Below, one piece after another: positions 1 through 64,000 of a DNA stretch of 64,000 nucleotides. The stretch comes from Melghirimyces profundicolus (GTDB taxonomy: Bacteria > Bacillota > Bacilli > Thermoactinomycetales > DSM-45169). The position numbers and the translations under genes were made by a program. Location: assembly GCF_003054245.1 (NCBI RefSeq), contig NZ_QBKR01000017.1:1-64000 (forward strand), in the 5' to 3' direction. The notes below the pieces were generated by a model. The model saw only the letters and a list, made by a program, of their open reading frames with translations, had not been told where the DNA came from and searched no databases. The first letter of the stretch is position 1, and every line of letters begins with the position of its first letter.

Positions 1-303
1 CACTCACAGAGCACAAGTCTCGCCGGGGTCGCTTCTCTCCCCGGTCTCGCTATGCACTCACAGAGCACAAGTCTCGCCGGGGTCGCTTCTCTCCCGGTCT
101 CGCTATGCACTCACAGAGCACAAGTCTCGCCGGGGTCGCTCTCTCCCGGTCTCGCTATGCACTCCACAGAGCACAAGTCTCGCCGGGGTCGCTCTCTCCC
201 GGTCTCGCTATGCACTCACAGAGCACAAGTCTCGCCGGGGTCGCTCTCTCCCGGTCTCGCTATGCACTCACAGAGCACAAGTCTCGCCGGGGTCGCTTCT
301 TCT
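1..303. repeat. Tandem repeat block, six units of 52-54 bp, cut by the window edge
   Basis: Six near-identical units start at 1, 55, 108, 160, 213 and 265, with no spacer between them. Each unit begins CACTCACAGAGCACAAGTCT. The block is the reverse-strand counterpart of the tandem units inside the dispersed element at 41460-41989, so it is probably the tandem part of another copy whose left part lies outside the window. The last unit is incomplete and runs into unrelated sequence at about 303 without a recognisable element end. Open reading frames here (for example 52-492) are only repeats read as protein. Confidence 0.9.
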
Positions 304-365
304 GAGCCTCGCCATTTAGGCAAAAGAACCCTCTTTTTCAAAAGGACATTTTTCCCGACTTCCTC

Positions 366-806
366 TCAGCGGCTCTCCAGAATCAGAGTCACCGGGCCAT
401 CGTTGGTCAGTTCCACCTGCATCATCGCCCCGAACACCCCGGTTTCCACCGGTACACCGTGGGACAACAGCTGTTGGTTGAACCGGTGGTAGAGCTCTTC
501 AGCCACCTCCGGGGGAGCGGCGGCCATGAAATTGGGACGGCGGCCTTTCCGGCAATCTCCGTAGAGGGTGAACTGGGATACGGACAGGATGGCTCCGCCC
601 ACATCCAGGAGGGAACGGTTCATCTTGCCGTTTTCGTCTTCAAAGATCCGAAGGTGGACCAGCTTGTCCGCGATGTATCGGATCTCCTCCGGGCCGTCCC
701 CTTCGGTGAATCCGACCAGGCAGACCAATCCGTGATCGATGGCACCGGTGGTTTCTCCTTCCACCGTCACGCGGGCGGCTTTCGCCCGTTGGATTACGAC
801 CCGCAC
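366..806 (-). CDS. dtd: D-aminoacyl-tRNA deacylase
   Basis: The product (146 aa) hydrolyses D-amino acids, and mischarged glycine, from tRNA in the cytoplasm, a chirality checkpoint in translation. The length is typical. The catalytic block [10 protein letters not shown] at about residues 75-84 carries the conserved Thr80, and the C-terminal NDGPVT motif supplies the Gly-Pro pair that gates the active site. The ATG at 806 follows a good ribosome binding site (CAGAGGAGG in transcript sense). In many Firmicutes dtd directly follows relA, as here, but the two are separated by about 270 bases with no gene, so co-transcription is likely but not proven. Confidence 0.95.
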
Positions 807-1075
807 AGTTTTCCTCCTCTGCTTTCAACGGTTGGGTGTGTGGATGACCCCTATGGGGTCGGCGGACGTGTTTTGCCACGCGACCGTTGGCCATCCAGCA
901 TGGAAATGGAAGTGCTGACTCTCCGCTCGAATCATCCTGTCGGCAGGGACAAAGCCCTTCGGGGCGCTTCAGCCTCTGAGTGCCCTCCCCCGAGATCCTT
1001 CGCGAACAGGATGGCAAAAGTCGCTTTGGCAATAACGCCTCCTCCACACGAGTGAATGGTGAATCGACAGTGGGG
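807..1075. other. relA-dtd spacer, no gene seen
   Basis: About 270 bases lie between the expected end of relA and dtd. I see no homologous reading frame, tRNA or clear terminator. The frames that cross it are unlike any protein family I recognise. Confidence 0.5.
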
Positions 1076-1141
1076 TTATTGCATGATTCGACGGACGCTG
1101 TAAATATCGCGCACCCTTTTGATTCTCTCCACCACAGATTG

Positions 1142-3226
1142 CTAGTGATTGATGTTCCGGATCGAGATCGACATGTTGATGGTGGCCATCCCCCGACGGT
1201 CGGCTTTCCCGTTGACGGCGGACAGATTGACCCGGCATTCCGAGACAGCCTGAAGCACCTCGTTCAGGAGCCCGTTCCGATCGAGACCCGAGACTTCGAT
1301 GTCCACATTGTAATACTGATCGGGGACGCCTTCCCACTCCACGGGAATCATCCGGTTTTCTTCCACTCCCTGCAGGTTGGGACAGTCCGCCCGGTGGACC
1401 GAAACCCCGCGTCCCTGGGTGACGAAACCCTTGATTTCATCACCGGGTACGGGATTGCAGCAGCGGGAGAGCCGGACCAGGAGATTGTCAACGCCCCGCA
1501 CGCGGACCCCGTGACCGACCCGTTTCCGCCGGGTCGGCATCGCTTTGACGTCGGGAAGAACCAGGGGTTTCTCTTCTTCCGGACGAAGGCCTTCCGTCAA
1601 GCGGTTCACCACCTGGGCCGGTGAGATTCCCCCATAACCGACGGCGGCGTACATGTCGTCTTCATCGGGAAAGTTGAACGTGTTGGCCACTTCCTTGACC
1701 CGGTCTGAGGAAAGGACGGAAGCGGGATCGAAATCCTGCTTTTTGAGCGCCGTCTCGATTGCTTCCCGTCCCTTGGCGACGCTTTCCTCCCGCTGCTCTT
1801 TTTTGAACCAGTTACGGATTTTGTTTCGGGCATGGGAAGATTTAACCAGTTTCAACCAGTCCCGGCTCGGTCCGTAACTGTGTTTGGAGGTTAGAATCTC
1901 CACGATGTCCCCCGTTTTCAACTGGTAATCCAGGGGAACCATTTTATTGTTCACTTTGGCCCCGATGCACCGGTTGCCCACTTCCGTGTGAATCCGGTAG
2001 GCGAAATCCAGCGGAACGGACCCGGCCGGCAACTCCAATACGTCCCCCTTGGGCGTGAAGACAAACACCACGTCAGAAAACCAGTCGACCTTCAGGTTTT
2101 CCACGAATTCCCGGGCATCACGGGTTTCCTGTTGCATCTCCAGGATTTCCCGGAAGTATTTCAGCTTTTCGTTAAAGGTCGTCTCCGCCTCAACCCCTTC
2201 TTTGTAGGCCCAGTGTGCGGCAATCCCGTACTCGGCGACACGGTGCATTTCACGGGTTCGGATCTGGACCTCGATCGGTTCTCCCTTCGGACCGATCACT
2301 GTCGTGTGGAGGGACTGATACAGGTTGGCCTTGGGCATGGCGATATAATCTTTAAACCGGCCCGGCATCGGTTTCCAGATGGTATGGATGATTCCCAGCA
2401 CGGCATAGCAGTCCCGGATGGAATCGACCAAAACCCGAACGGCCAACAGATCGTAGATTTCGTTGAATTGCTTTTGGTGTTTGACCATCTTACGGTAAAT
2501 GCTGTAGATGTGTTTCGGCCGTCCCGATATTTCCGCCTCCACATCCATGTCCTTGAGGCGTTCGCGAATCGTCGAAATCACTTCTTCCAAGTTCTTTTCC
2601 CGTTCCGCCCGCTTTTGTTTCATCAGGTTGACGATCCGATAGTATTGCTGGGGATTCAGGTTCCGGAGGGCAATATCCTCCAGCTCCCACTTGATCGTCG
2701 AAATCCCCAACCGGTGGGCAAGAGGGGCAAAAATCTCCAACGTTTCCTGGGAGATGCGACGCCGTTTGGCTTCCGGCAGATACCGCAGCGTCCGCATGTT
2801 GTGGAGCCGATCCGCCAGTTTGATCAGAATCACCCGGATGTCCTGGGCCATCGCCACAAACATCTTTCGGTGATTTTCCGCCTGATGCTCGGCGTTGGAT
2901 TTATATTTCATCCGCTTTTTCAGTTTGGTGAGGCCATCCACAATCTGGGCCACCGTTTCCCCGAACTCTTCTTCCAAAGTTTCCAGGCTGACCCCGGTAT
3001 CCTCCACCACGTCGTGAAGGATGGCGGCGGTCAGGGTGGTGGCATCCATCTGCAGTTCCCCCAGAATCCCGGCAACCGCCACCGGATGGTGAATATATTC
3101 TTCCCCGGATTTGCGGGTTTGGCCTTTATGCGCTTCAGCGGCAAAGAGATAGGCCCGTTTCACCTGTTCCAGTTCTTCTTTTGTTAAATAACGGGCCACG
3201 ATCTCCATTAATTTTTCAATCGGCAT
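1142..3226 (-). CDS. relA: Bifunctional (p)ppGpp synthetase/hydrolase, C-terminus cut by an amber codon
   Basis: This Rel/SpoT-type enzyme (694 aa as annotated) makes and degrades the alarmone (p)ppGpp in the stringent response. The N-terminal HD hydrolase domain shows HHPVAVAG and HDVVEDT (HD at 71-72, ED at 75-76). The synthetase domain includes the G-loop region GRFKDYIAMPKANLYQSLHT near residues 285-310, followed by a TGS domain (about 390-460) and a C-terminal ACT-type RRM domain. The frame stops at a TAG (1142-1144) in the middle of the ACT domain. Directly beyond it, in the same frame, the sequence continues as the normal Rel ending (QSVVERIKRVRDIYSVRRIM then Q) to a TAA at 1076-1078. 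The expected residue at the TAG is Leu, one base from TTG. It is therefore a nonsense mutation, a sequencing error or an amber-readthrough site. The start ATG at 3226 has a GGTGTGGAG ribosome binding site. Confidence 0.95.
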   Translation of the reverse strand: MPIEKLMEIVARYLTKEELEQVKRAYLFAAEAHKGQTRKSGEEYIHHPVAVAGILGELQMDATTLTAAILHDVVEDTGVSLETLEEEFGETVAQIVDGLTKLKKRMKYKSNAEHQAENHRKMFVAMAQDIRVILIKLADRLHNMRTLRYLPEAKRRRISQETLEIFAPLAHRLGISTIKWELEDIALRNLNPQQYYRIVNLMKQKRAEREKNLEEVISTIRERLKDMDVEAEISGRPKHIYSIYRKMVKHQKQFNEIYDLLAVRVLVDSIRDCYAVLGIIHTIWKPMPGRFKDYIAMPKANLYQSLHTTVIGPKGEPIEVQIRTREMHRVAEYGIAAHWAYKEGVEAETTFNEKLKYFREILEMQQETRDAREFVENLKVDWFSDVVFVFTPKGDVLELPAGSVPLDFAYRIHTEVGNRCIGAKVNNKMVPLDYQLKTGDIVEILTSKHSYGPSRDWLKLVKSSHARNKIRNWFKKEQREESVAKGREAIETALKKQDFDPASVLSSDRVKEVANTFNFPDEDDMYAAVGYGGISPAQVVNRLTEGLRPEEEKPLVLPDVKAMPTRRKRVGHGVRVRGVDNLLVRLSRCCNPVPGDEIKGFVTQGRGVSVHRADCPNLQGVEENRMIPVEWEGVPDQYYNVDIEVSGLDRNGLLNEVLQAVSECRVNLSAVNGKADRRGMATINMSISIRNINH

Positions 3227-3344
3227 ATCTCCACACCCTAATAGCGTGATCCAACATTTTTCCTTTCATTATCTCTAAATGGAACGATGAAGTAAAGAGA
3301 TAACCTCCGCCGGGGAAAGGAACGCGGCTCCCCTTCAAACAGGA

Positions 3345-3370
3345 CAAACCCGGCGGATAAGCCGGGTTTG
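3345..3370 (-). terminator. Rho-independent terminator candidate after the small membrane protein gene
   Basis: The inverted repeat CAAACCCGGC/GCCGGGTTTG has a 6-base loop and lies 15 bases past the stop of the gene ending at 3385. The T-tract is poor. Confidence 0.55.
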
Positions 3371-3384
3371 GTTGAAAGCTGCGG

Positions 3385-3732
3385 TCAACGATGGCGGCGA
3401 CGGAAACCGAAGCCGCCGCTCTGGTAACGAATATACAGAAACAGGGCGGAAGCGAGGATCGCCAGGATCATCATCACCGTATACTGTGCCACCCCGTCTT
3501 CGCTGTCCTGCATCATGATCGGTGCCACAATCACCCCGCCGTAAGCGGCCAGTTCAAAGGAAAACAAAAACCTTTTCCAGGCCCGATAGAGATAGTCCCG
3601 TACATTGATATCACCGGGGGTGAACAGTTCCCTGAAAAAGAGAAGCATAATGAAGACCATCCATATGAGAAAACCACCTACCACCAGTCGGGCAAAACCA
3701 CCTACCAAATCTGAAAAGAAATCTTCAAACAT
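3385..3732 (-). CDS. Small membrane protein of unknown function
   Basis: This 115-aa protein begins MFEDFFSDLVGG at an ATG (3730-3732) preceded by GGGAGGG; the longer frame to 3828 has no ribosome binding site. Three hydrophobic segments are visible, at about 10-35, 55-75 and 80-100, with an Arg-rich tail (GFRRRHR), so it should sit in the cytoplasmic membrane. It lies just downstream of the class A penicillin-binding protein gene on the same strand, with 88 bases between them, and may be co-transcribed with it. I recognise no family; a link to cell-wall synthesis is only suggested by position. Confidence 0.75.
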   Translation of the reverse strand: MFEDFFSDLVGGFARLVVGGFLIWMVFIMLLFFRELFTPGDINVRDYLYRAWKRFLFSFELAAYGGVIVAPIMMQDSEDGVAQYTVMMILAILASALFLYIRYQSGGFGFRRRHR

Positions 3733-3820
3733 CGGTTGCCCTCCCTTCTTCCATGCATTTAAGGATAACAGAACCGTCAACGGAAAAGCAAAAGGAGGAG
3801 CGGGATTTCCCGGCCCGGGA

Positions 3821-5890
3821 TCAGTCACGCTTCCATTCTTCCATCTTTTTCTTCCATTTCTCCCGCTTCTTTTTCAGCTCTTTCTCCCACTTGTCTTTCT
3901 TTTTCTCCCACTCCTTCTTCAGTTTTTCCCTCAGATTTCCGTCTTTCTTTTCATTTTTCTCCTTCTCCCGTTCCACTCTGGGGGGTTCCTTCCATTTCAC
4001 GGTGGAAAGATCGAACTTCCCTGCCGGTTGCCCCCGGAGGGCGCCGGTCATCAACTCCCTGAAAACGGGAGCGGCTGTGGAACCGCTGGAGGCGTTCAGA
4101 TAATGTTCGGAATCCGTCTTGTCATAACCGATCCAGACCGCCCCCACCAGGTTGGGGGTGTATCCCACAAACCATACGTCTTTGGCACCGTCCCCGCCGC
4201 CGGGAAGCTGGGTCGTGCCTGTTTTTCCCGCAGTGGGATGACCGGGAATGAGAGCGTTTTTACCGGTTCCTTCCCTGACCACCCCCTTGAGCATGTAGGT
4301 GATGTGCTGAGCCACTTTGGGCTGGGTGACCCGGACCGATTTTTTGTACCATTTTCCCAACAGCTTCCCGTCCGCCGTTTCCACCCGGCGGATGGTGTGA
4401 GCATCGACCATGATGCCGTTGTTGGCGAATGCGGAGTACGCCTGGGCCATCTGCAAGGGCGAGACCCCCTCGTTCAACCCTCCCAGAGCGAGACCCAGTT
4501 GACGGTCCTCCTTGGTCAGCGGGATCCCGAGGGATTTTGAAAAGCGGTACCCTTTTTCCACTCCGATCTGGTCCAGCAGCCAGACCGCCGGCACATTGAG
4601 GGAATCGACCACGGCTTCATACATGGTCACCCCGCCCCGGTACCGTCCGTCATAGTTTTTGGGGGCGTAATCGCCAAACTGCATCGGTTCGTCCTTCAGG
4701 CGCATGTCGATCCCGTGTCCCTCCGCCAAGGCGGGAGCATAAACCGACAGCGGCTTCATCGTGGACCCGGGTTGGCGTTTCAATTGGGTGGCCCGGTTAA
4801 ACCCACGGAAAACGTGTTCTCCACGGCCTCCCATCAGGGCACGCACCCCACCGGTTTTGGGATCCACCAGAACACTGCCGCTTTGAACGAGCCGGTCTCC
4901 CGCACCCGTGGGAAAGAGATCGTTCCGGCTGTAAACTTTTTCCGCCGCCCGCTGCATGCGGGGGTCCAGCTCGGTATGGATGCGCAGCCCCCCGGAAAGG
5001 ACCTCTTTTTCGGTCAGATCGTAGCGCTGAATCGCCTCTTGGATAATCGCGTCGACATAGGAGGCGTAACGGCCCCGGTAATCATCCGGTTTCTGCCCTT
5101 GCAGCACGATGTCTTTCGCTTTGGCTCGTTCGACGGCCTGTTCGTCGATAAACCCTTCCTCTTCCATCCGCTTCAGCACCACATCCCGGCGTGCCATCGC
5201 CGTGTTGAAATTCTTGAAGGGGGAAAGGGAAGAGGGGGCTTTGATCATTCCCGCCAACAGGGCCGATTCCCCGAGGGTCAGTTCCTTCGGCTCTTTCCCG
5301 AAGTACGTGTGAGCGGCCTTTTTCAGTCCCCAGGCCCCTTCACCGAAATAAACGGTGTTAAAGTAGTACTCCATGATCTCTTCTTTGGTGTATCGACGCT
5401 CGATCTTTTTGGCCAAGAGAATCTCTTTCCATTTTCTCTTATACGTGCGGTCCTGGGTGAGGAAGACGTTTTTGGCCAACTGCTGGGTGATGGTGCTCCC
5501 GCCCTGAACCGTCTCACCCGCCCGCAGATTGGCAAGGCCCGCGCGAAGGGTTCCCCAATAGTCCACTCCGGAATGGCGGTAGAAACGGTGGTCTTCGATG
5601 GCCACCACCGCCTGAATCATATGGTTGGGAACTTCCTTCATATCGACGCTTTCCGATTTGGAGGCGGAGATTTTACTGGCCACCTCCCCGTTCCGGTCCA
5701 GAATGACGGTCGGCTGGGGTGACGCTTTCTCCAGTGCGCTCACATCCCGGGTCCAGATCATGAGATTGAAGATGAGTACCAGGATCACTGCAAAAGCGGC
5801 CAACCCCCAGACGGTCTTCCGGAACCAGCCTGTTTGCCACCAACGGAATACGGTGCGCTTCAATCCCTTTCGATCCAATTTCGGCTCCAT
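3821..5890 (-). CDS. Class A penicillin-binding protein (PBP1A family)
   Basis: This bifunctional peptidoglycan glycosyltransferase/transpeptidase (689 aa) polymerises and cross-links cell-wall glycan on the outer face of the membrane. A single membrane anchor lies at about 26-46. The GT51 domain carries the catalytic EDHRFYRH (Glu99) and QGGSTITQQLAKN. The transpeptidase domain has all three motifs: STMK (Ser376), SLN (430) and KTGTT (556). The last 60 residues are an almost uninterrupted Lys/Glu tail, as in PonA-type enzymes, here probably a charged helix. The ATG at 5890 is set by AAGGAG just upstream; the longer frame to 6040 lacks support. The leader may contain an attenuator (see 6022-6060). 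Confidence 0.95.
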   Translation of the reverse strand: MEPKLDRKGLKRTVFRWWQTGWFRKTVWGLAAFAVILVLIFNLMIWTRDVSALEKASPQPTVILDRNGEVASKISASKSESVDMKEVPNHMIQAVVAIEDHRFYRHSGVDYWGTLRAGLANLRAGETVQGGSTITQQLAKNVFLTQDRTYKRKWKEILLAKKIERRYTKEEIMEYYFNTVYFGEGAWGLKKAAHTYFGKEPKELTLGESALLAGMIKAPSSLSPFKNFNTAMARRDVVLKRMEEEGFIDEQAVERAKAKDIVLQGQKPDDYRGRYASYVDAIIQEAIQRYDLTEKEVLSGGLRIHTELDPRMQRAAEKVYSRNDLFPTGAGDRLVQSGSVLVDPKTGGVRALMGGRGEHVFRGFNRATQLKRQPGSTMKPLSVYAPALAEGHGIDMRLKDEPMQFGDYAPKNYDGRYRGGVTMYEAVVDSLNVPAVWLLDQIGVEKGYRFSKSLGIPLTKEDRQLGLALGGLNEGVSPLQMAQAYSAFANNGIMVDAHTIRRVETADGKLLGKWYKKSVRVTQPKVAQHITYMLKGVVREGTGKNALIPGHPTAGKTGTTQLPGGGDGAKDVWFVGYTPNLVGAVWIGYDKTDSEHYLNASSGSTAAPVFRELMTGALRGQPAGKFDLSTVKWKEPPRVEREKEKNEKKDGNLREKLKKEWEKKKDKWEKELKKKREKWKKKMEEWKRD

Positions 5891-6021
5891 GATTCTGATC
5901 TCCTTCTGATTCTGTGCCCCCGAAGGGACACCCCATCCCCGCGAGAGGGCGGCCCGCCTGAAGCGGAACCGCCCTTCCCCGGGATGGATGACGTTCCTGT
6001 TGTGGCGTTTGACGCAAAAAA

Positions 6022-6060
6022 CCGGGGCGATCCCGATCAAAGGGGCATCCCGTGCCCCGG
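6022..6060 (-). terminator. Possible attenuator in the leader of the class A PBP gene
   Basis: Read on the minus strand, CCGGGGC pairs with GCCCCGG across a 25-base loop and is followed by TTTTTT, the signature of an intrinsic terminator. No minus-strand gene lies upstream that it could serve. It sits between a candidate promoter (TGGTACAAT, 6091-6099) and the PBP start. The 5' arm can instead pair within the loop (GGGGCA with TGCCCC), so the two hairpins exclude each other. I see no T-box sequence or known riboswitch motif. Confidence 0.45.
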
Positions 6061-6090
6061 GCCCTCTGATTCACCCCGACTTACAGCTAA

Positions 6091-6099
6091 ATTGTACCA
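6091..6099 (-). promoter_or_regulatory. Candidate extended -10 promoter for the class A PBP gene
   Basis: On the minus strand TGGTACAAT matches an extended -10 element (TGnTAtAAT), with no good -35. Transcription from about 6084 would give a leader of roughly 190 bases holding the attenuator-like hairpins. Confidence 0.45.
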
Positions 6100-6508
6100 G
6101 AAAACATTTGCCTTGAGGAGAGTGGAGATCCGCAATGGATCCACTTCCCCCTACATCCTTTTCCCGCCACAGGGACACCCTTTGGAATACCGGGCCGCCG
6201 ATGGGATCACTTTCGGAAGGGGGAAGGAAATTTGAAACCCAAAGACCGCCGCATGAAAGCGGAGATGAAAGCCGAGAACCTCCTCTCGGCTTCGGATGCG
6301 AATGAAGACGTGAGCCCGCCCGGGTCCGGACGGACGGAACGCCGGATTTCCACCTCATTCCGCTCCGATAAGGGAAACTTCACCGGACCCTTGCCGAATA
6401 AGGAGCAGGACAGCCGGGATGAAGCATGAACCATCCAAGATCGCCCGGTCCATTGGGGCCGGGCCGCTTTATTCCGGATCATGCTTCACGGCACTTTTTT
6501 TATGGTAT
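6100..6508. other. Long spacer between divergent genes, no gene seen
   Basis: About 400 bases lie between the PBP promoter and the CRP/FNR-type gene. Short frames exist on both strands (for example 6232-6429), but none has a ribosome binding site or a recognisable family. A GAAGCATGA/ATGCTTC pairing near 6422-6487 flanks a GC-rich stretch and may be a hairpin. Confidence 0.4.
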
Positions 6509-6514
6509 TATAAT
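6485..6514 (+). promoter_or_regulatory. Sigma-A-type promoter for the CRP/FNR-type regulator
   Basis: A perfect TATAAT at 6509-6514 is preceded by a weak -35 TTCACG at 6485-6490, with an 18-base spacer, about 30 bases before the gene start. Confidence 0.6.
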
Positions 6515-6543
6515 GGATCGGACCGATGAGGGGGGTGTTTTCC

Positions 6544-7242
6544 ATGACAGATGCATTTCTGAAAAAGATCGGCCTCTTCCGGGAGGTGGAGGAACCGGTC
6601 TTGGAATGGCTTCAAAACAGTATGATCCAACGGAAATATTCAAAAGGAAATACCGTCTTCTTCCGGGGGGAGGAAATCAACCGTCTCTTCATCGTCCGAG
6701 CGGGACGGATCCGGTTGTCCGGAACGGATCCGGAGGGACACAGACTCTTCCGGATCGACCAACTGGAAGGAGATTGGTTTCCCAAATTCGGTTTTTTCCA
6801 CCCCGCCACCTTTCTGTGGGACGCCCAGGCCACGGAAGAAACCACCCTTCTTGTCCTCCCGGCAGAGTGCATCAGAGAAGGTTTTGACACCTCTCCTCCA
6901 TTCGCCCGCTCCCTGCTCAGGGGAATGAGCCTCTGGATTGCGTCCTTGGAGGAACAGCTGAAAGAAATGGCTGTCTATCAAACACGGGAACGCCTCACAT
7001 CGCTTCTCCTCCGGCTCGGCACTCCACCTGACCGAAACGGCTGGAGTCGCATTCCTGTCTCTTTCACCCACCGGGAGATGGCCCAGATGATCGGGTCCAG
7101 CCGGGAAACGGTCAACCGGTTGATCGCGCGTCTTACAGCAGAAAACATTCTACGGTGGGATAAGGGAACCTGGATGATCCACGTGGGAAAAGCCGATTGC
7201 CGGATTAACGGGCAACATGACTGGCCGGGTGGAAACCCATGA
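6544..7242 (+). CDS. CRP/FNR-family transcription regulator
   Basis: This 232-aa DNA-binding protein has a cupin-like cNMP-type sensor domain (about 20-110), a dimer helix (115-145) and a C-terminal winged helix. The recognition helix SSRETVNRLIARL keeps the Arg-Glu-...-Arg triad that in E. coli CRP reads TGTGA half-sites. There is no N-terminal cysteine cluster (so not an FNR-type Fe-S sensor), and the cAMP-binding RSA signature is absent, so the effector is unknown. The ATG at 6544 follows GAGGGGGGTG; the ATG at 6526 lacks a site. A near-perfect CRP-type box lies at the end of this gene, in front of a truncated haemoglobin gene, its likely target. Confidence 0.9.
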   Translation: MTDAFLKKIGLFREVEEPVLEWLQNSMIQRKYSKGNTVFFRGEEINRLFIVRAGRIRLSGTDPEGHRLFRIDQLEGDWFPKFGFFHPATFLWDAQATEETTLLVLPAECIREGFDTSPPFARSLLRGMSLWIASLEEQLKEMAVYQTRERLTSLLLRLGTPPDRNGWSRIPVSFTHREMAQMIGSSRETVNRLIARLTAENILRWDKGTWMIHVGKADCRINGQHDWPGGNP

Positions 7243-7271
7243 CAAGTGTGACCCAGGTCATACTTGTCATG
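7238..7271. promoter_or_regulatory. CRP/FNR-type operator in front of the truncated haemoglobin gene
   Basis: Two 16-base arms (7238-7253 and 7256-7271) form an inverted repeat with a single mismatch. The core is TGTGA-N6-TCATA (7247-7262), almost the CRP consensus TGTGA-N6-TCACA. It overlaps the stop codon of the regulator gene. A -10-like TAAAGT at 7284-7289 would put the transcription start near 7296, with the operator centred at about -41.5, the class II activator position (inference). Confidence 0.75.
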
Positions 7272-7371
7272 ACCGGAATCTGTTAAAGTAAGAACTGGTT
7301 ACCCTCTGTTCCATGTTCATTCCATCCGTCGTGCAACCCGTTCCCATCTAATATGAGAGGGGGGACCATGG

Positions 7372-7737
7372 ATGACCAACCATTCTCTTTATGAGGCTCT
7401 TGGTGGAAAAGAAGGAATTGCTGCAGTGGTCAATGAATTCTATGATCGAATGATCACCGATGAAAGCGTCAGCCATTATTTTTTGGATACGGATACCGAT
7501 GCCCTGCGGGACCATCAGATTACATATTTTATCAGTCATGTGCTCGGAGGGCCGAAAGAATACAAGGGAAGCACCCTTCGCCATGCGCATAAAGGCCTCC
7601 ATATCACGTTTGAAGCTTATGAAACGGCGATCCGTCACATGAACGGAGCGTTGAGAAAGTACAACGTACCGATCGACATACGGGTGACCATCGAAGCTTT
7701 TCTTCGCTCGGTCAAGCCCCACATCATCGAAAAGTAA
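7372..7737 (+). CDS. Group I truncated haemoglobin
   Basis: This 121-aa 2-on-2 globin binds haem and O2 or NO; group I members commonly detoxify nitric oxide. The fold begins with the typical SLYEALGGKEGI, followed by VNEFYDRM. The proximal-histidine region is LRHAHKGLHIT at about 64-74. The ATG at 7372 has GAGGGGGG upstream; an overlapping ATG at 7368 is out of frame. It lies directly downstream of a CRP/FNR-type regulator and its probable operator, which suggests induction by NO or oxygen limitation. A terminator follows at once, so it is a single-gene transcript. Confidence 0.9.
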   Translation: MTNHSLYEALGGKEGIAAVVNEFYDRMITDESVSHYFLDTDTDALRDHQITYFISHVLGGPKEYKGSTLRHAHKGLHITFEAYETAIRHMNGALRKYNVPIDIRVTIEAFLRSVKPHIIEK

Positions 7738-7772
7738 ACGGAGACGGTGCCGTGGCGGCTCCGTTTTTTTTT
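7738..7772 (+). terminator. Rho-independent terminator after the haemoglobin gene
   Basis: The outer stem ACGGAG/CTCCGT encloses a GC-rich inner hairpin and is followed by eight or more T. Confidence 0.85.
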
Positions 7773-7838
7773 GCCTCTCCCGCCCTGTGATAAAATGAAA
7801 GGAGACCGATTCTTACGATTAGAAGGAGAGACCGTCTC

Positions 7839-8912
7839 ATGAGAGACATCCATATCCGTCAAGCGATCAAGGAAAAAAACGTCCGGTGGATCGACGTCCG
7901 ATCCCCCGGTGAATATGAGACCGCCACCGTACCCGGGGCGGTCAATATTCCTCTCTTTGACAATGAAGAACGGGCGCAAATCGGAACGGTCTACAAAAAA
8001 GAAGGGCGCGAAACAGCGGTTCGGCTGGGGATGGAAATCGTCTCGCCGAAAATCCCCCGACTGGTGGATACGGTCCTGTCTCATTCCATGGGACGGACTC
8101 CCTTGTTGTTCTGCTGGCGTGGAGGTATGCGCAGCCGCGCCCTGGCCACGTTTCTCGACTTGGCTCAGCACCCGGTGCTGCGGCTTGAGGGGGGCTACCG
8201 GTCCTACCGGGAATATGTGGTGGAACGGCTCTCCGACGAACCGTTGACATCCCGTATGATCGTGCTGCACGGTTTGACGGGAGTGGGGAAAACCGCTCTC
8301 CTGCACCGTCTGAAGGCCCTCGGCGCCCCGGTCCTGGACCTGGAAAGCCTGGCTGGACACCGTGGATCCGCCTTCGGCAGTCTCGGAGAATTACGGCCCC
8401 GCAACCAGCGTATGTTTGACTCTTATCTGCTCGAGCAGTTGGAAAGATACAAGGACGAACCCTACCTCTTTATGGAAGCCGAAAGCAAACGGATCGGCCG
8501 CGTCCATCTTCCGGATTTTCTGGAAAGGGCCAAAAAGGAAGGGATCCCCGTACTGGTGGAGGCCTCGGCGACCGTAAGGGTGAACCATATCCTGGACACC
8601 TACCTCGGGGAGTCCGGTAACCCCGAACGATTCCGGCAACAGTTGGCCGGTTCGATCCGCCGGATTGAACGCCGTCTCTCGCCGGATACGCGGAAAAATC
8701 TTTGGCAATGGATCGCAAAAGAGGAATACCGTCCTCTGGTACAGGCGCTGCTCAGGGAATATTACGATCCCCGTTACCGGCACAGCCTGGAACAATACGA
8801 AGGACGTTTCGCCCTTCGAATCCGGTCCGACGACCCGGATTCAGCAGCACGGAAACTGAGAGAATTCCACCGGCATCTGATCGGGGAAAAACCGGCAAAA
8901 ATCCTCCTTTAA
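7839..8912 (+). CDS. mnmH: tRNA 2-selenouridine synthase (geranyl/selenophosphate-dependent)
   Basis: This enzyme (357 aa, also called SelU or YbbB) replaces the sulfur of 2-thiouridine at the wobble position of Lys, Glu and Gln tRNAs with selenium, through a geranylated intermediate. The N-terminal rhodanese domain has the active-site Cys92 in FCWRGGMRSR. The C-terminal P-loop domain shows HGLTGVGKT (144-152). The length matches the family. The ATG at 7839 follows AGAAGGAGAG. The enzyme needs selenophosphate from SelD, which is not in this window. Its stop overlaps the stop of the convergent NUDIX gene by four bases. Confidence 0.95.
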   Translation: MRDIHIRQAIKEKNVRWIDVRSPGEYETATVPGAVNIPLFDNEERAQIGTVYKKEGRETAVRLGMEIVSPKIPRLVDTVLSHSMGRTPLLFCWRGGMRSRALATFLDLAQHPVLRLEGGYRSYREYVVERLSDEPLTSRMIVLHGLTGVGKTALLHRLKALGAPVLDLESLAGHRGSAFGSLGELRPRNQRMFDSYLLEQLERYKDEPYLFMEAESKRIGRVHLPDFLERAKKEGIPVLVEASATVRVNHILDTYLGESGNPERFRQQLAGSIRRIERRLSPDTRKNLWQWIAKEEYRPLVQALLREYYDPRYRHSLEQYEGRFALRIRSDDPDSAARKLREFHRHLIGEKPAKILL

Positions 8913-9382
8913 GAACCTGCCGGTTTTTCTTTCTCATACGGGGGCATAAAGTTGCGGACTGCCGGCTCTTTCCGGCCGGAGAGGGCATCCGTCAGCCGAA
9001 CCCTCATCCATCTCCATGTCACTTTCTTCAAGGCTTCCTCCTTGGAAAAAAAACCGGCTTCCACGGCTTCGTCGGTGGGACCTGGATCCCCCCCGAGGGC
9101 ACGACACAGAAACACCAGACTGACCACATGGAGCTTTTTTTTACCGACGGTTTTGTAGACCCCTGTCAGCCGCACCACTTCCGCATCCACCCCGGTCTCC
9201 TCCTTCACTTCCCGCACCACGGCCGACTGAAGTCCGTCAGCCAGTTCCACCACGCCACCGGGCGGCTCCCATCGGAAATTATCCGATCGGCGGATCAAGA
9301 GCACTTCTTCCGACGGGTTCAGCACCACCCCAGTGACAGCCACGTAATGCTGGGGGAACACGGGTTGCCTTCCTCCCTTCAT
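8909..9382 (-). CDS. NUDIX hydrolase
   Basis: A 157-aa NUDIX-family pyrophosphohydrolase, probably cleaving a nucleoside diphosphate derivative in the cytoplasm; the substrate cannot be told from sequence. The NUDIX box runs GGVVELADG...REVKEETGVD at about 42-66. The usual GE pair in GGxxExGE is AD here, while the metal-binding REVKEE is intact. The ATG at 9382 is preceded by AAAGGA. The gene converges on mnmH with a 4-base overlap of the two stop regions. Confidence 0.85.
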   Translation of the reverse strand: MKGGRQPVFPQHYVAVTGVVLNPSEEVLLIRRSDNFRWEPPGGVVELADGLQSAVVREVKEETGVDAEVVRLTGVYKTVGKKKLHVVSLVFLCRALGGDPGPTDEAVEAGFFSKEEALKKVTWRWMRVRLTDALSGRKEPAVRNFMPPYEKEKPAGS

Positions 9383-9524
9383 CGGTTCCCGACCCGGTTC
9401 CTTTTCAGGAAAGGCTCTGGAGGGAAAACGGAATCCTCTCCCCTTCCAACACCTTACGCTCCCGGTTTTGACATATGAACAGGATCACCCGGCGTTCCGG
9501 CACCAGCTTCCCGAAAATCCCAAG

Positions 9525-9605
9525 AAGCGTTGTGATGAATGTTCGTTTCGAGAAACGCCGGAGCGGCTTTGGGTAAATGCTGGCCGCTCACTTTTTCCAA
9601 CGCTT
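9525..9605 (+). mobile_element. Short complete copy (81 bp) of the dispersed MITE-like element
   Basis: It begins AAGCGTTGTGATG and ends CCAACGCTT. It is flanked on both sides by the 4-bp direct repeat CAAG (9521-9524 and 9606-9609), which marks an insertion. Only about 30 bases of the left end and 50 of the right end of the long form are present, including GGAGCGGCTTTGGGTAAATG. It looks like an internally deleted derivative of the 308-bp copy at 44476. Confidence 0.85.
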
Positions 9606-9888
9606 CAAGAGATCTTCGGAGACGCCTCCCATCAAAACTGGTTCCGACCGATCATCCAGAATCATCGGCAGAGGGACATTTCCCTGCCCGGAAAAAACCG
9701 AACAACCAATATGCTACTTGAAGCGTTGTGATTGATGGTCAGGCTCAGAAGAAGGGAAGCGTTAACAGCGACTTTGCTGTATAAAAGTGAAAGGCTTCAT
9801 CAGGCACCTCGTTCGGGGAGCGGGGGTATGTTCTCACCCTTTTTATCGCAGACTGGTAGCAAGAACTCTGTCAAAAGGAGATTCGGGA
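9606..9888. other. Spacer with a partial repeat copy, no gene seen
   Basis: The short frames here carry no ribosome binding site. The region holds a second element fragment at 9721-9780 and the likely promoter of the secreted protein gene at 9889. Confidence 0.4.
9721..9780 (+). mobile_element. Left-end fragment of the MITE-like element
   Basis: It starts AAGCGTTGTGATTGATG and keeps the internal GGGAAGCGTTAACAGCGACT, which matches the left arm of the copy at 44476 with substitutions and small deletions. No right end follows, so it is a decayed remnant. Confidence 0.65.
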
Positions 9889-10383
9889 ATGAACGTATCA
9901 CGTTGGTTCCTCTGTATTCTTGTGCTTTTGGTGATCCCCTTCCTGACTTCCGTTCTCCTCGGTCGGGCGGATGCCCGCCCCGAAGCCATACCCCCGGCCA
10001 AGATCTCCCGGGTGGAAGGGTATCGCGTCATCGCCGGGAAAAAAACGCCGATCCGGATCAACCGAGCCATGCAGACCGAGCTGGAACGGGTGCTCGATGG
10101 GGTCCGACAGATGGCCGGGGTACGCTTCGACCTCCCGGAACGTTATGTGCTGTTTCACCTTCCCAGTCCGGCAGTGCTCCCTCTTACGCCGATCGGTCAC
10201 CCGGTGAAAGAAGTGATTGTCACTCCCGCCCCTTCTTTATGGGAACCACCGCAGCTCCTGATTAAAAACCGTCAGAACCGGTGGGTGGTGTACAAGACCC
10301 AACGTTCTCTCCACCTGTTGGTGGACCAGGTGAATATCCCGGTTCCTCAGCCGGGAAAACAGCCGACATTCCGGACCCATTGA
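9889..10383 (+). CDS. Putative exported or membrane-anchored protein, unknown function
   Basis: The protein (164 aa) opens with an N-terminal hydrophobic segment (WFLCILVLLVIPFLTSVLLG, about 6-25), either a signal peptide or an anchor, then a soluble domain with many basic residues and no motif I recognise. The ATG at 9889 follows AAAAGGAG; the longer frame to 9787 starts inside degenerate repeat sequence and is not supported. The gene stands alone between repeat fragments and a terminator. Confidence 0.75.
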   Translation: MNVSRWFLCILVLLVIPFLTSVLLGRADARPEAIPPAKISRVEGYRVIAGKKTPIRINRAMQTELERVLDGVRQMAGVRFDLPERYVLFHLPSPAVLPLTPIGHPVKEVIVTPAPSLWEPPQLLIKNRQNRWVVYKTQRSLHLLVDQVNIPVPQPGKQPTFRTH

Positions 10384-10389
10384 AAAAGG

Positions 10390-10416
10390 CGGCCCGCGAT
10401 CCGGGTCGTTTTTTTA
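10390..10416 (+). terminator. Rho-independent terminator
   Basis: A 7-bp stem CGGCCCG/CGGGTCG (one G-U pair) is followed by seven T, just after the stop of the gene at 9889. Confidence 0.75.
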
Positions 10417-10468
10417 TCCGGTGAACCATGTTATAACATGCGGTCGGATCCATTCCGTGACAACCGCT

Positions 10469-10843
10469 TCAAAGGGCGATCGTCACCGCTTCTTTCGGCA
10501 AACGGTGCCAGCCTTCCGGAAGGAAGCTTCCCCCGACGGAAACCCCCAGCCACACTGTTTCCCCTTGCCCGAAATATTCCCGGAATATGGTCCACATCTC
10601 GTCTTCCCACACGATGCCCTCGCATACCGTTTCTCCCGAACCGGAACAAACCGTGACGCGAAGGTCGCCTCCAGGCTCCGGATCGATCCGGGTCAGGAGG
10701 GAACCGGCAGTTTCGGAAAGCCAACGGGCGGCGCCCTTGGCTTCTTCTTCCCTCTCAAAATTCAGGGCCACAAACGGATCGGGTTGCTGCTCTTCCTGTT
10801 CGTAACCGCCGACAAAGAGAACGGCGGAAGGAAAACGAATCAC
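10469..10843 (-). CDS. Hypothetical protein
   Basis: This acidic soluble protein of about 124 aa has no motif I recognise. A GGGGAGGG ribosome binding site lies directly against the ATG at 10849, leaving no spacing, but six bases before the in-frame GTG at 10843, so GTG is the likelier start. The gene is monocistronic, between the terminator at 10390-10416 and the greA terminator region. Confidence 0.6.
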   Translation of the reverse strand: MIRFPSAVLFVGGYEQEEQQPDPFVALNFEREEEAKGAARWLSETAGSLLTRIDPEPGGDLRVTVCSGSGETVCEGIVWEDEMWTIFREYFGQGETVWLGVSVGGSFLPEGWHRLPKEAVTIAL

Positions 10844-10934
10844 GGACATCCCTCCCCAACAGATTCTCTTTCAGAATAACACAGATCTTCCCTCCTGCGG
10901 CGAACCGATGGACGTCTGGCCTTCCCGGATATGA

Positions 10935-10968
10935 CAAAGGCTGCCACGCCCGTGACGTGACAGCCTGT
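10935..10968 (-). terminator. Terminator candidate of greA
   Basis: The hairpin AGGCTGTCACG/CGTGGCAGCCT (minus strand) has one mismatch and a short T-rich tail, ten bases past the greA stop. Confidence 0.6.
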
Positions 10969-10977
10969 CTCTTGTGC

Positions 10978-11454
10978 TCAATGAATGGATACAATTTTAA
11001 ATTCAATGGTCCCGGAAGGAGCCGGAACCTTGACGATTTCCCCTTCCCGCTTTCCGATCAGCTCGGCGCCGATAGGGGATTCGTTGGAAATTTTTCCGGA
11101 TACCGGATCCGACTCGGCGCTTCCCACGATGATATAAGTCTCCTGGTCCCCGTCGGGCATCTCCTGAATGGTCACCTTGGTTCCGACGCTGACGAAGTTT
11201 TTGTTCTGTGTGTCTTGATCGATGATTTTAGCGTTCCGAATCATGTTTTCGAGCGTCACGATCCGGGATTCCACAAAGGCCTGTTCCTCTTTGGCTGCGT
11301 CATATTCGGCATTTTCGCTTAAGTCCCCCTGGGCGATCGCTTCCTTCAACCGGTTGGCCACTTCCTGGCGCTTTTTTGTTTTGAAAAGCTCCAGTTCTTC
11401 TTTGACCTTGGCCAGACCCTCTTCGGTCAGAAGCACTTCTTTTTTCTGCACCAT
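10978..11454 (-). CDS. greA: Transcription elongation factor GreA
   Basis: The protein (158 aa) enters the RNA polymerase secondary channel and stimulates cleavage of backtracked transcripts. The N-terminal antiparallel coiled coil (about 1-78) carries the tip motif GDLSENAEYDAAKEEQ with the catalytic acidic pair (Asp44 and Glu47). The C-terminal FKBP-like domain ends SGTIEFKIV. Length is normal. The ATG at 11454 has AAGGAGG; the frame continues upstream to 11499 without support. The gene appears to be its own transcription unit. Confidence 0.97.
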   Translation of the reverse strand: MVQKKEVLLTEEGLAKVKEELELFKTKKRQEVANRLKEAIAQGDLSENAEYDAAKEEQAFVESRIVTLENMIRNAKIIDQDTQNKNFVSVGTKVTIQEMPDGDQETYIIVGSAESDPVSGKISNESPIGAELIGKREGEIVKVPAPSGTIEFKIVSIH

Positions 11455-11762
11455 ACCGATTCCTCCTTGAGAAGACAAACGGGTTGATTCATTTTCCATT
11501 TTGTATTGAATGCCCTTTCACAGCGAGAACCGCAACAAAGGGAAACATCCGATTTCAATGATTGTATGCGGCGGGAAGCCTTTCAACACCCGTTGTTTGG
11601 CGGAAAGCCTTTGTGTCGGTTCAAACCCGTTTGTGTTCATAACGTCAACAGTCCGGGAAGAGACTGAATGATATATTATCACAAATCCTTCCACCGTAAA
11701 AGTGACCTTCCGCCTGCCGGCCGCACGGATGGGGTATAATGGTCGGGAAAGGAGCGGAGAAA
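11455..11762. other. Divergent intergenic region greA / CPBP protease
   Basis: No gene is seen. A TATAAT at 11735-11740, followed by AAAGGAGCGG, serves the gene at 11763 and rules out the ATG at 11739, which overlaps the -10. The greA promoter must also lie here but is not obvious. Confidence 0.45.
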
Positions 11763-12584
11763 ATGAGATGGTTCATGTTGGGTGCCAAAATCACCTTCAC
11801 CTTTCTGATGGCGTTTGCGGCACTTTTCTTTTTCAGTTTGTTGCTCGCTCCCTTTTTTTCTCCCGATGAGTTCGATTTCCCCTATATTATGGCTCAAAAC
11901 ATGGCCTTTGTCCTCGCGGCCTATGTATCCTGGAGACGATTCGAAAAAAAACCGGCTTCGCGACTGGGGTTCCAAAGCCACCGACCCGTGCGGGATTTTG
12001 TGCATGGAAGTTTGCTCGGCATCACACTGATCGGCGGCTTGTTTCTGCTGCTGTGGATGACACCGTGGATGAAACTGACAGGGATCCGGGGAGCCGGAGT
12101 GCTCATTCCCGCTCTGTACTCGGCCGCCCTGTTCCTGATCGTGGCAGCGGGGGAAGAAGTGTTCACCCGCGGTTACCTCCAAACACTGATAACCGAACGG
12201 TTGGGCGTCGGGTGGGGGATTTCCGCCACCTCCCTCATCTTTTCCGCCCTTCATTCACAAAATCCCGCTCTCAGCGCAATCCCCGTGGTCAACCTTTTTT
12301 TGGCGGGAGTTTTGCTGGGGTTTGCCCGGTGGGTGACCGGCAGTCTGTGGCTGCCCATGGGGCTTCATTTCACCTGGAATTGGACACAGGATATGCTCTC
12401 TCTCCCCGTTTCCGGACTCCGCGTGACACCGGCTCCGTTTATTACAGCGGCGGAGACGGGGCCGAACTGGCTCACCGGCGGCGCCTTCGGTTTGGAAGGC
12501 GGAGTCGCCGTCACCGTCGCCCTGGCCGGTGGAATCCTCTGGCTGTACGGCCGACATCATTCATTCGGGTGGAACACGCGTTGA
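11763..12584 (+). CDS. CPBP-family intramembrane metalloprotease
   Basis: This is a 273-aa polytopic membrane protein of the CPBP/Abi (CAAX-protease-like) family. The conserved motifs are present: GEEVFTRGYL (Glu-Glu and Arg), FSALHSQNP (His) and HFTWNW (His, Asn) in the later helices. Members process prenylated or membrane proteins; in Firmicutes some give bacteriocin self-protection, but the substrate here is unknown. The start at 11763 is fixed by AAAGGAGCGG. The gene runs 24 bases into the convergent dehydrogenase gene. Confidence 0.9.
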   Translation: MRWFMLGAKITFTFLMAFAALFFFSLLLAPFFSPDEFDFPYIMAQNMAFVLAAYVSWRRFEKKPASRLGFQSHRPVRDFVHGSLLGITLIGGLFLLLWMTPWMKLTGIRGAGVLIPALYSAALFLIVAAGEEVFTRGYLQTLITERLGVGWGISATSLIFSALHSQNPALSAIPVVNLFLAGVLLGFARWVTGSLWLPMGLHFTWNWTQDMLSLPVSGLRVTPAPFITAAETGPNWLTGGAFGLEGGVAVTVALAGGILWLYGRHHSFGWNTR

Positions 12585-13538
12585 GGAGCCCTCGCCGAGG
12601 AGCTCCGCGACGATGTTTTCAGCCGCCCGCCTGGCCATTTGTCCCCGGGTTTCCCGTGTGGCACTCCCCAGATGGGGAGCCAGCACGGCGTTCGGAAGTT
12701 GTTTCAAACCCGGGGAAAGACGGGGTTCGTCCTCATACACATCCAGGCCCGCCCCGGCGATCTCCCCGGCTTTCAGAGCTTCCACCAACGCCTTTTCATC
12801 CACCAGCCCGCCCCGAGCGGTGTTAATGAGAAACGCCGTTTCTTTCATCAGGGAAAGTTCTTCCCGACCGATCAGGTGGCGGGTCTTTCGAGTGTACGGG
12901 GCATGCAGGGAAACAAAGTCCGCTTCCCTGAGAAGCTCCCGGAAGGGGAGATACCGGATCCCCAGTCTGTTTTCCTCCTTCGGATCTTTCCGCCTCCGGG
13001 AAAAGTAAACGACTTTCATGTCGAACCCGCGGGCCCGTTTGGCCACCGCACGGCCGATCCGTCCCATTCCCACGATTCCCAGGGTGGAGCCGGTCACTTC
13101 CTTCCCCAGATGAAACATGGGGGCCCATTCTTTCCAACCGCCGGCCCGGTTCAAACGATCCCCCTCCGTCACCCGCCGTGCCGCATCCATCAGGAGGGCC
13201 CAAGCGAGATCGGCCGTGGCATCCGTCAGCACGCCCGGAGTGTTGGTGACGGCGATGCCTCTCCGGTATGCTTCTCCCACATCGATGTTGTCATACCCCA
13301 CGGCATAATTGCTGATCACTTTCAGCCCAGGGGCCGCATCCATGACTTCCCCGTCCACCCGATCGGTCAACATGGAAAGCAGTCCGTCCATTCCGGGAAT
13401 CAGGGCCAGCAGCTCTTCCCGCTTCAACATGCGGTCTTCGGCTCCCACCGTGACCTCACAATGCTCTCTCAGTATATCCATCCCCTCGGCAGGAATTTCC
13501 CGGCTGACCAACACTTTGGGGCGAATGTTTTCTTTCAA
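12561..13538 (-). CDS. D-2-hydroxyacid dehydrogenase (glyoxylate/hydroxypyruvate reductase type)
   Basis: This NAD(P)H-dependent enzyme (325 aa) reduces a 2-ketoacid such as glyoxylate or hydroxypyruvate in the cytoplasm. The Rossmann signature GIVGMGRIG lies near 152-160. Catalytic residues are recognisable as Arg in NTARGGLVDE, Glu in DVYEDEP and His in APHLGSAT. The N-terminal catalytic segment contains SNYAVGYDNID. It starts at a TTG (13538) behind GGAGGCG. Its last 24 bases overlap the end of the convergent CPBP gene. The precise substrate cannot be fixed from sequence. Confidence 0.92.
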   Translation of the reverse strand: MKENIRPKVLVSREIPAEGMDILREHCEVTVGAEDRMLKREELLALIPGMDGLLSMLTDRVDGEVMDAAPGLKVISNYAVGYDNIDVGEAYRRGIAVTNTPGVLTDATADLAWALLMDAARRVTEGDRLNRAGGWKEWAPMFHLGKEVTGSTLGIVGMGRIGRAVAKRARGFDMKVVYFSRRRKDPKEENRLGIRYLPFRELLREADFVSLHAPYTRKTRHLIGREELSLMKETAFLINTARGGLVDEKALVEALKAGEIAGAGLDVYEDEPRLSPGLKQLPNAVLAPHLGSATRETRGQMARRAAENIVAELLGEGSSTRVPPE

Positions 13539-13662
13539 GATGTCGCCTCCCCATTCTACTTCTTAAGCCCGATCCGGGCAGGAACGTTCGGTTCCGGACT
13601 TTTGATCCCTGTGTCGTTCCCGATGTGCCTTCTCCACCTTTACGATTCGCTTTTCCGACCGT

Positions 13663-14877
13663 TTATTCCTGCTCCAGAAGGGGAACCCGCCGAATGGCGA
13701 GCCAGGCGAACAGTTGGACAAAACCGACCGGCATCAGCAACCATCTGAGCTGAATCAGGTCGGGAATCAACCGGATCCACCACAGGAACACGACCACGCT
13801 CAACACACGTCCAACATTCAGAGCCAGCTCCCGTGCGACCACATATTCCACCCTCAGCCGGGCTGTATCCTGGTTCTCGCCGATCACGTCAAATACGGCG
13901 GAGGTCAATGGCACCATATAGACCGGGTAAAAAAGGGCGGCTCCCACCCCCAGCACCACCAACGTCCAAGTGTTGATATCCCAGATGAGAGGTACAACCA
14001 CAATCCCCAGCATCGACGCCCCCAGGAGAATGCTCTCGTCCCGCCAAGACAAACGCATGCAACGACCCACCACAAAGTAGGAAATCAGAGCAACGATCGA
14101 AGCCGCGGTGAGATAACCGCCGAGAGCCAATTCGTTCCCGGTGCTCACAAAAATCAGCAGGCTGACCAGAAATGCAAACAAACCCTCCCGAGCCCCCTGC
14201 GCCACCATCGCCAGGTTCACCCAGTACCAGTGGTTGCCCCTTTGGAGAGCCAGCCGGAGAATCTCTCTCAGCCGGTACTCTCCGCGGGCGTTGCGCCGCT
14301 TTAAAAGAAAGCTGACCACGACAGCCGCCATGAACACAGCCAAGGAGAAAGCAAAGATAATGCGGTAACCGGTGAAATGATCCACACGGGTGATGATCCA
14401 GCCCGAGATGACCGGGGCCAAAATGCCGGCACCGGAGGTGAGCAGTCCATTGATGCCGTTGTAGATATCCCGGTTGTACCGCTCGGTGATCTCAAAATAC
14501 AGCACGTTGTAGGACAGCCAGAAAAAACCGGCTCCCACCCCCAAAAACATACCCAACAGAAAAACCAGATCCACGGAACGCGGCCCCAGGAGAAGAACGG
14601 CTAAATAAAAAAGAGCCTGCAATGCCACCCCGATCCGAATCGCGATTACCCGGTCCACCTGTTTGGAAAGGCGTCCGGCCAGGACAAAGGTGACGGCCAT
14701 CGCCAGATAGTTGGCCAAATTGAACCGGCCGATCACCGCAAAATCCTGTTTCAGTTTCCAGAGATAGACGTTGACAAAGGTGTTGGACATCGCGGTGGAG
14801 ACGGCAAACAACCCGCTGATGATCAAGAGCAGCCATGCCGGGCGGTCCAATCGGTTGGTTTCTCCAAATAAGCTCAT
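13663..14877 (-). CDS. MFS-type transporter
   Basis: A major facilitator superfamily carrier (404 aa) with about twelve predicted membrane helices. The first helix region is WLLLIISGLFAVSTAMSN and the loop 2-3 basic motif GRLSKQVDRV is present. It resembles the YkuC/YqgE-like group of Bacillus uncharacterised MFS proteins (weak impression). The ATG at 14877 has GGTGAGG upstream; the frame to 14904 is not supported. It faces the same way as the rhomboid and psd genes, about 65 bases downstream, but no shared function is evident. Confidence 0.85.
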   Translation of the reverse strand: MSLFGETNRLDRPAWLLLIISGLFAVSTAMSNTFVNVYLWKLKQDFAVIGRFNLANYLAMAVTFVLAGRLSKQVDRVIAIRIGVALQALFYLAVLLLGPRSVDLVFLLGMFLGVGAGFFWLSYNVLYFEITERYNRDIYNGINGLLTSGAGILAPVISGWIITRVDHFTGYRIIFAFSLAVFMAAVVVSFLLKRRNARGEYRLREILRLALQRGNHWYWVNLAMVAQGAREGLFAFLVSLLIFVSTGNELALGGYLTAASIVALISYFVVGRCMRLSWRDESILLGASMLGIVVVPLIWDINTWTLVVLGVGAALFYPVYMVPLTSAVFDVIGENQDTARLRVEYVVARELALNVGRVLSVVVFLWWIRLIPDLIQLRWLLMPVGFVQLFAWLAIRRVPLLEQE

Positions 14878-14943
14878 TGACCTCACCAGGCATAGCTTAA
14901 CCAAACCCCGCAGGATTTACGATGACGGAAAGAGGTAAAAACT

Positions 14944-15546
14944 TCAGCTTCCCCTTTTCAACCGGAGCAACGGACCCGCCAGCAACAGCCCCGATACCAA
15001 CCCCCCGAGATGGGCGACCAGATTGATAGAGGGATCCATGAAGCTGAGGATCAGATTGATTCCCAACAAAGCCAGCAGCCCTTTTCCCGTCTCCGGATCC
15101 ATCGAACCTTTTCGGAAAAGATACAGATAGATGTAAACCCCGAAAAGACCGTAGAGGGAACCGGAAGCCCCGGCGCTGATTCCCGAAAAATCGGAGTATA
15201 CGGTGGCCAAGTTGCCGCACACACCGGTCATGAGATAAAAAAACAAAAACCGCCAGCGGCCGAACAACCATTCCAGCTGGGGACCCAGGATGTACAGGAA
15301 AAAGCTGTTGAATAAAAAATGGACAATACCGATATGCAAAAAGATGGGCACCACCAGACGCCACCATTCCCCGGAGTGGAACAGCGCCTTTTCCAACGCA
15401 CCGAAACGCAGCAAAACAAGGGAATCGTGGGAACCTCCACTGAAGGTCATTAAAAGAAAAAGCAGCGTTTGCAGGACCAGGATGCCGGTAATCACCGGAA
15501 AATACGATTTAAATCGCCGAAAAGGCAACCGGGTGTGTTGAAACAA
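14944..15546 (-). CDS. Rhomboid-family intramembrane serine protease
   Basis: This 200-aa membrane protein has six predicted helices. The rhomboid dyad is visible: Ser in SAGASGSLYG (GxSG) and His in VAHLGGLVSG. The HN-type motif of helix 2 appears as HIGIVHFLFNSFFLY. The longest frame extends to 15798 through the end of psd, but a ribosome binding site (AAGAAGGGG) eight bases before a TTG at 15546 gives a start just after the psd stop. The two genes are 20 bases apart and probably co-transcribed. The substrate is unknown. Confidence 0.88.
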   Translation of the reverse strand: MFQHTRLPFRRFKSYFPVITGILVLQTLLFLLMTFSGGSHDSLVLLRFGALEKALFHSGEWWRLVVPIFLHIGIVHFLFNSFFLYILGPQLEWLFGRWRFLFFYLMTGVCGNLATVYSDFSGISAGASGSLYGLFGVYIYLYLFRKGSMDPETGKGLLALLGINLILSFMDPSINLVAHLGGLVSGLLLAGPLLRLKRGS

Positions 15547-15565
15547 AACGCGATCCCCTTCTTTC

Positions 15566-16423
15566 TCAATTCGTCTTCCCGGAAAGAATCCGGGCGATCG
15601 GCTGTCCCATCCGGACCCGGGTTCCAGGGGAAAGTTCACCGATCCATTCCGTTTTCCCGGGTTCCAAAAGCAATATGACCGTCGATCCGAACTCAAAGCG
15701 CCCCAGTTCCTGCCCTTTTTCCAGTTCATTCGATTCGGGATAAATCCGGGTGACCATCCGACGTTTTCCCGGGTGGTTCGTGGTGATTTCCGGATCATAA
15801 ACCACCCGGATGCTGCCTACATTGGTCGCCCCCACCTTGACCAGGGCCACTTTCCCCGCCGGGCTGTCGAGATACGTGATCAGCCGCTCGTTTCTGGCAA
15901 ACAGTCCCCGGACACGCTTGACCCCCAGAGCATTGACCGGAAAAAGGCTTCCCGGAATATAAGTGAGACCCTTCACCTTTCCTGTAACCGGTGTGTGGAT
16001 CCGATGATAATCCCGGGGGCTGAGATAGAGGGTGATAAAACGGCCCCCTGAAAAAAGGCGGACTTTTTCCTCATCTCCCCCGAGCAGCGCCTCCAACGTG
16101 TACGTAACCCCCTTGGCTTGGAGAAGCGTCCCGTCGCTGACGGTACCGCACTGGGAAACCATACCGTCCACGGGGCTGACGATGAAATCAGGATCCGGAT
16201 TCACCGGTCGTGCCCCTTCCTTCAAACCCCGGACAAAAAAATCGAGCAGGGTCGGATAGTCGGAGACCGGCTTTTCCACTTGGGTCAGATCCACATCGAA
16301 GCGGCGGATGAAATAGGGGATCAGGCGACGGCTGAAGGGGGAACGTGCAAACCGCCCCATCCAGCGGGAGATCGTATTTTTCGGCATGCAGTTGAGAATC
16401 GCCATTAAGATTCTTTCCTTCAT
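15566..16423 (-). CDS. psd: Phosphatidylserine decarboxylase proenzyme
   Basis: This pyruvoyl enzyme (285 aa) converts phosphatidylserine to phosphatidylethanolamine at the membrane. The self-cleavage motif is FGSTVILL near residue 246; cleavage between Gly and Ser would generate the pyruvoyl group. Other conserved blocks are SPVDG (about 88-92) and LSPRDYHRIHTP (about 133-144, with the His of the charge relay). The ATG at 16423 is preceded by GGAGG. A rhomboid protease gene follows 20 bases later. No phosphatidylserine synthase gene lies next to it. Confidence 0.96.
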   Translation of the reverse strand: MKERILMAILNCMPKNTISRWMGRFARSPFSRRLIPYFIRRFDVDLTQVEKPVSDYPTLLDFFVRGLKEGARPVNPDPDFIVSPVDGMVSQCGTVSDGTLLQAKGVTYTLEALLGGDEEKVRLFSGGRFITLYLSPRDYHRIHTPVTGKVKGLTYIPGSLFPVNALGVKRVRGLFARNERLITYLDSPAGKVALVKVGATNVGSIRVVYDPEITTNHPGKRRMVTRIYPESNELEKGQELGRFEFGSTVILLLEPGKTEWIGELSPGTRVRMGQPIARILSGKTN

Positions 16424-16470
16424 GGTGCCTCCTTAGGCAATAAATGTTTCTATATCCAACGAGTGAATCC

Positions 16471-16496
16471 CCTGTTTCGGGATACAATACTTAGCA
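16471..16496 (+). promoter_or_regulatory. Possible sigma-G-type promoter of the gamma-SASP gene
   Basis: GTGAATC followed about 15 bases later by TACAATACTT resembles forespore sigma-G promoters (TGAATA-N-CATACTA). The match is loose, but the gene is expected to be forespore-specific. Confidence 0.35.
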
Positions 16497-16510
16497 CGGA
16501 GGTGATACAA

Positions 16511-16702
16511 ATGGCTTACCAACCCAAAGGCGCTGCTAAAACCAACGCCCAACAAGTGCGCCAGAAAAACCAACAGGCCGCCCAGGGCTACCAGCAACAA
16601 CAGCAACAATTCGGCACTGAGTTTGCTACCGAGACGAACGCCCAACAAGTTCGTCAACAGAACCAGCAATCTCAAGCCCGCAAAAACCAAAACCAACAGT
16701 AA
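16511..16702 (+). CDS. sspE: Gamma-type small acid-soluble spore protein
   Basis: This very Gln/Asn-rich 63-aa spore storage protein is degraded to amino acids by GPR protease at germination. It contains the family's internal duplication: TNAQQVRQKNQQ (about 10-21) recurs as TNAQQVRQQNQQ (about 42-53), separated by a Gln run and a FGTEFATE segment of the kind GPR cleaves. The ATG at 16511 follows GGAGGTG. A strong terminator follows immediately. Gamma-type proteins are restricted to Bacillales-type spore formers, so this gene helps place the organism. Confidence 0.93.
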   Translation: MAYQPKGAAKTNAQQVRQKNQQAAQGYQQQQQQFGTEFATETNAQQVRQQNQQSQARKNQNQQ

Positions 16703-16716
16703 CATCCCGATAACGG

Positions 16717-16752
16717 ATCCCATTCTGCCTCAGGCAGAATGGGATTTTTTTA
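16717..16752. terminator. Terminator of the gamma-SASP gene
   Basis: A 13-bp perfect stem around a TCA loop, with seven T on the plus strand. It runs into the stop codon of the convergent DUF502 gene. Confidence 0.9.
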
Positions 16753-17352
16753 CTTTCCGGCAATTCCTGCCGACAGCACAATCCGAAGCGCTTCATCGAC
16801 AGAAAGATCCAATACCTCCACACGGTCGGCTTCAAACCAGTGAAGATCCCCGGCGAACTGCATGCTTTGCGGAAAGTACACCCCGACATACTCCTTCCCG
16901 TCCGCTGTCCGGAAACGGGGTTCTTTCACGGTGAGGAAGCCGATCCTTTTGGAATCCGCCACGGTGACGAAAACCACCGTGTCAAAGGATGTTTTGTCCC
17001 CAAAAAAGGAATGCATGGTGTCCTTCAAGGTTCCATACACTCCCTTGACCAGCGGAATCCGGCTGATCACGGCCTCCATCCCGTCAATCAATTTTTTCAC
17101 CGCAAACCAGCGGGCGAACATTCCGGTCAGTGTCACCACTGCCAGGATCAGAAGAATGCCGGCACCGGGAAGCTCCATCAGATCCGAAAGCCACGGGAGC
17201 CCCGACGATCGTTCCGGAAGCCAGCCGACCCCCCAGTCGTTGACCAGTCGGTAGAAGTATTGCAACAGATAAAGCGTGCCCGCCAGAGGAAGAATCACCA
17301 GCAATCCGTTGAAAAAGTACAGAGTCAAACGTTTCAGGATCCGTCGACCCAT
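16750..17352 (-). CDS. DUF502-family membrane protein
   Basis: A 200-aa protein with two N-terminal membrane segments (about 10-35 and 60-85), each rich in Leu/Ile/Val, and a C-terminal soluble domain. The sequence GVYGTLKDTMHSFFG and the block VYFPQSMQF follow the DUF502 pattern. The biochemical role is unknown. It begins 17 bases after the stop of the class B PBP gene on the same strand (GGTCGGGAG ribosome binding site), so the two are very likely co-transcribed, which hints at a cell-envelope role (inference). Confidence 0.85.
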   Translation of the reverse strand: MGRRILKRLTLYFFNGLLVILPLAGTLYLLQYFYRLVNDWGVGWLPERSSGLPWLSDLMELPGAGILLILAVVTLTGMFARWFAVKKLIDGMEAVISRIPLVKGVYGTLKDTMHSFFGDKTSFDTVVFVTVADSKRIGFLTVKEPRFRTADGKEYVGVYFPQSMQFAGDLHWFEADRVEVLDLSVDEALRIVLSAGIAGK

Positions 17353-17369
17353 GATCTCCCGACCTTTCG

Positions 17370-19364
17370 TTATTTTTCCATAAATTCCCGGTAATATAAA
17401 CGGATCATTTTTTCGGCGATGGGTCCGGCGGCGATCCCCCCGTACCCTCCTTCGGGAACGACGACCGCAACGGCGATTTTGGGATCATCCGCAGGTGCGA
17501 AAGCGATAAAAACGGAATTTTCCACCCGCCCCCGTCCGGGAATGTCCTGTTCGGAGGTCCCGGTCTTGGCCGCCACCTTGAAGGGGAGATCTTGAAACAG
17601 CCGGGAAGCTGTTCCCCCGGGTTGGGTCACTTTCACCATGCCGGACTTGACGGTCTGAAAGTGTCGGGGATCGATTTTGGAACGGTTGAGTACTTTCGGC
17701 TTGAACGTTTTGACCGTTTTCCCTTCGTGGGTTTTGACGGCTTCCGCCAACACGGGTTTCATCCGTTTTCCCTCGTTGGCCAGGGTGGCCGTATACTGAG
17801 CCAGTTGCATCACGGTGTAGCGCTGCGCCTGCCCGAAAGAACCAAGCACCATGGCCCCCATCGGGGAAAAGTGATCGGCGATGGACAGGTAGTCTTCCGT
17901 TCCGTCCTGTTCCCCTTTTAACGGCACTTCTGTCGGGACACCCAATCCGAATTGATGGGTGTAATCCTTAAACTGCCCGACACTCTTCTTCCCTTCTTTC
18001 CGGTACCACCGGCTTCCGGTCCAAGCAAAAAAGGTGTTGGCCGATTTTTGAATGGCTTTTTCCACGTTCATGACCCCATAGTTGTGATTCCCTGAGTTCC
18101 GCACCGGAGGGGTGGCCGGAGCGTAATAATACGTTCCCGGATCCCGAAACAGGGTATGGGGGCCGATCAGTCCTTCGTTGAGGGCCATCAGGGACATCAT
18201 CGGTTTGAAGGTGGAGCCGGGAGGGAGAACGGAAAGGGGATGCCGTTGGTACTCCTTCCCGGGGTTGTCCGCATAACGGGCATCGTATGGAGCTTCCCGG
18301 ATCGTCCCGTTTCGGATGGTATAGGTCAAATGTTCATAATCTTTGGCAGTGACCGCGCCGTTCCAAATATTGGGGTCATAATCCGGATAGCTGACCATGG
18401 TTCGGATTTTCCCCGTCTTGACTTCCATCGCCACGGCGTAGGCATTCCGGGCATAAGGGGCTCGATGGCGGCCCGGGGCCTGGGTTCTCAGCCATTGAAG
18501 CTGTTGCTCGATGAATTCTTCCGTTTCCAATTGCATTTTCTTATCCAGAGTGAGGACGAGGTCGTTTCCAGGGCGTGGGTTAACCTCCTTGATCACCTCC
18601 ACCGGCTTGCCCGTGGAATTGACCCGGACCACTTTGTAACCGTGATGACCGCGCAGCTCGTCCTGGAAACTGTACTCGACCCCGTCCATCCCCACCTGCT
18701 CCCAGTCAAGATAACCGTCGTCGTCGGGTTCCTTCTGCGCTTTTTTGTATTTCTCCAGGGACGCTTTCGCCCCGGCGAAGGGACGAACATAACCGATGGT
18801 CTGCACGGCGAACGTGTCTTCCCGGTAATCCCGGATGGGTTCGAGAAAAACATTGACCCCTTTATAGTCGGAAGGATGCTCCGACAGCTCCACCACTTCC
18901 TCTTCCGTCAACCGGTCCTTGATCTTTTTGGGATAATAGGGAGGTTGTTTTCGGGGAACGGTTTTCCCCTTGACATCCAATCCCACGTCCATCTTTTCCA
19001 ACACTTTTTTTACGGGCATATCCAGCGCACGGGCCAAGTTTTTGGCCGTTTTCAGTTTGGCTTCCGGTTTATCATCGGTTTCCAGGTAAATGGCGGCGAA
19101 AAGGGACTCATTTCCCACCAGAAGCTTTCCGTCCGTGTCATAAATCCGCCCCCGCGGAGCAACGACGGGAATTTGTTTATAGTTGTTTTCTTTTGCCAGC
19201 TTCTGAAATTTTTCCCCTCCGCCCAGTTGCACCCAGGACAGGCGCAAAATCAGAGCCACAAACAATAAAAAAACGATCAGCCACAAAATGTGCAGCCGGT
19301 TGAAGTTCATTTCCCTGTGTCCGACGGTACGCGGTTTGGGTCTGATCATCTCTTTCGAATTCAA
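17370..19364 (-). CDS. Class B penicillin-binding protein (PBP2/MrdA-like transpeptidase)
   Basis: This monofunctional D,D-transpeptidase (664 aa) cross-links peptidoglycan, probably in cell elongation. A membrane anchor lies at 24-44, followed by the dimerisation domain with RGRIYDTDGK (71-80). The transpeptidase motifs are STFK (Ser384), SAN (441-443) and KTGTS (Lys600). The start is uncertain: the TTG at 19364 abuts AGAGAGG, while the in-frame ATG at 19349 has normal sequence but a weak site. Followed by DUF502 within 17 bases. Confidence 0.94.
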   Translation of the reverse strand: MNSKEMIRPKPRTVGHREMNFNRLHILWLIVFLLFVALILRLSWVQLGGGEKFQKLAKENNYKQIPVVAPRGRIYDTDGKLLVGNESLFAAIYLETDDKPEAKLKTAKNLARALDMPVKKVLEKMDVGLDVKGKTVPRKQPPYYPKKIKDRLTEEEVVELSEHPSDYKGVNVFLEPIRDYREDTFAVQTIGYVRPFAGAKASLEKYKKAQKEPDDDGYLDWEQVGMDGVEYSFQDELRGHHGYKVVRVNSTGKPVEVIKEVNPRPGNDLVLTLDKKMQLETEEFIEQQLQWLRTQAPGRHRAPYARNAYAVAMEVKTGKIRTMVSYPDYDPNIWNGAVTAKDYEHLTYTIRNGTIREAPYDARYADNPGKEYQRHPLSVLPPGSTFKPMMSLMALNEGLIGPHTLFRDPGTYYYAPATPPVRNSGNHNYGVMNVEKAIQKSANTFFAWTGSRWYRKEGKKSVGQFKDYTHQFGLGVPTEVPLKGEQDGTEDYLSIADHFSPMGAMVLGSFGQAQRYTVMQLAQYTATLANEGKRMKPVLAEAVKTHEGKTVKTFKPKVLNRSKIDPRHFQTVKSGMVKVTQPGGTASRLFQDLPFKVAAKTGTSEQDIPGRGRVENSVFIAFAPADDPKIAVAVVVPEGGYGGIAAGPIAEKMIRLYYREFMEK

Positions 19365-19548
19365 CCTCTCTGTCCACAGCGATTGGCAATTTAAAGTTTA
19401 ACACAAAGGGATCGGTTTGTGGCCGTGAAGGTCCGGGGTCGATTTTCTGACAAATGCCTTTTCCGCCGATGGGCAACGGCTGTGACCGTCTCCTTCTATG
19501 AAACATAACTTGCTCATAGATATAAATTCATAGACAGGAGACATTTAC

Positions 19549-20844
19549 ATGACCCAAACCCAATATCAATGGATCCGCAAACACGGACGAAGGATGGATT
19601 CCGACCTCCGGAGCTCGGTGATTCAACGTTTGCAGATCCTTCGCTACCTTCCGTGTATACTTCACCCTGCCACCGTGGCTCTCATGAGCCGGTTGACCCG
19701 CGTCCCCGTTCTCGTGCAGATCGACCGGGAAACCGGCATAAGCAGCCAATTTGAGAGGACACTCTTCAGCCTTTATTCTCCCGTGGATTATTTCAGCAGC
19801 ATCCATACCTTCCGCATGAACCTCAGTCTGAACCAGCTCCATCGGATGATGACGCTTCCCGAGGTGAAAAGGGTCTTTCTGGACCGGAAGGTCTACACCC
19901 TTCTGGACACGGCGAGCCCGACAGTCAACGCCCCACTGGGCTGGTCCTATGAAAACCGCGGAGAAGGGGCCGGGATCGCCGTAATCGACACGGGGATCCA
20001 CCCCCATCCCGATCTGACGAAACCGGAACTCCGGATCATCGCTTTCAAGGATTTCATCAAAGGAAAAACGAAACCTTACGACGATAACGGCCACGGAACC
20101 CATTGCGCGGGAGATGCGGCAGGAAACGGTTACTCTTCACAGGGGAAATACAAAGGCCCCGCCCCCGGGGCGAAATTGATCGGTGTGAAAGTTTTGGGCA
20201 AGACCGGTTCCGGAAATCTTTCCGATGTGATCGCTGGGATTGAATGGTGTATTCTTCACCGCAAAAAATACAACATCCGGGTGATCTCCCTTTCCCTCGG
20301 AAGCCGAACCCAGGTTTCCTATCGGGATGACCCGGTTTCACAGGCAGTGGAAAAGGCGTGGGAGCAGGGAATCACCGTCGTGGCAGCAGCCGGAAACGAC
20401 GGCCCCGAAGCCGGGACCGTGGCCAGCCCGGGTATCCACCCCCGCATCATCACCGTGGGCGCTTCCGACGATAAAAACTCCGATGAAATCCGGGATGATG
20501 GGGCAGCTTCTTTTTCCAGCCGGGGACCCACCCCCGACGGGATCACAAAACCGGATATCCTGGCTCCTGGTGTCAATATCACCTCTCTTCGAGTCGCTTA
20601 CTCCTATATTGACAAAATCTCCCCCGATAGTCGCGTGGACCGGCATTACACCACCCTTTCCGGCACCTCCATGTCCACTCCGATCGTTGCCGGATTGGCA
20701 GCGGTGCTGCTGACCCGTCATCCGGAATGGTCACCGGATCAGGTGAAAGAAACCCTGATTCGTTCGGGCCGGGATCTGGGTCTTCCCCCGAACACCCAGG
20801 GTGCGGGACTGGTCCGGGAGGACGATCACTGGTTTAAGGAATGA
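19549..20844 (+). CDS. S8-family serine protease, AprX-like intracellular subtilase
   Basis: A subtilisin-type protease (431 aa) with a complete triad: Asp147 in AVIDTGIHPHPDL, His182 in NGHGTHCAG and Ser374 in GTSMSTPIVAG. There is no signal peptide; the first 120 residues resemble a long N-terminal extension of the AprX type, so an intracellular enzyme is likely. The ATG at 19549 has AGGAGA, and a TATAAA lies about 25 bases upstream. It ends 11 bases inside the convergent second subtilase gene. Confidence 0.93.
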   Translation: MTQTQYQWIRKHGRRMDSDLRSSVIQRLQILRYLPCILHPATVALMSRLTRVPVLVQIDRETGISSQFERTLFSLYSPVDYFSSIHTFRMNLSLNQLHRMMTLPEVKRVFLDRKVYTLLDTASPTVNAPLGWSYENRGEGAGIAVIDTGIHPHPDLTKPELRIIAFKDFIKGKTKPYDDNGHGTHCAGDAAGNGYSSQGKYKGPAPGAKLIGVKVLGKTGSGNLSDVIAGIEWCILHRKKYNIRVISLSLGSRTQVSYRDDPVSQAVEKAWEQGITVVAAAGNDGPEAGTVASPGIHPRIITVGASDDKNSDEIRDDGAASFSSRGPTPDGITKPDILAPGVNITSLRVAYSYIDKISPDSRVDRHYTTLSGTSMSTPIVAGLAAVLLTRHPEWSPDQVKETLIRSGRDLGLPPNTQGAGLVREDDHWFKE

Positions 20845-21973
20845 ACCGACCCATGGAGCGTGCCAGGAGCTGGACCGATTGAAAAGCGTTCAGTTTCCCG
20901 TACTGCGGGTGGGTTTGAATCGGCCGGGCGGAATGGATCAACAGATCCCTCACTTGAGCCGGGGTCAAATTCTTTCTGAGATACAAGAGAAGCGCCACCG
21001 TCCCGCTCACATGGGGAACCGCCATCGAAGTTCCGCTCATCACCCGGGTGGTCCCGTTCAGCCATGCGGAAGAAATTTTATCCCCCGGAGCGGCCAGATC
21101 CACTCCCTCTCCCGTATTGCTGAAAGCCGACAACTTTCCATCCTTCGAGACTGAGGTCACGCCAATCGTCTCTTCATAACGGGCCGGATAATCCACCGTT
21201 CCCGAGATTCCCTGATTGCCTGCCGCAGCCACCAGCATAATCCCTTTCCGATGGGCCGTCTGGATCGCCTGACGCAATGAATCGCTCACTTTCGACATTC
21301 CAAAGCTCATGTTGACGATATCCATGTCATTTTCGATGCACCAATTGATCGCGCTTAACAGATCAGAGAGGTTGGCACTTCCTTTTCGATTGAATGCTTT
21401 GACCGCATAAATCCGAACCCGCGGAGCGACTCCCACCACATTCAGCTCCGTGGCGCGACCGGCGATGGTCCCCGCCACATGGGTGCCGTGTCCGTTGTAA
21501 TCATAAGGAGTGAACATGGGTGACAGGATGTTGACCCCTCCGGCGTAGTTTTTTTGAATGGACGGGTGGTCGTTTGCGATTCCGGTGTCGACCACCGCCA
21601 CTTTGATCCCCCGCCCTTTGGTGTACGGCCAGACCTTATACGCTTCCACTTCCCGGATTCCCCAAGGAAGTGGGTCCGTCGTTTTCTCTTTGATTTCCCC
21701 TGCGTAAGGGTCGGTGATGGTCACCCTGGAATCAAACTCCCAGTGGGCTACATCCGGATGTCCTTCCAGACTGCGGGGGCCTTCTTTCCCCGCGAATTCG
21801 CCGATAATGATACCCAATTGGGGAAGGATCCGCACGGGACGGCCGCCCGCCCGATTCATCTCCCGGATGCAGCTTTTGGGATTGTGGAAGTGCCGTAAAT
21901 AAAAAATTTTACGAATTCTCTTCGGCTTCCGCTTCATGGGCTCCGGTCCCTGAAACCATTCCGGCTTCGGCAT
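20834..21973 (-). CDS. S8-family serine protease (subtilase)
   Basis: A second subtilisin-like protease (379 aa), convergent with the first. The triad appears as Asp in VVDTGIANDHP, His in NGHGTHVAG and Ser in GTSMAVPHVSG. The N-terminus (MPKPEWFQGP...) is basic and lacks a signal peptide; residues 25-75 look like an inhibitor-I9-type propeptide. The ATG at 21973 is preceded by GAGAAGGAG; the frame to 21997 begins with a GTG without a site. The two enzymes are clearly different paralogues, not a recent duplication. Confidence 0.93.
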   Translation of the reverse strand: MPKPEWFQGPEPMKRKPKRIRKIFYLRHFHNPKSCIREMNRAGGRPVRILPQLGIIIGEFAGKEGPRSLEGHPDVAHWEFDSRVTITDPYAGEIKEKTTDPLPWGIREVEAYKVWPYTKGRGIKVAVVDTGIANDHPSIQKNYAGGVNILSPMFTPYDYNGHGTHVAGTIAGRATELNVVGVAPRVRIYAVKAFNRKGSANLSDLLSAINWCIENDMDIVNMSFGMSKVSDSLRQAIQTAHRKGIMLVAAAGNQGISGTVDYPARYEETIGVTSVSKDGKLSAFSNTGEGVDLAAPGDKISSAWLNGTTRVMSGTSMAVPHVSGTVALLLYLRKNLTPAQVRDLLIHSARPIQTHPQYGKLNAFQSVQLLARSMGRFIP

Positions 21974-22059
21974 CTGCGCTTCACTCCTTCTCCTCACTAA
22001 TAAGCTCCCCGTTGAATAGGATGGGAAAGCGACTCAACCACCCGAGGAGTGTGGTATGG

Positions 22060-22521
22060 ATGAAACCGCCCAAGCTGTACACCAACCGCCGGAGTCCAAG
22101 CAGAAACCAACGCTCGCCGCGGCCGGCCGCCTCTTCCCGGAATCAAACGGAGGAATCATCCATTTCCGGACGGATGGAGGAAATCCGGAATCTCTCCAGG
22201 GAGATTACCGCCGCCACCTCAAAAATGGAACAGTGGCTCGCGGCCATGACCAATCTGAGTTACGCTCTGGAAGATAAAAACGTACTGCAGGATTTCATCG
22301 CCAACTTATCCAAGATGCAACTGAAAACTCCCTCAGGAAGCAAAGCCGAATCCTCAAAACCACCGGCCTCAGCCCCCAGTAAAGGAAAAGAAGAATCGAC
22401 TTCGAACCCCAGTCCCTTTTCCAAAGATGGAGACAGCCTCTATGATTTGATCAATGCCCCGGGGATGGAGAAGATCGTGGACAAAGTGATGAAAAACAGA
22501 AGAGGAAGAAAGAAACCGTAG
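22060..22521 (+). CDS. Hypothetical basic protein
   Basis: The protein (153 aa) has a basic, Ser/Arg/Pro-rich N-terminal third, a helical middle (about 35-85, EEIRNLSREITAATSKMEQW) and a Ser/Lys-rich linker, and it ends with a short block SLYDLINAPGMEKIVDKVM and a basic tail (NRRGRKKP). The ATG at 22060 follows GAGGAG. I recognise no family. Its composition and its place near spore genes suggest a spore or nucleoid-associated role, which is speculation. Confidence 0.65.
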   Translation: MKPPKLYTNRRSPSRNQRSPRPAASSRNQTEESSISGRMEEIRNLSREITAATSKMEQWLAAMTNLSYALEDKNVLQDFIANLSKMQLKTPSGSKAESSKPPASAPSKGKEESTSNPSPFSKDGDSLYDLINAPGMEKIVDKVMKNRRGRKKP

Positions 22522-22564
22522 CAAATTCCGAATAATGGGCTGCCGAAGCAGCCCCACTGCTTTT

Positions 22565-22924
22565 TCAGGACTTCTTTTTTCGAGTGCTTGGCTTCCGTTG
22601 TTCCATCGCACGATCCAACCGTCGATCGATTCGCTCGGCCTGCTCCCGGGGAAGCCAATTCTGGTTCACCAGACTTGACAATGCCTTATCCGTCCTTCCG
22701 GCACCCACCACGAGATCCATGAGTTGCTTCAGCTCCTGATTGGAAAGCGGTGCCCCCGTTAATCGGCGGATGTATTCGAAAAAACCGTCCAACCCGTTGC
22801 GGTTGTAGCTGTTCTTGGCGTTTTTCAGGATGTCGTCCATCATTTTGTCATTGACCACGTTTTGACCCACCATCTGGTTGACCAGATCAGCAAAATCTTT
22901 CTTGGACGGACCGGTTGCTGTCAT
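22565..22924 (-). CDS. Hypothetical helical protein
   Basis: This 119-aa, mostly alpha-helical soluble protein begins MTATGPSKKDF and ends in a Lys-rich tail (RKKKS). It contains a segment NKNAK-like and LSNQELKQLMDLV that may be a small helical bundle. The ATG at 22924 is supported by CAGGGAGGG; the longer frame to 23143 runs through a terminator and is rejected. It converges on the gene at 22060. No family is recognised. Confidence 0.65.
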   Translation of the reverse strand: MTATGPSKKDFADLVNQMVGQNVVNDKMMDDILKNAKNSYNRNGLDGFFEYIRRLTGAPLSNQELKQLMDLVVGAGRTDKALSSLVNQNWLPREQAERIDRRLDRAMEQRKPSTRKKKS

Positions 22925-23045
22925 GGTTAAGAGCCCTCCCTGTAGCTCGGCCTGTGAATCCAGCCTTTCACCATAGATGTATGTAAATCGCCCGGAGTTG
23001 CACATGACAAACACCCACCGTCCGGGAAAACAGGCCGACGCCCAC

Positions 23046-23081
23046 CAAAAAAAAAAGCCGCCCATTCGGGGCGGCTTTTTG
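23046..23081 (-). terminator. Terminator of the zwf-cyclase transcription unit
   Basis: GCCGCCC/GGGCGGC with the loop region ATTCG, flanked by A and T runs on both sides, so it works in either direction. It lies about 40 bases past the stop at 23118. Confidence 0.9.
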
Positions 23082-23117
23082 CATCGGAAAGGTCTGGTTC
23101 CGAAGATGGTTCTCACT

Positions 23118-23759
23118 TTAATCCGCGACGGACAATCCCTCAAAAAGCAGAACCCGGGCGGGGGCAGCTTCTGTATCTCTCAGCTTGATGGGTACCGCTG
23201 TCAGGAAATACTCCCCCACCGGCACATCTTTCAAGCGGAGGCCTTCCACAATGAGAATCCCGGCACGGAACAAGGTTTTGTGAGTGGGGTGACCAGGCTG
23301 ACCCCGTTCGATGCCGAGAGCGTCAATCCCGACTCCCCGGACACCGATGGAAGTGAGATACTCCGCACCGTCTTGGCTAAGAAAAACAAACTCAAAATCA
23401 AAATCTTCCCTGTCAGAGTTCCGGGTTTTCAGGAGAACAAAATCCCCTTCCCGAATCCCCACACCTTCCAGATCCGCACGTCCGATCCCGCCCGTTACAT
23501 GAGTCAGATCCAGCAAACGGCAGGGGCCCGTCAGTTTTTCGATCTCAAGCGTCTTCATGGTTCCTCCGTCAGGCAACATATGAAGAGGAGCATCCACATG
23601 AGTGCCCGTGTGGACATCCAAATGAATGCGGGACTCCCGGGCGGGACTGGTATCAAAGTCCTGAATCACTTCGATCTCCGGCTTTTTCTCAGCTTTATTC
23701 TTGTAGACCGCCATCTCTTCATGAATCGTCATGGAGACATCATAAACTTTGTAACCCAT
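23118..23759 (-). CDS. Cyclase-family protein (kynurenine formamidase-like metal hydrolase)
   Basis: A 213-aa member of the cyclase superfamily (PF04199-type). The metal-binding signature is HLDVHTGTHVDAPLHM at about 50-65. Family members hydrolyse N-formylkynurenine or related amides and lactones; the substrate here is open. Its ATG (23757-23759) overlaps the TAA of zwf (TAATG), so translation is coupled to glucose-6-phosphate dehydrogenase. A lactone substrate would fit that neighbour, since zwf makes 6-phosphogluconolactone, but this is inference only. No kynurenine-pathway genes are nearby. Confidence 0.85.
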   Translation of the reverse strand: MGYKVYDVSMTIHEEMAVYKNKAEKKPEIEVIQDFDTSPARESRIHLDVHTGTHVDAPLHMLPDGGTMKTLEIEKLTGPCRLLDLTHVTGGIGRADLEGVGIREGDFVLLKTRNSDREDFDFEFVFLSQDGAEYLTSIGVRGVGIDALGIERGQPGHPTHKTLFRAGILIVEGLRLKDVPVGEYFLTAVPIKLRDTEAAPARVLLFEGLSVAD

Positions 23760-25312
23760 TAAGATTTCCCCTTCCCCTCTTCGGTTATTTGGTTCCCCCT
23801 CACCACGGAGGTTGAAAGTCCGGAAGAGTGCCACCGGTAACCATCCCTCGCTAAAAGCGCATCGGCCTCCTTGGGACCGGTGGTGCCGGCCTCGTAAAAA
23901 CAGAGCGTGGAATCGGTCTGTTGATCCCAGGCTTTGCGGATGGGGTCGACAAATTTCCAAGCAAGGGAGACTTCATCCCAGTGGGTGAAATACGTGCGGT
24001 CCCCCTCCACCGCATCCCGAAGCAAACTTTCATACGCCTCCGGGGAACTTTCTTCACAATCATGACAGAAATCCATCGCGATGGGAACGACTTCGTTTTC
24101 CGCACCCGGTTTCTTTGCGTTGATTTGAAGGGAAAGACCCTCTTCCGGATTGATCTTGATCACCAGGAGATTGGGATCCAGGTTGTTGTCTTTGTTGAAA
24201 TAGAGTTGACCGGGAACGCCTTTGAACTGAATGACCACTTCCGTGGTTTTTTGGTTCATCCGTTTGCCGGTTCGTATGTAAAAAGGAACACCGGACCAGC
24301 GGAAGTTGTCGATGTACAACCTGCCGGCAACGAAGGTTTCATTGTGAGACCCCTCACGCACCCCGTCTTCCTCCCGATAGCCCAAGACCGGCTTTCCATT
24401 CTGGAACCCTCCGGTGTACTGTCCACGGACCATGTTGCGGTTGACCTCTTCTTCTTTCCAACGCCGGAGGGAACGGAGCACTTTGATTTTTTCATCGTGA
24501 ATCGCTTCCGGTTTGAGCCGGCTGGGAGGTTCCATGGCCACCAGCATCACCATTTGAAGGATGTGATTTTGCACCATATCCCTGAGAGCCCCGGCGCCAT
24601 CGTAATAACCCGCCCGGTCCTCCACTCCCACCACTTCACTCGCTGTGATTTGCACATGATCGATATACCGGTTGTTCCACATGTTTTCAAAGAGGGTATT
24701 GGCAAAACGGATCACCTGGATATTCTGCACCATCTCTTTTCCGAGATAATGATCGATCCGGTAGATCTCGTCCTCCTGAAACGTTTCACGAATCCGGTCG
24801 TTCAGTTCTTTGGCGGAGGGATAGTCGTGCCCGAAGGGTTTTTCGATTACCAAACGTTTCCATCCATGGGTCCGGGCCAGCCCGCAGTCCCGCAGGTGGA
24901 AAGAAACCTCCCCGAACAGTCCGGGAGCGATCGCCAGATAGAATAACCGGTTTTCCGGAATCCCGAGCCCCCGTTCCCGGTCCTCCACCCGTTCCTTCAA
25001 TCTGTGGTAACCTTCCCGGTCATGGACATCCAATGAAATGTACTCAAAATGGCGGGAAAAGGCTTCCAGTTCTCCCCTGTGTTCCACCGGCAGCCGAAAA
25101 TGCTTTTCCACCGACTCCATGATGATCTGACGGTAGTCTTCCGTTTCTCTCGGGGACCGCCCCAACCCGATGACCGAAAAACGTTCATGGATTAATCCAT
25201 TGCGGTAAAGTCCGTAGAGGGCGGGGATCAGCTTTCGCCTGGCCAGATCCCCCGCCCCCCCGAACAGAATCATCACGAATGGATCCAACTGGGAGGTTTT
25301 TAAATTTGACAC
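23759..25312 (-). CDS. zwf: Glucose-6-phosphate 1-dehydrogenase
   Basis: The enzyme (517 aa from this start) oxidises glucose-6-phosphate to 6-phosphogluconolactone with NADP+, the entry step of the oxidative pentose phosphate pathway. The nucleotide-binding motif is LFGGAGDLARRKL near the N-terminus. The active-site signature is RIDHYLGKE, and EKPFGHD follows the usual pattern. I prefer a GTG at 25312 behind GGAGTGAAGG, which gives a family-typical length; an ATG at 25381 with a weak site and a TTG at 25405 are alternatives. The stop overlaps the start of the cyclase-like gene. Confidence 0.95.
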   Translation of the reverse strand: MSNLKTSQLDPFVMILFGGAGDLARRKLIPALYGLYRNGLIHERFSVIGLGRSPRETEDYRQIIMESVEKHFRLPVEHRGELEAFSRHFEYISLDVHDREGYHRLKERVEDRERGLGIPENRLFYLAIAPGLFGEVSFHLRDCGLARTHGWKRLVIEKPFGHDYPSAKELNDRIRETFQEDEIYRIDHYLGKEMVQNIQVIRFANTLFENMWNNRYIDHVQITASEVVGVEDRAGYYDGAGALRDMVQNHILQMVMLVAMEPPSRLKPEAIHDEKIKVLRSLRRWKEEEVNRNMVRGQYTGGFQNGKPVLGYREEDGVREGSHNETFVAGRLYIDNFRWSGVPFYIRTGKRMNQKTTEVVIQFKGVPGQLYFNKDNNLDPNLLVIKINPEEGLSLQINAKKPGAENEVVPIAMDFCHDCEESSPEAYESLLRDAVEGDRTYFTHWDEVSLAWKFVDPIRKAWDQQTDSTLCFYEAGTTGPKEADALLARDGYRWHSSGLSTSVVRGNQITEEGKGKS

Positions 25313-25431
25313 CTTGCCTTCACTCCTGTTCCGACCGTTTCTACTGCTCCCCCGGATCGACAGGTCTGCTTTCCCTTTCATTTTTCCCCGAAAGTAAAGA
25401 CTCAATGAGCGGCCGACAGGCCGGGACAGAA

Positions 25432-25466
25432 AAAAGCTGTTGACAGCAAAACCGACGTCAACAGCC
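25432..25466 (-). terminator. Terminator of the gene at 25509
   Basis: A 9-bp perfect stem GCTGTTGAC/GTCAACAGC, followed on the minus strand by a run of six T. Confidence 0.85.
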
Positions 25467-25508
25467 TGTCCATTTTATATATAACACCACGGGTTCCATA
25501 TAAACCTG

Positions 25509-26045
25509 TCATTCACTTTGAAGAGCTTCCTTGAAGCCGGGAGTCACACAGCACCCGTTTCCCTGAAAGTCCGTATCCCGACCCAAGTCCCGAATTTGGT
25601 TCCAAAACTCGACCACACAATCCAGGGGACGGGACACGGGTTCAATGGGTGCCAGAAAAAGGGTGGCCTCCTGTTTGGAACCGTTCCCTTCCGCGTTGAA
25701 AGTCACATAATAAACCGGATAACGAATCACGCCCCGGGAGGGTTCGTCGATATCGAACCGGACCTCATGGCTGCGGTCCAAATGGGAAAAAGGACGGGAA
25801 ATGCGATGGATCTCGCCCTCATCCGACCGGGTGACGACTTCCACCCGGTCCTCCTCTTCGCTGACAGTAATCCTTTCGGCCTGTCCATATACATATACCG
25901 CCTCTTGCTCCATATCCAACAGTCCCGCCAAAAGCGGTCCGTCGTCAGAAAGGGCCTCTTTCAACAAGCGTTTCAGCCAAGGGGCTTTCATCTCCCGGAC
26001 CGAACCTTGAAAGTTGATGATGTTACAGTGGGGGAAAACGCGCAT
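25509..26045 (-). CDS. Hypothetical protein
   Basis: This 178-aa acidic soluble protein has no membrane segment or signal peptide. It looks beta-rich in the middle (about 55-130) and has a short C-terminal Cys pair (NGCCVTPGF). The ATG at 26045 has GAAGGAG upstream. It lies 60 bases downstream of an acyl-CoA synthetase gene on the same strand and is closed by a terminator, so the two may form one transcript. No family is recognised. Confidence 0.65.
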   Translation of the reverse strand: MRVFPHCNIINFQGSVREMKAPWLKRLLKEALSDDGPLLAGLLDMEQEAVYVYGQAERITVSEEEDRVEVVTRSDEGEIHRISRPFSHLDRSHEVRFDIDEPSRGVIRYPVYYVTFNAEGNGSKQEATLFLAPIEPVSRPLDCVVEFWNQIRDLGRDTDFQGNGCCVTPGFKEALQSE

Positions 26046-26105
26046 CTGTCATCCGGCTCCTTCACTTGCGATTCCCTCAGATTATAACCCAGCAGAAGAC
26101 CCGGT

Positions 26106-27689
26106 TCAAGGAGCTTGTCTTTTCCTCTTCTTCTCCAAATTCCGGAGTTCCACCCGCCGGATCTTGCCGCTGGCAGTTTTGGGCAGTTCAGTGACAAATT
26201 CGATTTCCCGGGGATATTTGTAGGGAGCCGTTGTCTCTTTTACGTGATGTTTGAGTTCCTTCACCCGCTCTTCCGAGGAGGAGTAACCGCTTTTCAATAC
26301 GACAAAAGCTTTGACAATCGAACCCCGGACCGGGTCGGGACTGGCCACCACCGCACATTCCTGCACCGCCGGGTGTTTGACGAGAGCATCTTCCACTTCA
26401 AAGGGCCCGATTGTGTAACCGGAACTGATGATAATATCGTCAGAGCGACCTTCAAACCAAAAATATCCATCTTTATCCCTGCGGGCCTGGTCACCGGTCA
26501 AATACCAGTCTCCCCGGTAGGCGTATCGGGTTTTTTCCGGATCCCGGAAATAACCTTTGAAGAGTGCGGGAGCCTCTTTGTGAACAGCAATATCCCCGAC
26601 TTCGCCGTCAGCGACAGGTCTTCCCTCTTCACCGATCAGTTCAACCCGGTTGCCCGGTGTGGGTTTACCCATGGAGCCGGGTTTCACTTCCATTCCCTTC
26701 AACGTTGCGACCAAAAGGGTATTTTCCGTTTGTCCGTAGCCGTCCCGGACATCGACCCCGAAGTGGCGGCGGAACGTGTCGATCACTTCACGGTTCAAGG
26801 GTTCGCCGGCACTGACAGCGCTTCGGAGCCCTTCCAACCGGTATTCACCCAGATTGTCCACCTTGGCCATCATCCGGTACTCGGTGGGAGTGCAACACAG
26901 AACGTTCACCCGGTATTTCTCCATCAACGCCAAATAACGGTGGGCATCAAAGCGCCCCTGGAATACCAAGGCCGTTGCACCGTTTCCCAAAGTGGAAATG
27001 AAGGGACTCCAGACCCATTTCGCCCAACCGGGCCCCGCGGTGGCCCAAACCGTATCTCCTTCGCGGATGTCCAACCACTCCCGGCCCGCCACCGCCTGAT
27101 GGGGAATGGCCCAGCTGTGATGGTGAACGACGCCTTTCGGGCCCCCGGTCGTGCCCGAAGTATAGGAAATGAAGGCCACGTCGTCGGACCGGGTTTTCGG
27201 CAGTTTCTCCCCGCTCCCTTCATCACCCAGGGAGAAAAACGAAAGCCAACGATCCGTCTGCTCCCCCGTCACCCAACCCATTTGAAGGGATGGACAATCA
27301 AGAACCGCTTTTTCCACCCGTTCCCGCAAGGAATGGTCAAAAATCACCGCCTTTGCGTCCGCATGGCGGATGCGGTAGGAAATATCTCCTGGCTGAAGCA
27401 TTTCCGAACCCGGCACCACCGTCAGTCCTGCCTTCAGTGCGCCCAGGTAAGCCACATAAGCCTCCGGGGTCCGGGGAAGAAGGATCATGACGCGATCCCC
27501 TTTTTCCAGCCCTGCCGAAAGGAGCCCTCCGGCCACACGATCCGAATCGGCTTTCAGTTCGGTGTAGGTTACTGCCCGTGTCTCGCCATTTTCGTTTTCC
27601 CACCGAATCGCAACCCGTTCGGGATGATCGGCAAAACGGTTCACATCCTGCGCCATGTTGTAATATTCCGGAATTTGAAACGGTTCCAT
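26106..27689 (-). CDS. AMP-forming acyl-CoA synthetase (medium-chain/acetoacetyl type)
   Basis: This ANL-superfamily ligase (527 aa) activates a carboxylic acid with ATP and transfers it to CoA. The P-loop is YTSGTTGGPKG near 177-187. The motif DGYGQTENT lies near 318, and the hinge motif is around GRSDDIIISSGYTIGP. The catalytic Lys sits in PKTASGKIRR near the C-terminus. It resembles the YtcI/MbcS group, which prefers short- or medium-chain acids (family knowledge); the actual substrate is unknown. The ATG at 27689 is preceded by GGAGGG. Confidence 0.92.
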   Translation of the reverse strand: MEPFQIPEYYNMAQDVNRFADHPERVAIRWENENGETRAVTYTELKADSDRVAGGLLSAGLEKGDRVMILLPRTPEAYVAYLGALKAGLTVVPGSEMLQPGDISYRIRHADAKAVIFDHSLRERVEKAVLDCPSLQMGWVTGEQTDRWLSFFSLGDEGSGEKLPKTRSDDVAFISYTSGTTGGPKGVVHHHSWAIPHQAVAGREWLDIREGDTVWATAGPGWAKWVWSPFISTLGNGATALVFQGRFDAHRYLALMEKYRVNVLCCTPTEYRMMAKVDNLGEYRLEGLRSAVSAGEPLNREVIDTFRRHFGVDVRDGYGQTENTLLVATLKGMEVKPGSMGKPTPGNRVELIGEEGRPVADGEVGDIAVHKEAPALFKGYFRDPEKTRYAYRGDWYLTGDQARRDKDGYFWFEGRSDDIIISSGYTIGPFEVEDALVKHPAVQECAVVASPDPVRGSIVKAFVVLKSGYSSSEERVKELKHHVKETTAPYKYPREIEFVTELPKTASGKIRRVELRNLEKKRKRQAP

Positions 27690-27777
27690 CTTTATCGCCC
27701 TCCATCCGTTCCGAGTGGTTCATGCCCTACCAGAAGTTTTTTCGACACAGATGGCTTCTTTCCTTTTCCCAATATCA

Positions 27778-27808
27778 TAAAAAGGGCAGCGGTAAGTGCC
27801 GCTGCCCG
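27778..27808 (-). terminator. Terminator of the alpha/beta SASP gene
   Basis: A 9-bp stem GGGCAGCGG/CCGCTGCCC with a T run on the minus strand, about 20 bases past the SASP stop. Confidence 0.9.
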
Positions 27809-27830
27809 AAGGTACCAGTTATTCATTTTG

Positions 27831-28046
27831 TTACTTCAATCCGCCACCCAGTTGTTGCTCGGCCAGGGCGACCAGACGCTTGGTAATTTCACCACCGACC
27901 GAACCATTGGCACGGGAAGTGGTGTCAGCGCCCAGTTGAACGCCAAACTCGGAAGCGATTTCGTACTTCATTTGATCCAGAGCTTGAGCAGCACCTTCAA
28001 CCAACAGTTGGTTGGTGTTGCGCTCGCGGTTTTGTTGTTGTTGCAT
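27831..28046 (-). CDS. Alpha/beta-type small acid-soluble spore protein
   Basis: A 71-aa DNA-coating protein of the dormant spore that protects DNA against UV and heat. The two conserved family blocks are present: [14 protein letters not shown], containing the GPR cleavage site, and [18 protein letters not shown]. The ATG at 28046 follows AAGGAGGTG; a GTG four codons upstream is part of that site. A sigma-G-like -10 (CATTCTA) lies at 28088-28094 on the minus strand. Expression should be forespore-specific (family knowledge). Confidence 0.96.
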
Positions 28047-28289
28047 CTTAGGTCTCACCTCCTTGCAGATGGTACTCTTATATTGCTTAGAATGGCTGAG
28101 CCCGATGCGTGTGAATTTCTGGAATGGACCTCCTTCAGCTCAATTTGGGCATCTGCCTGAGTTGCTCATGGCCAAATTGGGACATATGATACTCTCAAAC
28201 AGCCGCCGTCACGAACTGCGGGATTGTCGGCTTTTCGGAAACCATTTTCGTTTTAGCCGCCATTACGGATTTTCTGCGAGGTGTTTTTG

Positions 28290-28517
28290 ATGAAACAGGA
28301 TTATTATCGTCTGCTCGGCGAACTTCAAACCGTTGATTTTTTCCTGTCGGAACTCAACCTGCATCTCGCCACCCATCCTCAGGATCATCGTGCCCAAGCA
28401 CAGCGGAAGGAATATCACAGGATCCGCCAGGATCTCAACCGTGAGTATGAACATTGCATCCGGTTGATGCACGCCACTCAAGAACAATTGACCATGCGGA
28501 AAGCCCGCAAAAAATAA
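28290..28517 (+). CDS. CotJB-like spore coat protein
   Basis: This 75-aa protein carries the CotJB hallmarks: a hydrophobic helix TVDFFLSELNLHLATHP, then a charged helix (RKEYHRIRQDLNREYEH). In Bacillus, CotJB is encoded with CotJA and CotJC and assembles into the inner coat; neither partner is next to this gene, so it stands alone here. The ATG at 28290 follows GAGGTG. A strong terminator follows directly. Confidence 0.82.
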   Translation: MKQDYYRLLGELQTVDFFLSELNLHLATHPQDHRAQAQRKEYHRIRQDLNREYEHCIRLMHATQEQLTMRKARKK

Positions 28518-28541
28518 AAAGGCGCCTTTCGGGCGCCTTTT
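28516..28541. terminator. Bidirectional terminator between cotJB and a small ORF
   Basis: GGCGCC(T)/GGGCGCC hairpin with flanking A and T runs, serving the convergent genes on both sides. Confidence 0.85.
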
Positions 28542-28549
28542 CACAATTA

Positions 28550-28711
28550 TTATCCGGTTTTCTTTGTCAACTGAGCCCATTGGTTCCTCAGGATTTCCAA
28601 CTCTTCCCTGATGTCGTGTTGCTCCAGGAATTCATGACGTTCAACCGCCTGTTTGTATTCTTCTTTTTTCACACGATATTTGTTTTTGATTTCCAAGAGT
28701 GGATCCTCCAA
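28550..28711 (-). CDS. Small hypothetical protein (53 aa)
   Basis: A 53-codon frame starts at a TTG (28709-28711) behind AGAGGTG and ends with TAA just before the shared terminator. The product is highly charged and probably all-helical, beginning LEDPLLEIKNKYRVKKEEYK and ending TKKTG. It has the look of a genuine small sporulation-type protein: a good ribosome binding site, a terminator and no frame breaks. I recognise no family. Confidence 0.55.
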   Translation of the reverse strand: MEDPLLEIKNKYRVKKEEYKQAVERHEFLEQHDIREELEILRNQWAQLTKKTG

Positions 28712-28848
28712 GGATACACACCTCTTTTACAAGGGAATGCCCAGATGGTATGTTATCTTTACCCTCTCCCTGAAAGGCTCAAACCTCCAGCCATCCCCTG
28801 TAGTGATGAAATCCTTGTATCAAGGGAACAAATAAAAAGACGCACTGT

Positions 28849-29298
28849 TTATCCGTTGTTTTTTCCCTTTTGCCGTTGGTCCAACCACATATTTCGAACG
28901 ATGACGGAAGAACGGAACAACCGGTACATTTTTGCGGCATCGACGGCCGTCCACAATTTGGTCCCCGCGACGATCCGTTGCCCGTCTCTTCGATACCGAA
29001 TGTAATCATGGGCTTTCAGTTGCTTCAGCACGTTGTTCCAATCGGAAGCTGTTCCCAGGTAATCCCGGAACAGATCGTAAACCTCATCCTCACGTACCGA
29101 AGGTTCCCTTTGGGTTCTCAATTCCGGATCCAATGCCGGATAAACCAAAAGCCCCCACAAAATGACCAACGAAGCCCTCGAACGTTCATCCCAGTCTTTA
29201 TGTATGGAGGAATCCGGTCGGTGATCCGGTTCTTTTTCAGAAGAAGGCGATCGGGACGTCAGGAGAGAACTGAGCTTTCGAGCGGATAATTGAGACAT
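28849..29298 (-). CDS. Hypothetical protein, possible winged-helix domain
   Basis: The protein (149 aa) has a Ser-rich, low-complexity N-terminus (about 1-35), one short hydrophobic segment (LVILWGLLVYPAL) and a C-terminal region (about 75-140) whose pattern of helices followed by DYIRYRRDGQRIVAG could be a winged helix. The ATG at 29298 follows AGAAGGTG. It is divergent from the SANT-like regulator gene across an AT-rich spacer. No family is recognised. Confidence 0.6.
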   Translation of the reverse strand: MSQLSARKLSSLLTSRSPSSEKEPDHRPDSSIHKDWDERSRASLVILWGLLVYPALDPELRTQREPSVREDEVYDLFRDYLGTASDWNNVLKQLKAHDYIRYRRDGQRIVAGTKLWTAVDAAKMYRLFRSSVIVRNMWLDQRQKGKNNG

Positions 29299-29319
29299 GA
29301 ACCCCACCTTCTTTCCTTG

Positions 29320-29550
29320 ATTTGGTTTAAAAAGTCGTATTTTGGGATGTATATATAAAATAAACCATTATTCTCTTTATGACCATCTCAACATAGGTTT
29401 ATACTACTTCATGATCCTTTTTCCGCCCCTTTGTTATAGGAAAAATATTCTTTATTTTTCTATAAAATATGCATTGATACGAAGGATATTTTGGTGGATA
29501 ACGGTATTTCTTTTCTGTTATATTTATTAATATAGAAAGTTAAGACAGGG
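29320..29550. other. AT-rich island between two divergent genes
   Basis: This stretch is strikingly AT-rich compared with everything around it, with many TATA, TTTTT and AAAATA tracts. A 62-codon frame (29342-29530) crosses it, but it has no ribosome binding site and its composition is what AT-rich DNA would give by chance. It must hold the promoters of both flanking genes. Confidence 0.6.
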
Positions 29551-29556
29551 AGAGGG

Positions 29557-30396
29557 ATGGCTTTGTTCGATACGAAAAAGGGAAAGTATACCGCCCAAGA
29601 GAATGAACGGATTATTCAAAAGATTAATGAAGGATTGGAACAAGGAGTTCGGGAACGGGAGATTTTGAAGGAACTCTCCGCGGAACTGAACCGGGGTTTT
29701 GCCGGCGTAATGTCCCATGTGCGGAAGTTACGAAGTCAATTCCCGGAGCACTTCAAACCGGGGATCGGCTCCGACCGGGGAAACGGAGAAAGGCGGTTAA
29801 ACAGCTGGACCGAAGAAGAGGAAAACACCGTGATCGAAACGGTCAACCGGTTCCTCGCTCAGGGAAAACCCCTTTCGTCCGCCATCTCCCAGCTGGAAAA
29901 AGAATTGAATCGCACCCAGGGAGCGATTTATCAACGGATTTACACTCTTCGGAGAAAAACTCCGGAACGGTTTCACCGAACGCCGGGACCTCGCCCCCGA
30001 AGACACAGCATATCGGGATGGCAGGTTCAACGCCCCGAGATCCGCGACTTGGAAGAAATCCGCCGGCGGGAATTGGAATTGGCCGGCCATGAAACCGCTG
30101 CCGCTGCCGAATCCTCCGGGACAGCAAACCTCCCGTCAAAAGAGGGTTCCCATTCTACTGCCAACCTCTCCGAAGAAGATCTGGTGTTAATGGCTTTTGA
30201 AAGTCAGTACGGCAAACCCGGCCCGACCATCCGACGCCGACTGACGGATTTGATGCGCAAATACGGTCATACCCGTGTCTCCATCGCCCTGTTCACCCTG
30301 CATGAGGACAAAGAATTCCCCTCTGTCATCACCCGGTTCCTGGAAAATCACCTGAAACGAAACTCACCGGTGAATGAAAAAAAGGCGGGCTCCTAG
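29557..30396 (+). CDS. Putative DNA-binding protein with two SANT/Myb-like repeats
   Basis: A 279-aa protein with an internal duplication: residues about 10-66 (YTAQENERIIQKINEGLEQG... to SQFPEHF) and 87-140 (WTEEEENTVIETVNRFLAQG... to RKTPERF) align along their length, each an aromatic-start three-helix unit like RsfA/Myb domains. A linker and a C-terminal helical domain (about 205-265) follow. RsfA-type proteins regulate forespore genes in Bacillus, so a sporulation regulator is plausible (inference). The ATG at 29557 lies very close to GGGAGAGGG; a TTG two codons later is possible. Confidence 0.75.
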   Translation: MALFDTKKGKYTAQENERIIQKINEGLEQGVREREILKELSAELNRGFAGVMSHVRKLRSQFPEHFKPGIGSDRGNGERRLNSWTEEEENTVIETVNRFLAQGKPLSSAISQLEKELNRTQGAIYQRIYTLRRKTPERFHRTPGPRPRRHSISGWQVQRPEIRDLEEIRRRELELAGHETAAAAESSGTANLPSKEGSHSTANLSEEDLVLMAFESQYGKPGPTIRRRLTDLMRKYGHTRVSIALFTLHEDKEFPSVITRFLENHLKRNSPVNEKKAGS

Positions 30397-30412
30397 GAGC
30401 CTGCCCTTTTTT
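30378..30412. terminator. Bidirectional terminator between the SANT-like gene and minE
   Basis: A 10-bp stem GGCGGGCTCC/GGAGCCTGCC (one mismatch) with A and T runs on each side. It overlaps the stop codons of both convergent genes. Confidence 0.88.
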
Positions 30413-30680
30413 CGTCTTCGGAATCACGAAGCCGGACCGGTATACTGGCGTTCAATACCGTGGTATTGTCCCGCTGCCTGGATTGGGGCCGGATTTCGAC
30501 CTGACCCACGACGTCATAGCCGAATTCATCACACAGTTCGATCAATCGGCCCTGGAACTTTTTCAGCTTCCGCTCATCAATATCCGACCGCTGGTAACTG
30601 AGAACCAGCGACAGCCGGTCATCGGCCGTGGCAGCCGTCGGTCGCTCTTTGTCTTTATTAAACATGTTCAAAAAAACCAC
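30393..30680 (-). CDS. minE: Cell division topological specificity factor MinE
   Basis: The protein (95 aa) stimulates MinD ATPase and drives pole-to-pole Min oscillation. The N-terminal amphipathic segment (VVFLNMFNKDK) precedes DDRLSLVLSYQRS, the anti-MinCD region, and the C-terminal topological domain includes LIELCDEFGYDV. I choose a GTG at 30680, six bases after GAGGTG; it gives a family-typical N-terminus. The gene lies 21 bases downstream of minD in one operon. MinE is absent from Bacillus subtilis, so the pair is of note in a spore former. Confidence 0.9.
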   Translation of the reverse strand: MVFLNMFNKDKERPTAATADDRLSLVLSYQRSDIDERKLKKFQGRLIELCDEFGYDVVGQVEIRPQSRQRDNTTVLNASIPVRLRDSEDEKRAGS

Positions 30681-30701
30681 TCTGTTCACCTCGTCCTTTA
30701 A

Positions 30702-31502
30702 TCAGGCGATGTGGAAAATCCGTTTAATCCGATTGATGAGGCTTGTCTCCTCCAACTCCAGATAGGGGACTTCTTCTCCGTTAATCCGGCGGGCGATGTT
30801 GTTGAAAGCCCGGCCGGCCATCGACTTATCGTCCAGCACAACCGGTTCACCGGTATTGGAAGAACGGATGATGCGACGATCCTCGGGTACAATCCCCAAG
30901 AGGTTGATCGCGAGGTGGTTCTGGACCCGTTCCACACTCAGCATGTCACCGTCTTTTACCATACCGGGTTGCACCCGATTCACCACCAAGTCGATGTGGT
31001 CCAGGTTGGCCGACTCCAGAAGTCCGATCACGCGATCCGAATCCCGTACAGAAGGGATTTCGGGATTGACGACCAAAATGGCCCGGTCTGCCGGAGCGAT
31101 CGCATTTCGAAATCCGCCTTCGATCCCGGCAGGGGAGTCGATCAGGATAAATTCAAATTCCTCCCGCAATTCGTCCACAAGCTGTTTCACCTGCGCCGGT
31201 GTAACCTCCTCTTTGTACCGTGTCTGAGCAGCCGGCAACAGGGCCAGGTTGTCGAATTCTTTATGTCGAACCAAGGACTGGCGCAGTTTACTCGTTCCTT
31301 CGATCACATCCACCAGGTCATAGACAATCCGGTTTTCCAAACCCAGCATCAAGTCCAGCTTCCGGAGGCCGATGTCGGTGTCCATCACGCAAACACTTCT
31401 CCCCAGCTGGGCCAGAGCCAAACCGACCGAAGCGACGGTTGTGGATTTCCCCACTCCGCCTTTCCCACTCGTCACGGTAATGGCTGTGGATTTATGCTTC
31501 AT
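30702..31502 (-). CDS. minD: Septum-site-determining ATPase MinD
   Basis: This membrane-associated ATPase (266 aa) recruits MinC to inhibit FtsZ ring assembly away from midcell. The deviant Walker A motif GKGGVGKSTT lies near 14-23, switch regions are MDTDIGLRKLDLMLG and IDSPAGIEGG, and the C-terminal amphipathic membrane-targeting helix is LINRIKRIFHIA. Length is typical. minE follows within 21 bases, but no minC is found on either side; the upstream neighbour is a DUF1232 gene. Confidence 0.96.
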   Translation of the reverse strand: MKHKSTAITVTSGKGGVGKSTTVASVGLALAQLGRSVCVMDTDIGLRKLDLMLGLENRIVYDLVDVIEGTSKLRQSLVRHKEFDNLALLPAAQTRYKEEVTPAQVKQLVDELREEFEFILIDSPAGIEGGFRNAIAPADRAILVVNPEIPSVRDSDRVIGLLESANLDHIDLVVNRVQPGMVKDGDMLSVERVQNHLAINLLGIVPEDRRIIRSSNTGEPVVLDDKSMAGRAFNNIARRINGEEVPYLELEETSLINRIKRIFHIA

Positions 31503-31686
31503 AACTCTTTACCCCTTTCCAAAGCCTATCTATCTAAAACAGCTGACCAGGGTAAACCCTCATGGAAGAAAGAGAACTTTGCCAAATTTTTTAATGATTT
31601 TGTTTTATTGACAGATTGAAACAAGTTTCTCTGTCATTGTACCAGATATCGGGCCCCAAAAGAAGGGAATGGATGAAAATCCTGTT

Positions 31687-32049
31687 TTATCCGGCCCGTT
31701 CTCTCGCGAAGCGTTCCAGCTCGCGGCTGAGCAACTTCCAGATGATCGCGACGGCGGCCGCATCGTCCACATAACCCGCGATCGGCAGGAAGTCCGGCAA
31801 CACATCGGTCGGGATAATGAAATACAAGAGTGCCGCCCCCGCCAACGCTTTTTGGGCCCGGTGGGTCCCGGGGTCGCGGAAATATCGGTAAAGAAGTTTC
31901 AATTTGTCGATAACCTGTTGAATGCCGCCGACACGCCGGACTTTGTCGTTAAATTCGTCAATGATTTTTCGTTTTCCTTCCGGGGTTTCCGCGGTTTTTT
32001 TCAGCGGTTCGAGAAAATTTTCAACCTTGTTGTTCAGACCAGACGACAT
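31687..32049 (-). CDS. DUF1232 (YkvA-type) membrane protein
   Basis: The protein (120 aa) shows the DUF1232 signature LLYFIIPTDVLPDFLPIAGYVDD at about 78-100, a short hydrophobic hairpin. The N-terminal 60 residues are charged and helical. Function is unknown. The ATG at 32049 is set by GGGGGGAG. It begins 13 bases after the stop of the zinc-ribbon gene on the same strand, so the two are probably co-transcribed. Confidence 0.85.
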   Translation of the reverse strand: MSSGLNNKVENFLEPLKKTAETPEGKRKIIDEFNDKVRRVGGIQQVIDKLKLLYRYFRDPGTHRAQKALAGAALLYFIIPTDVLPDFLPIAGYVDDAAAVAIIWKLLSRELERFARERAG

Positions 32050-32062
32050 CGAACTCCCCCCT

Positions 32063-32611
32063 TCAGTCATGATAAACATGTTTTTTGCAGTGCGAACAGA
32101 TCACCGTTTTTTCTTCGATCTGATCCCCGCAATGAGGACAGACAAAAATCGCCTCCCCTTCCCCCAAAAATGGGGGGGCGGTATTTTCCTCCTCTTCTCT
32201 CGACGGGCCCGGCGGAGCCGGTTTTTCTTCCTCGACCTTCTCTTCCTCCGCTTTGCTGTATCCGGAATCCGGAGCCGGAATCTTCTCTCGGTTACGTTCT
32301 TTTTCTGGAGGGGGAACTTCCTCCTGTTGTTTCAACTTTTCCACCGACTGTTCCAGTTCCGCGATCTTTTCCCGAACATCCCGGATCTGTTGAAGCGTGG
32401 CCCGGGTCAGATCCGTCAGATCCAGACGCCCTTTCATTTCCCAGTATCGGTGGACTTCCCTTCCAAGCCGGCGGTACAGTTCATCTTCATTCTCTTTTTT
32501 GTTGCGGATCAACAGCGTGATCCGGCTGATGTGCAACACCTTTTTTGATCGCTGGCTGGTGCTTTCAATTCCCTTTTCCAGCTTTTGTCTCAGCCCGGTC
32601 AGCAAATCCAA
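32063..32611 (-). CDS. Coiled-coil protein with C-terminal zinc ribbon
   Basis: The protein (182 aa) has an N-terminal helical region (1-90) ending in a leucine-zipper-like helix (IAELEQSVEKLKQQEE), then a Pro/Glu-rich linker, then a four-cysteine zinc ribbon (CPHCG...CSHC) in the last 25 residues. It starts at a TTG (32611) with GGGGAG ten bases upstream. Such zinc-ribbon proteins are common in Bacillales and mostly uncharacterised. It precedes the DUF1232 gene by 13 bases. Confidence 0.75.
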   Translation of the reverse strand: MDLLTGLRQKLEKGIESTSQRSKKVLHISRITLLIRNKKENEDELYRRLGREVHRYWEMKGRLDLTDLTRATLQQIRDVREKIAELEQSVEKLKQQEEVPPPEKERNREKIPAPDSGYSKAEEEKVEEEKPAPPGPSREEEENTAPPFLGEGEAIFVCPHCGDQIEEKTVICSHCKKHVYHD

Positions 32612-32701
32612 AGCGCTTCGCTCCCCTTTTCACGGCTGTGTTTCTTTATTGTACGATGAAATCTGTCTTCCTTCCAGAAGGGAACTCGCTTTCGCCTTCA
32701 A

Positions 32702-32728
32702 ACAAAAAAGCCCCGTCGGGGGCTTTCA
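32702..32728 (-). terminator. Terminator of the Gly/Pro-rich gene, displaced by an inserted element
   Basis: The stem AAAGCCCC/GGGGCTTT with a T run on the minus strand. An element copy (32741-32816) now separates it from the stop codon it serves. Confidence 0.8.
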
Positions 32729-32740
32729 ACACACACCTAA

Positions 32741-32816
32741 AAGCGTTGTGAAAAAGCGAGCGGCAGCATTTACTCCAAGCCCCCTTTCTAGAAACGAACA
32801 TGAAATCACAACGCTT
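32741..32816 (-). mobile_element. Complete short copy (76 bp) of the MITE-like element, reverse orientation
   Basis: On the plus strand it begins AAGCGTTGTGA and ends TCACAACGCTT, perfect 11-bp terminal inverted repeats. The direct repeat CTAA flanks it exactly (32737-32740 and 32817-32820). The right-hand CTAA contains the stop codon TAG (minus strand) of the Gly/Pro-rich gene, so the insertion was immediately 3' of the stop and spared the protein. Confidence 0.9.
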
Positions 32817-33059
32817 CTAAAAGTCGTCGGGACCGGGGCCCAAGCCGGGTCCGGAGCCGAATTCCGGATCGAAGCCGGGACCCGGGCCGAATTCCGGATC
32901 CGGGGGAGGACCCGGAGGAGGTCCCGGCGGCCCCGGGGGAGGCCCTCCGATTCCCGGGCCCCCAAACCCTTTCGGTCCTTTGAAGCCTTTCGGTCCCGGG
33001 CCGAAACCTCTTTTAAAGGGGCCACCCAAGAACCTTTTTCCAAGAAAGAATCCGAACAT
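32817..33059 (-). CDS. Gly/Pro-rich protein, probably spore-surface
   Basis: This 80-aa protein starts with a basic segment MFGFFLGKRFLGGPFKRG and continues as an irregular Gly-Pro-Phe/Asp repeat (GPGPKGFKGPKGFGGPG, then PPPGPP runs, then GPGFDPEFG). Low complexity and no hydrophobic anchor suggest a disordered structural protein; coat or exosporium location is inference. The ATG at 33059 has AGGAGGG. A transposable element lies directly against its stop codon. Confidence 0.75.
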   Translation of the reverse strand: MFGFFLGKRFLGGPFKRGFGPGPKGFKGPKGFGGPGIGGPPPGPPGPPPGPPPDPEFGPGPGFDPEFGSGPGLGPGPDDF

Positions 33060-33167
33060 GCTTTTCCCTCCTGTGATCATAAGCTGAAGTGGGTCTTTAC
33101 CATTCTATGCCGGACTCTTCTTGGCAGAGTGGGACACCCCTCTTCGGTCAAAAGCGGAATTTCACCG

Positions 33168-34421
33168 TCAACTGGAATTGACCACCCTCCGGGATACATG
33201 CCGGGAACCGGAAGAGGCCCGGCGGCTCTCGGAAGCAGCCGAACGGCGAAGCCCGCTTCGCAACCAGAAGGCTCCCGCCACCAACAGACCTGCCGTCAGC
33301 AGGAACAACCCGCGGATCCCGATCCACCCGGCAAGAAAACCGCCGGTGATCGGTCCGAGCATGTGCCCCAGAAAGACGGCGCTGGTGCTGTAACCATAAG
33401 CCGTACTCTCTTTCCCCCGGGGGGCGTTTTTACGGATGAGGGAATGCAGCGAAGGCAACAGCCCTCCCATGCAGAGTCCCAGAAGAAAGCGGAGCACCAG
33501 AAGCTGCCAGACGGACGTAACCATCGCGTGGGGCACAAAGGAAACAGCCGCACCCAACATCGCGAAGAACAACACCCGGTCCGAACCGAACTGATCCCCC
33601 AGGCGTCCCAACCGGGGGGAAGCCAACATGTTGGCCGAACCGGTTACCGCTGTCACCAAACCGGCAAAAAAGGCAAGATATCCTCCGGGTGCACCCAGTT
33701 GGTCCACAAACAGCGACATCTGGGGCATCGGCGCCAACATGGCAAACTGAAGCATGAATCCGACGGAAAAGAGAATCGGGAGCGGTTTTCGGTGAAAGAT
33801 GTGGGATCCTTCCGCCAAGAAGCCGGCCCGTTCCTGTGCGGGTTCGGGTTTCGATACTTCTTTCACGGCAAATGTGACCACCAGCGTGGCCAAACCGATC
33901 ATCAAGGCGGTCAGGGAAAAGATGGTGCGGTAATCGACCACCTCGGCCATGATGCCCCCGATGAAAGGCCCCATGATGCTTCCGGACACAGCTCCCGATT
34001 GCAACATCCCCAAGGCGTAACCGGTCCGCTCCTTCGGCGTGTTGGTTGCGACCAGGGAGATGGATGCCGGGATAAATCCGGAAACCGTCCCGTTTAACAG
34101 TCGCAGAATCAAAAGTTGCAGAGGACTGGTGGCAAGGCCCATCAGAAAGATGACGATCGTCATCCCGAATCCGGATCGCAGGACCATGATCTTGCGGCCC
34201 ACTTTATCCGCCAGACTTCCCCATATCGGAGCCATCACAAAGGCCGACAAAAAGTTGATGCCGAAAATCAGCCCGGCCCAGAGCTGGGTTTTTTCCGGAT
34301 CCGTCACCCCCATCTCATCCTTAAGGTAGAGAGGGAGAAAGGGGATGATCATGCTCATCGCACCCATAACCAGAAATTGGGATGCCATCAGGATATAAAG
34401 ATTCCGTCGCCAAATTTCCAT
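33168..34421 (-). CDS. MFS multidrug efflux transporter (MdtG/Bmr-like)
   Basis: A 417-aa DHA1-type drug:H+ antiporter with about 12 helices. Motif A is GSLADKVGRKIMV in the loop between helices 2 and 3. The helix-5 motif C region is GSIMGPFIGG. The N-terminus MEIWRRNLYILMASQFL is typical of the MdtG group and supports the ATG at 34421; its nearest AAGGAG is rather distant (15 bases). The frame to 34463 has no site. The transported compounds are unknown. Confidence 0.88.
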   Translation of the reverse strand: MEIWRRNLYILMASQFLVMGAMSMIIPFLPLYLKDEMGVTDPEKTQLWAGLIFGINFLSAFVMAPIWGSLADKVGRKIMVLRSGFGMTIVIFLMGLATSPLQLLILRLLNGTVSGFIPASISLVATNTPKERTGYALGMLQSGAVSGSIMGPFIGGIMAEVVDYRTIFSLTALMIGLATLVVTFAVKEVSKPEPAQERAGFLAEGSHIFHRKPLPILFSVGFMLQFAMLAPMPQMSLFVDQLGAPGGYLAFFAGLVTAVTGSANMLASPRLGRLGDQFGSDRVLFFAMLGAAVSFVPHAMVTSVWQLLVLRFLLGLCMGGLLPSLHSLIRKNAPRGKESTAYGYSTSAVFLGHMLGPITGGFLAGWIGIRGLFLLTAGLLVAGAFWLRSGLRRSAASESRRASSGSRHVSRRVVNSS

Positions 34422-34493
34422 AACGGAGTGAACCATCTCCTTTTGATTTGTTCCTTCGATCATTTATTTCGTTCGGCGAAATGTTAATCCAAA

Positions 34494-34526
34494 AAAAGCT
34501 GCCTCGTTTACAGACCAGGCAGCGTC
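34494..34526 (-). terminator. Terminator of ylbG
   Basis: A stem AGCTGCCT/AGGCAGC(T) followed by seven T on the minus strand, 13 bases past the ylbG stop. Confidence 0.85.
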
Positions 34527-34537
34527 CTTACGGTAAA

Positions 34538-34798
34538 TCACCCGCTTGTCAAGCGGGTCGGTTTATGAAACTCGGTTTCCAGCTCACGGCGGAGGGAACG
34601 GTCCACCCGTGTCACGAAGTGCATCTGCTCAATCCGCCGGATCATTTGGTCCGCTTTTTTTCCATCCACATAAAGAAAAACGTATTTCAACCGCTTGGAC
34701 ATATAGTGGATATTACCCAAGCGCCCCAGAGAACGAGCTGCCTTGAGATCCTTCACCCAAACAGCCAAACCCAGCCGTTCCGCGATCTCATAAGACAT
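34538..34798 (-). CDS. ylbG: YlbG-family protein (UPF0298)
   Basis: A small 86-aa cytosolic protein of the UPF0298/DUF2129 family. The characteristic block GNIHYMSKRLKYVFLYV is at about 28-44, and the C-terminal HFVTRVDRSLR matches the family's strand-turn region. Function is unknown; in Bacillus it lies next to ylbF. Here the two are about 560 bases apart with a short unrelated gene between them on the other strand. The ATG at 34798 has AAGGAGAT upstream. Confidence 0.88.
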   Translation of the reverse strand: MSYEIAERLGLAVWVKDLKAARSLGRLGNIHYMSKRLKYVFLYVDGKKADQMIRRIEQMHFVTRVDRSLRRELETEFHKPTRLTSG

Positions 34799-34989
34799 GA
34801 AAGGTATCTCCTTTTTTGCTTTTTTACAGGCTCTTTCCTTTCCGCAAACAACAAAAACGGAATGCGAACACCTGAAAGAAGATCCTAATCAATGGTAACA
34901 CGCTTTGAGAATCAAAGCAAACGAACCGCTCGTATTCCACTACGCTTTGAAACGGTATTTCTGATACAATGGGACCGGGAGGTGGGCAT

Positions 34990-35319
34990 GTGTCCGATAC
35001 ATTGGAAAACCGGTTCGTCAAAAGACTGCGTGCTGCGGGATTCGGCGACACGGAACTCCGGACCTTTGCCGGCACCCACTTTTTGTATCTCTGTCCCCGG
35101 AACGGGGAAACGGCTGCCGCAACCCGACTATCCCGGGCGATCCGGAAAGCGGCCCGTCCACTTCTTCTCCATACGAAACTCACCTTGGAATGCCATTTTG
35201 TCAGAAAGGCCAAAGACCGGTGGGTTTATCGCATTCGCTTTCGGGTCCCCGACGAAAAGAGCTTCTGTTGCGGCAATCAATGTCCGGACTGTGTTCTTTT
35301 GCGCTCCCGTCGCTCTTAG
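34990..35319 (+). CDS. Hypothetical Cys-rich-tail protein
   Basis: The protein (109 aa) ends with a cysteine cluster (CCGNQCPDC) that could bind metal or a cofactor; a further Cys lies in LECHFVRK. It starts at a GTG (34990) six bases after GGGAGGTG, preferred over the ATG at 34969 that precedes the site. A GATACAAT -10-like element lies just upstream. The gene sits between ylbG and ylbF on the opposite strand. No family is recognised. Confidence 0.6.
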   Translation: MSDTLENRFVKRLRAAGFGDTELRTFAGTHFLYLCPRNGETAAATRLSRAIRKAARPLLLHTKLTLECHFVRKAKDRWVYRIRFRVPDEKSFCCGNQCPDCVLLRSRRS

Positions 35320-35361
35320 AACCCCTGCCGGACTTCCCCCTTAAGCGGGACCGACGAAAAT

Positions 35362-35772
35362 TCAGCCGCAGCCCTTTCGCCGTCTGCGCAATTCCCTGGG
35401 ATCATTGATGGGAACCTTGATCGAGTCGGATACAGACCGGGCGATCGTTCGGCTCACCTCACTCAAAAGATAATCGAGCCGTTCTTCTAAATCGAGGTAC
35501 GCCCGGATTTTGGGATGTTTTTTCAGCTCCTTAAGAAAGGCTTCCGCTTCGTCTTTGGCTTTATGGTAATCAGGATGGAAGTGACCGAAGCGTTGACAAT
35601 CTTCGAAGACCTCTTTTTTCCGCTGAAATTCCCGGATCAAGCGTTGTGCTTCCTTGTCGTTTTGGATCTCTTTCTTCAACTTAAGGTATTGTTTCACTTC
35701 TTCGGATTCGTTGATCCGGTCCGCCAGTTTATACGTTTCGAGCAAAAGCTCGGTCATATCGATGGAATTCAC
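35362..35772 (-). CDS. ylbF: YlbF-family regulator
   Basis: A helical protein (136 aa) of the YlbF/YmcA (RicF/RicA) group, which in Bacillus forms a Fe-S-containing complex that assists RNase Y-dependent RNA maturation and affects competence and sporulation. The pattern AQRLIREFQRKKEVFEDCQRFG and a C-terminal Cys (RRRRKGCG) fit the family. I choose the GTG at 35772, six bases after GGAGGG; the ATG at 35787 overlaps that site. Its order relative to ylbG is conserved. Confidence 0.85.
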   Translation of the reverse strand: MNSIDMTELLLETYKLADRINESEEVKQYLKLKKEIQNDKEAQRLIREFQRKKEVFEDCQRFGHFHPDYHKAKDEAEAFLKELKKHPKIRAYLDLEERLDYLLSEVSRTIARSVSDSIKVPINDPRELRRRRKGCG

Positions 35773-35824
35773 TTGGGATCCCTCCATTTTTCCATGATAA
35801 CATACACCCCTTCTGAAAAAGAAA

Positions 35825-35853
35825 AAGCTTCCCCGGCAAACGTCGGGAAAGCG
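35825..35853 (-). terminator. Terminator of the small gene at 35862
   Basis: The stem GCTTTCCCGACG/CGGGGAAGC (imperfect) followed by TTTTTCTTTTT on the minus strand, nine bases past the stop. Confidence 0.75.
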
Positions 35854-35861
35854 AAGGAGGG

Positions 35862-36032
35862 CTATACCACTCCTTTATGGGGGCGGGGTTTCGGATCATG
35901 GCTGTTTACCGCCTGTTCCACTTGGCTGTCGATTCGTTCGGGTGTCCAGGCGCGCCGGGTATCCAGTCGGTTTCTTTTTCGATATTTTCCTTTGGCGTTA
36001 ATCGGCTCTTCGTCCGGTTTTTTTTCAATCAT
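35862..36032 (-). CDS. Small hypothetical basic protein (56 aa)
   Basis: A short, very charged protein (MIEKKPDEEPINAKGKYRKR...) without hydrophobic segments, likely disordered. The ATG at 36032 follows GGCGGTG at a good distance. It lies 23 bases downstream of the membrane coiled-coil gene and before a terminator, so it probably ends that transcript. No family is recognised. Confidence 0.55.
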   Translation of the reverse strand: MIEKKPDEEPINAKGKYRKRNRLDTRRAWTPERIDSQVEQAVNSHDPKPRPHKGVV

Positions 36033-36055
36033 TCCAACACCGCCTTTCTGCCGCT

Positions 36056-37042
36056 TCAACCCCGGTTTACCGAAGTTTCCTGACGGCGGGTGTTCAGGAT
36101 GCGCGAAGCCACCAGGAGAAGGTGTTTGTTTTCCAACATTATATCACACAAAGCCGGGGTTGCTTCATCCAGGTCGAGGGTATCCAGCCGAAACATCAGA
36201 ACGAACAACCCGCTTCGGAAGACAGCGGTCACCATATATTCGTAAGGATATGCTTCGTTTTGTGACACGATGTCGGCACCCGTGGCCCAGCTTTCCGTTT
36301 CCGGGCAATCCGCATCCGCTTCCAGGTGGAAAGAGAGCTCAAACCACGCTCCCGCCGAACCTCGGAGGCGGAGTGTGTCCCCTTCCGATTCGTAGCAGGC
36401 GACCGCCACGCAGGCCGGATCCATTTCCTTCAGCACACGCTCCATCAGGAGGTGGGGGGCCACCGGATGCCCCCCTTGAAGCATCACTTCATACAGCCGG
36501 ACTTCCCCCCTTAATTTTGCCGCGAGACGAACCGACTGTTCCAGCTTCTCCTTCCCGTTTGCCAATCGCTCTTTCAGCTTTTCGTTTTCCTGGCCGGTTT
36601 CCTTCAACCGGCTTTTCAGTTCCTTCACCCGGGCCCGCCACTCTTCGGATCCGCCCTTTTCTTTTTCCCATTTCCGCCTTTCGTCGAACTGCTTTCGGTT
36701 AAAGAGATATTCAGCGAAAGGACTGTAAAAGTGGGAATCCCGCTCGCACATTTTCCTTGCGGCGGATTGACTGAGAATCAGGACGATCAACGCTACATAC
36801 ACCAAAGCCACTGCCGGATGGTTCGCCCAAACCTGCCGAAAGTCACCGTTCCATACCGGCGTGAAGAACAACACCGTGACCAAGGTGGCGCCGTAGCGAA
36901 CCCACTCTCCCATCTTTCCGGTCCACATGACAGCAGATGCGAAAAAGGCACCCATGAATTTCCATATAAAATCCCCCGAAAAACGGGGGTGCTCTAAAGC
37001 CCGATTCCTTTCTTCAGGGCGGCGATGAGGCATCGGTTGCAT
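36056..37042 (-). CDS. Membrane protein with coiled coil and putative sensor domain
   Basis: This 328-aa protein has two N-terminal membrane segments (about 25-60 and 75-95), a long coiled coil (about 120-190, WRARVKELKSRLKETGQEN), and a C-terminal domain of about 130 residues with a GAF-like alternation of strands. The layout is that of a signalling or scaffolding protein, without a kinase or cyclase output domain. The ATG at 37042 has GGGGGAGGG. It follows the helicase-associated gene on the same strand by 64 bases. Confidence 0.7.
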   Translation of the reverse strand: MQPMPHRRPEERNRALEHPRFSGDFIWKFMGAFFASAVMWTGKMGEWVRYGATLVTVLFFTPVWNGDFRQVWANHPAVALVYVALIVLILSQSAARKMCERDSHFYSPFAEYLFNRKQFDERRKWEKEKGGSEEWRARVKELKSRLKETGQENEKLKERLANGKEKLEQSVRLAAKLRGEVRLYEVMLQGGHPVAPHLLMERVLKEMDPACVAVACYESEGDTLRLRGSAGAWFELSFHLEADADCPETESWATGADIVSQNEAYPYEYMVTAVFRSGLFVLMFRLDTLDLDEATPALCDIMLENKHLLLVASRILNTRRQETSVNRG

Positions 37043-37105
37043 GGACTTCCCTCCCCCCTGACACATTCGACCCGGGCTTGGAAAGTCCTTCCCATCCCCA
37101 CCGTT

Positions 37106-38971
37106 TCAAATCAGATCATGCCAGGGGGCCAAGAGCTGAACCTCCGCAAACGCCTCCATCGGCAGGTGGCGTTTCTTTCCTGATGGATCCCTGCCCCGGA
37201 CTTTCCACCCTTCTCCGTCCGGAACAATCTTGGTTGGGGTAAAACGGTCCGGCTCTCCCTTGCCGGAAGAATGGAGGACATCCAGTTCCATGGAAACCGC
37301 CCGATTCAGGAGTTCCCGCAAGGTTGAGGGGTGATAACGGCGCATTCCGGATGTCCAAAGCTTGGGCAACTGTTGGAACCCCGGAACGGCTTCCTCCGGC
37401 GAAGGATCACGACCGTCCACAGGGGCTACTTCTTCCTGCTCTCCCTCCCCCCTCTCTCCCTCCTTCAGATCTTCCCACCAAGAGTCCTTCTCTTCCCTCT
37501 GCAAAATGGAAACTCCTTTTTCCGCCAACCGTTTTTCCACCTCTTTCACCCGGTTGCTGGGAACGAGATAGATCCCATCCCCAACGGGATCCAGATTCCA
37601 AGCCGTCCGATCTTCTTCCGACACCCATCTTCCGCAAGCTTTTGGCTCCCGAAGAAGCCACACCTCCTCCAAAACGGGGAGATCCCCCGCCCACCGACGC
37701 AGGGTTACCGCGACGTTTTCCGGCGCCGGATAGCCGGAGATCTCCTCCAGCAGCTGAAGCATTTCCTCCGGGGAGATCCCCTTTTCCGCCCCCCGGCGGA
37801 CAGAATCAGCATTGAGTTCGTAGGTAATGTATTGGTCCTCCCCCATGCAATCGGCAAACAGGGCGAGCAGAAAACGGCGGTGAAGGGGGAGAAAGGGCGG
37901 GACCAGAATTTCAAAATCCGGCTTCACATATCCTTTCATTTCGGGAAAGTCTCCCCCGACCGGGGGAGCCCACGGAAGCCATCGCCAGAAGGTCTCTCCC
38001 CGGTGTTTTGCCCGTTCCACCCATCCCATCGCTTGCAACGGCCGCAACCAACGCCGTTCCACCTCTTCCGCAAAGAAGGGAAGTTTTCCGGCTCCCCCGC
38101 TGAGCGCCAGCCATCCCAAGCAGGTCTCCCGGAAACGGAACCATCCTCCTTGACAGCGTTCCATCTGCCACCACAGTCCGTCCCAACGGGGCCGGTCCTC
38201 CAACAAAAAATCCCGCGTCAGACAGAACAACTCTTCGATTCGGGCATCCCAGGCTAAACACAACCACCGGTGCAGACGGTTCGATCGGGGAACCCAGCGC
38301 CCTCCCTCCTTTTGCAGTATCCCGAGCCGTTTCGTAAAGCCGGCTGCCAGTCTGACCGCCGGAGAGCCCGTTTCCCTTTCCCACCGGGATTCGGAGAATG
38401 ATTCTTCGTCCATATTCAGCTCCACCGCCAGTTTCCGCTCCACCGTAAGGGGAACGTTTCCCTCACGGGTAAGGGGAATCCCTTCCCGCTCCAGCTGGAC
38501 GGCGAATTGAAACAAGGGGTTCCAGATTCCCCTGGCCGGGTCGGCATCTTCGATCTCCTCCGGCACCTCCCTTTCCTTCGGTGCTTCGCCGATGCGGGAT
38601 CGACTGTAAGCCCGCCGGACTTCCCGCGGACACCAGAGCAACCACCCCGCCGGCCGGTTCCGGAGGCGGAACAGTAGACCTCTCCTGCGGAGAAGCACCA
38701 ATGCGGTCCGGAAACGGGAAGGAGAAAGGACGGAAGGACGACCGGAAGTTTCACCCTCCGGGATTGGACGGTCCCCTTGGGTAAACACCAAAAATTCCAA
38801 CGCCACCCGCTCCCAGGGATGCAGACGTCCTTCAAACCCGTCTTTTTCCACCTCGTCAACAATCGCCTCCGCCAGGGAACGGGGATCCTTTCCGCATTTG
38901 TGTTCCCGTGAGAGACGTGACCGTGCTTCATCGGTCAAGCCATTCAAACAGCAAACCAGTGACGGCTTCAT
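37106..38971 (-). CDS. Helicase-associated protein, partner of XPB
   Basis: A 621-aa protein of the helicase-associated type that accompanies bacterial XPB-like helicases. It has several winged-helix-like segments in the first half and, at about 360-480, a region beginning VKPDFEILVPPFLPL that resembles the N-terminal domain shared with XPB proteins. Then comes a Glu-rich linker (EGERGEGEQEEVAP), and a C-terminal domain ends in LLNRAVSMELDVLHSS... PWHDLI, WYL-like in pattern. Its ATG overlaps the helicase stop (ATGA, 38968-38971), so the two are translationally coupled. Exact role unknown; DNA repair or helicase regulation is inferred. Confidence 0.75.
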   Translation of the reverse strand: MKPSLVCCLNGLTDEARSRLSREHKCGKDPRSLAEAIVDEVEKDGFEGRLHPWERVALEFLVFTQGDRPIPEGETSGRPSVLSPSRFRTALVLLRRRGLLFRLRNRPAGWLLWCPREVRRAYSRSRIGEAPKEREVPEEIEDADPARGIWNPLFQFAVQLEREGIPLTREGNVPLTVERKLAVELNMDEESFSESRWERETGSPAVRLAAGFTKRLGILQKEGGRWVPRSNRLHRWLCLAWDARIEELFCLTRDFLLEDRPRWDGLWWQMERCQGGWFRFRETCLGWLALSGGAGKLPFFAEEVERRWLRPLQAMGWVERAKHRGETFWRWLPWAPPVGGDFPEMKGYVKPDFEILVPPFLPLHRRFLLALFADCMGEDQYITYELNADSVRRGAEKGISPEEMLQLLEEISGYPAPENVAVTLRRWAGDLPVLEEVWLLREPKACGRWVSEEDRTAWNLDPVGDGIYLVPSNRVKEVEKRLAEKGVSILQREEKDSWWEDLKEGERGEGEQEEVAPVDGRDPSPEEAVPGFQQLPKLWTSGMRRYHPSTLRELLNRAVSMELDVLHSSGKGEPDRFTPTKIVPDGEGWKVRGRDPSGKKRHLPMEAFAEVQLLAPWHDLI

Positions 38972-40656
38972 CCTTCACCCTCCCATGCTTCCGATTCGGT
39001 CACCTCATATCGGTACCCCCGCTCCACGAGAAACAATTGCCGGTGCATGGCATATTCCTGATCCACCGTATCCCGGGAGATAATATTGTAAAAAAACGCC
39101 TCATTCTCCCCCTGTTTCGGCCTCAGAATGCGGCCGAGGCGCTGGGCTTCTTCCTGCCTTGATCCAAACGTTCCCGAAATCTGGACAGCCACTCTCGCAT
39201 CCGGCAGATCCACGGCAAAATTGGCCACTTTGGATACCACCAGGACGGATTCTTCCCCGCGGCGAAACCGATCAAAAAGATCCTCGCGATCTTTCTGGGC
39301 CATTGCTCCAGTGATCAGCGGCGCTTTTAAAAGAGCCGCCACTTCCTTGAGTTGGTCCAGATACTGCCCGATGATCAGTGTTTTCAGACCCTGATGCTTG
39401 TGGAGAACCTTTTTCAGCACCTCTATTTTTCCCGGGTTTTCCGCTGCGATCCGGTAGCGGCGTTGCCGGGGAGCCTGGGCATATTCCCGTTTCCGGTCCG
39501 TGGACAGGGGGGTCCGGACCTCGGTGCACCGGGCGCGGGCGATCCACCTGTCGTTCTCCATTTCCTTCCAATTCGCTTCGAATTTTTTGGGTCCGATCAG
39601 CGAGAAGACATCCTCTTCCCGTCCGTCCTCCCGCACGAGGGTGGCCGTCAGTCCGAGCCGCCGACGGACCTGGATGTCGGCCGTCGCCCGGAACACCGGA
39701 GCCGGCAGGAGGTGTACCTCATCGTAGATCACCAACCCCCAATCTCTCTGTTCAAAAAGGTTCATATGAATAAACGGATCCGAATCCCCCGAGCGGTGGG
39801 TCAGGATCTGATAAGTGGCAACCGTGACGGGTCGGACTTCCTTTCGGGATGCGGTATACTCTCCCACCTGTTCTTCGGTCAGATCCGTTTTGTCCAACAG
39901 TTCGCGGATCCACTGCCGAACCGAGGTGGTATGGGGCGTAAGGATCAGTGTCGCTTTTCCCACTTTCTCCATCACAGCGATTCCGATGACGGTTTTTCCC
40001 GCACCGCAGGGAAGGACGAGCACCCCGTTCCCCCCGGTCACGTCCCCTTCGCAATGGAAAGCGTCCACCGCCCTCTGTTGATAGGAACGGAGCCGGAAAA
40101 GGGAACCTTCGGACCGGGTTCTCTCCCTCAAGCGCAAGGGAATCGATTCCCCGCGGGCATAACCGGCCTGGTCCCCGACGGGATACCCCCACCGGATTAT
40201 CTCCTGCTTGACCCATCCTCTGAGATGCTTCGGAACCTCAAAACATCCCTTTGAAACCGGAGTGAGGCGATGTTTCCAGGGGGTGCTCCGGCGAAGGCGC
40301 CGGAAGAGATCCGGATCTTCCACCGACAGGATCAACCGGTTGTCCCGGGTGATCAATTTCAACACCCCGTACCGGCCCACCGTCTCCTCCACTTCCTTTC
40401 GAAGGGAAGCGGGGAGGCCGAATTTGCTCTCTTCGTTCAAAAACGCATGAATCTCTTCCGCCGACCAACCCGATGCAGCGGCATTCCACAAAGAGAGATC
40501 GGTGATGCGATAGGTGTGAAGGTGCTCAGGTGTTTTCACCAGTTCGGCCAAAGCGGATAACCGATCCCGCACTTCCGTGAACCTCGGGTGGTCCGACTCA
40601 AGCAAAACCGTCCGGTTTCCCTGCACAATCAAGGGGCGGTCCGGTCGGTATTTCAC
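38968..40656 (-). CDS. XPB-family DNA helicase
   Basis: A superfamily 2 DNA helicase (562 aa) of the XPB/Ssl2 type, a 3'-5' helicase known from eukaryotic TFIIH and from some bacteria and archaea in repair. An N-terminal XPB-like domain is followed by the Walker A motif LPCGAGKTVIG (about 220-230), a Walker B-type DEVH in VIYDEVHLLP, LGLTATLVREDG (motif III) and QRLGRILRPKQGE (motif VI). It starts at a GTG (40656) with GGGAGGG eight bases before. It overlaps its downstream partner gene by four bases. Confidence 0.92.
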   Translation of the reverse strand: MKYRPDRPLIVQGNRTVLLESDHPRFTEVRDRLSALAELVKTPEHLHTYRITDLSLWNAAASGWSAEEIHAFLNEESKFGLPASLRKEVEETVGRYGVLKLITRDNRLILSVEDPDLFRRLRRSTPWKHRLTPVSKGCFEVPKHLRGWVKQEIIRWGYPVGDQAGYARGESIPLRLRERTRSEGSLFRLRSYQQRAVDAFHCEGDVTGGNGVLVLPCGAGKTVIGIAVMEKVGKATLILTPHTTSVRQWIRELLDKTDLTEEQVGEYTASRKEVRPVTVATYQILTHRSGDSDPFIHMNLFEQRDWGLVIYDEVHLLPAPVFRATADIQVRRRLGLTATLVREDGREEDVFSLIGPKKFEANWKEMENDRWIARARCTEVRTPLSTDRKREYAQAPRQRRYRIAAENPGKIEVLKKVLHKHQGLKTLIIGQYLDQLKEVAALLKAPLITGAMAQKDREDLFDRFRRGEESVLVVSKVANFAVDLPDARVAVQISGTFGSRQEEAQRLGRILRPKQGENEAFFYNIISRDTVDQEYAMHRQLFLVERGYRYEVTESEAWEGEG

Positions 40657-40926
40657 ATGGATTCCCTCCCCGAAAGAAAAAATCTTCCTGTACGTGGGCT
40701 GACTTTGTTAGGGATGGGCTCAATTTTGAATCATCCCGCTCGGACAAAGACCGGTGCCCAGCTTCCCCGACGCCTTTTCTCCTTATTCTTAACGGGAAGT
40801 TGGTGAAACATGACAGAAGGGAACAGGCTGTGATAAAATATCCGAACAACACGGTCGAAAAATTTCTGCAACTTTCCCCCTTTGGTTCCCGTCCATAGAG
40901 TGAGAACCATTGACGGGAGGCACAGT

Positions 40927-41448
40927 ATGCGAAAGTGGAAGGTGGCTCTGTTCATGTTGTTGATGGTGTCCCTGATCGGCTCCGGCGGCTGCGGAAGCCC
41001 CGATGCTTCCGATGACTCGAAAGGGGGAGCTTCGAACTTCGAAAAGCAAACCCTTTCCTTTCAGCAGGAATCACCGAAGCAACTTCCCGAAAAAGTGAAA
41101 AAGGAACAGGCGGAAGTAATGAAAGAAAGCGCCGACAGCGGCAAGTCATCCCTTACCGAAGTCCGCGCCGGGGACCGCACCTATCTTATCCTCTCTCTCG
41201 GCCAACGGCCCACCGGCGGATACTCCATCCGGGTGAACGAGGTCGTGAAAAAAGGCGATACGATCCGGGTGGTTGCCGAGGAAGTCCCTCCGGCAAAAGG
41301 AAGTTTCACCACCCAGGCGCTCACCAAACCGACCGTCGTCATCTCCGTGAAATCGCCGGATGAGAAAGTCCGGTTCCGCTACCAGATCAAAGAACCGGAT
41401 ACGGAACAACAACTCCCTCCCGCAGACGATCCGGATGTGAAAAGTTGA
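40927..41448 (+). CDS. Lipoprotein with PrcB-like C-terminal domain
   Basis: This exported lipoprotein (173 aa) has an N-terminal signal peptide MRKWKVALFMLLMVSL and a lipobox-like SGGC, where the cysteine would be lipid-modified. After a charged linker, the C-terminal 90 residues carry the PrcB signature PTGGYSIRVNEV, ending in a strand-rich region. PrcB domains were described with a protease complex; the function here is unknown. The ATG at 40927 follows GGGAGGC. A transposable element begins 12 bases after the stop. Confidence 0.8.
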   Translation: MRKWKVALFMLLMVSLIGSGGCGSPDASDDSKGGASNFEKQTLSFQQESPKQLPEKVKKEQAEVMKESADSGKSSLTEVRAGDRTYLILSLGQRPTGGYSIRVNEVVKKGDTIRVVAEEVPPAKGSFTTQALTKPTVVISVKSPDEKVRFRYQIKEPDTEQQLPPADDPDVKS

Positions 41449-41459
41449 GCGCCCCCTCG

Positions 41460-41989
41460 AAGCGTTGTGATTTCATGTTCGTTTCGAGAAAAGAGGAAGC
41501 GTTTACCCAAAATAGCGACTTTGCTGTCCTGCCCAGCGGAGAATCAGCCTGCAAGGGCGTTCAGGGGCAAAAGCTTCTCTGTGTTGCATCCGAAGGCGTT
41601 TTGCCCCTGCCCGCAGCAGGATGATTCGGAGCGGACCGTGCAACCATCTCTGCAGGACAGCATAGCGAGACCGGGGAGCGTAAGCGACCCAGGCGAGACT
41701 TGTGCTCTGTGAGTGCATAGCGAGACCGGGGAGCGTAAGCGACCCAGGCGAGACTTGTGCTCTGTGAGTGCATAGCGAGACCGGGGAGCGTAAGCGACCC
41801 CAGGCGCGACTTGTGCTCTGTGAGTGCATAGCGAGACCGGGGAGCGTAAGCGACCCCAGGCGCGACTTGTGCTCTGTGAGTGCATAGCGAGACCGGGGAG
41901 CGTAAGCGACCCCAGGCGCGACTTGTGCTCTGTGAGTGCAACCGGAGCGGCTTTGGGTAAATGCCGCCGCTCACTTTTTCACAACGCTT
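41460..41989 (+). mobile_element. Long copy (530 bp) of the MITE-like element with five tandem units
   Basis: Begins AAGCGTTGTGATTTC and ends TCACAACGCTT. Inside are the same arms as in the 44476 copy, plus five 55-56 bp tandem units starting at 41661, 41716, 41771, 41827 and 41883. The flanks are CTCG (left) and CTTG (right), so the 4-bp duplication is imperfect here. No reading frame encodes a transposase; the frames reported across it only repeat the unit. Confidence 0.88.
41661..41938. repeat. Five tandem 55-56 bp units inside the element
   Basis: Each unit begins CATAGCGAGACCGGGGAGCG. Units are contiguous. The first two differ from the last three at several fixed positions (GACCCAGGCGAG versus GACCCCAGGCGC), which points to expansion by duplication within the array. 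Confidence 0.9.
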
Positions 41990-42047
41990 CTTGGGTGCAC
42001 AGTGTTCCGGCGGACCGGCATCTCTCCGGACGAATGAATCTCGGAAC

Positions 42048-42082
42048 CAAAAAGCCCCGCGCCAAAAACGCGGGGTTTTTTT
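42048..42082. terminator. Rho-independent terminator, both directions possible
   Basis: CCCCGCG/CGCGGGG stem flanked by an A run and eight T. It lies 47 bases past the stop of the small gene at 42129 (minus strand) and just beyond the element on the plus strand. Confidence 0.85.
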
Positions 42083-42128
42083 GTTCAAAGGAGGGGACCG
42101 GCTGTCCAATCTGTCCGCTTCGGAAAAG

Positions 42129-42275
42129 TCACTTCTCCTTTTGTTCCCGGCCGGGTTCCTTCTCCCGCCGTTCCGGTTCCCCACGGTCCGGTTGTTCCGG
42201 AGATGTGGTGATCGGTTCCCGGGGAGTGGAGATTTCCGGTTCCCGGCGCGGCGTGCCAATCTCGGGCATGCGCAT
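42129..42275 (-). CDS. Small Pro/Glu/Arg-rich protein (48 aa)
   Basis: A 48-codon frame opens MRMPEIGTPRREPEI at an ATG (42275) preceded by GAAGGAGGA, an excellent ribosome binding site. The product is a charged, disordered peptide with repeated Arg-Glu-Pro, ending KEPGREQKEK. The stop is close to a terminator. No family is recognised; neighbours are coat-like proteins. Confidence 0.6.
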   Translation of the reverse strand: MRMPEIGTPRREPEISTPREPITTSPEQPDRGEPERREKEPGREQKEK

Positions 42276-42350
42276 AAATTAAGTCCTCCTTCTCGTTTTG
42301 CCGTTCCCGGCTTTTTTACTTTGCCCGGATGCCGGATCCCTTTATGATGG

Positions 42351-42378
42351 AAAAAATCCCTTCCAATGGAAGGGATCA
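42351..42378 (-). terminator. Terminator of the Pro-rich gene
   Basis: AAAATCCCTTCC/GGAAGGGAT hairpin with a T run on the minus strand, about 70 bases past the stop at 42452. Confidence 0.8.
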
Positions 42379-42451
42379 GCTTTCTTTATCCACGATCGAC
42401 CGGAAGTGTTTCCGCCTTTCCGTTCATACTGTTACGGGACGGATCTTTTGG

Positions 42452-42856
42452 TCAGCCACTCTCTTCCGCATTCTGAAGCCACGGGGACTCCGGAGACTCC
42501 GGGGACTCCCACAGGGGGGTGAAGGGTGAAGGAGCTTCCTGTCCCCTTTCTTCGTTTGAAGGGGTCGGTTCCGGGTATGGTGGAGGGAAAGGGTCGGTTG
42601 GACTCCCCGTCACCCGCCCTCGTGGAAAACCGGCGTCGGGAGGCGGAAACAGAGCCGGATGCCCCGGCAGCGGTGGAGTCGGACCCGGAAGACGGGGAGC
42701 CGCCGGAACGGTCCACGGAGTAAACGGCGGCGCGGGAGAGGCCATCGGAAACATGGGCCAGGGATAAGGAGGCCGGCTCCCACCCGGGTTCGGGGGAGGA
42801 AAGGCGGCCGTCACGGGCTCCCGCCTCCATGGATACGGATGGGGGGGTGGATACAT
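42452..42856 (-). CDS. Proline-rich protein, probably spore-surface
   Basis: A low-complexity protein (134 aa) that begins MYPPPHPYPWRREP and continues with Pro, Tyr, Phe and Gly in irregular PPxP patterns, ending in an acidic tail (ESPWLQNAEESG). No signal peptide. The ATG at 42856 is seven bases after AAAAGGAGGG. Such YppG-like proteins are common in Bacillales coats; location and function are inferred from composition. It is divergent from mgtE. Confidence 0.7.
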   Translation of the reverse strand: MYPPPHPYPWRREPVTAAFPPPNPGGSRPPYPWPMFPMASPAPPFTPWTVPAAPRLPGPTPPLPGHPALFPPPDAGFPRGRVTGSPTDPFPPPYPEPTPSNEERGQEAPSPFTPLWESPESPESPWLQNAEESG

Positions 42857-43015
42857 CGGAATCCCTCCTTTTCGGCCGTCCGGGGCCGATTAATTATCCA
42901 TATGTGAAAAACCCTTCTATTATACGGTGTCAGCTCTTATCACCGTTTCCAAACGGATCTTCATCTGATATGATGATGAAGGTTTTGAACCCTTGGGGAA
43001 AGGAGGAAAGGAACG

Positions 43016-44383
43016 ATGCCTGAAACGGAAGAGCGGCAGCGAGAGATCGACCTGGACCCGATCAAAGTGGCCCTGCAAAAACGGGAAAAACGTTTCTTGC
43101 GCCCCTTGATCGCGGAACTTCAGCCCTACGATCTGGGCCAGATTTTTTTCCGGTTGTCCGGCCGCTACCGTTCCCACTTCATCCGCATGCTGGAACCCGA
43201 TGAAATCGCCCAGCTTCTGGAGGAATCCGAATCGGTGGAACAACAGGAAATCCTGGCCAAACTGGGACCCGAGAAGACCTCAGAAGTCCTGAACCGGATG
43301 TCCTCCGACGAAGTGGCCGACCTGATGGGCGAACTGGAAGAAAGCAATGTGCAAACCCTGCTCCGGTTCATGGAGAGGGACGAAGCGGACAAAGTCCGGG
43401 CCCTGCTCCATTACCCGGAAGACACCGCCGGCGGAAAAATGACCATGGAGTACGTCAGCGTGTACGATTACTACACGGTGGAAGAGGTCATTGCCTACCT
43501 TCGCCGGGAAGCGCCGACGGCGGAAACGGTTTACTACATCTATGTCATCGACGCCGATGACCGGTTGGTGGGGGTGGTCTCCCTGCGGGAGCTCCTGATC
43601 GCCTCTCCGGAAAAGCCGATTACGGAGGTTATGTACGAGCGGATCATCTCCGTTCCCGCGGGAATGGACCAGGAAGAAGTGGCCCAACTGATGGAGCGGT
43701 ACGACTTTTTGGCCATTCCCGTCGTGGATGACGAAAATCGTCTGCTCGGGATCATCACCATCGATGACGTGGTCGATGTGCTGATCGAAGAAGCCCAGGA
43801 GGACATCTCGAAACTCTCCGCCGTCGGGCAGACGGAAATGGATGTCCTGACCCATCCGTTTGCATCTGCGCGACGTCGAATTCCGTGGCTGGTGCTGCTG
43901 TTGTTTATCGGAATGTTGACAGCCTCCCTCCTGAGTACCTTTGAAGAGACCATCAACCGAGTGGCGGCCCTCGCCTACTTCATGCCGATGATCGCCGGGA
44001 TGACCGGAAACACCGGAACCCAGTCTTTGGCCCTGGTGATCCGGGGACTCAGCTCCGGTCAACTGACACGGGATAAGTATATGCAAATCCTGAAGCAGGA
44101 AGGATTGGTCGGCATCATCATCGGCAGCGTCTGCAGTGTCCTCATCGTTGTCATGGTCACCCTCCTGAACGGTCAACTCTCCTTGGGACTGGTGGTGGGG
44201 GCCTCCATGTGGTGCACCCTGATCCTGGGAACGTTGGGGGGGACGTTGATCCCCCTGACCCTCCATCTGTTGAAAGTGGACCCGACTGTGGCCTCGGGAC
44301 CGTTGATCACCACCGTCAACGACGTCTTTTCCCTGTTGATTTACTTCGGCATGGCCACGATGTTTCTCCACTACCTTCTCTGA
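43016..44383 (+). CDS. mgtE: Magnesium transporter MgtE
   Basis: A Mg2+-gated Mg2+ channel (455 aa). The cytosolic N domain (about 1-130) has the superhelical EEIAQLLEES-type repeats, followed by two CBS domains (about 135-260; YVIDADDRLVGVVSL and DDENRLLGIITIDDVVDVL). The C-terminal five-helix pore domain contains PMIAGMTGNTGTQSLALVIRG, the conserved selectivity region. The ATG at 43016 has AAAGGAGGAAAGG. A TATGAT -10 lies about 50 bases upstream, so the leader is too short for an M-box riboswitch. Confidence 0.96.
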   Translation: MPETEERQREIDLDPIKVALQKREKRFLRPLIAELQPYDLGQIFFRLSGRYRSHFIRMLEPDEIAQLLEESESVEQQEILAKLGPEKTSEVLNRMSSDEVADLMGELEESNVQTLLRFMERDEADKVRALLHYPEDTAGGKMTMEYVSVYDYYTVEEVIAYLRREAPTAETVYYIYVIDADDRLVGVVSLRELLIASPEKPITEVMYERIISVPAGMDQEEVAQLMERYDFLAIPVVDDENRLLGIITIDDVVDVLIEEAQEDISKLSAVGQTEMDVLTHPFASARRRIPWLVLLLFIGMLTASLLSTFEETINRVAALAYFMPMIAGMTGNTGTQSLALVIRGLSSGQLTRDKYMQILKQEGLVGIIIGSVCSVLIVVMVTLLNGQLSLGLVVGASMWCTLILGTLGGTLIPLTLHLLKVDPTVASGPLITTVNDVFSLLIYFGMATMFLHYLL

Positions 44384-44475
44384 CCTCTTCCACAAAAGGG
44401 GTTTCTTTCCCTGAAGAACCCTCCGGGTTTCATCTTTCCCAGGCAGGGTAAAGTTTTTCAAAACTCCCCTGCTAA

Positions 44476-44783
44476 AAGCGTTGTGATGAATGTTCGTTTC
44501 GAGAAAAGGGGAAGCGTTTACCCAAAATAGCGACTTTGCTGTCCTGCCCAGCGGAGAATCAGCCTGCAAGGGCGTTCAGGGGCAAAAGCTTCTCTGTGTT
44601 GCATCCGAAGGCGCTTTGCCCCCCTGCCCGCAGCAGGATGATTCGGAGCGGACAGTGCCTGCATCTCTGCAGGACAGCATAGCGAGACCGGGGAGCGCAA
44701 GCGACCCAGGCGAGACTTGTGCTCTGTGAGTGCAGCCGGAGCGGCTTTGGGTAAATGCTGCCGCTCACTTTTTCATAACGCTT
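44476..44783 (+). mobile_element. Reference copy (308 bp) of the MITE-like element with nested palindromes
   Basis: Terminal repeats AAGCGTTGTGA and TCATAACGCTT (one mismatch) are flanked by perfect 4-bp direct repeats CTAA (44472-44475 and 44784-44787). Inside, inverted repeat pairs are nested in order: TTTACCCAAA (44517) with TTTGGGTAAA (44746), GCTGTCCTGC (44538) with GCAGGACAGC (44669), GGGGCAAAAGC (44579) with GCTTTGCCCC (44613). One tandem unit (about 44677-44733) sits in the right arm. It lies between mgtE and the CNNM gene. Confidence 0.92.
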
Positions 44784-44888
44784 CTAATGAAATGGTTTTC
44801 TGGTAAGCTGGATTCAACCGATGAAAAACGGAAAGTCCGCACAAACTGAAATCGATACGGGTAAATTGACACGCGGGAGGTCGCTTCT

Positions 44889-46226
44889 TTGGAATTATTC
44901 CTGGAGATCATTTGGAACCTGATTCTGGTGATCTTTCTCGTATTCCTTAACGGCTTTTTCGTTGCCTCCGAGTTTGCCATCGTCAAAGTTCGGGGAACCC
45001 GAATCGCCCAACTTTCCCAGGAGGGCAACCGGCGGGCGAAAGTCGCCGACAAAGTGATCCGAAATATGGATGCCTATCTGTCGGCCACCCAGTTGGGGAT
45101 CACCCTCGCTTCACTGGGGCTGGGTTGGATCGGGGAGCCGGCGGTTGCCCACCTGATCGTCGAACCCTTGTTAAAGGCACTTCCCTTCGGTGTTCCCGAA
45201 TGGCTGGTGAACACCCTTTCCTTCGGAATCGCCTTCGGGATCATCACCTTTCTTCACATTGTTCTCGGAGAAATGGCCCCCAAATCCCTCGCCATCCGGC
45301 GGGCGGAAGGGACGACATTGTGGACCGCCGCACCACTGAACTGGTTTTACAAAGGATTCTATCCCTTCATCTGGGTTTTGAATGGGGCCGCCAACAAGAT
45401 TCTGAGCTGGCTCGGTATTGAACTGGACCCGGAACAGCAACAGGCACACACAGAGGAAGAGATTCGGATGCTGGTGGCCCAAAGTCATAAAAGCGGGCAC
45501 ATCGACCAAACCGAGCTCTCTCTCTTTGATAACGTCTTTGAATTTACCGACCGAGTGGCCCGGGAAGTGATGGTTCCCCGGGTGGACATGGTTTGCCTCT
45601 ACACCGACGATTCCTTGGACGAAAATTTGAAAACGATTCGGGAAGCGCGGCACACCCGTTTCCCCCTGTGCCGGGAAGACAAGGACGATATTATCGGCAT
45701 CGTGCACATCCGCCACGTTTATGAAAAGCTCCTCTCCCAAGAGACGCCGGATCTGACGGAACTGACCCGCCCGGTGATCCGGGTGCCGGAAACGATGGAG
45801 ATCAAGGATGTCTTACGCATCCTGCAGAAAAACAAATCCGAAATGGCCATTGTCGTCGACGAATACGGCGGCACCGCCGGCCTCGTCACCACCGAAGACA
45901 TCATCGAAGAGATCTTCGGGGAAATCCAGGACGAATTTGACGACGAGCGTCCCTTCTTCCAGAAGACCGGGGCTGAAACGTCCATCGACGCCCGTCTTCT
46001 GATCGAAGAAGTGAATGAGTACTTCCGGACCGACATCGAAGATCCGGACAACGACACCATCGGCGGTTGGATCTTCTCCCGGTTGAATGAAGTCCCGGAA
46101 GTGGGAGACGAAGTCTACTACAACGGTCTCCGCTTCAAGGTCCAGGAAATCGACCAGCACAGCGTGGGAAGGATTCTGGTGACCCGTACTGAAAATAACG
46201 GAAAAACCGGTCCAAAAAACCGTTAA
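44889..46226 (+). CDS. CNNM/CorC-family transporter with CBS domains (haemolysin family)
   Basis: A 445-aa membrane protein with an N-terminal DUF21/CNNM domain of about four helices (VFLNGFFVASEFAIVK, then LGWIGEPAVAHL and VLGEMAPKSLAIRRA). A CBS pair follows (about 205-335, including VVDEYGGTAGLVTTEDIIEEI), then a C-terminal CorC_HlyC domain. Related proteins export Mg2+ or other divalent cations. It starts at a TTG (44889) after CGGGAGG. The proximity of mgtE suggests a shared role in magnesium balance (inference). Confidence 0.9.
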   Translation: MELFLEIIWNLILVIFLVFLNGFFVASEFAIVKVRGTRIAQLSQEGNRRAKVADKVIRNMDAYLSATQLGITLASLGLGWIGEPAVAHLIVEPLLKALPFGVPEWLVNTLSFGIAFGIITFLHIVLGEMAPKSLAIRRAEGTTLWTAAPLNWFYKGFYPFIWVLNGAANKILSWLGIELDPEQQQAHTEEEIRMLVAQSHKSGHIDQTELSLFDNVFEFTDRVAREVMVPRVDMVCLYTDDSLDENLKTIREARHTRFPLCREDKDDIIGIVHIRHVYEKLLSQETPDLTELTRPVIRVPETMEIKDVLRILQKNKSEMAIVVDEYGGTAGLVTTEDIIEEIFGEIQDEFDDERPFFQKTGAETSIDARLLIEEVNEYFRTDIEDPDNDTIGGWIFSRLNEVPEVGDEVYYNGLRFKVQEIDQHSVGRILVTRTENNGKTGPKNR

Positions 46227-46240
46227 GGTACCCGTGCTGA

Positions 46241-46404
46241 TTGCTGTCCTGCAGGGATGGATGCACTGTCCGCTCCGAACCATCCTGCTGCGGGCAGGGG
46301 GGCAAAGCGCCTTCAGATGCATTTTGCCCCTGAACGCTGATTCTCCGCTGGGCAGGACAGCAAAGTCGCTATTTTGGGTAAACACTTCCCCTTTTCTCGA
46401 ATCG
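46241..46404 (-). mobile_element. Truncated internal copy of the MITE-like element
   Basis: This stretch matches the left half of the element (from GCTGTCCTGC to GTAAACACTTCCCC) in reverse orientation, without either terminal repeat. It includes the GGGGCAAA/TTTGCCCC arms. It lies about 15 bases past the CNNM stop and looks like a decayed remnant. Confidence 0.8.
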
Positions 46405-46680
46405 CCAAGTTTCGCTCCTTTAACTGTCTCGAAGCATGGACTCATCCGTAAATGTTCAGCCATCGCATCTTTTACGGATAGAATTGCCAATCTTTCATGA
46501 GAGCGTCAGCATCCCGTATGTGAATGAAGTTTTGTACTTGATTACCTGAACCGTTATGGTGATCGGCCCCTTCCGGAGGACCGATTTGCAAAAACTTTCT
46601 ATCACCGTTGAGGTAGGGATATTCCAATTTGCTTATGTACTTCTCTAAAGAAATAGATCATAACTGCTTTTATCAGGGAA
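46405..46680. other. Intergenic region, no gene seen
   Basis: Mostly AT-richer sequence with short frames. A 37-codon plus-strand frame starting MDSSVNVQPSHLLRIEL at 46438 ends YVNEVLYLIT; I cannot assign it to a family and see no ribosome binding site. It may be remnant mobile DNA. Confidence 0.35.
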
Positions 46681-46684
46681 ACAA

Positions 46685-46712
46685 ATAAGCATTGAGAAAA
46701 ACTCAATGCTTA
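46685..46712 (-). terminator. Terminator candidate of the third subtilase gene
   Basis: A perfect 10-bp stem AAGCATTGAG/CTCAATGCTT with a five-base loop, followed on the minus strand by a T-rich stretch, about 75 bases past the stop. Confidence 0.65.
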
Positions 46713-46784
46713 AGGGTTCGTGCATGGATACTCGGAAAGGACGAGCACACCGGAACAGACACTTTCTGTAACCCTGAGCGAAGC

Positions 46785-47879
46785 TTATCCACTCTTTAAC
46801 GGCCGGATCCGTACCAACCCCTTCCCGTAAAGGCGGACGGGACCGAGGGGGATCGCCCGTTGGTATAAGCGGCGCAAGGTCTGGGAAGGGGTGAGTCCCC
46901 GTTGCCGGAAGACGGCAGCCACGCCGGATACGTGGGGAGCGGCCATCGAAGTGCCGCTCAAAATGGCGTATCTGTCATCGATGTAGGCACTGGGAATATT
47001 GACACCCGGTGCAGACAGGTCGAGAGCGGAACCCGTGGATGAGAATGAAGCTCTCCGGTTGGACCGGTTGGTCGCAGCAACGGCGACGGCTGCCGGAATC
47101 CTCCCGGGGCTCTCGATGTTGTCTCCCGTTCCCCGCGTATTTCCGCTGTTCCCCGCTGCGCAGATCACAAGGATCCCGCGATTGACCGCAGCGTTGACCG
47201 CACGGACCAGAGAGGCGGGGGTATCAAAACCGATCGCCAGACTGAGGTTGAGGATGTGCATCCGATGATCGATTCCCCAGTCAATCCCCCGTATGAGGTC
47301 GGTGAGGGTCCCCGTCCCCTTGTTATCGAGCACTTTAATCGTATAAAGACCGGCCGACGGGGCCACCCCCACCACCCCGACCCGGTTGCTGCGGGCTGCC
47401 AGAATCCCGGCCACATGGGTGCCATGGCCGTTTCCGTCCTGGGGAAGGCGCCCCGGATTGACAAAATTGACCCCGCCCCGGATGTTTCGCCGGAGGTCCG
47501 GGTGATTCAAATCAATTCCCGTGTCGATCACCCCCACCCGGATTCCCCTCCCGGCGGTGACGGGAGGGCGACCGTCCCAGACACGGCGAATGTTCCAGGT
47601 CAAGGTCTGTCTGGCGGCCCGAACGGCTTCCTCGTATTCCTCCCGTGTGAGGATCCGGCGCACCTTCGGTTTTGGAAGGGAAAGAGCCCCGTCCTTTTCA
47701 GACAACAGCACATCGGATTGCTTCAACAACTGATTCGCTTCCCGGGCAGGGATCCGGGCGGATATAAGACCGCTGTGGCGGCTGACATAATCGATCCGAC
47801 CGCCTGATTTTCGAATCCGGTCCACCACGGCTCGTTTCTTGGTCAGAAAAATATAGCGGACATTCGGATCGTTTGGCAT
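46785..47879 (-). CDS. S8-family serine protease (subtilase)
   Basis: A third subtilisin-like protease (364 aa). The triad is seen as Asp in GVIDTGIDLNHPDL, His in NGHGTHVAG and Ser in GTSMAAPHVSG. Residues 1-75 resemble a propeptide of the I9 type (YIFLTKKRAVVDRIRKSGG...). There is no signal peptide. The start ATG at 47879 follows GAGGTG; the frame to 47888 adds three residues without a site. It differs clearly from the two subtilases near 20 kb. Confidence 0.93.
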   Translation of the reverse strand: MPNDPNVRYIFLTKKRAVVDRIRKSGGRIDYVSRHSGLISARIPAREANQLLKQSDVLLSEKDGALSLPKPKVRRILTREEYEEAVRAARQTLTWNIRRVWDGRPPVTAGRGIRVGVIDTGIDLNHPDLRRNIRGGVNFVNPGRLPQDGNGHGTHVAGILAARSNRVGVVGVAPSAGLYTIKVLDNKGTGTLTDLIRGIDWGIDHRMHILNLSLAIGFDTPASLVRAVNAAVNRGILVICAAGNSGNTRGTGDNIESPGRIPAAVAVAATNRSNRRASFSSTGSALDLSAPGVNIPSAYIDDRYAILSGTSMAAPHVSGVAAVFRQRGLTPSQTLRRLYQRAIPLGPVRLYGKGLVRIRPLKSG

Positions 47880-47982
47880 GAAAATCACCTCATACGCAGG
47901 GTATGAGGCAACGTTTTCCGATGCTTGTGCGGATATCGCGGAAATGAAAGATTATAAGAAACGGGCAAGGAAGGGGCAAAAA

Positions 47983-48008
47983 AAACGGGCGGCCCGGCCG
48001 CCCGATCT
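47983..48008 (-). terminator. Terminator of the DUF2642-like gene
   Basis: A stem CGGGCGGCC/GGCCGCCCG followed by eight T on the minus strand, abutting the stop at 48010. Confidence 0.88.
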
Positions 48009-48009
48009 T

Positions 48010-48426
48010 TCACAGCTCCTCCACCGGTGCCACGTAGACAATGGCGTCCCAGCGGATATGATATTTTTGATCATCTTTGGAGATCAAAAGGTGATCCGGA
48101 TACACACCGGCAATATCCCCGTCCAGATCCCCCTTCAGTGTGGAAACTTTCACCCGTTGGCCCATCACCCGGTACATCTGGTGTGACAGGAGATAGTCTT
48201 TCGGTCTTCTCCGGAGGAGACCCTTGAAGGGATTTTTGAAGCTGCGGCCGAACATGGGCCGTGAAGATTCCGGCGGCATCGGCGCCATTTCCCCCGGCAA
48301 ACCGGGCAAGGGTTGTGGAAACGGGTAGGGCGGCTGGTCCAGCGGCGGTCCCGGCGGACCCGGAGCATATCCGGGCATCTGGGGATATCCGTAGCGGGGG
48401 ACCATCGGGTGGAAGCACTCGTCCAT
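48010..48426 (-). CDS. DUF2642/CotB-like spore coat-type protein
   Basis: A 138-aa protein with a Pro-rich N-terminal half (PGPPGPPLDQPPYPFP) and a C-terminal domain (about 82-138) with the DUF2642 pattern: HQMYRVMGQRVKVSTLKGDL, a PDHLLI block and WDAIVYVAP. Similar domains occur in Bacillus coat proteins, so a coat or spore-surface role is likely (family inference). The ATG at 48426 has GGGGTGA upstream. It is separated by 76 bases from the DAHP synthase gene start of transcription unit 48503. Confidence 0.75.
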   Translation of the reverse strand: MDECFHPMVPRYGYPQMPGYAPGPPGPPLDQPPYPFPQPLPGLPGEMAPMPPESSRPMFGRSFKNPFKGLLRRRPKDYLLSHQMYRVMGQRVKVSTLKGDLDGDIAGVYPDHLLISKDDQKYHIRWDAIVYVAPVEEL

Positions 48427-48502
48427 GGAGATTCACCCCCAATCAGGTCTACATGATACCCTATGCAGGAGCCCGGCATTCGGAACCTGGCCCGTCCCGT
48501 CG

Positions 48503-49522
48503 TTAAGCATTTTGCCTGGCCTGCATCCCGACGGCCGGCTGGTGGAGTTCCTTCATCATGGAGTGGAAATTCTCCAGTGTCAGGGACTGCGGACCATCGG
48601 AGAGAGCCGATTCCGGATCCGGGTGGACCTCCACCATCAAACCGTCCGCCCCGGCCGCCAATGCCGCCCGGGACATGGGGGCCACATAGCGCCATTTTCC
48701 CGTTCCGTGGCTGGGATCGACCAGAATGGGCAGGTGACTCAAGTGTTTGATCACCGGTACAGCAGAGAGATCCAGCGTATTCCGGGTATGGGTTTCAAAG
48801 GTGCGGATCCCCCGCTCACACAAAATGACGTTGGGGTTTCCTTCGTTCAGGATGTATTCAGCCGACATCAACCACTCCTCAATCGTCGCTGACAAACCTC
48901 GTTTCAGAAGAACCGGTTTGTCCGCCCGGCCCACTTTTTTAAGGAGGTGGAAGTTCTGCATGTTGCGCGCACCCAACTGGAGGACGTCCACATACTCCTT
49001 TACCATGTCGAGGTTTTCCGGATCCATCACTTCGGAAATGACCGGCAGACCCGTTTCTTCGCCGGCTTCCGCCAACAACTTTAACCCTTCTTCCCCCAGT
49101 CCCTGGAAGGAGTAGGGCGACGACCGGGGTTTGAAAGCTCCGCCGCGGAGCAAGCCGGCTCCCGCTTTTTTTACCGAACGGGCCGTCTCCAGGATCTGCT
49201 CCCGGCTTTCCACGGAACAGGGCCCCGCGATCACCACGGGATCCTCCCCGCCGATCACCACTTCCCCCACGCGGATCCGGCTGGGCTCGGGATGGAAAGA
49301 ACGCCCTGCCAGCTTGAACGGCTCACTCACATGGACCACTTTTTCCACTCCGGAGAACCGTTCCACCGGCAGACGGCTCAGGGTCTGCTTACTCCCGATC
49401 AATCCGAGGATGGTTTTATCCACCCCCTTGGAATAGTGGACCTTCACCCCCTTTTTCTCCAGCATCGTTACGATACGGTCCACTTGTTCACGGCTTGCGT
49501 CTTGTTCCAATACGAGGATCAT
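48503..49522 (-). CDS. aroF: 3-deoxy-7-phosphoheptulonate synthase (DAHP synthase, AroF/AroG-beta type)
   Basis: The enzyme (339 aa) condenses phosphoenolpyruvate with erythrose 4-phosphate, the first step of the shikimate pathway to aromatic amino acids. The N-terminal 85 residues form the ferredoxin-like regulatory domain of the Thermotoga-type enzymes. The barrel carries [39 protein letters not shown] and KPVLLKRG, all conserved. An ATG at 49522 (or a GTG two codons before) follows GGGAGG. A T-box leader of about 290 bases precedes the gene, so it is induced when a cognate tRNA is uncharged. Confidence 0.96.
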
Positions 49523-49549
49523 TTCCACAACAACCTCCCTCGAAAAAAT

Positions 49550-49576
49550 AAAAACCCCGTCCCTTAAGGGACGAGG
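49550..49576 (-). terminator. Terminator arm of the aroF T-box leader
   Basis: On the minus strand CCTCGTCCC/GGGACGGGG-type stem (GTCCCTTAAGGGAC core) followed by TTTTT, just downstream of the antiterminator sequence. Confidence 0.9.
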
Positions 49577-49835
49577 TTGACTCGCGGTACCACCCTTATT
49601 GGACCCGGACCGGGTCCCGCTTAAGCGACACACGTGATGGATCCCATGTGCCTGATCCGGATAACGGCGGACCTCCGGAACGGTGTGACCGGACGGCCGG
49701 CTCCACCGTCAACTCCAAGGTGTACTTCGAAACTCGGGCCGATACCGGTTCACAGCGGCCACCGGCTCTCTGCCATCGGATCCCCGGTCTCTACTTTGCC
49801 TCTTCAACGTGTTTGGGTGATGAAGTTTGAATTGC
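49550..49835 (-). promoter_or_regulatory. T-box riboswitch, tyrosine-type specifier candidate
   Basis: The minus-strand leader contains the T-box sequence AAGGGTGGTACCGCGA (49582-49597), the antiterminator 3' half, followed by a terminator. Upstream lies a Stem I region with AGAGAGCCGG and GAACCGGT. The specifier loop reads GAAGTACACC; the codon would be UAC (49722-49724), so tRNA-Tyr. The promoter has TTGACA at 49864-49869 and TAGATT at 49840-49845. The Tyr assignment rests on pattern alone. Confidence 0.9.
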
Positions 49836-49839
49836 TGAT

Positions 49840-49869
49840 AATCTAACACGTCGGCCATACCGTTGTCAA
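49840..49869 (-). promoter_or_regulatory. Promoter of the T-box-aroF unit
   Basis: TTGACA (49864-49869) and TAGATT (49840-49845), 18-base spacer, read on the minus strand. Confidence 0.75.
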
Positions 49870-49978
49870 CAAATTTTTTCGCGTTTTCTTGACCGCCAAA
49901 TGATGAGACATCCCGTTGCCATCCGTTGTAAAATGGAAGCGGGGTTTTCACCCCACAATCCAATCGGGAGGTTTGGCC

Positions 49979-50758
49979 TTGACACTTCCCACGATCTCCT
50001 TTGACCTTGATCACACCCTGATGATCAATCCCTTCCGGAAATGGATCTTTCCGGAACTGGAAGAGTGGTTCCGCCCGCGGCTTCCCGCCGGCTCCCCCTC
50101 TGTCCTCCAACGGATGGCCGAGGAACACCGGTCCCGGCTGAAACGAAAGGACTTTGTCCGAGCCTATGACTGGGACGATATCTGGAACCGGCTGACGGCG
50201 GAGGTGGGCGAGCCTTCTCCCTTTACCGTGGAGGAGCTTGTCCGCCGTCATGCGACAATCGGCAAAGTCTGGCGATTCTCAGATGCCATGCCAGCATTGG
50301 AAGAACTTCAGTCCAGGGGGATACCGCTGGTCGTGGCCACCAACGGCTTGGAAAAGTACCAGCGTCCGGTCACCGACTGCCTGGGACTGACCCCTCTGTT
50401 CACCGATTTCCACACCCCGTGCAAGCAGGGATGCGCCAAGCCGGAAGCGGATTTTTTTCGGTCCTGTCCCCGGCCCCTGCTGCACGTGGGGGACCGGTTG
50501 GATCAAGACATTCTGGGCGCCAACCGGTCCGGCGCAGTTTCTGTTTGGATCCACCGCGATCTGCCCGCCGAATGGCGGACCCTGTCGCCGGAAGAACGGA
50601 AAAAACATCCCAAATGGCGTCACCTCCTTCAGGAAAAGTTGAAGAAGGAAGGGTGCGAAGGTCCCCTCACCCCCGAACTGGAACCGGATTTCCCGATTAT
50701 GTCGCTGGAAGAGTTACCGGCGGTCTGGGAACGAATCCGGAATCGGTCCCGTGCCTGA
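49979..50758 (+). CDS. HAD-superfamily hydrolase
   Basis: A 259-aa haloacid dehalogenase-type phosphohydrolase. Motif I is FDLDHTLM (Asp9, Asp11), motif II is the Thr in VATNG, and motif IV is GDRLDQDILGA with the acidic pair. A helical cap lies between motifs I and II. I choose the TTG at 49979 (GGGAGG seven bases before); the longer frame to 49916 overlaps the aroF promoter. Substrate unknown. The unusual C-terminal extension (about 200-259) is Lys/Glu-rich and helical. Confidence 0.85.
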   Translation: MTLPTISFDLDHTLMINPFRKWIFPELEEWFRPRLPAGSPSVLQRMAEEHRSRLKRKDFVRAYDWDDIWNRLTAEVGEPSPFTVEELVRRHATIGKVWRFSDAMPALEELQSRGIPLVVATNGLEKYQRPVTDCLGLTPLFTDFHTPCKQGCAKPEADFFRSCPRPLLHVGDRLDQDILGANRSGAVSVWIHRDLPAEWRTLSPEERKKHPKWRHLLQEKLKKEGCEGPLTPELEPDFPIMSLEELPAVWERIRNRSRA

Positions 50759-50763
50759 CATAT

Positions 50764-50806
50764 CAAACCGGAGCCGTCCCCCACACAGGGAAGCGGCTCC
50801 GGAATG
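50764..50806. terminator. Shared terminator between convergent HAD and SGNH genes
   Basis: A 9-bp stem CCGGAGCCG/CGGCTCCGG with a GC-rich loop and T runs on both sides. Confidence 0.8.
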
Positions 50807-50808
50807 TT

Positions 50809-51489
50809 TTAGGGAACGACGGTTTCCGACGTTTGATTTTCCGTTTCCGATACGGCTTCTTGATCACCAGCCGGGATCCCCGCCGGTTGAATCGCTTTCC
50901 CGAACAATCGGGCCAGCACGTTATAGCCGTTCTGGTTGGGATGGACCTCGTCGGCGAAAAAGTCCTTGCGGTGCAAAAAGGAATCAAAAGGATTGACCAT
51001 CTGGGCTCCGTATTTCCGGCACGAGTGGTCATAGTTTTCATTCATGCTTTTTAAAGCGCGGGAAGCGAACAAAAATCCCATTTCATAGGCGGGAGGAGGG
51101 AGATAAAATCCCATCAACTGAACCGGAACCTCCGGGTTCAGCTCCCGAACCAACCGGAGGATGCGGCCCACCCGGTCCCGTACCAAGCGCATGGTTTTGG
51201 CCAACCCCGATAGGGAAGCACCCGCCTCATACCAACTGATGAAATCGCATCCTCCCGTGGTGATGGTCATATGGGAGACCCGGGGAATCAGTTTCCGGAT
51301 GGCGGGGGTTTGGATCAGCTCATACAGTTCTCCCGATGTCAGACCCGAAATGCCCATATTGATCAGCCTGCACCACTCGGTTTTTTTCATATGGCAGAAA
51401 TGTTGAGCCACGAAATGAGAGTCGGGTCCATCGGCACCCACCCCTTCCGTCAGGGAGTCACCCAGGGCCAGATAGGTAACCGGCTTCAT
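50809..51489 (-). CDS. SGNH/GDSL-family hydrolase
   Basis: A 226-aa esterase- or lipase-like hydrolase. Block I GDSLTEG (about 10-16) supplies the catalytic Ser. Block III GGCD replaces the usual GxND; the Asn is Cys. Block V DEVHPNQNGY supplies Asp and His. Cytoplasmic (no signal peptide). The ATG at 51489 lies behind a ribosome binding site (AGGGG). Substrate unknown; the changed block III may alter the oxyanion hole. Confidence 0.85.
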   Translation of the reverse strand: MKPVTYLALGDSLTEGVGADGPDSHFVAQHFCHMKKTEWCRLINMGISGLTSGELYELIQTPAIRKLIPRVSHMTITTGGCDFISWYEAGASLSGLAKTMRLVRDRVGRILRLVRELNPEVPVQLMGFYLPPPAYEMGFLFASRALKSMNENYDHSCRKYGAQMVNPFDSFLHRKDFFADEVHPNQNGYNVLARLFGKAIQPAGIPAGDQEAVSETENQTSETVVP

Positions 51490-51804
51490 CTCAGTTCATC
51501 CCCTTTCTTTCCAAAATGACCGTGTGGGAGATCCAGGGTGGATTTCCCGTTGACAGGAATCAGGTTTCATCCGGGCCCCGGTGACCACCATCGTCCCGTT
51601 TTGATCGCCCCTTTGTCATTTCCCCAATGATATGGCCGCAGGTGATTGCTGCGCTGCCGCACAGCCCCCTCCCTCCCGCAAATGCGCATTCTCCCATGGG
51701 ATATCCCTTCCCGGAAAGCAGACGGCCGACAAAATCATATCTTCAACAGTAGGGTTCGAAGGAAAGCCCACATTTATTCCTTCCCCGGCAACACCCGAAA
51801 AAAG
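51490..51804. other. Intergenic region, no gene seen
   Basis: About 315 bases lie upstream of the SGNH gene. A minus-strand frame (to 51879) has no ribosome binding site and no recognisable family. I see no RNA motif. Confidence 0.4.
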
Positions 51805-51807
51805 GAA

Positions 51808-51827
51808 ACCCGCCCGAAGGCGGGAAG
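51808..51827 (-). terminator. Terminator of the AtoE-like gene
   Basis: CCCGCC/GGCGGG stem with CGAA loop, followed by TTTCCTTTTTT on the minus strand. Confidence 0.8.
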
Positions 51828-51853
51828 CAAGACATAGGTGAGCGGATCCTCTT

Positions 51854-53167
51854 TCACAAAAACAGAAGCCCCAATCCAATCACCACTCCCGAATAAAAAA
51901 GAGCCAGGAGGCAAAACCCCATGATGTCGCGGGCGCCCAGTTTGGCAATGGCCAACAGCGGCAAGGCCCAAAAAGGTTGAACCAGATTGGTCCAGGCGTC
52001 TCCCCACGCCACTGCCATTGCCGTTTTGGCGGGGTTGACCCCCAGGGCTTGGCCCGCCGGGAGCATGATCGGTCCCTGAATTGCCCATTGACCGCCTCCC
52101 GAAGGGACGAATATGTTCAGAACCCCGGCACTCAGAAATGCAAACAAGGGGAAGGTGGTCTCCGATGAGAGGCTGACAAACCCTTGGGATATGACTTTTC
52201 CCAGACCGGAGAGAGACATCATCCCCATGATTCCCGCGTAAAAGGGAAATTGGATGACGATTCCGCCTGTTTCCCGAACCGCTCCGAACAAAGCCCCGAG
52301 GTACCTTTTCGGGGTTTGATGCAAGATCAATCCGAGAATCAAAAAGATGAAAATGACGATATTCAGATCCAACTGTCCCCCGTTTTCCGAAAGGAACATC
52401 CCGATATAAATCAAACCCATCGCACCAATGATCCAGGAAATCCAACGGCTTTGCTCCAGTTTTTCCGCAGGAGTGGATACCTCTTCCCGTGCCGCTGAAG
52501 GAAACGATGGGGAATCCTCCAGCAAACCGGGATCCACCATCACCCGCTCTTCTTTACGCGGTTGGAGAAACCGGATAAACAAGGGCAACGTTAAGATCAG
52601 AAATAACGCCGGCCCCAGGCTGAAAGCGGCAAAAATGGTTTCCGACGTGGGAACCGTGATACCAAAGGAGTCATCCGTGGCGATCTTCAGAGGAACGGAA
52701 CCGGAAATTCCGGCATGCCATACGATAAACCCGGTATAAGCACCCGCCACCAACACCCGGTAGTCCACATCCGTCACTTTTTTGGCCACTTCTTTGGCGA
52801 TTAAAGCCCCCACCACCAATCCGAAGCCCCAACTCAACCAACTCGCCACCGCGGATACGAACGTTGTCAGCATCACCGCTTGTCCCGGTGAACGGACCAT
52901 ACCCGCAATCCGGATCAACAGACGGCGAACCGGCGGCGCCTGTGCCAGGACATACCCCGTTACCAGAACCAGCACCATCTGCATGGAAAACTCCAGCAAG
53001 CCCCAGAAACCTTCCCCCCAATGCCGGACCATCTCCAGCGGCCCGGCGGGAGTGAACCACCATCCGGCTGCAAAAACAACAAAGGTCAGCAGAATCGCGA
53101 AAAGAAAAGGATCCGGCAGGTAACGCTGAACCAAGCGAACCGACCATCGGGTGATTGGTTGAAACAA
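51854..53167 (-). CDS. Short-chain fatty acid transporter, AtoE family
   Basis: A polytopic membrane carrier (437 aa, about 11-12 helices) of the AtoE/short-chain fatty acid transporter family. The repeated pattern GAYTGFIVWHAGISGSVPL and the C-terminal FVPSGGGQWAIQGPIM are family-specific. It probably moves short-chain carboxylates or acetoacetate with a cation. It starts at a TTG (53167) behind GAGGAGGG. No acyl-CoA transferase genes are nearby. A hydrophilic loop (about 205-245) divides the two halves. Confidence 0.9.
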   Translation of the reverse strand: MFQPITRWSVRLVQRYLPDPFLFAILLTFVVFAAGWWFTPAGPLEMVRHWGEGFWGLLEFSMQMVLVLVTGYVLAQAPPVRRLLIRIAGMVRSPGQAVMLTTFVSAVASWLSWGFGLVVGALIAKEVAKKVTDVDYRVLVAGAYTGFIVWHAGISGSVPLKIATDDSFGITVPTSETIFAAFSLGPALFLILTLPLFIRFLQPRKEERVMVDPGLLEDSPSFPSAAREEVSTPAEKLEQSRWISWIIGAMGLIYIGMFLSENGGQLDLNIVIFIFLILGLILHQTPKRYLGALFGAVRETGGIVIQFPFYAGIMGMMSLSGLGKVISQGFVSLSSETTFPLFAFLSAGVLNIFVPSGGGQWAIQGPIMLPAGQALGVNPAKTAMAVAWGDAWTNLVQPFWALPLLAIAKLGARDIMGFCLLALFYSGVVIGLGLLFL

Positions 53168-53248
53168 AGCGGACCCTCCTCAATATTTTGAAATCATTCA
53201 CTATTCATTGTACAGAAGCCTCCTCCTTCTTTCCATTCTGCAAAGGCA

Positions 53249-53270
53249 AAAGCGGACGCAAGGTCCGCTT
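53249..53270 (-). terminator. Terminator of the SOS-box unit
   Basis: AAGCGGAC/GTCCGCTT stem abutting the stop of the gene at 53271. The T run is short. Confidence 0.65.
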
Positions 53271-53468
53271 TCAACATTTCCTGCCCATGACTGCTGCCAG
53301 TCCGCCCAAGACAATGTGAGCCAGTCCGAAGCCGAAGATTCCGAAGCCCCATGCCTGCCGACCTCGGAGCTCACTGACCGTTTTTTCCCTGGTAAAAAGG
53401 AACAACAGTCCCGTCAAGGTGACGATCATGCCGAGAAACAACGTCACTCCCGTTCGTTTCACCTTCAT
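53271..53468 (-). CDS. Small two-helix membrane protein (65 aa)
   Basis: The protein is almost all membrane helix: GVTLFLGMIVTLTGLLFLF (about 7-25) and WGFGIFGFGLAHIVLGGLAAV (about 40-60), with a short charged connection and the C-terminal RKC. Its ATG overlaps the TGA of the preceding gene (ATGA, 53465-53468), so the two are coupled. It is the second gene of a unit controlled by a LexA-type box. No family is recognised; small membrane proteins under LexA often halt division, but that is only an analogy. Confidence 0.7.
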   Translation of the reverse strand: MKVKRTGVTLFLGMIVTLTGLLFLFTREKTVSELRGRQAWGFGIFGFGLAHIVLGGLAAVMGRKC

Positions 53469-53878
53469 CCCTCCCTTCCTTTCATAATGTGTTCGCCGGG
53501 GGGATTTTTCCCGCTGGTATTTTTACCCGCCCAACTGCGGAGAAGAAAGTCTTCACATTCACTCCGAAGCCATCCGTTCAGGTAGCGCATGGTATAAACG
53601 TACCCTTTAAACCGGGCTCTTACTTCCCTGCAATCCCGGCACTGACGGACTTCCACAATCCGGCCTCCCAAACGGAAGAGCTCCATCCGGGTTTCCACAA
53701 GCTCCCGGCGCACTTGTTCGGTTGTCCTGGAAAGCCAACGGATCAGCGCTCTCCGGGTTTTTAAAGGAAGCTCCTCCAAGCGTGCCCGGTCCCGCCGCAG
53801 GACAAGCAGCAACACTTCCAACAGGATCAGTCGCTTCACCTGTTCCGAGAACCGCTCGTATTCCCCCTCTTCCCGCAT
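53465..53878 (-). CDS. Hypothetical helical protein, first gene under a LexA-type box
   Basis: A 137-aa, highly basic/acidic helical protein (RFSEQVKRLILLEVLLLVLRRD...), with a leucine-rich amphipathic segment at about 15-30 and two Cys (QCRDCREV, about 80-87). Ends in a disordered tail. The ATG at 53878 lies downstream of TATAAT (53917-53922, minus strand) and a perfect LexA core. No family is recognised; its expression is predicted to rise after DNA damage. Confidence 0.65.
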   Translation of the reverse strand: MREEGEYERFSEQVKRLILLEVLLLVLRRDRARLEELPLKTRRALIRWLSRTTEQVRRELVETRMELFRLGGRIVEVRQCRDCREVRARFKGYVYTMRYLNGWLRSECEDFLLRSWAGKNTSGKNPPGEHIMKGREG

Positions 53879-53916
53879 CTTGGTTCACCTTCCCGAAGTC
53901 ATTCTTTGTTCTTTTT

Positions 53917-53945
53917 ATTATATGAGAACATACGTTCCGATAACC
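53917..53945 (-). promoter_or_regulatory. LexA (SOS) box within a promoter
   Basis: GAACATACGTTC at 53926-53937 is a perfect core of the Gram-positive LexA/DinR box (GAAC-N4-GTTC with the R-N-R-Y centre). It lies between a perfect TATAAT (53917-53922) and a weak -35, where repressor binding would block RNA polymerase. The outermost bases of the longer consensus do not match. Confidence 0.75.
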
Positions 53946-53947
53946 CT

Positions 53948-53966
53948 GGTACTTTCCGGAAGTACC
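53948..53966. repeat. Palindrome GGTACTT-N5-AAGTACC upstream of the LexA box
   Basis: Perfect 7-bp inverted arms with a 5-base centre, about ten bases upstream of the LexA core. It could be a second operator or chance. Confidence 0.4.
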
Positions 53967-53970
53967 GGTC

Positions 53971-53995
53971 AAAAAAACTCCCTTTCGGGAGGTTG
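53971..53995 (-). terminator. Terminator of the DUF421 gene
   Basis: ACTCCC/GGGAGGT hairpin with TTTC loop, followed by seven T on the minus strand, about 170 bases past the stop. Confidence 0.7.
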
Positions 53996-54162
53996 CTCCG
54001 GTTATGCGGGGAGCGGGGTCGGATTCAGGGGTCAGACATTTTCACTGAGGCAAGATTACCGCCGGTTTCTAAAGTCTCCGTTCAGTGAGGAAACTGTTCC
54101 GGCTTTCTTCATTCCTTTTCAAACTGTGCCAGCACAAACACCCGGTGAAGCGATACCGGTTG

Positions 54163-54828
54163 TCATCCATCTCCCGAATCGACATAAAACCGATCCTCAC
54201 TTTCCGGTTTGGAAGCATACAGAATTTTTTTCAGATCCGTGTATCCCTGTTCTTTCAAGCGATCCTTGAGCCAATCTTCGTCTTTTCCGATCCGTTGAAG
54301 GTTTTTTTTTTGGATCTGTCCGTCCACCACCAGAGCAAGAGACACTCCGGTACAGGGGACAGAGAGTTTCAAATCTCTCGGGGTGACCGGATACAAGTCA
54401 TCCTTGGGGAGGACGGAAACGTCCCCGGTGGGTTCCAGGATGGCGTACTGCACGAAACGAATGTCCGGGAAGCCTTTCGATCGGATCGTTGAAAGTAATT
54501 CCGCCACTGAAATATCGCAACGAGCCAGGTTCTCCCGGATCATTTTCCCGTGTTTCACCAGGATGGTGGGTTCCCCCAATATCCACGTATTGGCCCGCCG
54601 GTAGAGCGTCAGCTTGGCGAACAGGATGTGAAGCCCCGTCACCAGGGCGATGGCGAGCAGTGTTTGATAGGTATCCTCCACCAACATCGGGTTCGTCACC
54701 AGAGCGGCGATCACCACGATCGCCATCAGATCATGGGGGGTGACCTGGGCCATCACCGATTTTCCCATCAACCGGAGGGCAATGATCGCGGAGGTAAACA
54801 GAGCGGCTACTTTCAGAATGTACCACAT
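54163..54828 (-). CDS. DUF421 (YetF-type) membrane protein
   Basis: A 221-aa protein with three N-terminal helices (WYILKVAALFTSAIIALRLMG, then LMAIVVIAALVTNPM, then TLLAIALVTGLHILF) and a C-terminal soluble domain beginning GEPTILVKHGKMI, the DUF421 hallmark. In Bacillus such proteins (YetF, YdfS family) include germination-related spore membrane proteins; function here is unknown. The ATG at 54828 has AGAGGTGAGG. It lies 24 bases before a terminator of the CBS gene. Confidence 0.85.
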   Translation of the reverse strand: MWYILKVAALFTSAIIALRLMGKSVMAQVTPHDLMAIVVIAALVTNPMLVEDTYQTLLAIALVTGLHILFAKLTLYRRANTWILGEPTILVKHGKMIRENLARCDISVAELLSTIRSKGFPDIRFVQYAILEPTGDVSVLPKDDLYPVTPRDLKLSVPCTGVSLALVVDGQIQKKNLQRIGKDEDWLKDRLKEQGYTDLKKILYASKPESEDRFYVDSGDG

Positions 54829-54852
54829 GAGAACCCTCACCTCTTCAGTCAA

Positions 54853-54888
54853 AAAAGCCTGCCTTCATGGGAAGGACAGGCCTTTTCG
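54853..54888 (-). terminator. Terminator of the CBS-domain gene
   Basis: An 11-bp stem GCCTGCCTTC/GAAGGACAGGC (one mismatch) followed by six T on the minus strand. Confidence 0.85.
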
Positions 54889-54900
54889 GGCAAACGGGAG

Positions 54901-55329
54901 TCACATCCGGGGAGAACTTGGCTCCGAGATGTTGCTGAGAGCCTGACCCGCTTCATTGGCAAAGGGTTGCCGAACCGCCAGGTCCCCCAAGGATACAATG
55001 CCCACCATTTGATTGTTTTCCACTACCGGAAGGCGGCGGATCTGGTTCTGTGCCATCAGGCGGGAGGCCTCATCCACACTCATTTCGGGATTACCGGTGA
55101 TGACGTTGCCGGACATCACTTCTCCCACCGTCACCTGTTCGTTTTTCTGATCGGCGAGCGCACGAAGAACCAGATCCCGGTCGGTGATCATTCCGCGAAC
55201 CTGACCGTTCTCCACAACCGGTACGGCTCCGACATTGTGCTGTTTCATCAGGGAAGCGGCTTTATATACGTTGTCCTGCGGAGAAACGGCAGCCACGTTC
55301 TTGGTCATGATGTTACGTAATTGGCTCAT
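54901..55329 (-). CDS. CBS-domain protein
   Basis: A 142-aa protein made of two CBS motifs (about 5-60 and 70-125), with the signatures VGAVPVVENGQVRGMITDRD and IRRLPVVENNQMVGIVSLGD. CBS pairs bind adenosine nucleotides and sense energy state. There is no attached effector domain. The ATG at 55329 has AGGAGGGAA. It is probably monocistronic. The family (YhcV/YtoI-like) occurs widely in Bacillales; its role is unknown. Confidence 0.92.
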   Translation of the reverse strand: MSQLRNIMTKNVAAVSPQDNVYKAASLMKQHNVGAVPVVENGQVRGMITDRDLVLRALADQKNEQVTVGEVMSGNVITGNPEMSVDEASRLMAQNQIRRLPVVENNQMVGIVSLGDLAVRQPFANEAGQALSNISEPSSPRM

Positions 55330-55422
55330 TCAAGTTCCCTCCTTTTCTCCGGTTATGTTTTCCATCCGGAAAAATATCATACACCGGATCGTTTTCAAGA
55401 AACGGGACGTGAGCTTAAACGG

Positions 55423-55452
55423 AAAAAAGCCGCTGCCAAAAAGGCAACGACT
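55423..55452 (-). terminator. Terminator of the M20 peptidase gene
   Basis: GTCGTTGCC/GGCAGCGGC stem (minus strand; G-U pairs) followed by six T. Confidence 0.8.
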
Positions 55453-55474
55453 TTCTTCATCGACAAAAGGATTC

Positions 55475-56680
55475 TCAACCTGCGGCTTCCGACTCCCGTT
55501 CCGCCGTGAGGCAGGCCAGGGCGCTCCGGATCATCAGCTCCGCCGACACCTTCATCGCCCGTTCATCCAGGTCAAACAGCGGATGGTGGTGGGGATAAAT
55601 CCATCCCTTTTCCTTGTTTCCGGCTCCCACCAGGGAAAAAGCACCCGGACGCTGTTGAAGATAATACGCGAAATCCTCTCCGGCCATGATCGGCGGCACT
55701 TCCCACACCTGTTCGTTTCCGAGCATTTGCCGGGCGACGCCGGCCACCCGGTGGGCTTCCTCCCGGTCGTTGACCACGGCGGGGTAACCCCGGCCATAAT
55801 CATACTTGCACCGGGCTCCGAACATTTGAGCGGTCTGTTCCGCCACTTCTCCGATCCGTTGTTGCAGAAAAGCGCGGACTTTGGGGTCCAAGGTGCGGAC
55901 CGTTCCCGTGAGCGTGCAAGTCTCCGCAATCACGTTGAAGCTTCCGCCCCCCTCGATGCGGCCCACGGAGATCACTCCGGACTTCAGCGGATCCACTTCC
56001 CGGCTGATGAGGGTCTGCAGGTTGACCACCAGATGGGATGCGATCGCCACCGCATCCACCGCCTCATGGGGAAGTCCTCCGTGGCCCCCTTTCCCCGTCA
56101 CCCGGATCCGGAAGGAGTCTGCGGCGGCCATCAGGGCATCGTCCCGGATTCCGATCACCCCGCAGGGAAGCGGGGTCCACAGGTGAACGCCGTACACGGC
56201 GTCCACTCCATCCAGCACCCCCGCTTCAATCATCTTGGAGGCTCCGCCGGGAATCTGTTCTTCCGCATGCTGAAACAGAAAAACCACCCGGCCGGGAATC
56301 TCGTCTTTTTTTTCCGTGAGAACCCGGGCCGTGCCCAGAAGGGCGGCCATATGGGCATCGTGACCGCAGGCGTGCATCACCCCGTCCACCCGGGATCGGT
56401 ATTCGCAGGTTTTTTCATCCTGGATGGGCAACGCATCCATATCCGCCCGAAGAGCCACCGTCCGGCCGGGTCGTCCTCCGTCCAGGATTCCGACCACCCC
56501 GTGTCCCCCCAGGCCGGTACGGACCTTCAGGTTCAGCTTTTTCAGCTCGGAAGCCACCCTGGCCGAAGTGCGTTCTTCCATAAAGGACAATTCCGGATAT
56601 TGATGAAATTCGCGCCGAAGCTCCACCATCCATGGATAAACCGCTTCGATCCGATCCCGCAATTCCCCGTCCATATCCAT
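55475..56680 (-). CDS. M20-family metal-dependent amidohydrolase
   Basis: A 401-aa M20D-type peptidase/amidohydrolase (IAA-amino acid hydrolase, YxeP or AmaA group). Conserved metal ligands appear in MHACGHDAHM (about 102-111) and in FQHAEEQIPGG (Glu-Glu pair), and the GEDFAYYLQQRPG motif is intact. It probably removes an N-acyl group from an amino acid. The start ATG at 56680 follows AGGAAGGTG; a second ATG two codons later is possible. Confidence 0.92.
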   Translation of the reverse strand: MDMDGELRDRIEAVYPWMVELRREFHQYPELSFMEERTSARVASELKKLNLKVRTGLGGHGVVGILDGGRPGRTVALRADMDALPIQDEKTCEYRSRVDGVMHACGHDAHMAALLGTARVLTEKKDEIPGRVVFLFQHAEEQIPGGASKMIEAGVLDGVDAVYGVHLWTPLPCGVIGIRDDALMAAADSFRIRVTGKGGHGGLPHEAVDAVAIASHLVVNLQTLISREVDPLKSGVISVGRIEGGGSFNVIAETCTLTGTVRTLDPKVRAFLQQRIGEVAEQTAQMFGARCKYDYGRGYPAVVNDREEAHRVAGVARQMLGNEQVWEVPPIMAGEDFAYYLQQRPGAFSLVGAGNKEKGWIYPHHHPLFDLDERAMKVSAELMIRSALACLTAERESEAAG

Positions 56681-56835
56681 TCACCTTCCTGAATCTATTG
56701 TATCAGAAACCGGAAGAGGAAACAGCCGAAAACGTGGCCAAACTGTCAATCTCCCCATATTGCGCGAAAGAAGGAGACATACTATCATGATAAGGACGGG
56801 CCACGGTCGAAAACCGGATAAGGAGGAAGGCAGTC

Positions 56836-57180
56836 ATGGCATTTGAAGACACGGGACTGAAAGGGATCCAAAAACCCTTCGGTGAAGTGGAACGCATCAT
56901 GAATGAAGCAGGCTTCGTCCGCGGGGGCGCCTGGGATTATTCCAAAGCGAATTTTGACAAGAAGCTTTCCGGGGAAGAACGGGATTATTACCTGCGGATC
57001 CGTGTTTATGCGGTACAGGGACGCCTGGAAGATCCCAAGGCGACGGTGGAACTGGAAAACCCGGTTTTTCTGCGCCACATCTTCCCCCACGGGTTGGAAG
57101 AAGAAAGCGAGATCCCCGGGGAGTTCAAGGAAGAGATCGACCGGGCGCTTCAACAAGTAAAAGAGAACTTATCCAAATGA
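56836..57180 (+). CDS. YugN-family protein
   Basis: A 114-aa cytosolic protein of the YugN-like family (PF08868-type), characterised by WDYSKANFDKKL and LENPVFLRHIFPHGLEEESEIP. Its function is unknown. The ATG at 56836 follows AAGGAGGAAGG. It is common in Bacillales and supports the taxonomic placement. Confidence 0.85.
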   Translation: MAFEDTGLKGIQKPFGEVERIMNEAGFVRGGAWDYSKANFDKKLSGEERDYYLRIRVYAVQGRLEDPKATVELENPVFLRHIFPHGLEEESEIPGEFKEEIDRALQQVKENLSK

Positions 57181-57335
57181 GCCCCCTTCCGTGACGTCTC
57201 TCCCAGCACCCGAAGAGTGATCTTTCCGAAACCCGGGAGCTTCCCGGATACATCGCTCCCTTGACCGAGCCAAAATGGAAACGTTCTCACTTCCCTGTCT
57301 TGGGCGGATTTTCGTGCCATCGGATAAACGGATAC

Positions 57336-57368
57336 AAAGAGGAGCCGGCTTCACCGGCTCCTCTTTAT
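57336..57368. terminator. Shared terminator of yugN and the Asp23 gene
   Basis: AGGAGCCGG/CCGGCTCCT stem with flanking A and T runs. Confidence 0.85.
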
Positions 57369-57739
57369 TTGACGCCCTTTTCCTCCTCGGGGGTTTGTTC
57401 CTTGATGTCAACCCCTTCCACCTTGACGTTGACTTCCACCACCGAAAGGCCCGTCATGTTTTCCACAGCCTCTTTCACATTTTCCTGAAGTTCCCGGGCC
57501 ACCTCGTTAATTCTCACTCCATACTCAACAATGACCCGAAGATCGATCGCCGTCTCCACCTGTCCCACTTCCACGGAGACGCCCCGGGTGACGTTTTTTC
57601 CGCCGACCCTTTTGGCCCAGCCTTCGGTAATCCCGGCCGACATGCTGGCCACCCCTTTGGTTTTGGTCGCGGCCAGCCCCGCGATCACTGCCACCACATC
57701 GTCAGCGATCCGGATGGATCCTTCACCGTTTTCGTTCAT
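57365..57739 (-). CDS. Asp23/Gls24-family protein
   Basis: A 124-aa envelope stress-type protein of the Asp23/Gls24 (AmaP-associated, YloU) family. The signature IADDVVAVIAGLAATKTKGVASMS at its start (about 9-32) and VNVKVEGVDI near the end are typical. Members associate with the membrane face and influence envelope stress. The ATG at 57739 has AAAGGAGGTGG. It lies 38 bases downstream of the SDR gene, and the two may be co-transcribed. Confidence 0.9.
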   Translation of the reverse strand: MNENGEGSIRIADDVVAVIAGLAATKTKGVASMSAGITEGWAKRVGGKNVTRGVSVEVGQVETAIDLRVIVEYGVRINEVARELQENVKEAVENMTGLSVVEVNVKVEGVDIKEQTPEEEKGVK

Positions 57740-57777
57740 GTTTCCACCTCCTTTACGGGTTTGGGGCCCGGCTGCCG

Positions 57778-58560
57778 TTACAGGGCTTTGACCATGCCCC
57801 CGTCCACCATCAGCGCGGATCCGGTAATATATGTATTCGCGCCGGACAACAGGAAAGCGGCCACACGGGCGAACTCCTCCGGCTCCCCATAGCGGCCGAG
57901 GGGAATGTCCGCCAGGGATGCCCTTTTGATTTCTTCGACAGGCACTCCCTCTTTTTCCGATTTGTTTCGATCCAACTCCTGTAAACGGTCGGTGGCGATC
58001 CTCCCCGGACAGAGAGTGTTTACCAGGATGCCACGGGAGCCCAGTTCTTCGGAGAGGGTTTTCATCAGTCCGGCCACCCCCGCTCTCATGGCATTGGAGA
58101 GGATCAAACCGGGAATCGGCTGTTTCACGGAAGAGGATGCAATGGCGAGGATCCTGCCCCCTGTGTCCATATGGGGAAGCGTCTCCCGGATCAGCCGGAC
58201 CACGCTCAAAAGGTTGGTATCGAATGCCTTCTGCCAATCGTCATCGTTCAAAGTGTCGAAGGTTCCGCTTTTCGGTCCCCCCGCATTGCAGAGGAGCAGA
58301 TCAATGCCCCCCAGGACGTCGGAGGTTCGGTCGACCAACTTCCGGATCTCCGACGCCTGTGTAACGTCACAACGCCATCCTCTCACTTCGGAACCCGTCT
58401 CGCGGGCGATATCGGATGCGGTCCGCTCCGCGGCTTCTTCGTTTCGGCTCGCCAGCACGACCCGGGCCCCCTCACGGGCCAACTCCCGGGCCACGGCCCG
58501 CCCCAATCCGCGGCTTCCCCCCGTAACAAGGGCTTTTTTCCCCCGGATACCCAGATCCAT
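57778..58560 (-). CDS. SDR-family oxidoreductase, degenerate YxxxK
   Basis: A 260-aa short-chain dehydrogenase/reductase. The cofactor motif TGGSRGLG (about 13-20) and the NAGG motif (around 93) are present, and the C-terminal VNTLCPGRIATDR is typical. The catalytic YxxxK is missing: where Tyr is expected, the sequence reads SSVKQPIPGLILSNAMRAG. A group of SDRs shares this form (family knowledge), so activity must be different or lost. The ATG at 58560 follows GGAAAGGAG. Upstream of the Asp23 gene. Confidence 0.85.
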   Translation of the reverse strand: MDLGIRGKKALVTGGSRGLGRAVARELAREGARVVLASRNEEAAERTASDIARETGSEVRGWRCDVTQASEIRKLVDRTSDVLGGIDLLLCNAGGPKSGTFDTLNDDDWQKAFDTNLLSVVRLIRETLPHMDTGGRILAIASSSVKQPIPGLILSNAMRAGVAGLMKTLSEELGSRGILVNTLCPGRIATDRLQELDRNKSEKEGVPVEEIKRASLADIPLGRYGEPEEFARVAAFLLSGANTYITGSALMVDGGMVKAL

Positions 58561-58679
58561 AAGTCAAACGGACTCCTTTCCTAGCTTTGGCAACGAAAGC
58601 CGATTCAAAAACGCCAGTGGCAGGCTCCAGACAATTCTGTCTTTATTATACCACGGAAGCATCACGCTCCCAACCGTTC

Positions 58680-59501
58680 CTACCCCACCTGGTAACCCGC
58701 AATCCGGATGATTTTCCGCACCTGGGGATGGGACTGGTTGACATGGTATCCGAAATAGGTGTTTCCGTTCACGGTCACTTCAAAAGGCTCCAGGTAGTTT
58801 CCCTGCAGCAACCGGGCAAACAGATCTCCGGCTTCCTCTTCCGTCAGGTTCAGCTTTCGCATGAGGTCTTTTCGGATCCATGAGCTGCCGTAGCTCTTCC
58901 CTGCGTTGTTCACATCCTTGTACCATTCGTAAATCTGAACCAAGGCTCCCTGAAGGAGGCGGTCCATTCGGGACAGGTTCTGAAACTGGGGGATATTCAG
59001 AAAATCGAACAGGTTGTAAAACCGGTCGCAAAAAGCGTCCAACTGGGCTTTTTTGGACAGGCTTTCGTCCTGAAGGCAGAAAAGTTCCACCCGCTTGCCC
59101 CTGGACCACAGACGGTCCATCAACGGAATCATGTCCTGATCTGCACTCACGATCACGAACGTATCCACTTCCGGGACGGTGTGGAGAATATCCATGGCAT
59201 CCAGACAGAGCTGGATGTCCGCCGCGTTTTTCCTCTCTTCCTCCCCCCTCCCGTTGCCGTGCACTTGATGGAGGTGAACGTGCTTTTTCTGAATCTGGTT
59301 CATGGACAGATCATTCCCCAGCTGTTCGAAATCGGCGTATGCTTCCATCATGCGGATCCGGCTTCGGCCGTAATGCTCCCGGAGCCGTAAAAACAGATTG
59401 TGCCGGGGATCCGGATGATCCGGGCTGATATGGTACTTCTTCAAACCGTAGTACACATTTTCCAGGTCAATCCAAACGGAAATCGATTTATCGTCCTGCA
59501 T
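58680..59501 (-). CDS. NYN-domain protein (LabA/DUF88-type nuclease-like)
   Basis: A 273-aa protein whose first 165 residues form a NYN (PIN-like) domain. Acidic residues of the nuclease site are seen in VWIDLENVYYG, NAADIQLCLDAMD and IVSADQDMIPLMD. The remaining 100 residues contain a helical, winged-helix-like (OST-HTH-like) region. NYN proteins are usually RNases. The ATG at 59501 has GCGGGAGG. No neighbour suggests a target. Confidence 0.88.
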   Translation of the reverse strand: MQDDKSISVWIDLENVYYGLKKYHISPDHPDPRHNLFLRLREHYGRSRIRMMEAYADFEQLGNDLSMNQIQKKHVHLHQVHGNGRGEEERKNAADIQLCLDAMDILHTVPEVDTFVIVSADQDMIPLMDRLWSRGKRVELFCLQDESLSKKAQLDAFCDRFYNLFDFLNIPQFQNLSRMDRLLQGALVQIYEWYKDVNNAGKSYGSSWIRKDLMRKLNLTEEEAGDLFARLLQGNYLEPFEVTVNGNTYFGYHVNQSHPQVRKIIRIAGYQVG

Positions 59502-59646
59502 CGAAAAAATCCTCCCGCTGCCGGTAAAATCCAAGCAAGGATATTCTACTCCATTTCTACACAGAGAAAGAAAATCCTTTATCTGAGCCTTTTCATCCTT
59601 ATGTCAGCCGGCGTTCCGGGCAACCTAATCTCTGAACCGGAACAAG

Positions 59647-59740
59647 AAGCGTTGTAAAAAGTGAGCGGCAGCATTTACCCAAAGCCGCTCCGGCTGCACT
59701 CACAGAGCACAAGTCGCTGGTTCATTCAATCACAACGCTT
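59647..59740 (-). mobile_element. Short copy (94 bp) of the MITE-like element, against the cax ribosome binding site
   Basis: Begins AAGCGTTGTAAAAAG and ends TCACAACGCTT (plus strand). Perfect direct repeats CAAG flank it (59643-59646 and 59741-59744). It contains a single partial tandem unit (CACTCACAGAGCACAAGTC). The right-hand target repeat overlaps AAGGAGG, the ribosome binding site of the Ca2+/H+ exchanger gene, so the insertion lies between that site and any promoter upstream. Confidence 0.9.
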
Positions 59741-59759
59741 CAAGGAGGAAACGAGAAAA

Positions 59760-60851
59760 ATGAATCCCCGTTGGTTTTATTCGTTATTAATCATCAGCAC
59801 CCTCCTGAGCGGTATCGCCCATTGGTTTTGGCCCCAAGAGGCGGCCCGCTTTGTCTTCGCTTCCCTTTCTCTCCTCTTTTGGGCGGCCCTTCTCGGGAAA
59901 GCGACGGAAAGTGTCGCCCATTACGCCGGCGAACGCCTGGGCGGCTTCCTGAATGCCACTTTCGGCAACGCCGCCGAACTGATCATCGCCATCTTCCTCG
60001 TCAAAGAAGGCCTATTGGATATGGTGAAAGCCAGCATCACGGGTTCGATTATCGGCAATCTCCTGCTGGTGCTGGGCTTAAGCTTGCTGTTCGGGGGGTT
60101 GAAGTACAAGGTGCAATCCTTCAACCCCATGTTGGCCGGTCACAACGCCTCCCTGATGTTGCTGTCGGTGATCGCTCTTTTCATCCCCGCATCCTTTTCC
60201 GCCTACCTCGGAGCCGGAGAAATGGAAACCCTCAGCCTGACCATCTCCGGCCTGCTCATCACCGGGTATATGCTGTGGCTTTTTTTCTCCATGATCACCC
60301 ACAAGAGTGAGCTGGCCCATCCCGGGGACAGGGAAACCGCAGGAGAGGAGAAGGAAGAAAAACACGTCGGTTCCCCACCCGGGCAGGAACCCGACTGGTC
60401 CCGCCGGATGTCCGTCTTCCTGCTCATCCTGTCCACGTTTTTTGTCGCCGTGCAGAGTGAATGGCTGGTGGGCAGCGTCGAGGCGGTCGCTCACTCCTTC
60501 GGCTGGTCTGAGCTCTTTGTGGGGGCGTTTGTGATTGCCATTATCGGCAACGCCGCCGAACACAGCGCCGCCATCTTTCTCGCCATGAAGAACCGGATCG
60601 GGGCTGCCGTGGAAATTGCCGTCGGCAGCAGCCTTCAGATCGCTTTGTTCGTTGCCCCCACCCTGGTCTTTGTCAGTCTGCTTTTCCAAAAGCCGATGAA
60701 CCTGGTATTCTCAGGTCCGGAAGTGGTCGCCATCGCGGTTTCCGCTTTCATCGCCAAATCGATTTCCCGGGACGGGTCCACCAACTGGTTTGAGGGGACG
60801 CTGCTCCTCATCGTATACATGATCCTGGGAACCGCGTTTTTCCTGATCTGA
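59760..60851 (+). CDS. Calcium/proton exchanger (CaCA superfamily, Cax-like)
   Basis: A 363-aa membrane antiporter exporting Ca2+ in exchange for H+. Two alpha repeats are visible: FGNAAELIIAIFLVKEG (about 66-82) and IGNAAEHSAAIFLAMKN (about 261-277), with the diagnostic GNAxE acidic residues. A hydrophilic, Glu-rich loop (about 180-205) joins the halves. The ATG at 59760 follows AAGGAGG. The frame extends upstream through an inserted element to 59661, but the product there (MSGSIYPKPLRLHSQSTSR...) is repeat-derived. Confidence 0.93.
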   Translation: MNPRWFYSLLIISTLLSGIAHWFWPQEAARFVFASLSLLFWAALLGKATESVAHYAGERLGGFLNATFGNAAELIIAIFLVKEGLLDMVKASITGSIIGNLLLVLGLSLLFGGLKYKVQSFNPMLAGHNASLMLLSVIALFIPASFSAYLGAGEMETLSLTISGLLITGYMLWLFFSMITHKSELAHPGDRETAGEEKEEKHVGSPPGQEPDWSRRMSVFLLILSTFFVAVQSEWLVGSVEAVAHSFGWSELFVGAFVIAIIGNAAEHSAAIFLAMKNRIGAAVEIAVGSSLQIALFVAPTLVFVSLLFQKPMNLVFSGPEVVAIAVSAFIAKSISRDGSTNWFEGTLLLIVYMILGTAFFLI

Positions 60852-60892
60852 ACCTCTCCGGCTGCCAAAACTGAACCCTTTCCTTTGAAAAA

Positions 60893-60920
60893 ACCGGGCT
60901 CCGTTGGGGCCCGGTCTTCC
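60893..60920. terminator. Terminator between cax and citA
   Basis: ACCGGGC/GCCCGGT stem flanked by A and T runs; on the minus strand six T follow. It serves cax and perhaps citA, whose stop is 175 bases away. Confidence 0.7.
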
Positions 60921-61094
60921 ATGAGGAAGAACTTGAATTCACCTTCGGGGAGAAGCTTTTCCTCACAGGACTTTCGCCGGAGGTTCATCCCGCCGGCGTG
61001 GGAAGAAATAAGGGCCCGGGGACGACTTTTCCCGGGATGGAAGCGTCGTTTTCTTCCCGAATCCAACCCCCGCCGATGAGAACCGGCCAACCCC

Positions 61095-62189
61095 TCATCT
61101 TTCTTCGGGCATGGGGCCGTTGTAGAGGGATTGGGGACGAATGATCCGGTTCTGCCGGGCTTGGTCAAAAATGTGGGCACACCACCCCGCCGTCCGGCTG
61201 AGGGTGAAAGTGGGGGTGTACAATTCTTTGGGAAGGCCGACGGCCCGGAGGACGGCTGCTGCGTAAAACTCCACATTGGTGTACAGGCGTCGTCCCGGTT
61301 TGTATTCCTTCAACAATCCCAGGGCGATCTTTTCCGTTTCCAAAGCCAGACGGAACCACGGATTCTCGCCGGCAAGTTCCTCCGACACCCGGCGAAGGGC
61401 TTCCGCCCGGGGATCCCGGGTTTTGTACACCCGATGGCCGAACCCCATCAACCGCTCCCCTTTTTCCAGTTTACCCCTCAACCAACCTTCCGCCCGTTCC
61501 ACCGTGCCAATCTCTTCGAGCATCCCTTCCACTTCCGAGGGGGCCCCGCCGTGAAGCGGTCCCTTCAGGGCCCCGATGGCGGCCGTCAGGGCGGACAACA
61601 GATCGGATTGAGCGGAGGCGACCACCCGCCCCGCAAAAGTGGAAGCATTCATGCCGTGCTCCGCTGTCAAAATCAAATAGGCCTCCAGCGCCCGAACGTG
61701 GGCCCCGGCCGGATTCTCCCCGGTCAACAGATACAGGTAATGGGCGGTATGGGAAAGATCTTTCCGAACCGGAGGCAGTTGGGTCCCCCGAAGCCGGTGA
61801 GCCCGTGCGGCGATGATCGCGGGCACCGCTCCCAGCACCGCCGCCCCCTGCTCCGGGGAAGGCGGCCAATCTCCTTCCATCGTCAACGCCGATACTCCCG
61901 TCCGCAACACACTCATCATGTCCGCGTCCGACGGGATCCGCTCCAGGATGTCTTTTACATGCCCCGGGAGTTCCCGGTGGGCATTCAGAAGTTCCCGAAA
62001 ACGCTTTCCTTCCTCCTCAGAAGGAAGATGACCGTACCACAGGAGGTGAACCACGTCCTCAAACGTGCGGGAAACGGCAAGCTCCTTTACCCAATGTCCC
62101 CGGTAGACAAAATGCCCTTTCTCCCCGTCCACCAGCGACAATTCCGTCTCTGCCACCGCAATGCCTTCCAATCCGGGTATCACTTTCAT
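61095..62189 (-). CDS. citA: Citrate synthase (CitA-type)
   Basis: A 364-aa enzyme condensing acetyl-CoA and oxaloacetate to citrate. The catalytic residues are seen in EHGMNAST (His), MGFGHRVYKTRDPRA (His) and HIFDQARQNRIIRP (Asp). Short and without an N-terminal extension, it resembles the minor Bacillus CitA rather than CitZ. It is divergent from a LysR-type gene, as in the Bacillus citA-citR pair. The ATG at 62189 follows GGAAAGGAG. Confidence 0.95.
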   Translation of the reverse strand: MKVIPGLEGIAVAETELSLVDGEKGHFVYRGHWVKELAVSRTFEDVVHLLWYGHLPSEEEGKRFRELLNAHRELPGHVKDILERIPSDADMMSVLRTGVSALTMEGDWPPSPEQGAAVLGAVPAIIAARAHRLRGTQLPPVRKDLSHTAHYLYLLTGENPAGAHVRALEAYLILTAEHGMNASTFAGRVVASAQSDLLSALTAAIGALKGPLHGGAPSEVEGMLEEIGTVERAEGWLRGKLEKGERLMGFGHRVYKTRDPRAEALRRVSEELAGENPWFRLALETEKIALGLLKEYKPGRRLYTNVEFYAAAVLRAVGLPKELYTPTFTLSRTAGWCAHIFDQARQNRIIRPQSLYNGPMPEER

Positions 62190-62303
62190 GCGTCTCTCTC
62201 CTTTCCCTTAACTTTATCATACTTTACCCCTTCAGAAAAATCTAACTTATGATTATAATGAAATTGATAAGTTTTTTTTATCAAAAACCGGGAGAGGATC
62301 GCG
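62190..62303. promoter_or_regulatory. citA-citR divergent control region
   Basis: A TATAAT (62255-62260) reads as a -10 on either strand. An imperfect inverted repeat ACTTAT...ATAAGT brackets it, the kind of symmetrical site LysR-type regulators bind (inference). Confidence 0.5.
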
Positions 62304-63197
62304 ATGAACCTGACCCAAATCCTCACCTTTCTGGCAGTGGCGAAACACAACAGTTTCCGTAAAGCGGCAGAAGAACTTATGCTGACCCAACCGGCTGTCA
62401 GTGCCCAAATCCGTTCCCTGGAAGAGGAACTGGGGGCGCCCTTGTTTCTTCGCCAGCGAGTGCGGATCAGTTCCGCCGGCAAAGCCTTCCTTCCCTATGC
62501 CCGGCAGGTGGCCGCCCTCCTGGAAGAGGGAAAGCAGGCCGTCCGGGATACCGAAGAACTCCGACGAGGGAGTTTCACCATCGGTGCCACATCGGGAGCG
62601 GCGATCACCATCCTCCCCCGTCTCCTGACCTACTTCCGGGATATCCGGCCCCGACTCCGGGTGACCGTCCATACCCTCACCGGGGACCAAGTTGTCCAGG
62701 GCGTGCTGGAAGGAAGGCTGGACGCGGGGATCAGTTACCAGGTGCAACCGACGGACCATCTGGAACACCAGGTACTCTTCTACGACACCCTGACCCTGGT
62801 CGCTCCCCTGGATCACCCCGCCGCCAAGGAAGATTACTTCCAGTTGGAACGGCTGAAAGAAACCGCGCTTATTTCCCTCGTCCCGAATGCGGCGGAAAGG
62901 AGACTGATCGATCAGGTCCTTCGGGAAAAAGGCATTCAGCCGGAGGCCTCCATTGAACTTTCCAGCCTGGAAGAAGTGAAGCGGATGGTCCGAGAGGGGT
63001 TGGGGCTGGCCCTGATCCCACGACTCTCCCTCGATCCCGAGGCCGATCAGCGCCTCCGCCAGATCCGGGTACCGGGCCTGAAAAGCCAACTGCCCGTCGT
63101 CCTGCTCTACCCGAAAGAACGCTACCACTCCTCCGCTCTCCGTCGCCTTTTGGACGATATCCGCGGAATTTACACGCCGGAGGAGGAGTGGTCGTGA
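62304..63197 (+). CDS. citR: LysR-type transcription regulator, CitR-like
   Basis: A 297-aa LysR-family regulator: N-terminal winged helix (about 1-60, FRKAAEELMLTQPAVSAQIRSLEEEL) and a C-terminal effector-binding domain. By position it corresponds to Bacillus CitR, which represses citA. It is followed, with a 4-base overlap, by a NUDIX-type gene. The ATG at 62304 has GAGAGG. Its target is the divergent region upstream. Confidence 0.9.
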   Translation: MNLTQILTFLAVAKHNSFRKAAEELMLTQPAVSAQIRSLEEELGAPLFLRQRVRISSAGKAFLPYARQVAALLEEGKQAVRDTEELRRGSFTIGATSGAAITILPRLLTYFRDIRPRLRVTVHTLTGDQVVQGVLEGRLDAGISYQVQPTDHLEHQVLFYDTLTLVAPLDHPAAKEDYFQLERLKETALISLVPNAAERRLIDQVLREKGIQPEASIELSSLEEVKRMVREGLGLALIPRLSLDPEADQRLRQIRVPGLKSQLPVVLLYPKERYHSSALRRLLDDIRGIYTPEEEWS

Positions 63198-63905
63198 CCG
63201 TGCCCGGTCCAAAGGACCCCCTCGATGTCGCCGCGCTGACCAACAACCAACCCTTCTGCGCCGGTGTCGTGTTGCTGCGGGAGGGACGGATCCTCGCCAC
63301 CTTGAACCCGGACGGCCTTCCCGAATCCCTCCAATCAACCACCTGCCGAATCGGCGGGGTCGGCGGCGGACAGGAGCCCGGGGAGACTTTGAAGGAATGT
63401 GCTTTGAGGGAAGCGGAAGAAGAAACAACAGTCAAAGTGGAGTTGATCCACTCCCCGTCCACCTTTTTTCATGACATGGACACCGGTTTGGTTTCTGAAA
63501 TCACCGTTCGTGATGTTCCAGCCCCGGTGCTGCTGGAACGGATGACCGATTCCCGTCCGAATACCCCTTACCGACCCGGCTTACCGACGGGACCCTATAT
63601 CTACTTCGGCCAGTTTCTCGCCGGATGGCGGACGGGAGCAAAAGAGCTGCGACCCGGGGACGACGTCCGGGCCCTCTTTTACTTCCCCGTTGACCGTTGG
63701 AACGAGCTGAAGCACCCCTCCACCCCCAGGGACCTCACTCGCCGGGGGGGCGGTCTTCATTCCCGGCCCCGGATTTGACCCGGATTGCCTTCTTTGGCTG
63801 CCGCCGGATGAATCCCTGAACGTCCTCGCCCCCCTGCTGGCCGGCCGACCGGATCTCCGGGAGCGGCTGGAAGGCGGAAAGTCAACATTCGAGGGGAACG
63901 ACTGA
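63194..63905 (+). pseudogene. NUDIX-family hydrolase, frameshifted at a poly-G run
   Basis: A NUDIX-type gene starting at GTG 63194 (overlapping the citR stop as GTGA) with the box GGGQEPGETLKECALREAEEETTV (in sequence around 55-78). The uninterrupted frame stops at 63778 after an unlikely tail (GGGLHSRPRI). Removing one G from the run of seven (63744-63750) restores a coding-like frame that reads AVFIPGPGFDPDCLLWLPPD and ends near 63905. So the intact protein would be about 237 aa. It may be a sequencing error, a true lesion or a phase-variable tract. Confidence 0.75.
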
Positions 63906-64000
63906 CGTCCCAGGTGAAGGTGAAAGCGGGTGAGAGAGCCGTAAGAACAGAAAGGCTTTTTTGTGGTTGGAGTCTCCCCCCAACTCTTGCGGTGGCGGTC

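Follow-up and report, generated by a model that had tools for sequence, protein, structure and literature searches.

A MITE-like element with BOX-like architecture and a modular folded interior in Melghirimyces profundicolus

At positions 44476-44783 of the window, the whole 64,000-nucleotide stretch of Melghirimyces profundicolus DNA that we analysed, lies a 308-bp element whose inverted repeats are nested one inside the other. What kind of element is this, and on what does its internal fold depend? The initial annotation had proposed that the entire element could form one long, bulged hairpin, that its design goes beyond a plain MITE, and that it may act as an RNA, for example as a 3' UTR processing or terminator-like structure.

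The element and its relatives in the window

The features of the element and of the other copies in the window are given below with their coordinates and strand.

44472-44475, no strand: left copy of the 4-bp target duplication CTAA (flank reading)
44476-44783, plus strand: the element, one-B copy, 308 bp (arms, fold, own-genome DNA search)
44476-44486, plus strand: left terminal inverted repeat AAGCGTTGTGA (sequence; pattern AAGCGTTRTGA)
44514-44526, plus strand: left arm of the outer stem, GCGTTTACCCAAA
44538-44678, plus strand: A core with a 29-pair conserved fold (model R2, 150.1 bits)
44579-44622, plus strand: innermost stem GGGGCAAAAGC...GCTTTGCCCC, which is A-core helix 6
44677-44734, plus strand: one B unit (R1 model score 85.4 bits; GCA shared with the next module lies within these bounds)
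44746-44758, plus strand: right arm of the outer stem, TTTGGGTAAATGC
44773-44783, plus strand: right terminal inverted repeat TCATAACGCTT (sequence)
44784-44787, no strand: right copy of the 4-bp target duplication CTAA (flank reading)
41460-41989, plus strand: another complete element; A core at 41523-41661, five B units at 41660-41940
46242-46404, minus strand: remnant with the left part and A core, without B unit and right end (query 20-204 at 84%; A core 88.8 bits)
1-298, minus strand: tandem B array with a period of about 52; the contig starts inside the array
890-1015, minus strand: decayed A core next to the B array, second subtype (40 bits, E 8e-9), with the CCATCC/GGATGG stem of other genera
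9525-9605, plus strand: internal-deletion derivative with both ends kept (query 1-31 plus 260-308)
9721-9780, plus strand: left-end fragment (query 1-67, 75% identity)
32741-32816, minus strand: internal-deletion derivative with both ends kept (query 1-36 plus 268-308)
59647-59715, minus strand: right-end fragment (query 239-308)

The three nested inverted repeats described by the initial annotation were all found in place. The outer arms, TTTACCCAAA (44517-44526) and TTTGGGTAAA (44746-44755), pair and lengthen to a 13-pair stem (44514-44526/44746-44758) that includes one G.U. The middle arms, GCTGTCCTGC (44538-44547) and GCAGGACAGC (44669-44678), pair with each other, and the inner arms, GGGGCAAAAGC (44579-44589) and GCTTTGCCCC (44613-44622), are one T short of perfect complements. 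All three arm pairs are nested within the terminal repeats and the CTAA...CTAA duplication. Thermodynamic folding of the 308-bp copy as RNA yielded -133.9 kcal/mol, compared with a shuffle mean of -114.4 (z -3.59), and none of 100 shuffles folded as well. The idea of one long, bulged hairpin thus held as far as strong folding is concerned, but not as a single hairpin: the predicted fold is branched and the element is modular, with a separate 56-bp unit at 44677-44732 that follows the A core and precedes the right outer arm. The longest closed ORF inside the 308 bp would encode 79 amino acids; judged by this length, the element carries no transposase gene.

The order of the parts is left end, outer stem, an A core of about 139 nucleotides, a variable number of B units and right end. 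The B unit corresponds to element positions 202-257 (about 55 bp). There are no B units in a copy from the same genus (L047), one in the element at 44476 and five in that at 41460, and the units stand in tandem at window positions 41660-41940 and 1-297. The remnant on the minus strand matches all 139 positions of the A-core model and keeps the inner arms, as had been noted at first sight. The two internal-deletion derivatives are about 80 bp each. B arrays were also observed at contig ends, both at window positions 1-298 and on several other contigs of this genome (e.g., C12, C14, C19 and C26). Because the arrays coincide with contig ends, the assembly probably underestimates their true lengths, and the arrays may account for the contig breaks.

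Copies, ends and a candidate transposase

A DNA search of the M. profundicolus genome returned at least 52 matches, with 40 of the 313 first-look candidates scored. The genome holds at least 78 A cores and, according to the R1 covariance model, at least 134 B units (all 134 scored candidates matched), including seven adjacent matches at C23:47107-47494. The terminal pattern AAGCGTTRTGA occurred 120 times on the forward and 114 times on the reverse strand of the 3.77-Mb genome, compared with 1 and 0 times, respectively, for a reversed-pattern control. We compared 27 two-ended copies, taken from a set of matched places with flanks that leaves out the window's 41460 copy. Identical 4-bp flanks were present in 13 out of 27 copies (permuted mean 2.3, maximum 8 in 2000 permutations), and 23 out of 54 flank words were YTAR.

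Dispersed copies with terminal inverted repeats at both ends, no transposase gene and a target duplication are what characterizes a MITE. By its ends, copy number and flanks, the element is a non-autonomous, MITE-like DNA element. Against this reading stand its G+C content of 57%, where MITEs are described as typically AT-rich (PMC4596501), and the 14 out of 27 two-ended copies that lack identical 4-bp flanks. We infer movement of the element from its ends, flanks and copy number.

A candidate partner came from a related genome, G007, in which two overlapping, frameshifted IS1182-type ORFs start 55 bp after CTAG-AAGCGTTGTGA, beside an element. The best NCBIfam match of these ORFs was NF033551, with 151 and 88 bits; the whole-protein cut-off is 270, and such a shortfall is expected of fragments. 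PF05598 and PF01609 scored above their cut-offs. We found no inverted end of this IS1182-type element up to the end of the G007 sequence examined. The M. profundicolus genome contains three weak relatives of the G007 transposase, none with an exact repeat nearby. Among 16 transposase matches in nine relatives, only one besides that in G007 had an exact repeat nearby (in G004; a 70% relative, 877 bp off and not at a border), and the loci fetched from the M. profundicolus genome and the nine relatives included no IS1182-type element bearing the AAGCGTT repeat at both ends. An IS1182-type transposase would likely be what moves the AAGCGTT family in trans, as the G007 arrangement suggests. The inverted similarity of the flanks of copies in this genome (see below) points the same way, since stem-loops are reported as targets of an IS1182-family member (PMC5678879).

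YTAR-like target sites are linked with IS701. Since the flanks of the element are YTAR-like, we also considered an IS701-like partner (PF13546) and rejected it: the two full-length IS701-family copies in this genome end in ACTCTAGATGAGCAAAAGC and GCTCATCTAGAGT, repeats that differ from those of the element.

The A core, the B unit and their distribution

We assessed the A-core fold in three alignments from different sets of genomes. The first, A1, comprises 32 A cores from six genomes (10 of 38 cores from this genome and 22 others), found by sequence similarity and aligned with MAFFT; they were drawn from 72 anchor hits, of which 10 were skipped at trimming and two of these restored by hand. 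In A1, 95.5% of cells pair, and 61 cells show double changes, compared with 25 after shuffling and at most 6 with slid partners. Double changes fall in 7 out of 29 pairs (shuffled 4.5; 19 out of 500 shuffles were as high). The A1 alignment itself served in part to predict this structure, and the innermost stem was added by hand, which favours the structure.

The second alignment, A3, contains 42 R2 matches (39 distinct) from 14 genomes, namely nine of family f5, three of f4 and two of f1 (G002 and G005). Here, 26 out of 29 pairs change on both sides, with 295 double-change cells compared with 82 shuffled and at most 54 slid, and the innermost stem occurs as GGGGCAA/TTTGCCCC, GGTGCAA/TTTGCACC and GTGGCAA/TTTGCCAC. 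The third, A4, contains 27 R2 matches from 19 genomes of families f27 and f17; it shows double changes in 25 out of 29 pairs and in 195 cells, compared with 48 shuffled and at most 74 slid. The R2 model served both to find and to align A3 and A4, and the two lean towards its structure; we judge, however, that model bias alone cannot account for the results of the slid controls and for the range of pair types in A3 and A4. These comparisons indicate that compensatory changes maintain the A-core fold in different families of Bacilli. With an internal fold kept in this way, the element does go beyond a plain terminal-repeat MITE. In A1, A3 and A4, largely unpaired stretches (CCUACCYAGCGGAG; GGAGCGGACAGU...ACUUCCUUGC, with variants) also look conserved by eye.

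The initial annotation had held that substitutions between copies that disrupt the pairings without compensation would speak against the fold. Such substitutions do occur among the copies in this genome, whereas compensation is strong across genera. In 34 whole-element copies from this genome, the consensus minimum-energy structure had 36 G-U, 36 A-C, 69 other mismatch and 4 compensatory cells, and the RNAalifold structure had 14, 8, 19 and 0, respectively. In 38 A cores from this genome, paired columns differ in 29 out of 2200 cells and unpaired columns in 137 out of 3025, so paired columns differ 3.4 times less often; the p value of 8e-12 presumes independent cells, which these are not quite. 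That these copies break pairs and yet vary less in paired columns fits selection on a spreading lineage, followed by decay at each site. In the outer stem, pair 11 switches between A-T and G-C, and pair 3 shows a G-U/G-C/A-U series; the outer-stem count took both strands of the palindrome and so each element twice, and these two pairs alone were used.

For the B unit, we aligned 55 of 79 distinct units from eight genomes (A2). Owing to indels, RNAalifold returned three pairs only, and the structure was then named by hand from variants, so the B covariation test is not independent. The structure consists of two hairpins. A GNRA-like loop caps the first one and in many units has GA on either side. 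Pairing was observed in 90.4% of cells, and 37 cells show double changes, compared with 19 shuffled and at most 14 slid. These changes are confined to 3 pairs, fewer than the shuffled mean of 4.2, which makes the B fold less certain than the A fold. Folded alone, six B units were not clearly better than shuffles (z -1.47 to +1.11). The B fold appears plausible but is not proven.

R2 matches were found in 21 out of 42 genomes of the order (9 out of 10 in family f1, 3 out of 3 in f4, 9 out of 23 in f5 and 0 out of 6 in the remaining three families), and R1 matches in 17 out of 42. Class-wide, the A core was present in 51 out of 398 genomes at E 1e-4, of which 32 lie outside the order (f27, f17, f28 and f30). 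A phylum-wide sample of 398 genomes gave the A core in the M. profundicolus genome only, which indicates that false A-core matches are rare; in both searches, at most eight candidates were scored per genome. Four f5 genomes (G026, G028, G029 and G032) had 8-25 B matches each and no A-core match at E 0.001, and B may spread separately from A.

Rfam 15 matched no family at the element; its single match in the window was a T-box leader at 49564-49816 on the minus strand (RF00230, 116.9 bits). A search of 44400-44850 up to E 10 returned three hits with E values of 1.9-9.2, far below the gathering scores, and 12 A-core loci of other genera gave no Rfam match. Two blastn queries found no match in plasmids and phages, the window element being compared with plasmids only. 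A literature search covering part of the matching papers found no description of these elements or of a class-wide A core; the rest might hold one.

The same inner modules occur within several different terminal-repeat families, with other genera having other ends. In G009 and G004, CAGGGCTGTTGATTAACC...GGCTAATCAACACGCCTG or close variants surround the A core; in G008 and G003, ends like GGGCGTGTCTG surround B alone; and outside the order, the ends around the A core differ again, all three sets of ends being read by eye. An additional unit of about 50 bp, D, precedes the A core in G001, G007, G004 and G009, and modules D, A and B adjoin one another at junctions that, as read by eye, start with GC. 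The D unit reads GCACCACAGGCAC...GGGCTGAAGCCC with variants and is sometimes repeated (L102, L103, L107, L109, L111, L112 and L124).

Some A cores form doublets. In G036 and G039, 13 opposite-strand pairs of listed A cores are separated by 141-340 bp (as in L166, at 8-141 on the minus and 350-484 on the plus strand), and four more are separated by 121-295 bp (L201, L206, L214 and L216). Among the matches in two lists, all 17 opposite-strand neighbours with less than 400 bp between them are divergent, the minus-strand core coming first, and no convergent pair was as close. Where the partners in G036 and G039 were aligned, they belonged to different subtypes. Same-strand neighbours occur as well (L198, L209 and L210). 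REPINs are doublets of two inverted hairpin units, which are palindromes of 20-40 bp. The 17 divergent pairs resemble them in having two inverted units close by; they differ in that the A cores are about 139 nucleotides long and that most listed A cores lie outside such pairs.

Known designs and possible explanations

The closest known design is that of the streptococcal BOX elements, which are likewise built as A-B(n)-C, with B absent or in tandem, and have terminal repeats, target duplications and predicted RNA folding (PMC3049150). Copy number is high in both, with 125 BOX elements in one genome (PMC3049150) and at least 78 A cores here. In Streptococcus suis, two kinds of end modules are found around one and the same set of B modules, and there are D modules as well (PMC3049150). 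The hosts and lengths differ, and in the streptococci surveyed BOX occurs almost exclusively in pneumococcus and S. mitis, while S. suis has related elements (PMC3049150), whereas the core of about 139 nucleotides described here spans families of a class. With two end modules around 0, 1 or 5 tandem B units, the element can be termed BOX-like and MITE-type by design; it is likened to BOX by architecture alone and not as a homologous member.

Three other systems invite comparison. The BrickBuilt MITE of Porphyromonas gingivalis also has MITE ends around an internal tandem minisatellite, but it has 23-nt units and belongs to another phylum, and the excerpted text mentions no conserved core fold (PMC4596501). 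The bcr1-bcr18 repeats are interspersed repeats in Bacilli too, of which bcr1-3 are MITE-like, while for bcr10 and bcr18 a conserved secondary structure and transcription as part of 5' UTRs are reported; they are described for the Bacillus cereus group, and we compared them with the element by description (PMC3446304). Insertion sequences of the IS1182 family, in which IS1272 is placed, share the transposase family of the G007 neighbour. Stem-loop targets have been reported and structure-targeted transposition proposed for IS1272, and palindromic targets are cited for some IS1182 members (PMC5678879). New IS1272 insertions left no target duplication (PMC5678879), unlike the 13 out of 27 copies with identical flanks here, and the element carries no transposase.

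Taking these results together, we consider it probable that this is a non-autonomous, MITE-like element of BOX-like architecture that uses its ends to spread and has a folded, modular interior, the fold being kept by the propagating lineage. An IS1182-type transposase supplied in trans would move the AAGCGTT family. The propagating lineage would need the fold, as plus-strand RNA or as folded DNA, individual host loci would not use it, and copies would decay after insertion.

Possibly, although we lean against it, the A core is instead a non-coding RNA with a function of its own, or an RNA domain to which a protein binds, which acts in trans for the host or the element, and the MITE ends merely distributed it. 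The compensatory changes across families of the class and the unpaired stretches that look conserved agree with this explanation. A plus strand that folds as RNA should show more G-U than A-C exceptions. In A1, the ratio was 17:9 in distinct cases (p 0.17). Among paralogues aligned with MAFFT, it was 20:7 (p 0.019, with 35 other mismatches), which splits into 4:4 for the copies in this genome and 16:3 elsewhere (p 0.004). The ratio was 37:14 in A3, for which the plus-strand model favours G-U; the B units gave 19:21 outside two mostly G-U columns and 35:21 with them. This excess favours RNA over folded DNA in a suggestive way only. It may stem partly from selection by the plus-strand model, and the copies in this genome, which were found by sequence, are balanced at 4:4. 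An RNA acting in trans also sits poorly with dozens of copies in several genomes, with the decay of the copies in this genome and with the lack of any gene orientation preference.

We regard it as unlikely, if only slightly more so, that the fold is selected as DNA, with extruded or single-stranded hairpins serving as transposase substrate or target and the nesting arising from hairpin units inserted into older hairpins. The flanks of the copies in this genome are similar in inverted orientation, which is expected if palindromes are preferred targets: even with the adjacent 4 bp left out, the sum was 134 compared with 111 permuted (0 out of 2000 as high), and 6 out of 27 copies had at least six inverted-matching flank bases compared with 2.5 permuted (76 out of 2000). 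The structure-targeted transposition proposed for IS1272 (PMC5678879) and the GC-starting junctions at which D, A and B adjoin point the same way. However, conservation is strong in the interior, including unpaired sequence, and not at the ends alone, and the asymmetry between G-U and A-C outside this genome is unexpected for double-stranded DNA.

The 3' UTR processing or terminator-like role put forward in the initial annotation, in which the host would have recruited the element, appears very improbable. The 308-bp copy folds strongly, the 41460 copy lies between an ORF end (41448) and a hairpin near 42050-42083 that looks terminator-like by eye, and large BOX elements have been reported as expressed (PMC3049150). 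Yet the orientation of neighbouring genes is even. Of 29 copies in this genome, 9 are codirectional with the element, 8 run against it, 6 are convergent and 6 divergent; copies without a neighbouring ORF on both sides were dropped, and three of the 29 had an ORF called across them. Called in the same way, 35 intergenic gaps of the window included 7 and 12 codirectional, 12 divergent and 4 convergent cases. For 30 out of 32 loci in other genera, the counts were 8 divergent, 8 with, 8 against and 6 convergent, and the other 2 lay inside an ORF. Although these tests rest on simple ORF calls, no fixed orientation behind genes was found, and an intrinsic terminator or 3' UTR class is not supported; the copies in this genome, moreover, freely break pairs. 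Even gene orientations agree with selection on a spreading lineage and decay at individual sites, as in the explanation that we prefer.

We give practically no credence to the nested repeats being a chance property of a G+C-rich repeat, with which the B units folded alone would be compatible: the z score of the whole element and covariation far above slid controls refute it for the A core (A1, A3 and A4), and the nesting of the arms in the 308-bp element is not due to chance.

We tentatively suggest, without favouring it, that the A core may be a structured RNA domain in parts of the class Bacilli, numbering up to dozens per genome and adopted by several hairpin transposon backbones because the RNA, by binding protein or acting on the transcript, aids spread or tolerance. 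If true, it would be a selfish RNA module common to several DNA transposons. A covariance model is now at hand for a high-copy element unmatched by Rfam 15. The usual view of bacterial MITEs and BOX elements is that they are parasites limited in sequence and specific to a lineage. The present fold recurs in different terminal-repeat families in several families of Bacilli, with nearly all of its pairs exchanged by compensation, while the individual copies decay at their loci. Function at the host site is thereby separated from selection on the propagating fold, and the question of why mobile hairpins keep internal structure becomes directly testable.
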